The position numbers and the translations under genes are program-made. This document shows positions 1 through 48,706 of a stretch of DNA of 48,706 bases, one piece after another (the first letter of the stretch is position 1; every line of letters begins with the position of its first letter). This DNA comes from Candidatus Staskawiczbacteria bacterium. Lineage in GTDB: Bacteria > Patescibacteriota > Minisyncoccia > Minisyncoccales > Staskawiczbacteraceae. The notes under the pieces are model-generated. The model was not told the origin of the DNA. It searched no databases and saw nothing but the letters and a program-made list of their open reading frames with translations. The stretch is from contig JAPLYZ010000020.1 of the NCBI GenBank assembly GCA_026395295.1, forward strand, positions 1-48,706, in the 5' to 3' direction.

Positions 1-2
1 CC

Positions 3-131
3 CTGGGCTACAAGACGCCTTTTGAATTAATGATAAAGCATGGTATGTTAAATCTTGAATATATCAAATCGTGGAGGAACAATCGTTTTTCTTACGACAT
101 TAACCGTCAATCAGTTGCGATTCGGGGGTGA
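3..131 (+). pseudogene. C-terminal fragment of an IS/integrase-core (rve) transposase, truncated by the window edge
   Basis: Frame 3 reads LGYKTPFELMIKHGMLNLEYIKSWRNNRFSYDINRQSVAIRG*; the LGYKTPFE motif is typical of the end of IS3/IS481-type rve transposases. Confidence 0.55.
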
Positions 132-189
132 ATTTGCATTAGTTTATAATATCTAATAATACCATAATAATATAATGGTGTCAATGTTT

Positions 190-873
190 TTAGCTGTTTT
201 CCAGTTCAGCCTGCACGGTGATCCTTTGGTAGTCTTTTCCCGGAGGCCAGCAACTGATTAGTGTCAAAACACTGCTGTTGGCGCTAAAATTACCCTTAGG
301 CACATCGGCCCCTCTTGCAATTATCGTTTTTTGTTTAACTATATATGTGTACTGTTTATTATTAAGGTCAATTAAAATTTTGTCTCCCGGAATTAACTTG
401 TCTAAGTCAGTAAAAACCCAATCGTGTTTTGTCTTCGGCCAGCCGGGCGGAGCCGAGTGACCCAAAATTACTATCTGACCAGCTTGCCCAGGGCTCACAG
501 AGCCCGGGTAGTAAACCACCCCTGAATCAAGGTCTTTGGTAAGTGAAACCTTGTCGGCACTTGTTGCAAAAACTATTGGAACAGAAATGGATATTTTTGA
601 AATTTCCAGCGTATTTTGTTTATCGGTGTAACTTGTTTCAACAACTCTTGCAGACTTAGGAGCCTCTTCCCCGTTTTGGTTGAAAGAAAAATAAGAAGCA
701 TCTATTGTTGAAGCGTCAATCGACGGATAAGGATTAAAAAAATCACTGACCAAACCTGAAACCTCTTTGTAATTAAAAATCCAAGAAACATCAGTCCAGT
801 TTATTATTAAAAAACTTGCCAGATATATCAGCGCCGTAACTTTTAATATTTTTTTTACTCTTCGTTTTTCCAT
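190..873 (-). CDS. Sortase family protein with N-terminal TM segment
   Basis: ILGHSAPPG His motif and TLISCWPPG (TLxxC-like) Cys motif, C-terminal Arg (QRITVQAE). Confidence 0.85.
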   Translation of the reverse strand: MEKRRVKKILKVTALIYLASFLIINWTDVSWIFNYKEVSGLVSDFFNPYPSIDASTIDASYFSFNQNGEEAPKSARVVETSYTDKQNTLEISKISISVPIVFATSADKVSLTKDLDSGVVYYPGSVSPGQAGQIVILGHSAPPGWPKTKHDWVFTDLDKLIPGDKILIDLNNKQYTYIVKQKTIIARGADVPKGNFSANSSVLTLISCWPPGKDYQRITVQAELENS

Positions 874-1862
874 TAGATTATAATTTGATGCGGGATAATT
901 GAGATTATAAAACTTTTGTTCAATAAAACAGACAATGACAGCAATACTAAAATCAGGGCCGACCTGAGAACAAGCTTTTTTTCAAGCGGACGCGAACCAA
1001 GGCTAAAAAATATAACTGCGCAAAGTGTGCCAATGATTATCAAAGAAATTCCGTAGGCAATATCTTGCAGTAATGCGTTATAATCGTAAGAAACAAATTT
1101 AGGAGAACTCGAAAGGCTGTCTCCGCCGGCTTCCAGGAAATTTTGCGACTGCGTTGATTGCGACAAAACTTCCTGGCCAACCGGATTAGTGGCTTTTGGA
1201 GTTGTGCTTGCATTAGGCTGAATTGTTGCAACCGGCTTTGAGCTACTATTTTTTACCGCAGATTTTAGGGGCAACTGAGTCCCAAACTCCTGCACAACAA
1301 TAATTGCGTTGTTGTTGCCAAAACCTTCCAAAACAGCCGTGCCAACTTCTGTATAATTAGGATTTACAATGTTTGCTTTATGAGATGGCGAGTTTAACCA
1401 GGCATCATAAACTTCTTTTGAGTCAAAAAATCCAACTGCCAAATTTTCTCCTGCATATTTGTAATTATACCCTGCTTTCAAAAACCAGGACCATGGCGTA
1501 ACTCCGCTGGGGCTGGTGTGGCTGAAATAGTTATTTGAAACCATGTTCTCTGCTTTTGCTTGGGCAGCCTGGTTCAATTTTTTATTTTCCGTTAACGCGT
1601 TTAATCCCAAAGATTGCCGAGTTTGATTAACAAAATTTTCAAGAGATGATTTTGTTATGTCAGCAAAAAATGCATTTGGCGGAAAATTAAATGACACAGA
1701 AATTAAAACAATCTTCAAAACCAAAAGCAAAACAACACAATATAGCAATGCGTTGCCTTGCAAAAAATTTGATTTATAGTTGTTGCTTTCTGAGGGCAAA
1801 ATGAAAAGCTTTATTTTATCAAAAACATACTCAACGATGTCCTCTTTTGAAGAATAATCCAT
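873..1862 (-). CDS. CAP (SCP/PR1) domain membrane protein
   Basis: VNQTRQSLGLNALTENKKLNQAAQAKAENM...YFSHTSPSG...AGENLAVGF...WLNSPSHKANIVNPNYTEVG; flanking TM segments. Confidence 0.88.
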   Translation of the reverse strand: MDYSSKEDIVEYVFDKIKLFILPSESNNYKSNFLQGNALLYCVVLLLVLKIVLISVSFNFPPNAFFADITKSSLENFVNQTRQSLGLNALTENKKLNQAAQAKAENMVSNNYFSHTSPSGVTPWSWFLKAGYNYKYAGENLAVGFFDSKEVYDAWLNSPSHKANIVNPNYTEVGTAVLEGFGNNNAIIVVQEFGTQLPLKSAVKNSSSKPVATIQPNASTTPKATNPVGQEVLSQSTQSQNFLEAGGDSLSSSPKFVSYDYNALLQDIAYGISLIIIGTLCAVIFFSLGSRPLEKKLVLRSALILVLLSLSVLLNKSFIISIIPHQIII

Positions 1863-2010
1863 AAATTTTACTTTGTACCCATATAATTAATTATACTTCA
1901 ATTTTATCTCTTTGTCAATAGTTTGATGCACCCTTTTCACATCTTAATCTTGCCATAATTTCTCTTGCCAAGCAACAAAAAACCGCTTCCTTATGGAAAA
2001 CGGCTAAAAA

Positions 2011-2919
2011 TCACCCACCGCAGGTTTTGTTGTCGCAGATGATTGCCCTGTCTTTGGGCCTTAAATCTATGTAGCGCAGATTTTTCCTGTTAGCAACAGA
2101 AATTTCATTGCTTAACAATAAATTAAGTTTTGTGAGCTGGGAATTTATATCTGAATCAGCGCTCAAATCAAAATAAACTTTCCAGCCTTCTTCCGTGCTT
2201 ACACTTAATCTCGATGAGCTTGCAATCAACGCCTCTGTTAAACTTATTTGAAAATTATCTTTCAAGTTTTTTTGAACTTTTAAAATGGCGCCCATCACAT
2301 TTTTCTCCACAATTTTCTCTCCAATGTAAATTTGTCCGTTATCTGCCACCTGTCGCACAATAAGATAGCTGGAATTCAACTGCTCGGGCTTAATTTGCCC
2401 AAATGCAATTCCGTTGCCATCAATTAAATAACATTGCGTGTCGGCTCCACAAAAAATTCCGACCAGAGTCCTTTCCGAAATTGACACCTCTAATGTTTGC
2501 GAAAATATTTTACTAACTTCCGCTTTTTCAATTATAATAAAATCTTTCAAAATTTCTTTGTTTATTTTTTCGGAATTAACCAAAAAAATACTTCTGGTGG
2601 AAACTTCTAAACTGCCAATTTTTAAAATTTTGTTGTTTGCGAGGTTATAAACCAAGGTTTCTATGTTGCGGCTGGGCACCTGCCTGTTTCCGTAAATTAT
2701 AACATTCTTAACTTGAACTCCATCGTAGAATAGAAAAAAATATAAAGCAGACAGAACAATAGCCAAACACAAAAACACAATCCAAAACCACGGCCTTTTG
2801 AAAATGGATTTTCTAGGTTTTATATTATGGATTTTGCCTTTTATGTGTTTTTTTCTGTATGAGGTCATTACAAGTTTCTTTTGCGTTTTCTTATTTTTTC
2901 TATCAAATAATTTATCCAA
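2011..2919 (-). CDS. FtsQ/POTRA-type cell division protein
   Basis: Basic N-terminus, single TM, VKNVIIYGNRQVPSRNIETL POTRA-like segment, FtsQ-like IDLRPKDR C-terminus. Confidence 0.7.
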   Translation of the reverse strand: MDKLFDRKNKKTQKKLVMTSYRKKHIKGKIHNIKPRKSIFKRPWFWIVFLCLAIVLSALYFFLFYDGVQVKNVIIYGNRQVPSRNIETLVYNLANNKILKIGSLEVSTRSIFLVNSEKINKEILKDFIIIEKAEVSKIFSQTLEVSISERTLVGIFCGADTQCYLIDGNGIAFGQIKPEQLNSSYLIVRQVADNGQIYIGEKIVEKNVMGAILKVQKNLKDNFQISLTEALIASSSRLSVSTEEGWKVYFDLSADSDINSQLTKLNLLLSNEISVANRKNLRYIDLRPKDRAIICDNKTCGG

Positions 2920-3950
2920 TATTTTTGGGAAATAACAAAATCTTGTGTTTTGACATAATTTTTCTTACATCCTCCAAAACCCATTTTAAAAAGCGAGAGT
3001 CCTGCCCACGGGTGCCTTGATTTTTGGGCGTCTGACTCGGTTGCCACATCTGGAGCAATCCCCCAAAAATTATAGGTTTTGCATCCCTTAATTTTGGCTT
3101 CTTGTATGGCCCTCCATTGTAACAAATACGAAACAGGGATTTTATTATATTTGGAAAGAGACCCGGAATGATGATAAAAACATATTCCCTGCCAAAAGAC
3201 AAAAATCGCCGAGGAAACAACTTCCCCTTTATACTTTCCCAAAAATATTAAAATTTCTCTGTCTTTTATGAAAGAATTAAATTCTGCTTCCAGATATTTT
3301 TCCGGAAACACAACAAAGTGGTGCCTTTTAGCTGTTTCAACATAAACCGGCCAGAAGAGTTTTAAGTCTTCAATTTTGTCACTGACTGAAATTTGTATGT
3401 CGGGGTTTTTTTCTGCCTGGCGAATCAAATATCTGGTGGTTTTGCGCATATTTGCCAAAAGTTTTTCTTCGGGCAAAGTGATGTCTAATTCCCAGGTAAC
3501 TTCCGGGTGCATATGTATTGGCGAGCGCCTAAAGCCTAAATCTAAAAAAATATTTTCATTTTCCGGGTATCCGTCATCTGGCGAAATAACGCCTTCTAAA
3601 AAAATCGGAGACACCCTTATAAAACTCGCCCCTTGTTTCTTGGCAACATCGCTCAGCTGCGCCACAATAAGCCCTAAAATTTCTTTCTTGTCCTGGTTTG
3701 ATAAACTTTCTTTAACAACAGGTCCGTGCGGAATAAATAAAAAAGTCCCACGCCTTGCGGAAATTTTATAAACTAAAACAACGCCCAACAGTTGGTCTGT
3801 GTCATAAGCGCCAATCCTCCAAATTACGCTTCCCATTTCCTTGTTAAATTCTCCCCAGTTCCACGACTGCAAAAAGGTTTTCTCTGCTTGCTGCAAAAGA
3901 AAGTTTTCCCATTCTTCTTTATTGTCTATTTCTCTAATTTGAATTGCCAT
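2868..3950 (-). CDS. FemAB/FemX-like peptidoglycan bridge aminoacyltransferase
   Basis: FLQSWNWGEFNKEMG, RGTFLFIPHGPVV, MRKTTRYLIRQAEK, YHHSGS...YLLQWRAIQEAKIKGCKTYNFWGI motifs. Confidence 0.85.
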   Translation of the reverse strand: MAIQIREIDNKEEWENFLLQQAEKTFLQSWNWGEFNKEMGSVIWRIGAYDTDQLLGVVLVYKISARRGTFLFIPHGPVVKESLSNQDKKEILGLIVAQLSDVAKKQGASFIRVSPIFLEGVISPDDGYPENENIFLDLGFRRSPIHMHPEVTWELDITLPEEKLLANMRKTTRYLIRQAEKNPDIQISVSDKIEDLKLFWPVYVETAKRHHFVVFPEKYLEAEFNSFIKDREILIFLGKYKGEVVSSAIFVFWQGICFYHHSGSLSKYNKIPVSYLLQWRAIQEAKIKGCKTYNFWGIAPDVATESDAQKSRHPWAGLSLFKMGFGGCKKNYVKTQDFVISQKYWINYLIEKIRKRKRNL

Positions 3951-3972
3951 ATTTTTATTTTAGCAAAAAAAA

Positions 3973-3992
3973 GCGCCTTCGGGAAGAAGGCG
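3973..3992 (-). terminator. Rho-independent terminator-like hairpin downstream of 4002..4634
   Basis: CGCCTTC/GAAGGCG stem followed on the minus strand by a T run. Confidence 0.6.
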
Positions 3993-4001
3993 TTAAAAAA
4001 T

Positions 4002-4634
4002 CTATTTTTTACCACTTTCAAACTCCTTGCCAAGTCGCTCTGCCATTTTCAATTTTTCTTTCCAATACTTTGCCTCTTCATCGATCTCCCCTAATCTACC
4101 TCGATCTTGCGATGTTAAATCGCCTTCCCATATCATAATGCTTTTCCTTTCTAATTCTAATTGAGCAATTCTGGCTTTAATAAGATCTGATTTTCTTACC
4201 CGAAGCTCTTTATATTCCCCTTTTATTATTTCAACCTTAAAAAATCCAGAAGCCTCTACTGCCGAAACTTGCCACACCTCATCTCTGTTAATTTCGCCAT
4301 TATGGCCTAATACCTCAACAACTTCTCCTTTTTGGAAAGGTTGCAGTCCTGCAAGTTTTTTCTGCTCAAAAGTTTTCTGGTCTCCTCTTTCATTACGAGC
4401 AACAACATATCCCTGTTTTTTATCAGATGGTCCCACAACTTCCCAACCGCCTTCTAATCTTGCAGGCTTGCCACCTCTTGCATTCCTTGTTACTGTCACT
4501 TCTGCTCCCTGGCCTTTAAAAAAATTTTCACCAATTTCAAAAGCTTCTGCGTCCTTGCCTATTTCATCGTTGGGTTGCACTTCGCTTAAGCCACTTTGTG
4601 GATCTACTTCACCTCTTATTTCTAGATTCTTCAT
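4002..4634 (-). CDS. Hypothetical protein
   Basis: 210-aa ORF with own terminator; no recognised family. Confidence 0.6.
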   Translation of the reverse strand: MKNLEIRGEVDPQSGLSEVQPNDEIGKDAEAFEIGENFFKGQGAEVTVTRNARGGKPARLEGGWEVVGPSDKKQGYVVARNERGDQKTFEQKKLAGLQPFQKGEVVEVLGHNGEINRDEVWQVSAVEASGFFKVEIIKGEYKELRVRKSDLIKARIAQLELERKSIMIWEGDLTSQDRGRLGEIDEEAKYWKEKLKMAERLGKEFESGKK

Positions 4635-4708
4635 AATTTTTTTACTTTAATTATTTATTTTATCTTACTATTTTCTTACCAATAATGTCAAGAGACCCTG
4701 CTCTCTCA

Positions 4709-5773
4709 CTATCTTAACAATCTTATGGCGACGCCTATAAAAGCCAGCACAATGCCAATAATCCAGGCGCGCATTGTTACTTTGTATGAGGGCCAGCCAA
4801 GAGCTTCAAAGTGATGATGGATTGGAGTTGAAAGAAAAACTTTTTTCTTTCGGAATTTTTTAGACAAAAGCTGGATTATAACAGACAAAACTTCAACCAC
4901 CAAAATTCCGGCAATTATAGGCAAAACGTAAACAGAGTCAGTTAAAAAAGCTATTACAGAAAGAACTGTTGTCAGTCCAAGAATTCCTGTTTCTCCCATA
5001 TAAAATCTTGCCGGCGGAATGTTAAACCATAAAAAAGCAAACAAAGTTCCGGCAACAACTGCGCAAAACGCCGCTAAATCAATTTTCCCCACAGAGAAAG
5101 CAATAATAGTAAAAGCGCCGAAAATGGAAGCAAAAGTTCCTCCGGCTAATCCATCTAATCCATCCACAATGCCACCCGACCAGCAAGCAACGGTTACTAT
5201 GACAAATAATGGAATGTACCACAGCCCTATGGAAACGTCTCCCAAATAAGGAATAAAAATTGTGTCCCAGCCCAGCTTTTGATAAAACCAAAGACTTGCT
5301 ATGAGACCAATTAAAATTACCAGCAACAGGCGTTTTTTAAAAGAAATTCCTCCACCGACATATTTCCCCCAGCCCCTAATAGTTAAAATATCATCGGCAA
5401 AACCCACCAAAGATGCGACAATTAATGTGAAAAGAGGCAGCCATGTTTGGCTTCTTGATAAAAAGTTAAATTGAGAAATCCAGGTGTCTGGAAAAAGCAT
5501 CGCTAATACAGAAAATAAAAAAGTGACAAAGACAACTGTTAACCAAATAAGCAGGCCTCCCATGCGTGGCGTGCCAACTTCTTTTTCTTTGTGCAGGTTA
5601 TTAAAAACAACAGCATCTTCGCCGGAAATTGCCTTTTGCCTTGCTGTTTTCTTCCAAAGTTTGTGCTTATACAAAAAATGCGTCAGCAATGGACACCAAA
5701 AAATCGCCAATGCCGAGGCTAAAGCCGCCAAACTGAAAATTTTTATAACATTAAAAATTAAAATAGTAATCAT
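4709..5773 (-). CDS. mraY: Phospho-N-acetylmuramoyl-pentapeptide-transferase
   Basis: GTPRMGGLLIW, GFADDIL, IVDGLDGLAGG, MGETGILGL, STPIHHHFEALGW. Confidence 0.95.
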   Translation of the reverse strand: MITILIFNVIKIFSLAALASALAIFWCPLLTHFLYKHKLWKKTARQKAISGEDAVVFNNLHKEKEVGTPRMGGLLIWLTVVFVTFLFSVLAMLFPDTWISQFNFLSRSQTWLPLFTLIVASLVGFADDILTIRGWGKYVGGGISFKKRLLLVILIGLIASLWFYQKLGWDTIFIPYLGDVSIGLWYIPLFVIVTVACWSGGIVDGLDGLAGGTFASIFGAFTIIAFSVGKIDLAAFCAVVAGTLFAFLWFNIPPARFYMGETGILGLTTVLSVIAFLTDSVYVLPIIAGILVVEVLSVIIQLLSKKFRKKKVFLSTPIHHHFEALGWPSYKVTMRAWIIGIVLAFIGVAIRLLR

Positions 5774-6690
5774 TCACAGAAATTTATTAATTTTTTCATT
5801 TCGGCAAATCGGTCATCAGATCCTAAAATTACGTTGATCAAATAACCGTTATTTTTCGGACTATCAACCACTAAAAGCAAGCAACCCTTAGCTGCATCGG
5901 TGAAACCGGTCTTACTACAAATGGCTTCCGGCATCTCGCTTAAAAGTTGGTCGGTGTTTTCAACTTTCCCGAAATTTGGAACATAAAAATCCTTAACCTT
6001 GCTTATGTTGGCGATCTTAGGATATTCCCTTAAAATGTGTTCAGCAAGCTTTATTAAATCTCGCGCAGTAGAAACATTTCTGGAACTTAAACCTGTGGAG
6101 TCTGCAAAAAAAGTGTTGTCTAACCCCATATCTTTTGCTTTTTGGTTCATTAAACCGATAAATTTTTGCTCGCCAATTTTTTCCGATAACGCATAAGCTG
6201 ATTTATTAGAAGAGCCAACCAACATTATGTCTAGAAAACTTTCAACCGGCATTGTGTCTCCCAGCTTAACATCTTGCCTTACAGATTCCTGTGAGTCGGC
6301 AACTTCATTAACTGTAATTGTGTCTGATAAGTCGTAGTTGTCTAAAACAATAACCGCTGTCATCAGTTTGGTTAAACTGGCAATTGGCAGCCGAGCATCG
6401 CTATCTTTTTCAAAAATAATTTTTTTTTCTCCATAAGAATTGCTTTCTACAGAAATTGCCGCCTTTGCTCTTATCTCGGGAACAACGCCTTGTATTAGAA
6501 CAGTGCCTCCGGTTACATTTTCCAAATTAAAATCCCTGAAATTATCGGAAACACTTCCCAAAAACACCGTTTTGTTTTGGCTCTGGGAAAAATTATCAAA
6601 AACCCATTGCAAACCAAAAATCATGTATACAAAAAATCCTAAAAATACCAGCGACAATAACAAACCTTTGATTGCCCGGCTTAAATTCAT
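5770..6690 (-). CDS. D-alanyl-D-alanine carboxypeptidase (serine-type)
   Basis: PIASLTKLMTAVI (SxxK), SSNKSAYALSE (SxN), SKTGFTDAAKGC (KTG). Confidence 0.9.
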   Translation of the reverse strand: MNLSRAIKGLLLSLVFLGFFVYMIFGLQWVFDNFSQSQNKTVFLGSVSDNFRDFNLENVTGGTVLIQGVVPEIRAKAAISVESNSYGEKKIIFEKDSDARLPIASLTKLMTAVIVLDNYDLSDTITVNEVADSQESVRQDVKLGDTMPVESFLDIMLVGSSNKSAYALSEKIGEQKFIGLMNQKAKDMGLDNTFFADSTGLSSRNVSTARDLIKLAEHILREYPKIANISKVKDFYVPNFGKVENTDQLLSEMPEAICSKTGFTDAAKGCLLLVVDSPKNNGYLINVILGSDDRFAEMKKLINFCE

Positions 6691-8087
6691 TTTTTAGTCT
6701 TGCCTATGCTTATGTGTAATTCTTTTAGCTGTTTTTTATCAACTTCCGATGGAGCCTGCATCATAAAGTCCCGACCATCTCCTGTTTTTGGAAAAGCAAT
6801 GACTTCTCTGATGTTTGGTTCGTTTTGTAAAATAGTTACAATTCTATCAATGCCCGGAGCAATTCCACCGTGCGGAGGCGTGCCGAATTGAAAGGCCGTA
6901 AGCATATGCCCAAACTTTTCCCAAATTTCTTCTTTTTTATATCCCATAATTTCAAAGACCTTTTCAAGGATTTTCGGGTCGTGGCTTCTTATTCCCCCGC
7001 TTGCCAATTCCATGCCATTTAGAACAATATCGTACTGGTTGGCAACAATTTTTTCTATATTTTTTTTATTTAATAAATCTGGGATAAACTCTTGTTTTTG
7101 GGCTGAAAATGGATTATGCACGAATGTCCACTTTCCATCTTCTGTTTTTTCAAAAAATGGAAAATCTATTATCCAACAAAAAGCCAGAAGATCTTTATCA
7201 TTTTTGTCCTTTCTTAAATCCGGTTTATCGGAATTATATTTTTCCATTGCTTCTTTATATGGAATTCTGGGAAAAGGAATTTCCTGTATTTTTTTATTCG
7301 GGTATAAGGTTTCAATCATCTTAATAAACATTCTTTCCACCAATTCAAGAATGTCTTCTCTCTCCACAAAACTCATTTCTAGGTCAAGCTGAGTGTGCTC
7401 AAATTGACGATCTCCCCTTGAGTCTTCGTCTCTAAAGCATCTGGCAATTTGGAAATATTTTTCTAAACCGGCCGCCATTAAAAGTTGCTTATATTGCTGT
7501 GGGCTTTGAGGCAAGGCATAAAATTTTCCTGGTTGTAATCTTGAAGGAACTATAAAATCGCGGGAGCCTTCTGGCGTTGACTTTGTAAGCATGGGAGTTT
7601 CAATTTCCGCAAAGCCTTCTTTATCTAAAAAATCTCTAAAAAACTTTATGACTTTATGTCGCACAATAAGATTGTTTTTCAGTCTTTCTCTTCGTAAATC
7701 CAAATACCTGTATTTCATCCTCACCTCCTCGTTAATGTCATAGCCGTCGCCCTCAATGGTCAGTGGCAGGGTTTCTGACTCAGACAAAATCTTCAAGCTT
7801 TCCACCGAAAGTTCCACCTGACCTGTTTCAATTTTTGGGTTAATCATATTTTCCGGCCTTTTAACAATTTGTCCGACAATTTCCACAACCCATTCTGTTC
7901 TCAAATTTTGGGCCAGGTCATAGGCCTCTTTATTTGAGGGCACAAAAACAACCTGCAGAATTCCGCTGATGTCGCGCAGGTCAATAAACAAAATTTTTCC
8001 GTGAGCCCTCCTGGTGTTGACCCATCCGCAAACCCTGACCTTTTCTCCAATATGTTTTGCCGTGTCTTTTATTAAAAATCTTTGCAT
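6687..8087 (-). CDS. aspS: Aspartyl-tRNA synthetase
   Basis: VCGWVNTRRAHGKILFIDLRD, RYLDLRRERL, FRDEDSRGDRQFEHTQLDLEMSF, GIAPGIDRIV. Confidence 0.95.
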   Translation of the reverse strand: MQRFLIKDTAKHIGEKVRVCGWVNTRRAHGKILFIDLRDISGILQVVFVPSNKEAYDLAQNLRTEWVVEIVGQIVKRPENMINPKIETGQVELSVESLKILSESETLPLTIEGDGYDINEEVRMKYRYLDLRRERLKNNLIVRHKVIKFFRDFLDKEGFAEIETPMLTKSTPEGSRDFIVPSRLQPGKFYALPQSPQQYKQLLMAAGLEKYFQIARCFRDEDSRGDRQFEHTQLDLEMSFVEREDILELVERMFIKMIETLYPNKKIQEIPFPRIPYKEAMEKYNSDKPDLRKDKNDKDLLAFCWIIDFPFFEKTEDGKWTFVHNPFSAQKQEFIPDLLNKKNIEKIVANQYDIVLNGMELASGGIRSHDPKILEKVFEIMGYKKEEIWEKFGHMLTAFQFGTPPHGGIAPGIDRIVTILQNEPNIREVIAFPKTGDGRDFMMQAPSEVDKKQLKELHISIGKTKK

Positions 8088-8093
8088 AATTTT

Positions 8094-9296
8094 TTATTTA
8101 AGTTTAATTTTTACGAATTTTCTGCTGCCGACTTTTATTATCATTCCGTCTTTTATTTCTACAGATTTTTTCCACTCTTTTTCGGTTTTATCATCTATAT
8201 CAACTGCCCCAGCCTCAACCAATCTTTTCGCCTCGTTTTTTGAAGGAGCCAACCTAGTGTCGCACAATAAATCCAAAATAAAATACTCTCTCGTGTTTGT
8301 GTTAAAAACTGGCATATCGCTTGGCAATTCCTTATCGCGATAGACCTTGTTAAACTCTTCTTCCGCCTTTTTCGCTTCTTTTTCGCCAAAAAATATTTTA
8401 GCGATTTCAAGCGCCAAATGCGCCTTTGCATCTCTTGGATTTCCCGAAACTATTTCTTTTATTTCCTCCAATGGTAAATACGTATTATTAACAAACAAAA
8501 TTTCTGTCATTTCGTCGGGTTGAGCCATAATTTGTCCGTACATGTCGGCGGGTTTTGCGTCCAAAAAGACTCCGGTGCCCTTGCTCTTTGACATTAGTTC
8601 GCCGGTTTTTGGATTTTCCATTAATGTTACAGCAATCACAAACTTATCTTTGCCTTTTAGCTTCTTTATCAAATCTCTTCCTGCCAAGGCATTGAAAATT
8701 TGGTCGGTTCCGCAAACCTCCACGTCAACACCCATAGCCACCGAATCATAACCTTGCATTAACGGGTACAAAAATTCATGCAAGTGTATTGGCTTTTCCT
8801 CTCTAATTCTTTTTTGGAACATATCGCGTTCAAGCAATCTCTGCACAGTAAAATTACTTGCCAAATCTATAACTTCTTCCATTGTAAGCTTCGAAAGCCA
8901 ATCGTTGTTATATTTTATTTTTGGCGGATTTTTAAGGTCGTTGAAATTCATCAATGGCTTTATCAACTGCTTCCATTTTTTAACATTTCCAACAACTTCT
9001 TTACGCGATAGTTGTTTTCTCGCGGAATTTTCTCCGGAAGGATCTCCAATTCGAGCTGTAAAGTCGCCAAAAAGAATTATAACTTCGTGCCCAAGTTTCC
9101 TGAACTTTTCCATCAGTATTATATTTTTTGCATGACTTAAATGCAGGGTTGGCGATGTGGCGTCAAAACCAATATAAAACCTAAGCTTTTTTCCACTCAA
9201 CAGTTCTTTGCGAAACTCGTCTTTTGTCGGTAAAATTTCAACAATTGTCCCGCGATTTAAAACTTCATCAATTTTTTGTTCATTTGTGTCTGTCAT
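8094..9296 (-). CDS. tyrS: Tyrosyl-tRNA synthetase (start moved to MTDTNEQ)
   Basis: FDATSPTLHLSHAKN (HIGH-like), FGDFTARIGDPSG, LMSKSKGTGVF (KMSKS-like), C-terminal S4-like domain. Confidence 0.93.
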   Translation of the reverse strand: MTDTNEQKIDEVLNRGTIVEILPTKDEFRKELLSGKKLRFYIGFDATSPTLHLSHAKNIILMEKFRKLGHEVIILFGDFTARIGDPSGENSARKQLSRKEVVGNVKKWKQLIKPLMNFNDLKNPPKIKYNNDWLSKLTMEEVIDLASNFTVQRLLERDMFQKRIREEKPIHLHEFLYPLMQGYDSVAMGVDVEVCGTDQIFNALAGRDLIKKLKGKDKFVIAVTLMENPKTGELMSKSKGTGVFLDAKPADMYGQIMAQPDEMTEILFVNNTYLPLEEIKEIVSGNPRDAKAHLALEIAKIFFGEKEAKKAEEEFNKVYRDKELPSDMPVFNTNTREYFILDLLCDTRLAPSKNEAKRLVEAGAVDIDDKTEKEWKKSVEIKDGMIIKVGSRKFVKIKLK

Positions 9297-9413
9297 AATT
9301 ATTGGTAATCTTAATACGTTATTAAATGATAGCAATTTTTGCAAAAAAAAGAAAGCGCGGAAATCCACAGCATCATATGTCCCTTAAATGTTGCAAAAAA
9401 AAAGAGGCAATGA

Positions 9414-9644
9414 CTAACATTGCCACGTGCCTTTTGGCTTCTTGGGCTTTACCCTGCTCACCTTGCAGTTGATGCAAACGTTTACAACTCCACCGCCGGT
9501 GTCGATAGTTGGGCAAAAATTATGCATACCATCTTTAGTCATAAGGGGAAAGCTCTCTTCGCACACCGGACATTGATGTTTCTCTGTGTTTTTGTCATTC
9601 ATAAAGTATTGCGAACTGGGCCACCAGCAAGTATCAATTTTCAA
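9414..9644 (-). CDS. Small zinc-binding hypothetical protein
   Basis: CPVC...C...CINC Cys pairs; hairpin GGCAATG/CATTGCC at 9406..9424 overlapping the stop and followed by a T run on the minus strand. Confidence 0.55.
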   Translation of the reverse strand: MKIDTCWWPSSQYFMNDKNTEKHQCPVCEESFPLMTKDGMHNFCPTIDTGGGVVNVCINCKVSRVKPKKPKGTWQC

Positions 9645-9686
9645 TTTTCTGACCTTAGTCTACCTTAAAATTTAGGAAAGATCAAA

Positions 9687-10298
9687 TTAATTCTTCCTAT
9701 CTAAAAGATGCAAAACATCTTCTCTAATCTGCGCAGGATTTTTTGCAAGAACAGTTTTCATTCCCAACTCCTTTGCCGGTAGGAGATTCTTTTCTTTATC
9801 ATCAATAAAAATACATTCTTCCGGCTTAACCTTCAATTTTTCAACGGCCAATTGATAAATATCCATCTCCGGTTTTTTCATTCCCACTTCGTACGACAAA
9901 ATAACATCTTCAAACTCATCGTAGCCTTTATTCTCTCGAATAACATCCGCCTCAAATTTAAAAATGTTAGACAGCACAACAACCCTAATTCCCATCGCCC
10001 TTAATTTTTTAACCAAATCAACGGTCTCTTGTATAAAAACGAAAGTTTTCCTATAAATGTCTTTAGCGGTCTTTGCGCAATCAGCAGGCAACGGCTTGCC
10101 AATGGCCTCGGAAAGTCTTTTCCAAAATTCTTCGTCAGTGATAATGCCTTTTTCAGCTAAAACGGCTATTTCCGATTTTTTTTCTTTTATTTGCTCTAAT
10201 TCCTTTTCAGGCACGTTGCATATTCTGGCCAAATCCATGCTTAATGGATGGCCCACCTTTATTATTCCTCCATAGTCAAATAAAACTACTTTTATCAT
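9687..10298 (-). CDS. HAD-superfamily hydrolase
   Basis: VVLFDYGGII, VVLSNIFKFE, KKPEMDIYQ, CIFIDDKEKN. Confidence 0.9.
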   Translation of the reverse strand: MIKVVLFDYGGIIKVGHPLSMDLARICNVPEKELEQIKEKKSEIAVLAEKGIITDEEFWKRLSEAIGKPLPADCAKTAKDIYRKTFVFIQETVDLVKKLRAMGIRVVVLSNIFKFEADVIRENKGYDEFEDVILSYEVGMKKPEMDIYQLAVEKLKVKPEECIFIDDKEKNLLPAKELGMKTVLAKNPAQIREDVLHLLDRKN

Positions 10299-10312
10299 GT
10301 TATATTTTTATA

Positions 10313-11653
10313 TTAAAATTTATCTGCTAATTTATAAATGTCTCCTGCGCCCATAATAATTAACACATCGTCGGATTTTATATTTTTTTTAACGTAGCTT
10401 TCCGTTGCGCTTAACGAAAAATATAAGATATTTTCTTTGCTAATTTTCTTAACTAATTTTTCAGATGAAACCTCTGAATTAATTTTTTTGGTCTCCCTTC
10501 CTGCCACGTCATAAATATCTATGATAATTATTTTGTCTGTTTGAGCTTTGCGGAAAGTTTTCACAAAATCATTGAATAAATAATAAGTTCTTTGATGCTG
10601 GTGAGGCTGAAAAACACACCAGATGGTTTTATCAGGATACTTCTCTCTTGCAGCTTTCAATGTTGCTGAAATTTCACTGGGATGATGCCCATAATCAGAC
10701 ACAACTGTTATCTTTTTATCTCCGGCCTTGCCTTCTTTTACCTCGAACCTTCTCCAGGTTCCTTCAAATTCCGACAACGCGCTAAAAGAAAGTTCATCGG
10801 GAATTCCCAATATCCTCGCCACTTGCAAAACTGCCAAAGCGTTGGATATATTGTGTTCTCCGGGCACTTTTAAAATTTTTCTTAGTTTTTTTGCTTCACC
10901 GTCATTGCGAGCGAAACGAAGCAATCTTTGATTTTTGTCATTCCCGCGAAAGCGGGAATCCAGATTGCTTCGTCGTCCGAAGCTCCTCGCAATGACACTT
11001 AAATTTTTATCGTCACCGTTAAATACCAAAAATCCATCATCCGACAGTCGCATAATAAAGTCCCTGAACGCTTTTTTGACATTGGAAAAAGTCTTAAAAT
11101 AATCTAAGTGCTCTTTATCAACATTGGTTACCACAATAATTTTTGGCGAGTAGTGCAAAAAAGATGAATCGTATTCGCAAGCTTCAATAACCAAAAATTT
11201 CCCTTTGCCTTCTCTAAAATTACTGTTTCCAAACTCTTTTACTTTTGTTCCAACGATGACTGTGGGGTCGAGCCCGGCTTTTGCCAAAACTAAAGCCAGC
11301 ATTGCGGTTGTTGTGCTTTTCCCATGAGCTCCGGCAATTGCAATTGTGTAATATTCTTTTGTTAAATCTCCTAAAGCCTCGGGGTAAGACAAACATTCAA
11401 CCCCCTTCTCTTTGTAAAATTTTAACTCGGGGTTATCTTTTTTAACAGCAGGACTATAAACCACTAAATCCAGATTTTCTTTTACATTTTCAGCGGAATT
11501 GCCAATAAAAATTTTTACTCCTTTTTCTTTTAAAAAATCTGTGATTTCCGAAGCAACCAAATCAGAGCCACTCACCTCGTGGCCTTTTGACAAATAGTAC
11601 TGAGCCAGTGCCGACACCCCGATTCCGCCTACGCCAATTAAATGTATCTTCAT
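10313..11653 (-). CDS. murC: UDP-N-acetylmuramate--L-alanine ligase; start at MKIHLIGVGGIG; carries a 32-codon palindromic repeat in frame
   Basis: IGVGGIGVSALAQYYLSKGHEVSGSD, AGAHGKSTTTAML, TNVDKEHLDYF, VPGEHNISNALA, YGHHPSEI. Confidence 0.93.
   Translation of the reverse strand: MKIHLIGVGGIGVSALAQYYLSKGHEVSGSDLVASEITDFLKEKGVKIFIGNSAENVKENLDLVVYSPAVKKDNPELKFYKEKGVECLSYPEALGDLTKEYYTIAIAGAHGKSTTTAMLALVLAKAGLDPTVIVGTKVKEFGNSNFREGKGKFLVIEACEYDSSFLHYSPKIIVVTNVDKEHLDYFKTFSNVKKAFRDFIMRLSDDGFLVFNGDDKNLSVIARSFGRRSNLDSRFRGNDKNQRLLRFARNDGEAKKLRKILKVPGEHNISNALAVLQVARILGIPDELSFSALSEFEGTWRRFEVKEGKAGDKKITVVSDYGHHPSEISATLKAAREKYPDKTIWCVFQPHQHQRTYYLFNDFVKTFRKAQTDKIIIIDIYDVAGRETKKINSEVSSEKLVKKISKENILYFSLSATESYVKKNIKSDDVLIIMGAGDIYKLADKF
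10901..10996. repeat. Palindromic repeat element nested inside murC
   Basis: Outer arms GTCATTGCGAG...CTCGCAATGAC with AAGCAATCT...AGATTGCTT, inner perfect hairpin ATTCCCGC-GAAA-GCGGGAAT (10940..10959); total 96 bp = 32 codons. Confidence 0.9.
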
Positions 11654-11660
11654 ATTATTT

Positions 11661-11831
11661 TTATTTTTTTGGCAAGTGTTTTTGGAGGCACTCATCGCAA
11701 ATGCCATGAGTTATTCCCGACTCGCCCTCAACTTCTTTTTCTCCTATTTCTTTTCTACACCAAGCGCAAACAATTTTCATAATCGCTTTTTTACCTTCTG
11801 GTTGCTCTTTCCTTGTTTCTGAATTTTCCAT
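11661..11831 (-). CDS. 56-aa small zinc-ribbon protein not in the supplied ORF track
   Basis: Reads MENSETRKEQPEGKKAIMKIVCAWCRKEIGEKEVEGESGITHGICDECLQKHLPKK*; CxxC...CxxC. Confidence 0.7.
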   Translation of the reverse strand: MENSETRKEQPEGKKAIMKIVCAWCRKEIGEKEVEGESGITHGICDECLQKHLPKK

Positions 11832-11912
11832 ATTTTTGTTATTGAATAATTTAAAACAAACCTACAATTCCATACATCCCTTGTTCGCGCGAATAAGGGT
11901 ATTATTTTGTAA

Positions 11913-12482
11913 TTACAATTTTAGATTGTGGGATTCTAAAATTGTGTAAACAGGCCCGCCTCTTTTCATTTCTGATTCCATTACTTCAATGGACTCCACA
12001 TCGAATGGCAAATCAAACATTCCGTTTATTTCCGGTCTTTCTTCTGGTTCAATCTGTTTCCATGCAAAAGAGCTAATACGAGCCAAAGTAATATGCGGAG
12101 CGAATGTCCTATTTTCCGGCACAAATTTAACTTTTTCTGTTAAAGAATTTTCCAGGTCTTCGCGAAGCAAAGACAGTTCTTCTGACTTCTCCCCTTCCGC
12201 CCAAACCATTTTTGGAGGCAACTTTTTCGGAGGACCATACAAAATCTGATTTACATTCAAAGAAAATGAACTGTGCCTTTCTGCAACTTCTTTTGCAACC
12301 AAACAAACTTCGCCGATTTCTTCATCGGTCAAAGTGCCCAAAAACTCCAAGGTAATATGCAAATTATCTTTTGGCGTCCATTTCGCAGGAAGTTCCGCAA
12401 ATTTTTCCGAATACGCAAACAACTCTCTCTTTACTTCCTCCGGCAAATTTATAGCAATAAAAACTCTGTGTCTCTTTTCCAT
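11913..12482 (-). CDS. thpR: RNA 2',3'-cyclic phosphodiesterase (2'-5' RNA ligase family)
   Basis: Two HxT motifs: NLHITLEFLG and PHITLARI. Confidence 0.88.
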   Translation of the reverse strand: MEKRHRVFIAINLPEEVKRELFAYSEKFAELPAKWTPKDNLHITLEFLGTLTDEEIGEVCLVAKEVAERHSSFSLNVNQILYGPPKKLPPKMVWAEGEKSEELSLLREDLENSLTEKVKFVPENRTFAPHITLARISSFAWKQIEPEERPEINGMFDLPFDVESIEVMESEMKRGGPVYTILESHNLKL

Positions 12483-12550
12483 ATATGTTTTTCATTCTAT
12501 CAGAATAATCCGTGCTACTCAACCTCAAACAACCGAACTCGAACAACTGG

Positions 12551-12584
12551 GTTCATAATTTACGCGATAGCGTATTTTATGAAC
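12551..12584. repeat. Imperfect palindrome, left copy
   Basis: GTTCATAATTTACGCGATAGCGTATTTTATGAAC; arms GTTCATAA/TTATGAAC, inner TACGC-GATA-GCGTA. Confidence 0.9.
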
Positions 12585-12599
12585 TACCTTAAAATTTAA

Positions 12600-13145
12600 T
12601 TATTTTATTTTAAACAATTTTTTAAAATACGCTTCGTTGTCGACATATTCCAATACAGCAAAACGAACAAACTTATCAAGCTCAAAATAATTAACTAAAA
12701 GCTCTATTTCCCTTTTACATTCTACCGGAGTTATAAAAACGCTTTTCTGGAGTTCCCGAAAACCAATGAATTTTAGCTTGCGGCGCAAGGCATCTCTGCC
12801 TCTTTTATATTTTTCTGGGATATCAAAAGACACCATCCTCCATTTCCCGTCCCACTTTTCTTTTTTATTCTTAAGATTGTTTAAACGAAAGCCTAACGAT
12901 TTTAATTTCCCTTTTTTAGTTAAAGTCAATCTGACGAATCCATTTTTAGAAACCTCTTTATCAATAAGATCTAATTTATATAGATACTTAATCCCTTCTG
13001 TTAATTCCTGTTTGCTTATTTTATTCCATTCACGGGAAATAGCCCCTAAAACTCTTCTCTGTTGCCCCGGAGTAATACTATAACCAAAAGCAATGCCGGC
13101 CAACAAAAGCAGTAAAATTTTTTCTTTGGTTACATTCATATACAA
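12600..13145 (-). CDS. PaaX-like winged-helix protein with Cas2-like C-terminal domain
   Basis: N-terminal wHTH; KWRMVSFDIPEKYKRGRDALRRKLKFIGFRELQKSVFITPVECKREIELLVNYFEL resembles Cas2/PaaX ferredoxin-like fold. Confidence 0.75.
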   Translation of the reverse strand: MYMNVTKEKILLLLLAGIAFGYSITPGQQRRVLGAISREWNKISKQELTEGIKYLYKLDLIDKEVSKNGFVRLTLTKKGKLKSLGFRLNNLKNKKEKWDGKWRMVSFDIPEKYKRGRDALRRKLKFIGFRELQKSVFITPVECKREIELLVNYFELDKFVRFAVLEYVDNEAYFKKLFKIK

Positions 13146-13215
13146 CTATTTAGCTTTTTATATTTTTTCATGACTTTTTTATATCTTAATTAACAGTATC
13201 ACAAAACACCAGCCA

Positions 13216-13249
13216 GTTCAATAATTACGCTATCGCGTGAAATATGAAC
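13216..13249. repeat. Imperfect palindrome, right copy (inverted relative to left copy)
   Basis: GTTCAATAATTACGCTATCGCGTGAAATATGAAC; same GTTCA-N6-ACGC-N4-GCGT-N6-TGAAC architecture with loop TATC = reverse complement of GATA. Confidence 0.9.
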
Positions 13250-13357
13250 TGCCTACTTATGGTTAAATACTATCACAATTTTTATCAAAAAAAACAAAAC
13301 CTGTAAAAAAAGAAGCCCGATTCATTCGAGCTTGATAGTTGTCCATGACATATCAGG

Positions 13358-13564
13358 TCATTCACTCAACCAAGGAAGCAAATCAATCACTTCGACATCT
13401 TTGGATTCATGCCACTCGCCGTCGAAGTGCACGCGCTTACCAACTGGTCGGTTGTTTAATCCCTCAGGATCTTGATGGGCGAGACGTATTACTACATCCC
13501 TCGGTTCCCCACCTTTGACTTTGACCCTGAGCCTGCAGGTTTGTCGGCACTGAGTTATGTCCAT
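13358..13564 (-). CDS. Small hypothetical protein
   Basis: 68-aa ORF with strong upstream SD (AAAGGAGG) and a downstream hairpin followed by a T run. Confidence 0.5.
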   Translation of the reverse strand: MDITQCRQTCRLRVKVKGGEPRDVVIRLAHQDPEGLNNRPVGKRVHFDGEWHESKDVEVIDLLPWLSE

Positions 13565-13706
13565 AAGCTTTTTGGTATTTTTGTTGAGGGTTCATCAAGG
13601 CCTCCTTTCGAGAGCCAACCCGTTTTGAAGAACTAAGTTTATAATAGCATACAAAAAATACCCTGTCAATGGTGGCACTTGCTTTTCTTTGTGATACAAT
13701 TTATTT

Positions 13707-14411
13707 ATGGCAAACAAGGAAATTGCGAAAATATTCAGAGATATGGCGGAGTTGCTCAATATTCGGGGCGATAGCGCGTTTCATATAAATGCTTACATAA
13801 AAGCCGCTGCGTATTTGGAGGCTTTGCAAACTGATGTTTCGGAGTTGTACGGTAACCCTCCTTCGCCAAAGGCTTCGGAAGGGCAAAAAAACAAATGGAA
13901 AGTTTTTTTGGTTCCAAAAATAATTGGTGATAAAAACGCCAAGAAAATTGAAGAGTATATAAAACACGGAAAAATCAAAGAGTTTGAAGAATTAGAAGAA
14001 GAAACAGCAATTAGGCAAGTCATCACACATTTTTTTATGTCAAAAGGGTTAAGCTTGCAAGAATTGAAAGAAAATGCTAAAAAGAGGAAAATAATATATT
14101 CCAGATTTACCAAACCAGCTAAGCAATTGCTGGAATTGGCTGGCTCAATTGAAAAGGCAAAATCTGCCATTGATACTGTAGCACAATGGGCAAGCACCAG
14201 AAAACTTGATTATGCCATTGAAACCGTTTTCAAAAAATGGCTGGAATTAGACAGATTAAAACCAAAAGAAATAGTTAAAAAACCATTTTACAAAGGCGAC
14301 CCCATGATTTGGTCCGAATCTAAAAAGAAATGGTTTGTAATTTCAAAATACGGCGAGTGGTTAGAATTCGCCGACAAACAATCCACTATTGAGTGGAGAA
14401 CTATAGAATAA
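13707..14411 (+). CDS. Hypothetical protein with N-terminal PolX-like helix-hairpin-helix segment
   Basis: NKEIAKIFRDMAELLNIRGDSAFHINAYIKAAAYLEAL ... KKIEEYIKHGKIKEFEEL resembles the PolX N-terminus; no polymerase catalytic domain. Confidence 0.6.
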   Translation: MANKEIAKIFRDMAELLNIRGDSAFHINAYIKAAAYLEALQTDVSELYGNPPSPKASEGQKNKWKVFLVPKIIGDKNAKKIEEYIKHGKIKEFEELEEETAIRQVITHFFMSKGLSLQELKENAKKRKIIYSRFTKPAKQLLELAGSIEKAKSAIDTVAQWASTRKLDYAIETVFKKWLELDRLKPKEIVKKPFYKGDPMIWSESKKKWFVISKYGEWLEFADKQSTIEWRTIE

Positions 14412-14427
14412 AATTAAAAAATATAAC

Positions 14428-14988
14428 ATGCTTACACATACAGATTTGCATCCAGGCATACAATTTATTTATGAAGGCCAGCCATGGGAGGTTTTAGAGG
14501 CCAATATGATGAAAACCGCCCAAAGAAGGCCGGTTATTCAAAGCAAAATAAAAAATTTAATAGATGGCAGAGTCCAAGAGAAAAACTTCCAGCAGGGAGA
14601 TGTTTTTGACGAAGCTGATTTGGAAAAGCGAGAAATAAAATATCTTTACACCACAAAGGGGCAATTTTTTTTCTGTGAACCGAAAGACCCGGCGAAAAGA
14701 TTCTCTTTTACCGAAGCTCAAATTGGGACTCAGGCAAAATTTTTAAGACCAAACGAAATTGTTACCGGAATTGTTTTTGAAGAAAAAATTATCACTTTTA
14801 AACTGCCTATAAAAGTCCAACTGAAAGTTAAAGAAACAGCCCCGGGGCTTAAGGGCGACAGGGCCCAGGCAGGAACTAAAGAAGCCACCTTGGAATCGGG
14901 CGCGGTTATCCAGGTGCCCCTGTTTATTGAGGAAGGAGATGTAATTGAGGTCAACACAGAAGTTGGCCAATACGTAAAACGCGCATAA
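14428..14988 (+). CDS. efp: Translation elongation factor P
   Basis: MLTHTDLHPGIQFIYEGQPWEVLEA, FCEPKDPAKRFSF, APGLKGDRAQAGTKEATLESGAVIQVPLFIEEGDVIEVNTEVGQYVKR. Confidence 0.92.
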   Translation: MLTHTDLHPGIQFIYEGQPWEVLEANMMKTAQRRPVIQSKIKNLIDGRVQEKNFQQGDVFDEADLEKREIKYLYTTKGQFFFCEPKDPAKRFSFTEAQIGTQAKFLRPNEIVTGIVFEEKIITFKLPIKVQLKVKETAPGLKGDRAQAGTKEATLESGAVIQVPLFIEEGDVIEVNTEVGQYVKRA

Positions 14989-14990
14989 AT

Positions 14991-17531
14991 TTAGGCTTTT
15001 GAGGGCTTCCAGTAATGGAAATATACAAGTTTGACTATTTCGCTTGTTATAAAATAGGCGCCATTGAGCAAAAACACAATTAGCAATGGGATAATGGGCG
15101 GAGCCACAAAATGGAACCAGTTTTGCCCAATTTTTAAAAAGGGCAAAGCAACAACAAATATGGCATCTATTGCTGTAAGGAATATCAGCCAAAAACTTGG
15201 CCTTTTTGCTTTGTAAAAAAGCCCTTTTGTTCTAATAATATAAATAAGCAGAATCTCGGTTAAAATGCTTTCTATGTACCACAAGGTTTGGATGACTCCG
15301 GGCGACTGTTTGTAAAAAATTGAAAAAAAAATAAAATCAAATACTGTGCTGACCAGAGCCAAAGAAATAATTAGCGGCAAAACATTGTGAAGTTGATACA
15401 TTTTTGGCTTTCTCAACTCTTCGACATCCACGGAATCTGTGGCAACCGAAATCAACGGAAAATCTGACAAGATGTTTCCCAGCAAAATTTGCACCGGCAA
15501 CATAGGCAAAAAATCTATAAATAAAGAAATAACAGCAATTGAATAAAAATTCCCAAAGTTGCTTGCCAAGGCGCACTTTATGTATTTATTTATGTTGGCG
15601 AAAATCATTCTGCCATCTTTAATTCCATTAACAATCACTCTGAGATCTTTTTGCAAAAGAACAACATCTGAAGCATCTCTGGCAATATCTGATGCCTCAA
15701 CAACGGCAATTCCAACGTCGGCTGTTTTCAACGCCGGAGCATCATTGACTCCCTCGCCCATAAAACCAACCTCGTGTTTCTTTTGCAGAGATTTTATAAT
15801 TTTGTGTTTCATATCAGGAGATACTCTGGCAAAAACAATTTTTTCTTCACATGCGTCGTCAAACTCTTCTTGTGACAGCTCCTCTAATTCCTGCCCGGAA
15901 ATTAATTCTTCGGGCAATTCTGTCAGCCCGGTCCGCTTAGCCACATATCCTGCAACCTCTTTTGAATCTCCGGTAATAATTTTTATTCTGACTCCCAATT
16001 TCTTAGACAAATTCATTGCTTCCTTGGCAGTGGTTTTTATTGGATCTTCAAAAACAAAATACCCTAAAAATGTCAGCCCTTTTTCGTCTTCAGCTTTGAT
16101 GTCAATGGTTTTTGAACCAATTTTCTTAAAAGCCAAAGCTAAAACTCTCTTGCCTTCCCTGCCCTCTTTTTCTATATCTTCCTTTGTTTCTTTCCTGTCA
16201 AAATTACCGCTCATTCTGGAACAATTATTCAAAATAGACTCCGGAGCTCCCTTAACAATCAGAAATTTCTCACCACGCAAGGATTGGATCAAAAATGCAG
16301 ACCTCATTCTGTAAGAATCAAACGGCAGTTCTGAAATTATTTTAAATTTTTTCGACTCTCTTAAAATGTCTTCCGGAGCTCTCTGTAATAAAGCAGAATC
16401 AAACGGGTTTAAAAAATGTTTATATTCCGCCACGCTTAGCGTGGCAATTGGGACGCTTAGCGTCCCGTACAAAAAACATTTTTTCTTATCGGAAGAAACC
16501 GTTTTTTCCAAAGATAATTTGTTCTGCGTTAATGTTCCTGTTTTGTCAGCGCACAAAACTTCTATATTCCCTAAGTCTTCAATGGCAGACAGGCGTTTCA
16601 CAACCACGTTTTGCTTTGCCATTTTTAAGCTTCCCTCAGACAAAGCAAATGTTACCACAACCGGCAAAGCTTCGGGCAAAATGCTGACTATTAAAGCAAC
16701 AGAAAATAAAAGTATTTCCAATCCCACATTCAGACCTTTAATCAAGAGATTGGCGATCAAAATTAAAGTTATTGTTACGACAACAATTCTTAGAATTAAT
16801 TTACAGAAATATAAAATGCTTTTTTCGTAAGCGCTCTCTTTTTTTATCTCGGAAACCGTTTTTATAATAGTGCCGAAAACCGTGTCTTTTCCCGTGGAGA
16901 CAGCAATCCCCGTTGCTTTGCCCGATATTACAGAAGAGCCTGAAAAAATAATATTTTTTGCCTTAAAAATTTCTTTTTCTTCTCGGGCTAACGGATCTAT
17001 AACCTTAGAAACGGGGTTAGACTCTCCGGTGAGAACTGACTCATCTGCTAAAAAGTTTTGGACGCTTGTTACCCTCAAATCGGCGCAAACCTTATCGCCC
17101 GCCTCCAGCATAACAATATCCCCCGGAACTAAAAACTTTTCGTCAATAATTTCCTGCCTTGAATCTCTTAATACTTTAACCTTTTGCGGAATAAATTCCC
17201 TTAGAAGCGCTACCGCCTTTTCAGCTCGATATTCTTGAAAAAATCCGACAACAACGTTGATAATAATGAAAGCCAAAACCGCCAGACTGTCAACCAATTG
17301 GCCGATAAAAAAAGATATTACAGCTGCGGCTAAAAGCAAATAACAAAACGGAGATTTAAACTGCCTTATAAAAATGCTTAACGCGTTTGTATTTTTGACC
17401 TTCACCTCGTTCGGGCCGAATTTGGTCAAAGCAAAATTCGCCTGCTTTTTTGTGAGCCCGCTTTCGGAAGTTTTTAACAATTCCAAAACTTCTTTGACGC
17501 TTATGCTTGTATATTGTGAAAAGCTATTCAT
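14991..17531 (-). CDS. Cation-transporting P-type ATPase
   Basis: CADKTGTLTQNKLS, VLTGES, KGAPESIL, ITGDSKEVA, GEGVNDAPALKTADVGIAV. Confidence 0.95.
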   Translation of the reverse strand: MNSFSQYTSISVKEVLELLKTSESGLTKKQANFALTKFGPNEVKVKNTNALSIFIRQFKSPFCYLLLAAAVISFFIGQLVDSLAVLAFIIINVVVGFFQEYRAEKAVALLREFIPQKVKVLRDSRQEIIDEKFLVPGDIVMLEAGDKVCADLRVTSVQNFLADESVLTGESNPVSKVIDPLAREEKEIFKAKNIIFSGSSVISGKATGIAVSTGKDTVFGTIIKTVSEIKKESAYEKSILYFCKLILRIVVVTITLILIANLLIKGLNVGLEILLFSVALIVSILPEALPVVVTFALSEGSLKMAKQNVVVKRLSAIEDLGNIEVLCADKTGTLTQNKLSLEKTVSSDKKKCFLYGTLSVPIATLSVAEYKHFLNPFDSALLQRAPEDILRESKKFKIISELPFDSYRMRSAFLIQSLRGEKFLIVKGAPESILNNCSRMSGNFDRKETKEDIEKEGREGKRVLALAFKKIGSKTIDIKAEDEKGLTFLGYFVFEDPIKTTAKEAMNLSKKLGVRIKIITGDSKEVAGYVAKRTGLTELPEELISGQELEELSQEEFDDACEEKIVFARVSPDMKHKIIKSLQKKHEVGFMGEGVNDAPALKTADVGIAVVEASDIARDASDVVLLQKDLRVIVNGIKDGRMIFANINKYIKCALASNFGNFYSIAVISLFIDFLPMLPVQILLGNILSDFPLISVATDSVDVEELRKPKMYQLHNVLPLIISLALVSTVFDFIFFSIFYKQSPGVIQTLWYIESILTEILLIYIIRTKGLFYKAKRPSFWLIFLTAIDAIFVVALPFLKIGQNWFHFVAPPIIPLLIVFLLNGAYFITSEIVKLVYFHYWKPSKA
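16411..16484. repeat. Tandem-hairpin palindromic element inside the P-type ATPase gene
   Basis: GCCACGC-TTA-GCGTGGC (16429..16445) and GGGACGC-TTA-GCGTCCC (16450..16466) flanked by AAAAAATGTTT / AAAAACATTTTTT. Confidence 0.85.
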
Positions 17532-18490
17532 CTAAATGGATAAAATATTTCTACCAAAAGAAACAAGATATAAATTGAAAGAAAAATTAACCCTTCCATC
17601 TTGGTAATTTTTCTGCCGGTTCTGATGAAAATAAGGAAAATTAAAGAAGCCACTACGGTAAATATTCTGGTTGTTAAAAATGGAGACATATCTTTAATTT
17701 CAAACGGAGAAATTAAAGCGACTATTCCCAAAACCAATGTGGCGCAAACTATGACTGAACCCATTAGATCTCCTAAAATCATCCAATTCTCTCCGCGTCG
17801 TGCGGAAATGATGGAAAAATAGGTTTCCGGAAAACAATTTCCCAAACCAACGATTAAAATGCCCACCAGCGAAAGCGAAATTCCAAGCTTGATGGAAAAA
17901 AATTGGGCCGAGCTTATAACAAAATAAGAAGCCAAAAGCAACAGCGCCAACAAAGCGATAATTTTGAAAATGTTAACAACGAAACTTTTAAATCCTTTAA
18001 CCGGATTTTTTGGCCGGCCGGCATAAACTTTTTTGAATCTTTCCTCTTTGGAAAAAAGCCACCAAGTATATAAAACAAACGCTCCTAAAAGTATAAGCCC
18101 GTCTCCCCTGTCCAGTTTGCCGTCCCAAACCAAAATTATTGGCAAGATGGCAATTGCCGATGTAAAAATTGCCGACTTTTGCACCATTTCGTTTTCAGCC
18201 GGCAAAAATTTTGAGCCAAAAAGCACTGCTATTGCCATAACCAGAGTCAGGTCAACCAAATTGCCTCCAACAATGTCGCCAAAAGATATTTGGGGCATAT
18301 GGCGCAGGGCGGCGCTGACGTCAACAAATAGGTTTGGCAGAGAAGCGGCGAATGCCATTACAAAAAAAGCAGTAACAAACTCTCTCCAACGCAAATATTT
18401 GGCAATATCAACCAGTGTTGCCACCAGTTTTGAGCTTAGCCATGAAAGAATGAATATTGATGCGATGAAAATTGCGATTTCAGTTGCCAT
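17528..18490 (-). CDS. Sodium/calcium exchanger family (CaCA) membrane protein
   Basis: AASLPNLFVDVSAALRHMPQISFGDIVGGNLVDLTLV and LVGILIVGLGNCFPETYFSIISARRGENWMILGDLMGSVI alpha repeats. Confidence 0.85.
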   Translation of the reverse strand: MATEIAIFIASIFILSWLSSKLVATLVDIAKYLRWREFVTAFFVMAFAASLPNLFVDVSAALRHMPQISFGDIVGGNLVDLTLVMAIAVLFGSKFLPAENEMVQKSAIFTSAIAILPIILVWDGKLDRGDGLILLGAFVLYTWWLFSKEERFKKVYAGRPKNPVKGFKSFVVNIFKIIALLALLLLASYFVISSAQFFSIKLGISLSLVGILIVGLGNCFPETYFSIISARRGENWMILGDLMGSVIVCATLVLGIVALISPFEIKDMSPFLTTRIFTVVASLIFLIFIRTGRKITKMEGLIFLSIYILFLLVEIFYPFR

Positions 18491-18494
18491 AAAA

Positions 18495-19625
18495 CTATTT
18501 TATAAAATAAATAATTTCGTAAATTACTCCTAACAAAAACACTAAAGACAGGGGGTATATTATTATATTCTTGCCACCTATTTTTTTGTACATTAACAGA
18601 ACTAAAATTCCATCAATGCCCAGCAAAACTCCGCCCACAAAGGACAACAAAGGTATAAAAGATTTTAGCCCCAGCAAGAAGAGTATCATTGGCGGAAAAC
18701 ATGTCATTATAAAAGCCTGCCAATGCTTTATTTTCAAATCAAACATCAGGGTTTTCTTAAAAATAATTCCCTGGGTAATAAAGGCTGTAAAAGTGGCCAG
18801 GGCTCCTATTAAAAGAGAAATAAACACCAAAGCGCTCGGCAGAAAAGATTTTAAACCTTGCAAAGCAGTCGGGTCTGTTTGAGTTCCCGTTATTCCCAAT
18901 ATTAAAAGAACAAATAGAAAATAAAAAACTGAAACCGTTATGGTGGAAGCTGTGACTATTGTTTTTAATCTTTTTTTATTCGTACGCAACATTTCCTCCA
19001 CCTCGGGTATCAACCCAATTCCCCACAACGCAAACAACAGCGGACCGTATGGCAGAAAAACGTTTTGAAAATTGGAAATTAAAAATTGAAAATTACCGAA
19101 TATATTGCTGAGTTTTATTTGTGAGAAGCCTTCTACAAATATAAAAAATAAAGATAAAAAAAGCAAAGCGATTACCCAAAACTCCACCTTGGCAACTACC
19201 TTTATATCAAAATAAATTATCACGCTTGCTATTAGAAAATAAATAAAAATGTAGGTTAAAACACTCCCAGAAAATATGGGTTGGAAAACCGATGTTAAAA
19301 ATTGACCTCCTATTAGAATATAAACCAAAAGCACTCCAACAGTTCCAAAAATAACCGAAGCCGATGTAAAAAGTTTCGCCCATTTTCCCAAATAATACCC
19401 TACAAACCCGGGGAATCTTTTAAAATCTGGGGTCTTTAAACTTATCTGGCAAAATATAAGGTTTATGGCGACAACCAGCGCAGTCAAAACCAAGAAATAC
19501 AAAAGCATCAGCCAAATGCCGGTTTTCACGGCGACATAAGGCAGAGACAAAAAACCAACCCCAATCATTCCTCCAGAAAAAACCGCAATCGGATAAATAT
19601 AATTTTTTAGTACGTCTTTAAACAT
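18495..19625 (-). CDS. Amino-acid permease-like transporter (APC superfamily)
   Basis: IAVFSGGMIGVGFLSLPYVAVKTGIW start and about 10 TM segments. Confidence 0.7.
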   Translation of the reverse strand: MFKDVLKNYIYPIAVFSGGMIGVGFLSLPYVAVKTGIWLMLLYFLVLTALVVAINLIFCQISLKTPDFKRFPGFVGYYLGKWAKLFTSASVIFGTVGVLLVYILIGGQFLTSVFQPIFSGSVLTYIFIYFLIASVIIYFDIKVVAKVEFWVIALLFLSLFFIFVEGFSQIKLSNIFGNFQFLISNFQNVFLPYGPLLFALWGIGLIPEVEEMLRTNKKRLKTIVTASTITVSVFYFLFVLLILGITGTQTDPTALQGLKSFLPSALVFISLLIGALATFTAFITQGIIFKKTLMFDLKIKHWQAFIMTCFPPMILFLLGLKSFIPLLSFVGGVLLGIDGILVLLMYKKIGGKNIIIYPLSLVFLLGVIYEIIYFIK

Positions 19626-19649
19626 TAATATATTTTACCATTAAAAACA

Positions 19650-19672
19650 AAAACGAGCCAATGGCTCGTTTT
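19650..19672 (-). terminator. Terminator-like hairpin downstream of the GIY-YIG gene
   Basis: AAAACGAGCC-AAT-GGCTCGTTTT. Confidence 0.6.
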
Positions 19673-19677
19673 CCCAA

Positions 19678-19696
19678 GTGGTCCCAATGGGATTTG
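19678..19696. repeat. Duplicate of the tRNA-Glu 3' end (19 bp)
   Basis: GTGGTCCCAATGGGATTTG, identical to 19996..20014. Confidence 0.92.
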
Positions 19697-19716
19697 CCCA
19701 GTCATCCGACTGGGCA

Positions 19717-19995
19717 TCAGGTCGTATGACCTGATGAACTATCTTGGAATTTTATCAAAACATCTCTCAATTGTTGTCTCAACAATCTTCTTCCTTCCGT
19801 TGTCTTTAAAAATTTCTCTCTTCTCGCCGCATCCGATTTCAATAAATACGCCTCATAACAAATAAGTTTGGGCTGTTTATTTTTTGTAGAAATAACATTA
19901 CCAAGTTTATGTTCTTGGATTCTTCTTTCCAATTCGCTTGTAAATCCTTTATAAATTTCCCCAGTATTTAATAACAAAAAATAAACATAATACAT
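19717..19995 (-). CDS. Small GIY-YIG nuclease-domain protein
   Basis: MYYVYFLLLNTGEIYKGFTSELERRIQEHKLG...CYEAYLLKSDAARREKFLKTTEGRRLLR. Confidence 0.9.
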   Translation of the reverse strand: MYYVYFLLLNTGEIYKGFTSELERRIQEHKLGNVISTKNKQPKLICYEAYLLKSDAARREKFLKTTEGRRLLRQQLRDVLIKFQDSSSGHTT

Positions 19996-19996
19996 G

Positions 19997-20071
19997 TGGT
20001 CCCAATGGGATTTGAACCCATGTTACTTGCTTGAGAAGCAAATGTCCTAGACCAGGCTAGACGATGGGACC
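19997..20071 (-). tRNA. tRNA-Glu (anticodon CTC), CCA not encoded
   Basis: GGTCCCATCGTCTAGCCTGGTCTAGGACATTTGCTTCTCAAGCAAGTAACATGGGTTCAAATCCCATTGGGACCA folds as a cloverleaf; loop TTCTCAA. Confidence 0.92.
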
Positions 20072-20075
20072 GCGT

Positions 20076-21794
20076 CTATTTAGCATTTATATCATAGTCG
20101 GGGGGAATTTGCCAATAATTAATTATGTAATTGGCTAATTGCTTGAAAACCGGCACCGCGGAAAGAGCGGACTTTGGAACTTTTGGATTGTCTAGCTTAA
20201 CTAAAATTAAAAACTGCGGATTGAAGGCCGGCCCATAGCCTACGAAGCTCTGGATAGTTTTGTCGGGCTCGTAACCCTTGCCGGTTTTTAAAGGAACCTG
20301 AGCTGTGCCCGTTTTTCCGGCCAAATAATAACCCGGAATTTTTGCCACGCTGTTAAAGCCCTTATCAACAACATTAACCAGCATAGAATTTAACTGAGTA
20401 ATCGTGTTTTGAGAAACAATTGGGTCAGAAATTTCCGGCTTTGTGCTGGTTTCTTCTTTACCGTTCACAATTTTATCAACTATATAGGGTTTCACCAATT
20501 TCCCGCCGTTGGCTATGGCGCAAAAACCTTTGGCGATTTGCATGGGAGTCAACTCAATTCCTTGTCCAAAAGCAGCTGTTGCAAAATTTATGTCCGGGCC
20601 CTTCTTCAAACTGTTATTGCCCGAATAAACCTCTCCCTGCAAATCAACTCCTGTTTTTGAAGTAAATCCAAATTTATCAATATAATTAAAAAATGTATCG
20701 TGCGGAATTTGCTGTTCGGCGAAAACTGCTCCTGTGTTAATTGAATTTTCCAAAACCTGAGTCATTGTTTGCTTACCATATTTTTCGTTATCAAAATTAT
20801 GAACCGAATACTGGCCGAAAGTCAAAACCCCTGTATCTGTATAAGTTGTGTCGGGAGTGATTTTACCCTCATTCAAAGCAGCCGCCATTGTAAACGGTTT
20901 CATAATAGACCCCGGCTCAAAAAGTTTTTGCGTGACAGAATTTTGGAAAACGTCCAAGTCAAATTCTTTTGAATATTGATTGAGGTCAAAACCGGGAAAG
21001 TTTGCTAAAGCAATAATCCTGCCGGTGTCAGGCTTCATAACTATTATCTGGCCCGAGTCAATGTCGTTTTTCTTTTGCTCTTGTCTTAGCAAAGCTTCTG
21101 CTTGAAACTGTATATTATAATCAATTGTCAAATAAATATCCGAACCGTCTAAAGGCACCTGGCTGTTGTTTGAAAAAATAAAACCCAAACCAGACCTGTC
21201 TTCCTGGATTCCGGATTTACCTCTTAAAATATCGTCGTAATACCCTTCTATTCCATATTGGCCCGAACCTTCGCCACCCAAAAATCCAACTGCTTGAGAA
21301 GCCATTTGCCCTTGCGGATAAAATCTTTCAGGCTCGTTTTGCCATGACAAACCTTTTAAATTCAGGGCTTTAACTTTTTTTAGATTATCGGAAGATAAGT
21401 TTTTTTCTATAACAACATACGATTCTGCGCCACTTAATTCTGAAAGAATCTGCTCTTGGGACTGGTTAATATTTTTGCTTAATATATCCGCGAAGGCTGT
21501 TTTGTCTGAAATGTTCTTCGGGTTTGCAGATATTGTCCAGCTGTCTTTGTTTATGGCTAAACTTTTTACTTCTCCTGACAACTTGTCGCCCTTTGTTTCC
21601 TGGCTATTTTCACAAAAAATTTGTCCCCTTGAACCCACGACGCTGTCAAAGGCCACCTGCTGACCCATGGCCTGCGCGCCGTAAAGCTTTCTCTCTAAAA
21701 TTTGCAGAAAAAATAGGCGGCTAATAATAGCTGCCCCAAAAATTAAAACTATGATTAAAATTATGTTTATGCGCCAATTAACCGGTTTCCTCAT
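20076..21794 (-). CDS. ftsI: Peptidoglycan D,D-transpeptidase FtsI/PBP2-type
   Basis: EPGSIMKPFTMAAALNEG (SxxK), NSINTG (SxN), AGKTGTAQVP (KTG). Confidence 0.92.
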   Translation of the reverse strand: MRKPVNWRINIILIIVLIFGAAIISRLFFLQILERKLYGAQAMGQQVAFDSVVGSRGQIFCENSQETKGDKLSGEVKSLAINKDSWTISANPKNISDKTAFADILSKNINQSQEQILSELSGAESYVVIEKNLSSDNLKKVKALNLKGLSWQNEPERFYPQGQMASQAVGFLGGEGSGQYGIEGYYDDILRGKSGIQEDRSGLGFIFSNNSQVPLDGSDIYLTIDYNIQFQAEALLRQEQKKNDIDSGQIIVMKPDTGRIIALANFPGFDLNQYSKEFDLDVFQNSVTQKLFEPGSIMKPFTMAAALNEGKITPDTTYTDTGVLTFGQYSVHNFDNEKYGKQTMTQVLENSINTGAVFAEQQIPHDTFFNYIDKFGFTSKTGVDLQGEVYSGNNSLKKGPDINFATAAFGQGIELTPMQIAKGFCAIANGGKLVKPYIVDKIVNGKEETSTKPEISDPIVSQNTITQLNSMLVNVVDKGFNSVAKIPGYYLAGKTGTAQVPLKTGKGYEPDKTIQSFVGYGPAFNPQFLILVKLDNPKVPKSALSAVPVFKQLANYIINYWQIPPDYDINAK

Positions 21795-22126
21795 TTTGTT
21801 TTGACTACGGCGACCGAACTATCCGAAATTCTTATATATTTTACTGAGGTGGTTTTTTGAAAATTTAATGCCTGTATTTTCTGCAAGGCCTGGCCTAAAA
21901 AGCTGTTCTCGGCGAATGATATTTCTAAATTTTTATTCTCGTCTGAAAGTTTTGTAATCTGTTTCTCGTAGCTGTTCATTAAGTAAGACCCTCGGGTCAA
22001 ATCATTTATCTGCCAAACGTAAAAAACCAACAAGAAAAAGCTGACTATAAATCCCAAAAGACAGGCTGTCTTCCAATTTATTGCCGGCAAATCTACAGAG
22101 GCGAAATTTAATGTTGCGGTAGTCAT
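21791..22126 (-). CDS. FtsL-like short single-TM coiled-coil protein
   Basis: Position between rsmH and ftsI, one TM plus coiled coil. Confidence 0.65.
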   Translation of the reverse strand: MTTATLNFASVDLPAINWKTACLLGFIVSFFLLVFYVWQINDLTRGSYLMNSYEKQITKLSDENKNLEISFAENSFLGQALQKIQALNFQKTTSVKYIRISDSSVAVVKTK

Positions 22127-22132
22127 TTTGTT

Positions 22133-23020
22133 TTAAATCTTTATTGCAACCCTAAGCTTTGCAGATCTTGATCTTGGATTTTTCCCAAGCTCATCTCGGC
22201 TTGCTGTTATGGGCTTTTTATTTAATATTCTCAATGTCTTTTTTTTACTTTCACTTGCGAAAAAGTTTTTGACAATTCTGTCCTCTAAAGAATGAAATGA
22301 TATAACCGCCAATCTTCCTTCCGGCGCCAGCAGAGAAACTGCCTGTGGCAAAACCCTTTTTATGCTTTCTAATTCATCGTTAACCGCAATTCTCAAAGCC
22401 TGAAAGGTTCGGGTTGCATAGTGAATCTTCCCTCGCCAATATGCCGATGGCGTTGCGTCTTTTATGGTTTCTATAAGTTGAAATGTGGTTTTTATCCTTC
22501 CTAATTTTCTTTGTTCTACTATGTTTTTGGCAATTTTTCTGGAAAATTTTTCTTCGCCGTAGTTTGTTAAAATTTCCTCAATTTTTTCTTCCGGCCACTC
22601 ATTAACAATTTTTTCTGCAGTTAAGTAACCTGTCTCGTCGTTGTATCTCATGTCTAAACCCTGGTCCACTTTGAAAGAAAATCCTTTGTGTGTGCCTTCC
22701 AGTTGAGCCGATGACATTCCTAAATCTAGAAGAACTCCGTTAACCTGACCAAGATTTTTCCTTTCAACAATCTCTGTGATGTTTGTATAGGAATCATTAG
22801 TTAAAATTATCCTGTCCTTGAATTGAACGTTCAGCCATTGGCTTGCCACAATTTGTTGAGGGTCGAGGTCAATTCCCAATAATTTTCCGTTTGGCCCGTT
22901 TTTTGAAAGTATATCCTCTGAGTGCCCGCCCTCGCCTATCGTGCAATCAACAAAATTTTCATTTGGCTTTGGGTCTAAATATTCTAAAACTTCTTTTTTA
23001 AGTACGGCTGTGTGAATCAT
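22133..23020 (-). CDS. rsmH: 16S rRNA m4C1402 methyltransferase
   Basis: HTAVLKKEVLEYL, VDCTIGEGGHSEDIL, GVLLDLGMSSAQLE, AVISFHSLEDRIVKNFF, NPRSRSAKLR. Confidence 0.95.
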   Translation of the reverse strand: MIHTAVLKKEVLEYLDPKPNENFVDCTIGEGGHSEDILSKNGPNGKLLGIDLDPQQIVASQWLNVQFKDRIILTNDSYTNITEIVERKNLGQVNGVLLDLGMSSAQLEGTHKGFSFKVDQGLDMRYNDETGYLTAEKIVNEWPEEKIEEILTNYGEEKFSRKIAKNIVEQRKLGRIKTTFQLIETIKDATPSAYWRGKIHYATRTFQALRIAVNDELESIKRVLPQAVSLLAPEGRLAVISFHSLEDRIVKNFFASESKKKTLRILNKKPITASRDELGKNPRSRSAKLRVAIKI

Positions 23021-23022
23021 TT

Positions 23023-23454
23023 TTAAATTCCGAAATTTCCTAATTTTGAAACAATTTCTTCCACCCCTTTTTCCGCGGTCTTTCTATAAGAATCCCATTT
23101 CTCTGAATCCCATATTTCCAAACGGTTTGACAGTCCGCAGATGACTACGTTTTTTTTAAGGGTGGCGTAATTTTTTAAATAATCGGGAACTAATATCCTA
23201 CCCAATTTGTCTAAGACCACCTCCATGGCTCCTGCCAGCATAATTCTTGCAAAAGATCTTGCTTCTGTTTGAGAAATCGGCAGGTTGCCTAATTTCCCGG
23301 CCATTACTTCCCACTCTTTTTGCGTGTAAACAACCAGGCAATTTTCTACTCCTTTTGTTATTATTACTTTGTCTCCAAGCTCGCCCCTGAATTTGGCAGG
23401 CAGAGCTAAGCGTTTTTTAATATCAATTGTATGCTCGTATTGTCCAATCAACAT
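23023..23454 (-). CDS. mraZ: Transcriptional regulator MraZ
   Basis: YEHTIDIKKRLALPAKFR, second SpoVT/AbrB repeat VLDKLGRILVPDYLKNYA. Confidence 0.95.
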   Translation of the reverse strand: MLIGQYEHTIDIKKRLALPAKFRGELGDKVIITKGVENCLVVYTQKEWEVMAGKLGNLPISQTEARSFARIMLAGAMEVVLDKLGRILVPDYLKNYATLKKNVVICGLSNRLEIWDSEKWDSYRKTAEKGVEEIVSKLGNFGI

Positions 23455-23486
23455 AATATAAAGTTATACACTTGTTTTGGCAGTTC

Positions 23487-23512
23487 TCCCACACTTATCC
23501 ACATATTCCCAC
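23487..23512 (-). promoter_or_regulatory. Candidate MraZ-binding boxes upstream of mraZ
   Basis: Minus strand GTGGGA-N4-GTGGAT-N4-GTGGGA at 10-bp spacing; a further GTGGGC at 23528..23533. Confidence 0.65.
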
Positions 23513-23550
23513 TTCATCTTATTTATAGCCCACTTCATGGCACCGAGTCA

Positions 23551-23681
23551 ACCCCGTTAGAAATTTTTCTCCCACCAGGCATTTTTTAAAATATAGTAAC
23601 GATATATCTTAAAAATTAAGTCAATGTTTTTACGAACAAAATCAATGGAATATCGCATACCGACAAAATTTCTAACGGGGT
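23551..23681. repeat. 131-bp non-coding element with 17-bp perfect terminal inverted repeats (MITE-like)
   Basis: ACCCCGTTAGAAATTTT (23551..23567) / AAAATTTCTAACGGGGT (23665..23681). Confidence 0.8.
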
Positions 23682-23796
23682 CAACACCTTTCATAAAAAT
23701 AAACTTATTCACCAGTTATCCACAGCCCATATTTTGATATTTTGTCGCACAATAGAGTTTTCCACACAAACCTATATATAAGAAATAAATAAAAAA

Positions 23797-23813
23797 GCCT
23801 CACAAAGTGAGGC
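23797..23813 (-). terminator. Terminator downstream of 23845..24048
   Basis: GCCTCAC-TTT-GTGAGGC followed by TTTTTT on the minus strand. Confidence 0.75.
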
Positions 23814-23844
23814 ATGAACACTGCACAAGCTATTCCCTTCCACA

Positions 23845-24048
23845 TTAAGTTTCTATGACCTCTCCCCAAAAATCCTTTTTGGGTGCGCCAGTCTGTTGCC
23901 GCCCCGGACGGAACGACTCAATGTGACAAAAGTCGCCCCTTGGCCGCTGTTCTTCCGGCATAGTCTCAACCTTATGATGATTGCCAGACATAACCAGCGC
24001 TAACGGCGTAGGTTCCAACTGTGTAGGTTTTTTTTGAGCATTTTTCAT
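23845..24048 (-). CDS. Small hypothetical protein
   Basis: 67-aa ORF with own terminator; no recognised family. Confidence 0.4.
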   Translation of the reverse strand: MKNAQKKPTQLEPTPLALVMSGNHHKVETMPEEQRPRGDFCHIESFRPGRQQTGAPKKDFWGEVIET

Positions 24049-24331
24049 AAGCTTGCCTATTATTTGTTAAAGTGCTGTATTACCCAGCACTTATCTGCTT
24101 CCAATTTCAGAAACAAATAAGTGCCGGGTAAAATTAAAAATCCTCTGTGAGGAGGATTTTTGATTTTTTATTTTTTTATATTCATCAAAAACCTCCTCCA
24201 CTTCGTGGCAACAAAAGCAAGCTTAACAACAAAGAGGCTGAATAGTTCAAATTATTTGTTTTGCTGATTATTTTTTCCATTTTGGCTATTATATTTTTAT
24301 ATTACTCCTTCCAATAATCTTGTCAATACTT

Positions 24332-25858
24332 CTACCTCCCCATGGCCGCGGCTTCTTCGGTGAGTATTTGGATAAGTTGGGTGATGAGAGCTACGAGTTG
24401 TTGTTTAATTTGAGTAATAACTTCAGCTCGGGTTGGCGCGACCACACCCGGTGTGGACGGCGTGGTTGGTGGTGGAGTTGGAGTTTCAACTGCTTGTGAA
24501 CTGCTGTCTGATGTTGAGCTTGTGGTGAAGGTGGGTGCTCCGCTGCTTGCTCCACCGCCTCCGCCAAGCACTAAGGAGAAGTCAGCTATAATGGTGTGGT
24601 CTGTAGTTACGTTGGCAAAGGTGTAGGTGGTTAGCGGGCCTTGTGAAGCTCCGTCTACTATGACGTTGGTTGTGTAGGGGGCGTTGGCTGATATTACGAA
24701 TGTCTGGTTTACTCCATCGTCTACGGTGGTGGCTCCTGCTGGACTGATTGAACCGTTCTTTCCTGCTGTTGGAGTAAGAGTGTGAGTTGCAGGAATTGCA
24801 ACTAAGCAAGAAAAATCAACCACAAACATGTTGTTTGTGGAAGTATCAGCAATATAAGCATGCGAACCAGAGACAGCTACTGAAGACGGAGAGGCGTAAA
24901 AAGTAGGATCCACATTTACCAAAGCCACTTCAGAAGCTGATAATGGATTTGAAATATTAACAATGGAAAGAGAAGAATCATTAGAATTAGCTACAAAAAC
25001 ATAATGGCCAGAAACAGTATCAAAAGTAGGGTTACTGCCAGTAAGAGAAACTATGCGGACTTCGGAAGCAGACAGAGGAGTAGAAATATCAACGACATGT
25101 AAAGTAGAATCAGTGCTAGAAGCATATAAATAAGAATTTAAAGCAGTAAGCCAAACAACATTGCCTGAAGAAAGAGAAATAGTATGAACCTCGGAAGCAG
25201 AGGCGGGAGTAGAAATATTAACAACAGAAATTGTATTATCATTCAAATTTGCAACATAAGCATAGTTACTAGAGATAGCAACAGAAACTGTAGAATTATA
25301 AGTACCAGTTAAAGTAACAGAAGCAATTTCAGAAGCAGAAGAGGGAGTAGTAATATCAACAACAGAAAGTCCATCAGAAGTAGATCCTTTGTCATTCATA
25401 TCAACATATAAATAATTACCATTAACAGCAACCGATACAGCATTATTACCAGTAAGAGTTACAGTATGAATTTCAGAAGCAGAAGACGGAGTAGAAATAT
25501 CAACAACGGATACGGTACCATTCCAATTAGAAGCATATAAATAATTACCAGAAATTACTTGCGAAACAGGTTGGCCAGAAAGAGAAATAGTATGAACAAC
25601 AGAAGCAGAGGCCGGAGTTGAAATATCAACAACATCAATAGAAGAATTAGTATAATCTGCAACATACGCATAATTACCACTAACAACAACAGAATAAGAA
25701 TGTGAACCAGTTAAAGTAACAGTAGAAACTAAAGCCGGACAACCATAAGGACTACCAACTGCCAAAGAAAAAGACGGATAAAAAAAACCCATAATTAAAC
25801 CAAGGACTATGACAAAAAAAATGTGTTTCTTCATAAAATGAATCATCTTACCAAACAA
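24332..25858 (-). CDS. Secreted LVIVP-type beta-propeller repeat protein with Ser/Thr/Pro linker and hydrophobic/amphipathic C-terminus
   Basis: Signal-like N-terminus; repeated VxVxGNYAYVA..SxxVVDISTPxSASEVHTxSLTG units; C-terminal VITQIKQQLVALITQLIQIL. Confidence 0.8.
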   Translation of the reverse strand: MFGKMIHFMKKHIFFVIVLGLIMGFFYPSFSLAVGSPYGCPALVSTVTLTGSHSYSVVVSGNYAYVADYTNSSIDVVDISTPASASVVHTISLSGQPVSQVISGNYLYASNWNGTVSVVDISTPSSASEIHTVTLTGNNAVSVAVNGNYLYVDMNDKGSTSDGLSVVDITTPSSASEIASVTLTGTYNSTVSVAISSNYAYVANLNDNTISVVNISTPASASEVHTISLSSGNVVWLTALNSYLYASSTDSTLHVVDISTPLSASEVRIVSLTGSNPTFDTVSGHYVFVANSNDSSLSIVNISNPLSASEVALVNVDPTFYASPSSVAVSGSHAYIADTSTNNMFVVDFSCLVAIPATHTLTPTAGKNGSISPAGATTVDDGVNQTFVISANAPYTTNVIVDGASQGPLTTYTFANVTTDHTIIADFSLVLGGGGGASSGAPTFTTSSTSDSSSQAVETPTPPPTTPSTPGVVAPTRAEVITQIKQQLVALITQLIQILTEEAAAMGR

Positions 25859-25923
25859 AAGGAAACTAAAACATAAGAACGGTGGATAAATTACGCGGAA
25901 GCCCCTCCTTCTCGAGGAATAAT

Positions 25924-26958
25924 TTAATGGAGATATTTTGCTGCGGCCTCGTTATGCTGGTCGAAGGTTTCGCTGAATATTGTTTTGCCGTCGGTTAAAT
26001 AAAACCAATACTTTGAAGCCTTGGGACGAATGGCGGCGGTTATTGAATCGATCCCCGGCTCTGAAATGGGACCCTTGGGCAACCCCCTATACTTGTAGGT
26101 GTTGTAAGGTGAATCTATTTTTGTGTCTTTAACCGAAATGTTTGCGTTACCTGTGGCATAAATAACCGTCGAGTCCAACTGCAAAGGCATATCAATTGCC
26201 AAACGTTTCCACAAAATTCCGGCAACCATTTTTTTGTCATCTAAAGTTATTACTTCTTTTTCCAAAATTGAAGCCATTGTAACTACGTCAAAAATAGACC
26301 TTTTTTTGTTCTTTATTTCAGCTCTTAATTCTGGAGTTAACTTTTTATCAAAATTTGCCAACATGGCATTTAGCACATCTTCGCAAGTCTCTCCCTTGGC
26401 AATTTCGTAAGTATCGGGAAAAAGATAACCTTCCACATCGGCTTTTTTTGGCTTGTCTTGCAAAAAAGCAAAATCTTCTGAATAATCTTTATTTGTGAGC
26501 GTAATAAAATAACTTTGTTTGCAAACGCCTTTTGATTCTAAATATTTTCCGATGTCCTTTTTATCCCAACCCTCTAAAATTACCAACTTGTCTCTTAGAA
26601 CATCTCCCTGCTCCATTTTATTTGCAATTTGCCAAGCCGACATTTTTGGAGACAAATTATACTCGCCTGCCTGCAATTTTGAGTGCTTTAGAGATAAAAT
26701 TGAATAAAATTTAAAAAAATAACTGCTTCTAATTATTCCCAATTTTTGCAAACTGGTGCCAATGTCATCGTCGGACCAGCCTTTTTGAACAGAAAAAATA
26801 ATTGTTTCGTGCGAGCTGGGGTTGACCGGAACATAAATTTCAAAACACACGAAAAAAAACGCCAGCAAAAAAATAGTTGCAATAGTAGAAGCAATTTTTT
26901 CTAAAAATTTTACAGATATTTTAGAAAAATCTTTGTTCTTCAAAAAATTATTCTCCAT
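25924..26958 (-). CDS. mltG: Endolytic transglycosylase MltG (YceG-like)
   Basis: VEGYLFPDTYEI, ASILEKEV, LQLDSTVIYA, SPYNTYKYRGLPKGPISEPG. Confidence 0.92.
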   Translation of the reverse strand: MENNFLKNKDFSKISVKFLEKIASTIATIFLLAFFFVCFEIYVPVNPSSHETIIFSVQKGWSDDDIGTSLQKLGIIRSSYFFKFYSILSLKHSKLQAGEYNLSPKMSAWQIANKMEQGDVLRDKLVILEGWDKKDIGKYLESKGVCKQSYFITLTNKDYSEDFAFLQDKPKKADVEGYLFPDTYEIAKGETCEDVLNAMLANFDKKLTPELRAEIKNKKRSIFDVVTMASILEKEVITLDDKKMVAGILWKRLAIDMPLQLDSTVIYATGNANISVKDTKIDSPYNTYKYRGLPKGPISEPGIDSITAAIRPKASKYWFYLTDGKTIFSETFDQHNEAAAKYLH

Positions 26959-27287
26959 TATAATAATTTACCTTGTCTTAATAGTTTTGAAACAACTGCC
27001 GATTTTTCTTCGCCGGTTTCTGTCAAAATAAAATAAGTTTTTGGGTCGCCAATTATCAGCTTTTCGTTGCGAAGCGCCCGCAATGGCCTGTCTAATTTGC
27101 GCGAATCCGGCCAAATGGGATACCTTGGAAATTTTAGAGTGTCCGGAAATAAAGTAAAACACTCTTTTACTAATCTCTCAAAACTGCATTGTTCAGAATT
27201 TGAAATAATGAAATGTATACAAAAAAGTATCAGGTCGTTTACAGAAACCTTGGAAAAAGCCAAATCTTTTGTTGTCTTCTTAACCAT
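26958..27287 (-). CDS. Conserved hypothetical protein, possibly winged helix
   Basis: 109-aa ORF overlapping the mltG start. Confidence 0.55.
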   Translation of the reverse strand: MVKKTTKDLAFSKVSVNDLILFCIHFIISNSEQCSFERLVKECFTLFPDTLKFPRYPIWPDSRKLDRPLRALRNEKLIIGDPKTYFILTETGEEKSAVVSKLLRQGKLL

Positions 27288-27295
27288 ATCTTTAC

Positions 27296-28564
27296 TTATT
27301 TAGCAGGGTTGTCCAATCTTCCCAGAAACAATATATTGCCGGTGGAGTTTTGCTGAATTACAAACAAGAAGGGGTGGTCTGCTCTGAATGTTTTGACAGT
27401 TCCCGGCATTGCACTATTCAGTGTCATTACCACTGCTGTTGCGGCCGCGGCTTCAGTCCCCTCTTCGTCCACTTGCACAAACGCCTGGTGGATAACATCG
27501 CCTATTTTCAAGTCTTTACTGCCTGTCATTCCGGAAAAATCAGCTGCGTCTGAAAAAGCCGAAGGCATACCCATATCAGACATATCATTTTTCATGAAAT
27601 ATTTTGTTTCAAGCTTAAATTTAGGAATATAAATGTCTATTCTGGTGTTTTGCAAGTCTGTTTTCAAACCGGAAAGTTTTTGGTCGCTTAAATATTTCTC
27701 TGCGTCTTTAACTGTTTTTCCAGCTTTTGGCAAAATTAAAGTCATAGACAAGTCATTCCCTTGGTATGGCAAATTCAAAACTTGAACGTCGTCATTCTCT
27801 GTATATTTAAACCGTGTATCTTCGCCCGTAAGACGCATCATATCTGCCTTTACAATTTTTCCTGAACTAACATTAAAGTCTTCCTGCCTTGTATCTGCTT
27901 TGGCGAACTGTTTCTGCCAATTACCTTTAAAATATATGGCATTTGTCAGCACCAAACGAGTATAGCTATCAACTGCGCCTTGCGGAATTAAGTCTTTTAT
28001 CTTGTTATTTGTTTTGTCCTCTATGTATTTGTTTATTGTTGTCCTGGAATTTTCTGTGTTATTAACGAAATCAAGATTGGTCAGCTTGCCTCCGTAATAT
28101 TTATCAACTGTTTGCAAATAAGCCGGCAAAAACGAGTAATCCTTTTGCGCCCATAAGGCATTGGCGGTATTCAGGCTGTAACTTTTACCCGCTTTGTTTA
28201 TCTCGTTATATATTTTTGCCGAAGACGATTCTAAAACTTTCACATCGGGCAAGTGAAAAACGCTGGCTATTTGGGAAGAGGTATCCCCTTTCGCGCCCTC
28301 ATACACCATAGACATAGCGCCAGAAACACTGTAGGGAGAAAAGAAAAAGTTTGAATCTCCGCTGTGCTTTGAATAAAAATCAACGGCGAACTGATTGTTT
28401 GCTTTAACAAGAGAGCTAACCCCTTCTGTTGTTGCCAATGAGTCGTCCAAGAAAACTGCCGGCGAAGGCGACGGAGCTTTTTTATAAATAAGATAAACAC
28501 CAATCGCTATTATGGCGACTACTAATATCGCTAATATTATAAACATTATAATTTTTTTTGTCAT
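27296..28564 (-). CDS. Serpin family protein with N-terminal membrane anchor/signal
   Basis: FFFSPYSVSGAMSMVYEGAKGDTSSQI, TNAIYFKGNWQKQF, hinge DEEGTEAAAATAVV, HPFLFVIQQNSTGNILFLGRL. Confidence 0.95.
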   Translation of the reverse strand: MTKKIIMFIILAILVVAIIAIGVYLIYKKAPSPSPAVFLDDSLATTEGVSSLVKANNQFAVDFYSKHSGDSNFFFSPYSVSGAMSMVYEGAKGDTSSQIASVFHLPDVKVLESSSAKIYNEINKAGKSYSLNTANALWAQKDYSFLPAYLQTVDKYYGGKLTNLDFVNNTENSRTTINKYIEDKTNNKIKDLIPQGAVDSYTRLVLTNAIYFKGNWQKQFAKADTRQEDFNVSSGKIVKADMMRLTGEDTRFKYTENDDVQVLNLPYQGNDLSMTLILPKAGKTVKDAEKYLSDQKLSGLKTDLQNTRIDIYIPKFKLETKYFMKNDMSDMGMPSAFSDAADFSGMTGSKDLKIGDVIHQAFVQVDEEGTEAAAATAVVMTLNSAMPGTVKTFRADHPFLFVIQQNSTGNILFLGRLDNPAK

Positions 28565-28700
28565 ATAATTTCAATTATAATTAATTTTACTTGTTTATTG
28601 CTTAATTACTTATTTATATAACAAATTCAACTAAAATGCCAGACTTACTACAATAAATTTACCACACACTGCAACTCACTGCTATTTTATATAAAAAAAT

Positions 28701-28739
28701 GGCCGGGATAGCTCGACCTTAAAAGGTGAGCTCCCGGCC
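28701..28739 (-). terminator. Strong rho-independent terminator of the rSAM operon
   Basis: GGCCGGGA-TAGCTCGACCTTAAAAGGTGAGCT-CCCGGCC stem-loop followed on the minus strand by TTTTTTT. Confidence 0.85.
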
Positions 28740-28752
28740 CTGTTGTTGCCCG

Positions 28753-29406
28753 CTACTTGGCGGACTTTTTGTTGGTGCGACGCGCCTTGGGTTTCCGCTG
28801 CTTGATTGTCAGCGAAGTGACCTTTGCGCTGTCCATCACGGCTCGGCATTTCGACATAGGTTTCTCTTTCTGTCCCACAACGGTTGCAAGTATGTGACAT
28901 CGGTTAGGTCCGAAGGGGAACTTTGTGAGCTCCTCATAGGAAAGGTAAACCTTCAGGATAAGCATCATCAGCTTTGGATCTATGCTTTTCAGCAAAACCT
29001 TAACTTTTGATCTGAACGCCTGATTACCCTCCATGTCTTTGGCATACTGGCAATCTAAGTGGAGAACTAAGTGAACTTTATCATCTTTCCGTAAAAAACT
29101 CAATGGATACATCCTACACGCCAGCGGTCTGATTCTCCGTATGGTGCACCTCCTGTTCTTACAGCAAGGACAATCTGGTTTGAGCTTCTCGATATCGGTC
29201 TCGCCCTTTTTGAAAGGCGAAATAAGAAGGACTCCCTTGTTGATTTCCAAAATTGGAACCCCTACCCGGAAAAGCATAGAAGACTCTGCCGGGAGAAGCC
29301 AAATATATCCTTTACAATCGTCGTAGGCGCAATGTTCGCACGCATCGCTTATGTCGAGCAGAAGCTTGTCTAAAGCCAGGTAAAACTCTTGCAGTGTTTT
29401 TATCAT
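28753..29406 (-). CDS. YkgJ-like Cys-cluster (Zn/Fe-chelating) protein
   Basis: CEHCAYDDCKGYIWLL...CPCCKNRRCTIRRIRPLACRMYPLSF; start at MIKTLQEF overlapping the upstream stop (ATGA). Confidence 0.75.
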   Translation of the reverse strand: MIKTLQEFYLALDKLLLDISDACEHCAYDDCKGYIWLLPAESSMLFRVGVPILEINKGVLLISPFKKGETDIEKLKPDCPCCKNRRCTIRRIRPLACRMYPLSFLRKDDKVHLVLHLDCQYAKDMEGNQAFRSKVKVLLKSIDPKLMMLILKVYLSYEELTKFPFGPNRCHILATVVGQKEKPMSKCRAVMDSAKVTSLTIKQRKPKARRTNKKSAK

Positions 29407-30305
29407 AACCATCCACCTCCAATCATGCAGCAAGGACTATCTGACCCGAGACAAAAGGTCACCTTGTCTCCTTCATACACAACGTAGCAGCATGTTTCGT
29501 TCGGGATCACCCAACTACTAGACAAAGATGTTAGCTCTTCTACACACTGCTCTGAAAGTATGCTTGCCAGAAACCTCTTCGGTTTTTTCAAAGCAATCTC
29601 GGAGCATGGATAGACCAGCCCGTCGAAGCTGAGATAAACCGTTGAGAGATTGGGGTTGCACAGCCTGTTCTGTCTTTTTGTCATTCTTTCCGCAATCTTT
29701 CTCAGCCTTACTTTTTGATCCCTATCTAAGGCAAGCCAGGATTTATGAGCGAGGGCTCTGCCGAGGATGGCTATCTCCGAAATGTGTACATGATAAGCGC
29801 CAAGAGCCATAGCCTTCTTGATTATGTCTTCTACCTCATATATGTTCTGCGCGGAAACCGTGATGTGCACGGAAACCGGCAAAACAGACGAAAAAGCAGA
29901 AATGGCCCTGCATGCCTTGTTAAAGCTACCAGCTCCGCGGACTGCGTCATGTGTCTCCTCCTTGACTCCGTCGAGACTAACCCCGACCAAATCCAGTAGC
30001 GATGACAGCTTCAAAACAAGACCCCTGTTTGATGTAAATCCGTTGGTAATTAGTCTTAGCCCCATCCCTTTGGCCTTACAGGCCTCGAGGATAGCGACTA
30101 TGTCTTTCCTCGCCAACGGCTCTCCGCCGGTAAACATAACCTTTTCACACCCGAGCCTTGCTATTCGGTCTACAACCGTTAATGCTTCATGAGTTGAGAG
30201 TTCGTTTTTTTCTGGCGAACCGCAATCTGTGATACAGTGGTTGCATCGCAAATTACAAACCCTGGTTATTTCCCAATGCCACTCTTCAAAGTGTTTTGTT
30301 GTCAT
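29403..30305 (-). CDS. Radical SAM protein with Cys-rich C-terminus
   Basis: WEITRVCNLRCNHCITDCG (CxxxCxxC), FTGGEPLARKD; C-terminal CSEIAL...ETCCYVVYEGDKVTFCLGSDSPCC. Confidence 0.92.
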   Translation of the reverse strand: MTTKHFEEWHWEITRVCNLRCNHCITDCGSPEKNELSTHEALTVVDRIARLGCEKVMFTGGEPLARKDIVAILEACKAKGMGLRLITNGFTSNRGLVLKLSSLLDLVGVSLDGVKEETHDAVRGAGSFNKACRAISAFSSVLPVSVHITVSAQNIYEVEDIIKKAMALGAYHVHISEIAILGRALAHKSWLALDRDQKVRLRKIAERMTKRQNRLCNPNLSTVYLSFDGLVYPCSEIALKKPKRFLASILSEQCVEELTSLSSSWVIPNETCCYVVYEGDKVTFCLGSDSPCCMIGGGWL

Positions 30306-31603
30306 AATTTCTCTCCTATCATGTGCGCAGCGCCTACGCTGACAAGTTTGCTGCAGAACTTTCTAACTTCCACTGCGTCAGCTTTTGCAGAAAAATCAGA
30401 GACCAAGTCTGCTTCAGAAAAAATACCCAGATACAAAGCCCTTCGAACTACCGCTAGGGATAGGCCGCTGACCTCTATTGTCTGGTAGCGCGTAATGAGA
30501 TATTTTTCCTGGTGAAACTCGTTGAGCTTAGCGAGGGGATCCATTTTAATCCTGCGGTATTCCCTTGGGAAAACCTCCTTCACGCAACCGCGCTTCGGAA
30601 GTGTCTCCACTTTATGCAGAGGCTCCGCCCTATTTCTTACCGCGTAATCAACACAATATTTGTCAGAACAGCTACAATCTACTTTACAACCACAGAGACA
30701 ATCGTGAAGAACCGGGCAGGATTTGCAAGGTTCAGTCACCCACGACAAATCTCTGAAGTCGCGAATTTTATCCGATTTCCAGATCTCTTCTATGGGCTGG
30801 GTCAAAACGTTACCGTAAATAACCTGTGACTGATTACAAATTCTCACACTGCCATCTGGATCTATGGCAGCAAAAGTTATGCCTACCCCGCAGTTAGCCG
30901 ACATATTTTCTTGGACCAGCCGTTCGTCAAGGCAGTAAGGTATAGCGGTGCCAAAACCCATGGGAATGTTAAGCTCATCCCTAGCGCGAATCATTTGCCC
31001 GAGAGCTATTTTAAACTGTTCTATTGTGGGCTTCAGTTGTTCGGCATTTGCGCTGCCTATACCACCATCCTCGAACCGGTCCACAAAAACGCTTTCCATG
31101 CCAAGTTCTTTGGCGAGGCGAGCGATATTGTAGATTTGGTCAAAGTTCCAGGCGGTGAGCACGGGGATACACCTAACGTCGAATCCAGCTGCAACGTAGT
31201 ACTTAATGCTTGCAACCGTATCCGCATAGCGCCCAGGCGTCTCGCTGTGAATGTTGTGAGTTTTCTCGTCGCCGTGAATGGGGACCCCAATACAGGCAAG
31301 CTTGTCTGACAACCCCTCAAGAGTGATTATTCCATTGGTGACCACGGTCACCGAGGAACGAGCTGAAAGAAGATTGATGTATTCGTTCAACTGGGGCACT
31401 CCTAAAAGCGAAGGCTCTCCACCGATTAGGTAGACGTGAGGAACCCATGATCCGTAAACAGACGCCACAATCTTGTCGATGGTTTCCTTCCTAAAAGGCA
31501 ACCCGCGCTTAGGATTGTAGCAAAATTTACATCTCTTATTGCAAGCGTAAGTCGTCTCGATATGAACGAGGTGAGGAACGCTGGGAATTTTTAAAGCCTT
31601 CAT
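30302..31603 (-). CDS. Radical SAM protein with SPASM-type domain and an additional C-terminal region
   Basis: HIETTYACNKRCKFCYNPK, LIGGEPSLLG, CGVGITFAAIDPDGSVRICNQ...CKSCPVLHDCLCGCKVDCSC. Confidence 0.93.
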   Translation of the reverse strand: MKALKIPSVPHLVHIETTYACNKRCKFCYNPKRGLPFRKETIDKIVASVYGSWVPHVYLIGGEPSLLGVPQLNEYINLLSARSSVTVVTNGIITLEGLSDKLACIGVPIHGDEKTHNIHSETPGRYADTVASIKYYVAAGFDVRCIPVLTAWNFDQIYNIARLAKELGMESVFVDRFEDGGIGSANAEQLKPTIEQFKIALGQMIRARDELNIPMGFGTAIPYCLDERLVQENMSANCGVGITFAAIDPDGSVRICNQSQVIYGNVLTQPIEEIWKSDKIRDFRDLSWVTEPCKSCPVLHDCLCGCKVDCSCSDKYCVDYAVRNRAEPLHKVETLPKRGCVKEVFPREYRRIKMDPLAKLNEFHQEKYLITRYQTIEVSGLSLAVVRRALYLGIFSEADLVSDFSAKADAVEVRKFCSKLVSVGAAHMIGEKL

Positions 31604-31926
31604 GGTCCCACCTCCCGTGCCTGCCTTGCAAAAGCCGAAGCTACGGCCATGACGGCATCAATAGAGTCGTTTTTAGCTACACGGTTTCTCTTTTCCGTCC
31701 CACATTTTGTGCAACGGTGGACAATAATGTAGCCACCCTTTTTCTGTTCGATAGAAATCGGCTCCATGAGCCCTTTGCAGTTGTGCATCCTGTCGCCAGG
31801 ATTTACGTCAACATGTTTACTGTACAGACACGCCGAGCAATGATTGGTGTATCCATCGCCGACAACTTCTGTACCACAATTTTCACAACGGAAGTTCTCT
31901 CTTCTGCGAATAAATCTTAAGGACAT
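31600..31926 (-). CDS. RNHCP-domain zinc protein
   Basis: ENFRCENCGTEVVGDGYTNHCSACLYSKHVDVNPGDRMHNCKGLMEPI...HRCTKCGTEKRNRV. Confidence 0.88.
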   Translation of the reverse strand: MSLRFIRRRENFRCENCGTEVVGDGYTNHCSACLYSKHVDVNPGDRMHNCKGLMEPISIEQKKGGYIIVHRCTKCGTEKRNRVAKNDSIDAVMAVASAFARQAREVGP

Positions 31927-31977
31927 TTTGTCGCTCCTTTCTTGTAGTTTTAAATTTCAATGTGCTGAATTACCTAT

Positions 31978-32005
31978 ACATTACTATAAAATGCCAATTT
32001 GTCAA
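31978..32005 (-). promoter_or_regulatory. Candidate promoter of the RNHCP-rSAM operon
   Basis: Minus strand TTGACA-N16-TAATGT, then AAGGAGCG SD before ATG at 31926. Confidence 0.55.
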
Positions 32006-32011
32006 ACAAAA

Positions 32012-32031
32012 ACCCGAGAGGCTATCTCGGG
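32012..32031 (-). terminator. Terminator downstream of the GNAT gene
   Basis: CCCGAGA-TAGCC-TCTCGGG then TTTTTG on the minus strand. Confidence 0.75.
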
Positions 32032-32068
32032 AGATTTTATGTAATCAACGACCTAATCACTCTTAAAA

Positions 32069-32533
32069 TTATAAATTTTTGACCAAGGTAGCTAAATATA
32101 ACATTTCCCCTTTATCCTTGCTTTTTATTTTTTTAGTACTTTCCACTTTAAATCCCATTTTTTTATAAAACAACCTAGTCTTCTCATACGGCTCATATTC
32201 GGTTAATTCTGATAAAGTCTCAACTCTCAATTCCTTCAAACCAATATTCTTGAGTTCCTTTTCTAGTGCTTTTAAAAGGCTTGTGCCTGTACTTTTCCCA
32301 TGGAATTTCGGCTTCACCCCCATCCAGCTGATTCTTGCTTTACCTTCGTCTGATGTAAAAGTTAAAAAACCGATTATCTTGCCCTTATCTTCTGCAACAA
32401 ATCCACTATGAATTTTTAAATCAAACGGAATAGATGTGCTCGTTGCAAAATTATCAAACCATTTAGGATGGAGTTTTTTGACGACCGCCATAATATTTTT
32501 AAAATCTTTTTTTGTTGCCTTTCTTATTTTCAT
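32069..32533 (-). CDS. GNAT family N-acetyltransferase
   Basis: ARISWMGVKPKFHGKSTGTSLLKALEKELKNIG...FYKKMGFKV. Confidence 0.9.
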   Translation of the reverse strand: MKIRKATKKDFKNIMAVVKKLHPKWFDNFATSTSIPFDLKIHSGFVAEDKGKIIGFLTFTSDEGKARISWMGVKPKFHGKSTGTSLLKALEKELKNIGLKELRVETLSELTEYEPYEKTRLFYKKMGFKVESTKKIKSKDKGEMLYLATLVKNL

Positions 32534-32566
32534 ATAATATATATTATTTGTCGCACAATAGATTTG

Positions 32567-32637
32567 CAGGGGCGCTGGGAATCGAACCCAGATCGTTCGT
32601 TTTGGAGACGAACATTCTACCGTTGAACTACACCCCT
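32567..32637 (-). tRNA. tRNA-Trp (anticodon CCA)
   Basis: AGGGGTGTAGTTCAACGGTAGAATGTTCGTCTCCAAAACGAACGATCTGGGTTCGATTCCCAGCGCCCCTG; loop CTCCAAA. Confidence 0.93.
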
Positions 32638-32759
32638 ATTATATAAATATACCATTTTTGAAAAAATTTTTCAACAAAAAAAACCAGCGTTACCCGGTTT
32701 AACTTTTTCAAGTTTTGTTATTTCTCCCGACGATATTACGGATATAAATCCGCAAATTC

Positions 32760-33383
32760 CTATTTTTTCTCTAAAATGCCAAACTGATAATAACTTTTTA
32801 TCAATCCTTCTTCTGGTTTTCCCTTCAAAAAGTCGTCGCAAGCTCGCCTGACTCCTGGCAAAACATCCCAATCATAATCATGTATGCAAACAATTGCCCC
32901 TTTCGATAATTTTGGATAAACCTTTTTAAAACTGTCCATAATTGATGTGTAAAAATCACCGTCAAAAAATGCAAAAGCTATTTTTTCAGGATATTTTTGC
33001 TTACTAAACCATCCTTTATGGATTACGGGCAATTCAAGTCCCGCTTCTTTAAAATTACTCATAAAGCAATCTTTAGAAGTTTTGCAATGTCCTTTTGAAT
33101 ATTGCCTGTCTACATTATTTGCATCTTTTGTATCTTTCTCCGGTAAACCCTCAAAAGAATCGTAAACATGAAATTCTTTATCAGAATTATAGGCTATAAG
33201 AAATCTTCTTATGAATAAAGATGTGGTGCCCACATTGCAACCCAATTCAACAATGTCTCCTTTCACATTTTTATCTAAAATATTTTTTATAGACGTTAAT
33301 ATCTTAAAAAGCTGATCTTTGGTAACCATACCTGAAATCAATGGGTATTTTTCGATTAATTCATCAATGACACTATTTTTCAT
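32760..33383 (-). CDS. TylF/macrocin-O-methyltransferase-like class I methyltransferase
   Basis: GDIVELGCNVGTTSLFIRRFL, FHVYDSFEGLPEKD, IAFAFFDGDFYTSIMDSFKKVYPKLSKGAIVCIHDYD. Confidence 0.85.
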   Translation of the reverse strand: MKNSVIDELIEKYPLISGMVTKDQLFKILTSIKNILDKNVKGDIVELGCNVGTTSLFIRRFLIAYNSDKEFHVYDSFEGLPEKDTKDANNVDRQYSKGHCKTSKDCFMSNFKEAGLELPVIHKGWFSKQKYPEKIAFAFFDGDFYTSIMDSFKKVYPKLSKGAIVCIHDYDWDVLPGVRRACDDFLKGKPEEGLIKSYYQFGILEKK

Positions 33384-33405
33384 ACAATTATTTTTATCTA
33401 TTAAA

Positions 33406-34260
33406 TTATTTATCTGCGTAAATTGCTATAAGGGTTTTTTCTAAGCCATATTTTGATAGATCTTCTTCAGATTTTTCAGAAATAAGACCTTCTAATTTAC
33501 TCTTTATATCCTTTGGCCATAATTTGAAAATGTTTATAAACTCTTTAATGCTAAAATAATTTTCGAACCCGTCCGTATGTAAAAATAGCAAGTCTCCGGT
33601 ATTCATATTTAACATACCCGTGTTTAAATACAATTTTGCCGATTCTTCGCCATCAGCAACACCATAACCGACAAGCTCACCTTTTTCGCTTACTACGTTT
33701 CTATATTTCTTGCGTAACATTTCCTCACGCAACATTCTCATTTTTTCTTTCTCTTGCATATTCTCCCAATTTTTTGGTGAATGTTTCTTAAAAATAGCCC
33801 AACCATCAGGGGAATTAAATATTTTTTCTACTTTACTGTTAAATACTACCAAGCCCGAGTCGCATAATGAAAACCAATAAACTTTTTTTTCTTTAATTAA
33901 CAAAAATGCAACCGTCGCTGAAAAAAAATCCTCATCCCAATAATTTACCGTATTTTTGGTTATTCCACAAGAGATATTATATTCTAAAACCGCCTTATTA
34001 CTAAGTTCAAAGATGTCCTTCAAATCTTCTTTCGTAAAGGTCTCGTATCTTTTTTCGGCTTCTTTCATGGCAAGTTCACAAAATACTCTTGCCACCATAC
34101 CTGCGCCCGATTGCTTTGGATAGCTCTCCCCGTCTTTGGTTTGCAAAGAAACTCCATCGGCAACAATAAATATCGGATATTTTTTTGATATACAGAAATA
34201 ATCCTCTTGTGGACGAGGGTCAGGGAATGACGCCAATTTTAATATGGAGAATACCTTCAT
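33406..34260 (-). CDS. PP2C-like protein phosphatase domain protein
   Basis: FIVADGVS, SATVAFLLIKEKKVYWFSLCDSGLVVF, LLFLHTDGFENYF. Confidence 0.7.
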   Translation of the reverse strand: MKVFSILKLASFPDPRPQEDYFCISKKYPIFIVADGVSLQTKDGESYPKQSGAGMVARVFCELAMKEAEKRYETFTKEDLKDIFELSNKAVLEYNISCGITKNTVNYWDEDFFSATVAFLLIKEKKVYWFSLCDSGLVVFNSKVEKIFNSPDGWAIFKKHSPKNWENMQEKEKMRMLREEMLRKKYRNVVSEKGELVGYGVADGEESAKLYLNTGMLNMNTGDLLFLHTDGFENYFSIKEFINIFKLWPKDIKSKLEGLISEKSEEDLSKYGLEKTLIAIYADK

Positions 34261-35636
34261 TTTGTTTCGCCGTGACGTTGCGACGCCATTTTTATCTCTT
34301 CTTCTAACCCGCCCTTTATCTTTAAGGATTGGATAAAACCATCTAATTTAACCAATTTTTTTTGTTCATTATCAAATAAAAGATTTAGGCCGTCGTTAAT
34401 TGCTTTATGCCAAATTTCTTCTCTCTTTTCATGGGGAAATGTTTGCCCTTTAGCATACAACGGATACCACATTTTTTTATCATCCGTAACAAATTCCTGA
34501 TAACTTGTTCTTGCCCAATTTATTGCTTCCTTTGTATTCCTTTTGTAAATTATGCAGAATGAAGCGATGATTTTTGAGTAACAATAATCTTCAACGTTCA
34601 CCCTGTTGCCCGACATAATACCTTCATCACATATTTTAAAAAATTCAATCAAACTTAATCTTCCATTACTTATATCCTTTAACCAATCATAACCTTCGAA
34701 TCCCCCTATTTTAGCTCCATAAGCTCCATGGGAAGAAGATGCTTTATTTTCCGGAAGATAATAAAGTGTATAAGCGTTTTCAATTAATCTGCACGCAAAC
34801 TCCTGTTCTTCTCCTGCCTTATTAGGCCAGGTTGCAAAATCGGGGAATCCGCCGACATCTAAATATTTCGTCCTATCTATAATAAAATGCCCCCATGTCT
34901 GATAGACCTGTATCGGTTTAAATATTTTTAATGTCTTATTTATAAACCTTCCTTTGGCGGTTAAATACTCCTTTGGTATAGAATTAAAATACGCGCCTTT
35001 GGTCCCCCTCTTGAAAAAGCTCTTTGTCAGTTCGCTTACCGGCAAAGCTATCTTAGGAAAAGATGCCCTATCATAAACTGGTAAAACTAATGCCGCAAAA
35101 TTTTTATCTGCTTTCTCTATTTTTTTAATCACTATCATCGCTATAAAAGTAAGATGCGGAGTTGGAACGCAATCATCGTCAAGAAAATATAGATACTTTC
35201 CGGAGGCGTGTTTGGCTCCTATATTTCTGGAAGCAGAACTCCCCTTCCTTTCGGAATTCAAAAAATATTTAATCTCTATGCCCTTTTTAGAATATGCCTC
35301 GGCCGCCAACTCTTCCACAACTTTTTTAGTATTGTCTGTTGAAGCGTCGTCAACCACAATTATTTCCTTAATAGAAGATTTTTGCAACAAAAGCGCGCTT
35401 ATGCAAACCGACAACGGATTATATTTATAATTCTCGGAATTTTTATCAAACGGACAGCGGTTATATGTGGGGATAACGGCGCTCATGTCTTCTTTCCTTT
35501 TTCTGCTATTTATTTTAAGACCGGAGAGATAATCAACACGGTAAAAATCCTTGGTAAACTCTTTACTCAAGTCTTCTTCTGTGAGTCCTTTTTCGGCCTC
35601 TACGCTATTTTTTACACTGTTGATTTTTGCATCCAT
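34257..35636 (-). CDS. Glycosyltransferase family 2
   Basis: MSAVIPTYNR...EIIVVDDASTDNTKKVVEEL...GSSASRNIGAKHASGKYLYFLDDDCVPTPH. Confidence 0.92.
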   Translation of the reverse strand: MDAKINSVKNSVEAEKGLTEEDLSKEFTKDFYRVDYLSGLKINSRKRKEDMSAVIPTYNRCPFDKNSENYKYNPLSVCISALLLQKSSIKEIIVVDDASTDNTKKVVEELAAEAYSKKGIEIKYFLNSERKGSSASRNIGAKHASGKYLYFLDDDCVPTPHLTFIAMIVIKKIEKADKNFAALVLPVYDRASFPKIALPVSELTKSFFKRGTKGAYFNSIPKEYLTAKGRFINKTLKIFKPIQVYQTWGHFIIDRTKYLDVGGFPDFATWPNKAGEEQEFACRLIENAYTLYYLPENKASSSHGAYGAKIGGFEGYDWLKDISNGRLSLIEFFKICDEGIMSGNRVNVEDYCYSKIIASFCIIYKRNTKEAINWARTSYQEFVTDDKKMWYPLYAKGQTFPHEKREEIWHKAINDGLNLLFDNEQKKLVKLDGFIQSLKIKGGLEEEIKMASQRHGETK

Positions 35637-35767
35637 GATGTTAAAAAAAATACAAAACTACGTATATTATAGCATAAATTTGCTGGAAATAACAGCGCCA
35701 AGGCCACAAGTCAAGCTAACAAAAAAACCCGGGGGAACCCGAGCTTTTTCTCTAGCTACATTTTTTA

Positions 35768-36157
35768 CTAAACCCCCAGCTTCTTTTTGACTTCGGCAAT
35801 GATGCTTTCAATAGAAACATCTGATTTTATAATATATTCAGACGGGGCCACCTCTATTGCTTTGTTTATGTGGTTCACATCGCTCATATTAGTCAAAAAT
35901 ATTGTGGGAATGTTTATGTGTTTTAACCTCATGCGTTTAGCCATTTCTATGCCATCCATTACCGGCATCATAATATCTAAAAGGATCAAGTCGGGTTTCT
36001 CTTTCTCTGCAGTTTCCAGCCCCTCTTGGCCATTTTGGGCGGTAACTATAAAGAAGCCCTCGTCCCTAAAATTAGTTTGAAGGATAAACATAAAATCTTT
36101 ATCGTCTTCCACAATCAGAATTTTTTTATCTATTTTTTTGTTTATCTTGCTGTTCAT
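35768..36157 (-). CDS. Response regulator, single receiver domain
   Basis: KILIVEDDKDFMFILQ, DLILLDIMMPVMDGIEMAK, IFLTNMSD, YIIKSD. Confidence 0.93.
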   Translation of the reverse strand: MNSKINKKIDKKILIVEDDKDFMFILQTNFRDEGFFIVTAQNGQEGLETAEKEKPDLILLDIMMPVMDGIEMAKRMRLKHINIPTIFLTNMSDVNHINKAIEVAPSEYIIKSDVSIESIIAEVKKKLGV

Positions 36158-36198
36158 GTTTTTTAAAAATTAATAATAATTTTAAACTCTCTTTAAAA

Positions 36199-37815
36199 TT
36201 AGACGGGCAGCTCAACAATAAATGTTGACCCCTTTCCCACCCCTTCCGACTCTGCCCATATTTTTCCGTTGTGAGCTTTAATAATTTGACCCGACAAATA
36301 AAGTCCTATTCCCCTGCCCGATGAAAAAGTTTTTTTTGCTTCTTCGGTTCTCTCAAAGGTGTTATCAAAAAGTTTCGCCAGTCTTTCTTTTGCAATTCCC
36401 ATTCCTGTGTCTTCAATTTCAATCCTCACTTTATTACTTTCACTTTTCAACATCATTTTCACGCTGCCAACTTTTGTATATTTAACCGAGTTGTCAAAAA
36501 TATTTACCAAAGCCGCCTTTAATTTTGACTCATCGGCTTTTATTATGCAAGCCCCTTCGGGTTTTTCTAATGCCAGGTTAATTCCTTTTTTGTCTGCTTC
36601 AAGTTTCATGTCTCCAATAATTTCTTCTAATATGGGCGACAAATCAACGCCGTCTTTCAAAGAAACAACCTGCTTGCCCAGTTGAAATTGTGTAATATCC
36701 AAAAAGTCATTCACCATTTTAATCAAGCCGGTTGTTGACGTTTCAAACTTTCTTATAACTTCCTCTATCTTTTTTGGCACCTTGCCAAACGTTCCGCTAA
36801 GCAACAAATCGGCGTATCCTCTCATTGAAGTAAGCGGAGTTCTCAGGTGGTGCTGAATGGTCATCAAAAATTGATTCTTCACAGTGCTCAACGACTCCAA
36901 ATCCTCTTTGGCTTTTTTCTCCACCTCGTATGCCCTCTTAATCTCTTCCGCCAATTTTTCTATCTCCTCCCTCTGCCTGACTTCCCTTATGGCGCTTCGG
37001 ATAAGCAAAATGCCAAACACTATAACAATCAACAATATGCCTCCATTAAGCAAAAAATCCTGAAGACTTTCTGACAGCAAGGCTTTAATCAATAATAATA
37101 CCCATATTGAGAATGTTAATAATTCTGCCGCGATAACCTTACCATTAAAAAGATGATGTTTCAACGCTGCATAACTTATAAAAATTACATATAAAACAAC
37201 AAAATAATTACCGAAAGGATAAACGTTAAACAGCTGGGGTAAAAAATTTGTTATTCCACCGCCTGCTCCGAATAGTAATGCCAATAATATATAATCTATT
37301 TGTCTTTTTTGTATCAGCGATGCTCCTTTTCTTCTCTGAATAAATAAAAATCCGCTCCAAATTAGATAACTAGCGAAAAGACCGAAAAACAAATAATATA
37401 GTGGTCCTACTTCGATCCAATAATTGAACCCCGCTCCTGGTGGCACCCCTTTTACAAAAAACTTCGTAAAAAAGTTTGATAATACAAAGAACAAAGCAAA
37501 AAAATAGCCAATTATTAAAATAATTTTTTCTCTAATATTTTTTTCATCCTCCAAAAAAAGTATGGTAAAATGATAATAAAAAATTGGAATAAATATAGCA
37601 CCAACATTGAGAATTTTATTCCAGATTAATGCGCTAGAATAATTTGGTGAAGAAATCTCCATACCCAGCGAAAAACTCCACAAAGCTATGCTGAATGTCG
37701 TTAAAAACCACAATTTATTAGTCTTGGCTTTGAAATTTTCTAAAACAACAAAACATCCGAAAATGAGGCTGGAGATAGCCGTAATAAAACAAGATATTGT
37801 AAAGACTGGTAACAT
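36199..37815 (-). CDS. Sensor histidine kinase with multi-TM N-terminus
   Basis: FLMTIQHHLRTPLTSMRGYADLL (H box), NIFDNSVKYT (N box), IEDTGMGIAKE, SSGRGIGLYLS. Confidence 0.95.
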   Translation of the reverse strand: MLPVFTISCFITAISSLIFGCFVVLENFKAKTNKLWFLTTFSIALWSFSLGMEISSPNYSSALIWNKILNVGAIFIPIFYYHFTILFLEDEKNIREKIILIIGYFFALFFVLSNFFTKFFVKGVPPGAGFNYWIEVGPLYYLFFGLFASYLIWSGFLFIQRRKGASLIQKRQIDYILLALLFGAGGGITNFLPQLFNVYPFGNYFVVLYVIFISYAALKHHLFNGKVIAAELLTFSIWVLLLIKALLSESLQDFLLNGGILLIVIVFGILLIRSAIREVRQREEIEKLAEEIKRAYEVEKKAKEDLESLSTVKNQFLMTIQHHLRTPLTSMRGYADLLLSGTFGKVPKKIEEVIRKFETSTTGLIKMVNDFLDITQFQLGKQVVSLKDGVDLSPILEEIIGDMKLEADKKGINLALEKPEGACIIKADESKLKAALVNIFDNSVKYTKVGSVKMMLKSESNKVRIEIEDTGMGIAKERLAKLFDNTFERTEEAKKTFSSGRGIGLYLSGQIIKAHNGKIWAESEGVGKGSTFIVELPV

Positions 37816-37817
37816 TT

Positions 37818-38969
37818 TTATTGATTTAATTCTTCATTAATATATTCTATTGTTTCCCTTACGCTCGGCGGACATTTATCTAGGTTTTTTATTCCATGTT
37901 TTATAGCAAAATTTCTAGCGCAGAATCCTATACATACATTTTTTTCTAAATTTGAAAATTCTAAGTCATCTGCTCTACCTATTATTATATTAATCTTTTC
38001 TTTGCCTAGAGCAGCTTTTTTGATAAATTTTAAATTTTTAAAAGGTTGTTTTTTTACGTGCTTACCGTATTCTTTCAGCACAGTTATACATCGAGAACAA
38101 CTTTTGGTCGGCCATACATATATATTTTTTAAAAATTTCTGAAATTTCTCGGCCCTTATAAAATCATAAATTTTATATTTGGAAACAGCTTCAAGGGTAT
38201 TGTTGGTAGGATAATTACCAACTCTTAACTTTTGAGCAGCTGCAATGTGCAATATTTTTTTGCAATCAAACCCCAACAAATAAGCTGTCAGCGAGTCTAG
38301 TTCCACCATATCATCTCCGGCTAATATCAAATTCAGTTTTCTACTCTTCCCATCATGAGGACCATTCCCCTCCATGGCGATAATACCGTCTATTATGCTT
38401 ATGTTTGGTTTCACGGACTTCCCAATATGTGCGATATAATCATCTAAATCATTTTTATGGATATTTACCCTATCCATCGGCGATACAATTCCCATTTGGT
38501 TTTTTAAAGATAAACTAACATCAGTTTCCATATGGGATTTCATTTTGGCCAGATTGATATAAAAATCTACTTCTTGCAAAATTTTGGGTACTGAAAATTT
38601 TACTCCGTTGGATTCGACTGTATTTTGTTCGATATCGTCGATATTCAGTATATTAACCCCTTTAATATCACGCAAAGAAGCGAAACCGCCCTTATTAATA
38701 ATTCTCTCAAATGGAAAGGTCTTTTCTTTTATCCCCAAAAGTGCCCCATGACCAATAATAATTTTTCTGGCTCCGTTCTTGATTAAAAATTTCGACAATT
38801 CCCGTAAAAAAATTGGGTCCGTATTCTCGCCCTGTATTATAGGCGGCCTTGCTGAAAAATTAGGTTTAATAAAAATATTTCCTCTAGGAGAATAATTAAA
38901 ATGCTCAAAAATTTTTGCAAAGCTATCTTGCAAGGTTTTACCAGTTTCTCTTAGAACGATTATGGACAT
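37818..38969 (-). CDS. DUF362-domain protein
   Basis: NIFIKPNFSARPP, INLAKMKSHMETDVSLSLKNQMGIV, IIDGIIAMEGNGPHDGK. Confidence 0.85.
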   Translation of the reverse strand: MSIIVLRETGKTLQDSFAKIFEHFNYSPRGNIFIKPNFSARPPIIQGENTDPIFLRELSKFLIKNGARKIIIGHGALLGIKEKTFPFERIINKGGFASLRDIKGVNILNIDDIEQNTVESNGVKFSVPKILQEVDFYINLAKMKSHMETDVSLSLKNQMGIVSPMDRVNIHKNDLDDYIAHIGKSVKPNISIIDGIIAMEGNGPHDGKSRKLNLILAGDDMVELDSLTAYLLGFDCKKILHIAAAQKLRVGNYPTNNTLEAVSKYKIYDFIRAEKFQKFLKNIYVWPTKSCSRCITVLKEYGKHVKKQPFKNLKFIKKAALGKEKINIIIGRADDLEFSNLEKNVCIGFCARNFAIKHGIKNLDKCPPSVRETIEYINEELNQ

Positions 38970-39026
38970 ACGTTTAATTTATTTATTATATCATCTATAT
39001 TCATTAAAATAAAATCAATACACCAT

Positions 39027-39422
39027 TTAATTCCATGGAAATTTAAAACATTCCTCGTCATATAAACAATAATCCGCTCCTCCATTTATCGCGAATGTTT
39101 TTATACTTTTTGCACCTTTAAGATATTTTGAAGCTACTTTAAAAGTTGTTCCTGTCCTGCTTATATCGTCAACTAGAAGTATATTTTTGCCACTAAAATT
39201 AAATTCTAGCTTTTTTATTAATTTGGGGTGCTTGAACGTAATTTTGTTTTCATCATCCCTGAACCTTAACCACACCAGCTCTAATTTTTTTTTTATTTTT
39301 TTAGAAACTAAAAAACCAGGAATCACTCCTCCTCTAGCAATCGCAACTATCAAATCAAATTCCTCCTGGAAAATAACACTATCCAGTCTATTTTTAATTT
39401 GTTTCCAACTCTTTCTTTCCAT
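39027..39422 (-). CDS. Phosphoribosyltransferase family protein
   Basis: LIVAIARGGVIPGFLVSKKI, KNILLVDDISRTGTTFKVASKYL. Confidence 0.92.
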   Translation of the reverse strand: MERKSWKQIKNRLDSVIFQEEFDLIVAIARGGVIPGFLVSKKIKKKLELVWLRFRDDENKITFKHPKLIKKLEFNFSGKNILLVDDISRTGTTFKVASKYLKGAKSIKTFAINGGADYCLYDEECFKFPWN

Positions 39423-39954
39423 ATCTGCTGATAAATTTTAGTAATATATACCCTCCAATTATTTCAAAAAACAAACCGGGATAGCCCAATACCACATCAG
39501 CCATAGATAAGGTTAGATTGTGCGTGAACAAATGAATTATTGTTGAACCAATAAGCTGATAGCTGAAAACAATTAAAACTATGGTCACTATGGATAATTT
39601 TCCGCTCATTCTGGCAAAAAAGCTTGCCGTTAATGATAACAAAACCCCTTTTATAATCACGAATGGTAATATGGTCAGCATCGGCATTCCGGTTAAAAAA
39701 AAGCTTATAAACACCGACGATATTGCGGTTATAATTCCAACCTTCCATCCAAATTTATAGGCCCCGATAAGCACAAAAAAATAAACAGGCAGAATAATTT
39801 GCCCGACCATATAAAAATGATGAAGTGCATACGGTAATGCAATACTTCCCGCGACCAGCGCTAAAGATAGAATATATGTTCTGTATTCAGTTAAACCTAA
39901 ATCTAAACACAAAAATTTTGAATTCAGAGATAAAGTTTTTTGATTTTTTTCCAT
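39394..39954 (-). CDS. Integral membrane protein, possibly ECF-type substrate-binding
   Basis: 5-6 TM segments, 186 aa. Confidence 0.55.
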   Translation of the reverse strand: MEKNQKTLSLNSKFLCLDLGLTEYRTYILSLALVAGSIALPYALHHFYMVGQIILPVYFFVLIGAYKFGWKVGIITAISSVFISFFLTGMPMLTILPFVIIKGVLLSLTASFFARMSGKLSIVTIVLIVFSYQLIGSTIIHLFTHNLTLSMADVVLGYPGLFFEIIGGYILLKFISRYGKKELETN

Positions 39955-39963
39955 TTTTAAAAA

Positions 39964-40572
39964 TCAATTAACTAGTTTTTTTATTTCTTCCATTATAGTA
40001 TCTGTTATCTCGCGGAGGACATTCTCATTACCTTCCTCCCTATAATATTTATCAAAATATAGGGGCTCACCTATGTTAATCCTGATACTTTTCTTAAGTT
40101 TCGGAAATTTATCATGGCGAGACATAACTTCATAGGCCCCTGATATGCCCACCGGTACAACGGGCACCCTTGCCTTTAAAGCAAACTTAGCGACACCAGA
40201 AAAAGTCTTCCCTATTTTCCCATCAGCTGACCTGGTTCCCTCGGGAAAAATCCCTAAAATTTTTCCATTTTCCAAAACTAAAAGGGCCTTTTTGTAAACT
40301 TCTTTTTTATCCGGACTATCCCTATCAACCCTAATCTGCCCAGTGCTAACCATTAATGGATACCAAAATTTGCTTTTATAAAATTTTTCTGCCGCTAAAA
40401 AATAAATCCGCCTGGGCAGAACAGAAACTAGAGATATAAAATCAAAATAACTGGAATGATTGGCCGCGACAATAAATGCGCCATCGCGAGGCAAATTTTT
40501 TAGACCATCTATTTTTTTTATCCAGATTAGCCTAACCAACCAACCGAGAGTTGTCTTGATAATCCAATACAT
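39964..40572 (-). CDS. 1-acyl-sn-glycerol-3-phosphate acyltransferase (PlsC-like)
   Basis: FIVAANHSSYFDF (HX4D-like), ILGIFPEGTRSADGKI, VPVVPVGI. Confidence 0.92.
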   Translation of the reverse strand: MYWIIKTTLGWLVRLIWIKKIDGLKNLPRDGAFIVAANHSSYFDFISLVSVLPRRIYFLAAEKFYKSKFWYPLMVSTGQIRVDRDSPDKKEVYKKALLVLENGKILGIFPEGTRSADGKIGKTFSGVAKFALKARVPVVPVGISGAYEVMSRHDKFPKLKKSIRINIGEPLYFDKYYREEGNENVLREITDTIMEEIKKLVN

Positions 40573-40595
40573 AATGCTTAAACTATTTTTAAAAA

Positions 40596-41240
40596 TTATT
40601 CGGGAGATTGGGCGATAATCATTAAACCGGGTTTTTTATCGCCGTGGTACGAGGTAAAAAGCGTTTTCTTGAAGCTGATAATTTTAAACCCCGCCTGCTT
40701 TATCAAATCTTTTATTTCCTGCGCGTAAAAATTATGGCTCCTGCACAATTCCTTGCCAGTGTCTTTGTCTTTCACAGACAGCGTGCCATATTCGCCGGTT
40801 ATTTTGGAATCTTCCTTATACCTGTCCTCAAACTTTTCACTCATTTCAAATTCGGCTATGTGCAAATGCCCGCCCTTTTCCATAATTGACCTTACTTTTT
40901 TCAGGCACTTTGCCCTGTCATTTTTTTTCAGCGAGCACAACAACCCCTGCAACAGCGCGCCCTTAAATTTTTTTTTAAATTTGGCTTTCAATATGTCGGC
41001 ACAATAAACCTCGGCGCCAAAAAGATAGGCGTCTTTGCTCAATTTTTCTATGGCCTCTTTGTTTATGTCTATTCCAATCGGACTCAACCCCCTGGTGGAG
41101 CATGAGTACAAAAACCTGCCCAGTCCACACCCGACCTCCAAAATTCTGTCCCCTTTTTTAAAATAACTCCAAAACTTTCCATCAACTCTTGTTGAAGACG
41201 GAATTTTTTCCGGAGGAATTCTCGCCCATAGTTTATCCAT
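40596..41240 (-). CDS. Class I SAM-dependent methyltransferase
   Basis: GDRILEVGCGLGRFLYSCSTRGLSPIGIDINKEAI. Confidence 0.88.
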   Translation of the reverse strand: MDKLWARIPPEKIPSSTRVDGKFWSYFKKGDRILEVGCGLGRFLYSCSTRGLSPIGIDINKEAIEKLSKDAYLFGAEVYCADILKAKFKKKFKGALLQGLLCSLKKNDRAKCLKKVRSIMEKGGHLHIAEFEMSEKFEDRYKEDSKITGEYGTLSVKDKDTGKELCRSHNFYAQEIKDLIKQAGFKIISFKKTLFTSYHGDKKPGLMIIAQSPE

Positions 41241-41327
41241 ATGCCTTTGTATGCTTATTATAATACGAACCGCAAAAAAGTGAAAGCCCCCGACCTGCCC
41301 GTCAAAATGCGTGTCGCTTTTGTCGGG

Positions 41328-42080
41328 TTATTTCTTGCTGTTTATTGCCTGCACATATTTGCAATAATCGCAGTCGGCTCCCGCCTCGGGAATTTTGTTA
41401 CCATTTAAGCACTTGTGCGCGTCAATAATGGTTTGCTCAACCCACGAGTCGTCGCCCTGGTAAGGAATAACTTTTATATCAAACTCCAGCTTGGCATCAA
41501 AGGCCTGTTTGTCGCTGTTGCCGTTGCAATAAACAAAATACCCGGTTTTAGAAACCTTAAACCCATTTTTACGAAACAGCCACTGATAAATTTCCATCTG
41601 TCTTTTATATCCAATTTGCCAATCGGCATCTAAACTGACCTCTTCGTCTTTTGACGTGGCTTTATAGTCCACAATCATCAGCTGGCCATTTTTATCTGCC
41701 CAAACATCGTCAACGCCTCCGGTTATCAGCAAATTTGTATCTTTATGCAAATGGGTTATTCCCCGCCTTAAGGCATCGCGCCATTCATCCATTCTCTTGT
41801 CTGCCAAAGGCACCGCGTCAATTTTATAGCGCTTCATTAAAGGATGAGCCGTGCCTTTTGCCCTGTGAATGTCAAACTCCTTTTTCAAAAGTTTATCAAC
41901 AGCCGAGTTCAAACTAAATGGAAACCCAGGTGGCCTGTCGGTGCCCAGCCTGCGGTCAAAATAAAAACAACGTGGACAATTTAAAAACAAATCAATCCTG
42001 CTTCTGCTCAACCTAAAAGGCTCTTTCGCCTTTGGGTCATACAAATTCCTCTGCCTATTTGGATTATAATAATTGCTCAT
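41328..42080 (-). CDS. PD-(D/E)XK nuclease-superfamily protein with Cys residues (RecB/Cas4-like)
   Basis: RLSRSRIDLFLNCPRCFYFDRRLG...DDVWADKNGQLMIVDYKATSK...QMEIYQWLF...CDYCKY. Confidence 0.8.
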   Translation of the reverse strand: MSNYYNPNRQRNLYDPKAKEPFRLSRSRIDLFLNCPRCFYFDRRLGTDRPPGFPFSLNSAVDKLLKKEFDIHRAKGTAHPLMKRYKIDAVPLADKRMDEWRDALRRGITHLHKDTNLLITGGVDDVWADKNGQLMIVDYKATSKDEEVSLDADWQIGYKRQMEIYQWLFRKNGFKVSKTGYFVYCNGNSDKQAFDAKLEFDIKVIPYQGDDSWVEQTIIDAHKCLNGNKIPEAGADCDYCKYVQAINSKK

Positions 42081-42088
42081 GTTTAAAT

Positions 42089-43036
42089 TTATTTTATTTT
42101 TTTCTGATTATATTTTTCCAACTCTTCTCTCACTCTTTTCTCCATTTCCAAATGTGAAACATTACCGACATCTTGCAAAATCTTTTTTTCGTTCAAAACC
42201 AAAAAATCATCCAATTTCTTAACCCAATTTTTCATGTACATAACTCTTTGCTCCACGCTTTGCAATTCGGCAAAAGACAGAAACTGTTCCACTAACAAAT
42301 TTAACCTTTTCAGTTCCAATTCTTCCAAATAATTTTTAGCAATTTGCGCCTGTTCGCGAGTTATAATCTTGCCCTTCCAGTTTGTCAGTCCCATATTTTC
42401 TTTTTGGCTGTTAATCCTCATAGAAACAATTTCCGCCGCGGTCAATCCGGTGATAGCATAATGAAATTTATTTTGTACTGTAGCATAAAACAATTTTGCG
42501 TAATCTGTTTTGAGGTTGTAGTCGGCGCTGGTGGCAAAGACATCGCGTACTTTTTGATAAAAATTGGCTTCTGAAGTTCTGATTATTCTAATCCTTTCTT
42601 CCCATTCTTGGAAATATGTCTTTTTCACTTTGCCTCCCGCCAATTTCTCATCATCCATAACAAAACCTTTTACAATATACTCTTTCAACTTCTGTGTCGC
42701 CCAAATTCTGAATTGCGTGCCTCTTAAAGAATTTATGCGATATCCTATAGAAATTATCGCATCCAAATTGTATATTTTAACTTGTCTTTTTACTTCTCTA
42801 TCGCCCTCCTTTTGAACTGCTAAGTAATCCTTAGTAGTTGCTTTTTCGCTCAATTCTGCGCTCTCAAAGATACTTTTAAGGTGAAAAATTATGTTTTCCA
42901 CAGAGCAATCAAAAAGCTCCGCCATCTGCCTTTGCGAAAGCCAGACAGTCTCCTCTTTCATTTGCACCTCAATCTTTGTTTCGCCATCTTCAGTGCTATA
43001 GATTATGATTTGATTATTTTTCTCCCGCTTATCCAT
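42089..43036 (-). CDS. RhuM family protein
   Basis: VQMKEETVWLSQRQMAELFDCSVENIIFHLKSIFESAEL...VKIYNLDAIISIGYRINSLRGTQFRIWATQKLKEYI. Confidence 0.92.
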   Translation of the reverse strand: MDKREKNNQIIIYSTEDGETKIEVQMKEETVWLSQRQMAELFDCSVENIIFHLKSIFESAELSEKATTKDYLAVQKEGDREVKRQVKIYNLDAIISIGYRINSLRGTQFRIWATQKLKEYIVKGFVMDDEKLAGGKVKKTYFQEWEERIRIIRTSEANFYQKVRDVFATSADYNLKTDYAKLFYATVQNKFHYAITGLTAAEIVSMRINSQKENMGLTNWKGKIITREQAQIAKNYLEELELKRLNLLVEQFLSFAELQSVEQRVMYMKNWVKKLDDFLVLNEKKILQDVGNVSHLEMEKRVREELEKYNQKKIK

Positions 43037-43173
43037 AGAATTATTTTTTATACTCTTCTTTTTTATACTTTTTTATAACCTGCTATTCTACTATAAAAAT
43101 TATTAGAACAGCTCCCCCATAGCCAGGTTATCGTATGACAACCCGTGTTTTCCCCTCCCCAATTATTTTTTAT

Positions 43174-44682
43174 CTAATTAATGTCGGGCAAGTACAACCC
43201 TAAAATATCTAAAACGGTTTTTTTGTTCTCAGAAGATAAAAAATTTAAAACTAATTTTTTATACCCATCCTTAGCAAGATCAATCTTACCTTGAACTTGT
43301 CTTACTAATCCCTTATGTGGGTAAACTTTTAAAATCTCTACTATGTCTTCGCTATTTGGTAATGATACGTTTGAAAATTCCTCGTCTATTTTACCAAACA
43401 TAGTACTTTTGAAAACTTCACAATCCTCTACATTTTTTACAGCATCAAAACCTTCGTTTATTATACACCGAATATGGTGTTTCGCGATTTTAAATTTTGT
43501 AAATTCTATATTTTCTGTATAAATTTTCTTAATTACAGTAATAATTTCCTCTTTTTTTTCTGGTTGCGATAAGTGATTGCAAACCAATTCTATTATCCCT
43601 GGTAATAGAAACAAGTTTTCTACTTCATTCAAACCACAGCAAAATATGCCGTCACTTTTTAGTTTATCTATTTGGCTTTGTGAACGAAAATCCCTATCTA
43701 TAAGACCAAAAACTTGTTTATCATGTAAATCATCATTATCTTTCAAACCATTTACCGATTCTATTACTTTTTTACAGGAACCCCGCGCAATAATCGTAAA
43801 TCCATCGTAAAACGATTGATAAATTTGCGTATCAAGAGAACCCTTGTTCCCTTCAACAAAAATAATCGGCTTTCTACTACCTATTATTTCTAGGTAAAGG
43901 TCTTCGGGTATAACTTCGTTGGAGTCTACCTCCTTCCATTCCCACTGGTTGATTCTGTAACTTTTTATCCAAATAATTTTGTTAGTGGGTTTTCTAGCGG
44001 CAAAATCAAGGTCGTGGGTTATATAAACAAAAATACAATCGCTTCTTTGTTCTTCGAGTTTATTCCACAATCTTACCATCAAAGATTTGTGTAGATGAAG
44101 CTCCGGTTCATCAATAATTAAAATACAATTTTCATCAGCCAAAAGAATTTGAGATATAAGATACAGCCCAACTTTTTCACCGTCACTCATTTCCGTACCA
44201 GAAAATTCGCTACCTTCATTTAGAATACGCACCCTATCATTCTCTAATTTTAAAACTCTGTGTGGAAAAATAAAATTCCAGACCTCAATTACCTTCTCTT
44301 TCACAGAACCTTGGAGTTCTTCGTGCTTTATCCCACCTTTTGTTTTGATGTGGTCAATCACTTTTTCATTTCTCCTTGATTCTTCGGCGAATATAGATAC
44401 TAATACTTGCTGATAATCATTTTCCGGTTGAACTGGGCTTTGATTTTTAAACATGGTTTTTAAATTCATACCTGCGGTTTCAAAATCTTGTCTCTGGACA
44501 ACTTCACTTAACTGTAAATATCTTTGAGCAGAAATTCTCTTTGTAGGATTATTTATTTGTTCAATCCTTGAGCCGAATCTTGTCTTGCCGGAACCGTTCG
44601 CACCAACAATTATTATACTTTTTTCAATCCCCATCGTTATTTTATCTGCACTATTAGGTTTTGGAAAATTAATATTCTTCAT
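43174..44682 (-). CDS. AAA (ABC/OLD-like) ATPase with C-terminal DUF4435/TOPRIM-like domain
   Basis: IIVGANGSGKT (Walker A), MSDGEKVGLYLISQILLADENCILIIDEPELHLHKS (signature and Walker B), then KPIIFVEGNKGSLDTQIYQ...VFGLIDRDFRSQSQIDKLKSDGIFCCGLNEVENLFLLP. Confidence 0.85.
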   Translation of the reverse strand: MKNINFPKPNSADKITMGIEKSIIIVGANGSGKTRFGSRIEQINNPTKRISAQRYLQLSEVVQRQDFETAGMNLKTMFKNQSPVQPENDYQQVLVSIFAEESRRNEKVIDHIKTKGGIKHEELQGSVKEKVIEVWNFIFPHRVLKLENDRVRILNEGSEFSGTEMSDGEKVGLYLISQILLADENCILIIDEPELHLHKSLMVRLWNKLEEQRSDCIFVYITHDLDFAARKPTNKIIWIKSYRINQWEWKEVDSNEVIPEDLYLEIIGSRKPIIFVEGNKGSLDTQIYQSFYDGFTIIARGSCKKVIESVNGLKDNDDLHDKQVFGLIDRDFRSQSQIDKLKSDGIFCCGLNEVENLFLLPGIIELVCNHLSQPEKKEEIITVIKKIYTENIEFTKFKIAKHHIRCIINEGFDAVKNVEDCEVFKSTMFGKIDEEFSNVSLPNSEDIVEILKVYPHKGLVRQVQGKIDLAKDGYKKLVLNFLSSENKKTVLDILGLYLPDIN

Positions 44683-44785
44683 ATTCGTATTTCTTAATTA
44701 ATTACTCACTTCCTTTTACTTCCGTTTATTATATAATGAACGAAAGGCGAGGCATAGCCCCGTCACAAGTTCTGCAATAAAGTCC

Positions 44786-44989
44786 CTATTTGCCTTTTAT
44801 CAGGTCATTTAGGGATTTTATTTTATGTTTCTTGAGAAAATTCCCAAGTAGCATATCGTCTCGAACATGAAAATCTCTGCCGTACTGCTCCTCGATGGTA
44901 CCCATATGGGTACCATCGCGTTTATCACGCAATTCTCCATCTTTGTTGCGAGTACGGTAGCCTTTCATGCCTTCAGCGTCTTTTGCCAT
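44786..44989 (-). CDS. Small hypothetical protein containing a 26-bp perfect palindrome in its coding sequence
   Basis: 67-aa ORF MAKDAEGMKGYRTRNKDGELRDKRDGTHMGTIEEQYGRDF... Confidence 0.5.
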   Translation of the reverse strand: MAKDAEGMKGYRTRNKDGELRDKRDGTHMGTIEEQYGRDFHVRDDMLLGNFLKKHKIKSLNDLIKGK

Positions 44990-45191
44990 AATACTTCACT
45001 GCCGTATCTCGGCGATTTGCTTAATAAGGAAGGCTCGACTATTTCTTCCTGACCGTTTATGCGGTCCTCCTGTATAACCACTTCGTATCAGAATAGTCGA
45101 GATTATGATGTGACGAGGCCACCCTCATCTAGCATTTTACTCCAACGAAAACGTCTGTCAAATCATTTTCCCCCTCTTATAGTCTGTGGAT

Positions 45192-45225
45192 AAATAAAAA
45201 CAGACTCTTTGGTCTGTTTTTATTT
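45192..45225 (-). terminator. Terminator of the R-M cluster
   Basis: AAATAAAAACAGAC-N6-GTCTGTTTTTATTT. Confidence 0.7.
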
Positions 45226-45234
45226 ATTTTTCAA

Positions 45235-45522
45235 TTAATTCCCTTTACAAAAAGCGAGATATTTTTTCTGAGCCTCCATAACTTTTTTTCTTTTATTCTC
45301 TAGTTCTTTTCTCATTTCTTGTCTCTTTTCGAATTCTACTTGAGTGTCTCCCCTTGTTGCCATTTTTACTAATTTCCCACCCATCCATATAGAAAAAAAT
45401 TGTGAAAAATACTCGTGACATCTATTTTCAAAGTCAATGTAGTCTTCAACTAATTTTGTGTATTCCTTCAAATAATCTTCTTTACCCTTGTTTTCGATTT
45501 TCATATTTTTTATTTCTCCCAA
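45235..45522 (-). CDS. Small coiled-coil hypothetical protein linked to the R-M genes
   Basis: 95-aa ORF overlapping the end of the HNH gene. Confidence 0.5.
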   Translation of the reverse strand: MGEIKNMKIENKGKEDYLKEYTKLVEDYIDFENRCHEYFSQFFSIWMGGKLVKMATRGDTQVEFEKRQEMRKELENKRKKVMEAQKKYLAFCKGN

Positions 45523-46103
45523 ACAATATGCCCGTTGATATTATGTTTTTCGTATGTTTCCAAAATATCTGCACAAAATTTCATAAGCTCTTTGTTGTTT
45601 TCACTTTTTGCTAATTCATATAATCTAATAAACATTTTCTTTCCAGTTTCGGTTTGCTTTAAATTTTTCTTTATAAAATTGTGCTGCGCGCATAAGGTTT
45701 GCCCGTTTTCTATAGTTGCCTCCCCTCCTAAATCTTTGGGTTTTATGTGGTCTATTTGTAAATCAACGCCGTCTTTTTTACCTCTGCCGCAAATCACACA
45801 CTTATAGCCGTCTCTTTTTAAAATTGCGTCTTTCTGCACAACGGTAAAATCTTCTAAATCTCTTTTGTACGCTTTCTTTGGATCGTACTTATAAATTCCT
45901 TTAGCAATTTTTATCAAAAATCCAGTTTGAGATAATTTACGAATTGCCCTATCAGGATCACGAAAAACATTTCCAGTCCTTTCTTTATAGGTCGCGACGA
46001 CCCAATCTACAACCTCAGGATGTTTGATATCTCTGTCAGGGTTTTTCTTAAAAAACTCAATAATTAAATCTTGTTGAACTACATTATTGTTTTTGTTTTC
46101 CAT
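45510..46103 (-). CDS. HNH endonuclease with N-terminal wHTH, likely the restriction endonuclease
   Basis: KDAILKRDGYKCVICGRGKKDGVDLQIDHIKPKDLGGEATIENGQTLCAQHN. Confidence 0.85.
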   Translation of the reverse strand: MENKNNNVVQQDLIIEFFKKNPDRDIKHPEVVDWVVATYKERTGNVFRDPDRAIRKLSQTGFLIKIAKGIYKYDPKKAYKRDLEDFTVVQKDAILKRDGYKCVICGRGKKDGVDLQIDHIKPKDLGGEATIENGQTLCAQHNFIKKNLKQTETGKKMFIRLYELAKSENNKELMKFCADILETYEKHNINGHIVWEK

Positions 46104-46115
46104 AATATTTATTAA

Positions 46116-47099
46116 CTAAATTAATTTTACTTCATTTTTTAAACGCTCTATCGCTATATCACAATATTTACCGTCAATATCAATCCCAATTCCTTTTCTA
46201 TTATGCGCGTAAGCAGCAATAAGTGTTGAGCCGCTTCCCAAAAATGGGTCTAAAACCGTATCTCCAATAAAGCTAAACAGTTTGATACATCTTCGTGGTA
46301 ATTCTACTGGAAATGGCGCGGGGTGACCACCTGCTCCTTTTTTACTTTGACCATTAAAAGTCCATACTCCGTTCGTCCAATCCATAAATTCTTGTTTTGT
46401 AATATCGTTTTCTCTACTGCTCCCAGTTTTTTTCCAACTGTCTTTATATAGAACTAAAATTAATTCTACTGGAGCAATTACGTAAGGTGCGGAAGCCGAC
46501 ATGAATGAACCCCATGCAGTACGACGAGATATATTCCCCTCGTTCCAAATAATCGTGGAATGATACTTCCAGCCAATGTCTTTTGCAATCTTTGTAATAT
46601 CTGCGCCGACCGATTTCTGTCCACCTTTATTCTTGTCGAGCGGTATATTCAGCAAAAAACGCCCTTCTGGTTTTGCTAAATCAAAACACCTTTTAATCCA
46701 TTTTTTTGTAAAATCTAAATAATCTTCGTAGCTTAAATTGTCTGCATGCTCGTTATAGTGTATATCAACATTATATGGCGGAGAAGTGATAATAAGATCA
46801 ACTGTGTTGTCTGGAATAGAATCAAACTTTAAAATATCGTCTTTATAAATTGCCACGCCATTTCTCAAAAAATACAGCTTTTTTGAGCTTATACTTTTAA
46901 CGCTTTTTATTTCAGCCACTCCACTTTCAGTTAGAAATAAACCTCCCGTAGCAAGGTCTTTTACTCCTTGGTTTTTGGATAATTTGCTTCTGATCTTTTC
47001 TTTTTGAGGCTTATAAATCTTTTTTCCTGAATTTTTGGATTTTTTATTTTTTACTTTTGTTTTTGGCATATTTTTTTTATTTTCTATTGAATCTTTCAC
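46116..47099 (-). CDS. Site-specific DNA methyltransferase (beta-class N4/N6)
   Basis: LIITSPPYNVDIHYNE (motif IV) upstream of VLDPFLGSGSTLIAA (motif I). Confidence 0.92.
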   Translation of the reverse strand: MKDSIENKKNMPKTKVKNKKSKNSGKKIYKPQKEKIRSKLSKNQGVKDLATGGLFLTESGVAEIKSVKSISSKKLYFLRNGVAIYKDDILKFDSIPDNTVDLIITSPPYNVDIHYNEHADNLSYEDYLDFTKKWIKRCFDLAKPEGRFLLNIPLDKNKGGQKSVGADITKIAKDIGWKYHSTIIWNEGNISRRTAWGSFMSASAPYVIAPVELILVLYKDSWKKTGSSRENDITKQEFMDWTNGVWTFNGQSKKGAGGHPAPFPVELPRRCIKLFSFIGDTVLDPFLGSGSTLIAAYAHNRKGIGIDIDGKYCDIAIERLKNEVKLI

Positions 47100-47115
47100 T
47101 TTTTCTTTTTAAAAT

Positions 47116-47379
47116 TTACCGGTCGTAAGACATGTTTCCTCGGCTTTCAATCTCCTCAACTTCAACCACTTTTTTAGATTCGTTAACAAAATAGATAATT
47201 CTATACGGACGAATAACAATTTTCCGGTTATAACTATACCTGCCCTGCATGTGAACGCCCAAGTACGGATTAGTTTCAAGCTCTCTAAGTTTTTCTGCAA
47301 TTTTCAACCGCCAATTTTGCGGAAACTTCTTTACCGCTTTTCTAACACATGTTGGAACGTAAACATAGTATATCCCCAT
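47116..47379 (-). CDS. RelE/ParE-type toxin
   Basis: AEKLRELETNPYLGVHMQGRYSYNRKIVIRPYRIIYFVNESKKVVEVEEIESRG. Confidence 0.85.
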   Translation of the reverse strand: MGIYYVYVPTCVRKAVKKFPQNWRLKIAEKLRELETNPYLGVHMQGRYSYNRKIVIRPYRIIYFVNESKKVVEVEEIESRGNMSYDR

Positions 47380-47380
47380 A

Positions 47381-47734
47381 TTATTTCTTCCTTTTATTAG
47401 CGCTGTAATCCTTTTTAGCTTTATCTCTTAACACCAAACTATTCGTCGGTCTAACTATACCTAATTCCCTTTCAAACTCCTGCAAGGTGACATATTCGCC
47501 ACGAGCAATCTCGTCCTCGGCCTTTTTAATTTTAGCGGCAAACTTCGGGTCTTTTGCTAATGCCAAATCTTCCATCAAGGAGTCGTACTCCTCGGCAGAC
47601 ATTGCAACCATTTTAGCTTTACCGTTTTCAGTAAAAAGATAATGATTGCCACGTTTCTGAATTTTCTCAGCAATGTCAAAAATATTGCTTCTAGCCTCGC
47701 TGATAGAGATAATGTTTTTCATTTTTATGGTCAT
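47381..47734 (-). CDS. Phd/YefM-type antitoxin
   Basis: ISISEARSNIFDIAEKIQKRGNHYLFTENGKAKMVAMSAEEYDSLMEDLAL. Confidence 0.88.
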   Translation of the reverse strand: MTIKMKNIISISEARSNIFDIAEKIQKRGNHYLFTENGKAKMVAMSAEEYDSLMEDLALAKDPKFAAKIKKAEDEIARGEYVTLQEFERELGIVRPTNSLVLRDKAKKDYSANKRKK

Positions 47735-47763
47735 AATTTTGTTTAAATTAATTAATAGACTAT

Positions 47764-47783
47764 ATGTACATTATAGCGTACAT
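47764..47783. promoter_or_regulatory. Candidate TA operator
   Basis: ATGTAC-N8-GTACAT inverted repeat about 30 bp upstream of the antitoxin start; TGTACA cores are known for YefM operators. Confidence 0.6.
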
Positions 47784-47801
47784 CATAGGTTGCTGTCAAT
47801 A

Positions 47802-48473
47802 TCATATTAACTTGTTTTCTTTGAAGCTGTATGGCGACTTGCCTTTGGCAATAATAACATGGTCTAAAACTTCCACTCCCATTATTTTGCCAGCTTCAAT
47901 TATTCTTTTGGTAATTTGTAAATCATCTTCCGACGGCTCGTTGTCCCCCGACGGATGATTGTGCGCCAAAATTACCGAGCAGGCATTTTGTTTCAACGCT
48001 TCCTGAAAAATTTCTCGCGGGTGTATCAAGCTGGCGTTTAACGTGCCAATAAACATCGGCTTTTTGTGCAAGAGTTCGTTTCTGGCATTAAGAAAAAGCG
48101 CCATTAAATGCTCTCTTGTTTTATCTCGCATATACACAACCTGGGCCAAAACATCTTCAACCGATTCAATTTTTGGGAGACTTTCGTCTCTTACTTCAAG
48201 AGCTCTTTTTACTAATTCCTGACTGGCTAAAATTGCGCAAGCTTTTGCCGAATTTATGCCTCTAATTTTTGTTAAATCTCCGTATTTTAATTGTAAAAAA
48301 TTTTTAATTGGGGATTTCGCCAAAATTTGCTCTGCCACCTCAATAACATTTTTCCCTTCCACTCCCGTGCCAAGCAAAATTGCCAGAAGCTCTTTGTCTT
48401 TCAGGTTTTCCGCGCCTTTGGCAATCAATTTTTCTCTCGGCCGTTCAATTTTGGGCAAATCCTTTATTTTCAT
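47802..48473 (-). CDS. radC: RadC (JAB/MPN domain) protein
   Basis: PREKLIAKGAENLKDKELLAILLGTG...FLNARNELLHK...HPREIFQEALKQNACSVILAHNHPSGDNEPSEDD. Confidence 0.95.
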   Translation of the reverse strand: MKIKDLPKIERPREKLIAKGAENLKDKELLAILLGTGVEGKNVIEVAEQILAKSPIKNFLQLKYGDLTKIRGINSAKACAILASQELVKRALEVRDESLPKIESVEDVLAQVVYMRDKTREHLMALFLNARNELLHKKPMFIGTLNASLIHPREIFQEALKQNACSVILAHNHPSGDNEPSEDDLQITKRIIEAGKIMGVEVLDHVIIAKGKSPYSFKENKLI

Positions 48474-48574
48474 AAAGTTATATCTTACTTAAATCTACTC
48501 CTTTTTGGGGCAAAGTTCAAATTTTACAACCCCATTCGCGCAACCCTAAAAAACAAAACCTTGCTCAGTATTTT

Positions 48575-48706
48575 CTAATCAAGAAAGGATCCTGAAATCT
48601 CGGACATGACTTTGTTGGAAAAGGTTGTCGGGAATTGGAGCTTTTGACCTTTAAAATTATTGAATAATTTCTCTTTTTCTTTTTGCATAAACCCGGCGAA
48701 TTCGTT
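48575..48706 (-). CDS. C-terminal part of an unidentified CDS cut by the window edge
   Basis: Open frame NEFAGFMQKEKEKLFNNFKGQKLQFPTTFSNKVMSEISGSFLD*. Confidence 0.4.
   Translation of the reverse strand, partial: NEFAGFMQKEKEKLFNNFKGQKLQFPTTFSNKVMSEISGSFLD

Follow-up and report, generated by a model that had tools for sequence, protein, structure and literature searches.

Palindromic elements described from Rickettsia (RPEs) lie in-frame in housekeeping genes, and we know of no mobilising protein assigned to them. They are about 150 bp long (PMC10969869). In the REP/RAYT system (TnpA-REP, REPIN), a single gene is bracketed by short palindromes and solo copies of these are dispersed in the same genome, the gene being mostly inherited while the palindromes spread. 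TnpA-REP is an HUH enzyme with a catalytic Tyr that acts on single-stranded hairpins (PMC8266576). The PaaX repressor combines a winged helix with a Cas2-like middle domain, and CRISPR Cas2 has a ferredoxin-like domain with the pattern D...R...G..Q.SV(F/W). Our literature search, which covered no preprints and few subscription papers so that an earlier description elsewhere is possible, found no paper joining PaaX, Cas2 and palindromes, and no description of such a system.

Here we analyse a palindrome-bracketed gene in the window, a stretch of 48,706 nucleotides that is one contig of a 903-kb Candidatus Staskawiczbacteria genome (G000, 97.6% complete). This genome carries nine genes of the same winged-helix/Cas2-fold family. 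Genes of the family are privately paired with palindromes, these palindromes are dispersed and inserted in-frame in other genes, and whole units are gained or lost. We modestly favour a system that resembles REP/RAYT but relies on an unrelated protein of the Cas2/PaaX fold, which would recognise and probably mobilise its own palindromes.

Results

The window unit

The unit lies between two host genes, and the features of the region are:

11913–12482, minus strand: LigT-like 2',3'-cyclic phosphodiesterase, flanking host gene (Pfam LigT_PEase)
12551–12584: downstream dyad copy GTTCATAATTTACGCGATAGCGTATTTTATGAAC, core GATA, 0 mismatches to the architecture below (shuffles expect 0.00)
12600–13145, minus strand: gene for a 181-aa protein whose winged helix is N-terminal and whose Cas2-like (PaaX_M) domain is C-terminal (Pfam PF20803, E=9e-22)
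13216–13249: upstream dyad copy GTTCAATAATTACGCTATCGCGTGAAATATGAAC, core TATC, 0 mismatches (shuffles expect 0.00)
13707–14411, plus strand: HHH_8-domain host gene flanking the unit opposite the LigT-like gene (Pfam HHH_8; matches in 38 of 38 genomes)

Both copies have the 34-bp architecture GTTCA-N6-ACGC-N4-GCGT-N6-TGAAC. The sequence-only reading, which had reported two such palindromes with opposite loops (GATA and TATC) around a single gene, was exact in its positions, and the alignment scores of the pair (45 inverted vs 29 direct) agree with the orientation it gave. The left copy lies 15 bp beyond the stop codon and is loosely extended outside by ACTGG/TACC, and the right copy lies 76 bp ahead of the ATG at 13139, the likely start codon. 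As the N6 stretches pair only in part, the window repeat has dyad symmetry around an imperfectly paired spacer and does not form a clean hairpin. The LigT-like gene is a conserved neighbour, with synteny kept in most relatives examined, and close relatives have it directly next to the HHH gene, with no unit in between (the gap in G008 is 41 bp). No aromatic catabolism operon was seen near the window unit.

The protein has a winged helix and a Cas2-like fold

The winged helix and Cas2-like fold, first proposed from the translation, are backed by Pfam and by structure prediction. An AlphaFold2 model built from 27 window and locus sequences had a mean pLDDT of 87, and its best solved match in Foldseek was E. 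coli PaaX (8a39; probability 1.00, E=1.6e-3), with Cas2 chains and VapD next. A phmmer search of the PDB with the single window protein found nothing. The match of the window protein to Cas2 PF09827 was weak (E=0.0014), it scored below Cas2 profile cut-offs, and at 33.4 bits against a cut-off of 264.55 it is not a member of the PaaX equivalog TIGR02277.

Over 96 bracketed relatives, D97, W100, F105, D106, R115, R119, Q131 and S133 were invariant or nearly so; the window protein has the motifs DGKW and FD(106)IP, followed by R115, R119, Q131 and S133. An alignment check of the Cas2 catalytic Asp, which the initial reading had suggested, showed D106 to be kept in 94 of the 96, together with the Cas2 core motif residues R115, Q131 and S133. 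The conserved residues reproduce the core pattern of Cas2, Asp included, and D106 is a putative catalytic residue. It is Asn in two bracketed proteins, L012 and L030, and the L012 palindrome family is dispersed nonetheless. Neither an HUH motif nor an invariant Tyr was present among the conserved columns of the 96 proteins.

That the nearest solved structure is a repressor favours the main rival of a mobilising protein, a PaaX-like regulator with its operators. This PaaX-type transcription factor would autoregulate or loop as a dimer at its own gene, the solo sites would form its regulon, and its operators would coevolve and need not move. We regard such a regulator as credible but unlikely, on evidence given in the sections below. 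That Cas2 relatives include nucleases would likewise suit a module for defence or self/non-self discrimination, with the Cas2-like protein cutting palindromes that are left unprotected or marking the DNA of the host as self. However, the protein's own host sites would then be cut, the unit contains no partner methylase, cas1 or toxin-antitoxin pair, and PADLOC gave weak Cas2 models as the only best matches for the window protein. The self-recognition module as first posed is not supported, and we consider it, as part of this defence reading, very improbable. The gene cas1 (PF01867), noted at the outset as not visible, is absent from the whole genome, and a CRISPR adaptation module was rejected for this reason.

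Family genes are flanked by their own repeats

For each gene, the flank before it was compared with the flank behind it, a shared repeat being called at a score of at least 36, and flanks cross-paired between genes served as the control. Matched flanking repeats were found for 82% of 98 genes from 36 genomes, compared to 1.3% when cross-paired, and for 83% of 78 named loci from Parcubacteria-type genomes, compared to 0.9%, some of these loci coming from the same genomes as the 98 genes so that the two sets are not fully independent. About 18% of genes were without a strong repeat pair. Strong palindromes (score at least 14) stood on both sides of 24% of family genes, compared to 0 of 71 neighbouring control ORFs. 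The association of palindromes with Cas2-like/PaaX-like genes, conjectured from the one locus, therefore extends over the family, and the opposing possibility, that palindromes occur at random with respect to the gene family, fails. The family domain was present in 35 of 116 genomes over the phylum.

Bracketed proteins are approximately 180–200 aa long. Among 20 loci across the phylum, matched repeats were found for 9 of 13 short proteins but for none of 7 longer PaaX_M homologs of 205–249 aa (Fisher p=0.004, the length split having been chosen after the result was seen). These long homologs, 4 of 7 of which have S or N at the D106 position, are a natural negative control, and their lack of repeats within the same phylum counts against the regulator.

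The repeats combine a shared core with private outer boxes

The repeats are dyad-symmetric and 34–46 bp long, and each gene has its own family. In a profile computed over 263 centred copies, position ±3 was C/G in 90% and paired in 98%, position ±4 was paired in 95%, positions ±5 to ±8 paired in about 73%, and positions ±9 to ±18 were 80–92% paired with gene-specific sequence. The repeat thus consists of a shared core, RCNNNNGY, then a loose spacer, then private outer boxes one helical turn out. The commonest cores were ACGATCGT, GCTATAGC, GCTATCGC, GCGATCGC, GCCATGGC and ACGGCCGT. The peaks of the dyad profile are 11 bp apart, and two peaks spaced by one helical turn suggest a dimer on duplex DNA; such 11-bp periodic dyads would also fit a dimeric regulator. 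Outer-arm sequence tracks protein relatedness, weakly. A coevolution with the outer arms specific to the winged helix was considered and rejected, as the N-terminal correlation is real (Mantel 0/500) but inseparable from that of the C-terminal domain.

The median unit span was 680 bp (5–95%, 625–774 bp), and the rear repeat begins a median of 8.5 bp past the stop codon. This repeat is as regular as the front one, which is not what a regulator acting at its own gene would lead one to expect. Direct repeat pairs were commoner than inverted pairs (59 vs 27, 134 genes), so the opposite orientation seen in the window is not a general rule and strict inverted-repeat ends were rejected.

The repeats might also be terminators or mRNA-end hairpins common to a gene family, and a single loose terminator-like match was found, on the left window palindrome. 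Yet T-runs accompany the repeats in 11% of cases against a background of 10%, the core has no loop, the spacer is often unpaired, the sequence is gene-specific and copies lie inside reading frames. These data contradict the alternative, raised with the original description, that the pair functions only as bidirectional terminators, and we find any terminator role barely credible. A search for known RNA families gave sub-threshold chance matches only.

Solo copies are dispersed and inserted in-frame

The window motif had 7 exact copies in the genome and 11 with up to 3 mismatches, and a read-backwards control had 0. The scan of the genome covered 728 of 903 kb, and in these 728 kb eight of the nine resident families had dispersed copies, with 0 in the reversed control except for one weak family. 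The scan found 32 strong palindromes, compared to 0 in shuffled sequence, and more than half of them belong to these families. In some families solo copies far outnumber genes. Orphan strong palindromes outside the nine resident families occur in G000 at C1:13243, C17:21645, C11:44582 and C19:7186, and are possibly remnants of lost units.

Of 32 solo copies in the 728 kb, eight are in-frame within long ORFs, namely those of rnhB, trmD, tsaD (hit by two separate families), gyrB, uvrC, mnmA and a radical-SAM gene. In RnhB (17 aa), TsaD (17–19 aa) and TrmD, the palindrome corresponds to an insertion missing from solved homologs, and the inserts of RnhB and TsaD are also absent from most congeners. 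In G005 and G015 the same rnhB loop holds related palindromes whose outer boxes have changed, and in G015 the unit resident beside rnhB has the same outer box as the palindrome in the loop. Copies in-frame in rnhB, trmD, tsaD, gyrB, uvrC and mnmA would be useless as operators, and wherever homologs were compared they are insertions, which argues against the regulator. In its favour, some stray copies lie approximately 20 bp ahead of start codons, a position that suits operators, among them several window-family solo copies upstream of zinc-ribbon genes.

These window-family copies in G000 number five (L003 at C13:7536, L006 at C17:27615, L007 at C17:29454, L008 at C10:8199 and L001 at C8:1817). 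They lie near the starts of paralogous zinc-ribbon-like genes of approximately 490 aa, about 20 bp upstream in most, and were probably either duplicated with the gene or used as operator. The one such gene scanned had no Pfam match. Separately, a distinct palindromic repeat, GTCATTCCCGCGAAAGCGGGAATCC (peptide LDSRFRGND), lies in-frame in murC at 10937–10961 of the window (ORF 10313–11707, minus strand), and recurs in the tsaD genes of G000 and G005 and in the G007 rnhB gene, where it reads SFPRKRES.

Solo copies follow the gene, and units are gained or lost

The exact window motif was found in only 2 of 36 family genomes, G000 (7 copies) and G004 (6 copies), with zero elsewhere. These two genomes are the ones that own the cognate gene, which lies between the same host genes in both. 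A search of this and related genomes, as first suggested, therefore shows that solo copies exist and follow their cognate gene, and with the private flanking palindromes this upholds the REP/RAYT-like organisation originally proposed. The solo copies of G004 are at sites other than those of G000, contrary to what a regulator would predict, and window-family copies resemble others in their own genome more closely than those in the other genome (4.25 vs 5.64 differences of 16, p=0.009).

Unit copy number varied from 0 to 12 among congeners. At one site (C11:53 kb), a unit is present in G000 and G011, while G008, G010, G003, G009 and G006 have a gene junction of 0–15 bp with no gene and no palindrome. 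At this site the G000 copy includes about 430 bp more, so the site is not defined to the base and a target duplication cannot be called; the empty sites show no visible duplication, and their flanks have diverged. Of the empty sites and target-site duplications that the sequence-only reading had proposed looking for, the former were thus found, in five relatives, and a clean duplication was not seen.

Presence or absence of a whole unit at one site, patchy copy number and the finding of different units near the same host genes would each fit a complete IS-like transposon, in which gene and palindromic ends move as one 0.7-kb element and solo copies are ends left by deletion or excision. Against this, no near-identical gene copies were found within a genome, solo copies far exceed genes in some families, empty sites have no palindrome scar, direct pairs prevail over inverted ones, and the unit was not found in phages or plasmids. 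Classical insertion-sequence behaviour, with fresh identical gene copies and target-site duplications, was not observed, and we judge this transposon improbable. Several units are orthologous between species (that of the window and G004, and those next to rnhB), which indicates that the gene is largely inherited.

No phage relative was matched and no PHROG, the family occurred in one of 2.9 million viral contigs, and plasmid matches were to PaaX-type domains only; a virus or plasmid origin was rejected on these grounds. A model in which a solo palindrome is the pre-existing target (attB) was also rejected, as the empty sites of two units had no matching palindrome.

The spot upstream of rnhB repeatedly holds a family unit (L150, L155, L037, L034 and L156, in G000, G015, G002, G016 and G046). 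Their palindromes differ, and most share the same ACGC-type core. Islands next to palindrome units contain small orphan ORFs (68–95 aa), several of which have a TTGACA-type promoter (window 13358–13564; the L017 region, C11:53698–54128; C6:5488–5721; C10:75663–75914). At C6:5259–5825, two identical palindrome-bearing direct repeats bracket such an island without a PaaX gene, and its content is perhaps cargo.

Discussion

How might a REP/RAYT-like system of this kind work? We propose a module of approximately 0.7 kb, consisting of a palindrome, the winged-helix/Cas2-fold gene and a second palindrome. The encoded homodimer would bind its own repeat as double-stranded DNA, its wings contacting the private outer boxes (about ±14) and its Cas2-like dimer covering the shared core (±3/4). 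The protein may then cut or join DNA at the repeat, directly or with host repair, with D106 as the candidate for catalysis at the core. In this way repeats, and occasionally the whole module, would spread to new sites as copies and remain similar to one another in a given genome, the gene being mostly inherited and the palindromes dispersing, as in REP/RAYT.

A broader proposal, which we put forward tentatively and at slightly less than even confidence, is that this is an undescribed, phylum-wide class of element. In it, a Cas2-fold protein without Cas1 would recognise its private palindrome and copy it to new sites, some of them in-frame within essential genes, and a tiny genome would host many distinct pairs. 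If true, this would extend the roles of the Cas2 fold beyond CRISPR and toxins to that of a partner of dispersed palindromes, and the REP/RAYT lifestyle would have arisen a second time, independently. The presence of Cas2-like/PaaX-like genes in CRISPR-less Patescibacteria could be explained in this way, and the protein would be a candidate for the enzyme behind RPE-like in-frame insertions in these genomes. As many protein/palindrome pairs occur naturally, their specificity can be tested directly in vitro.

How does the family compare with the described systems? With REP/RAYT it shares the single gene bracketed by short palindromes, the solo copies dispersed in the same genome and the largely inherited gene. 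It differs in having no HUH motif or invariant Tyr, a Cas2/PaaX fold and several families per genome, and in a dyad of core and outer boxes that suggests recognition of the duplex. The in-frame palindromic inserts in housekeeping genes (rnhB, tsaD and trmD, compared to their homologs) resemble RPEs in placement, although the repeats here are 34–46 bp rather than about 150 bp and have a linked gene. PaaX has the same winged helix and Cas2-like middle domain and is the best structural match (8a39), but the bracketed proteins are approximately 180–200 aa, the window protein scores 33 bits against the equivalog cut-off of 265, and dispersed palindromes stand on either side of the bracketed genes. 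Finally, the ferredoxin-like domain and its residue pattern are those of CRISPR Cas2, from which the family is set apart by the fused winged helix, scores below Cas2 cut-offs and a genome with no cas1.
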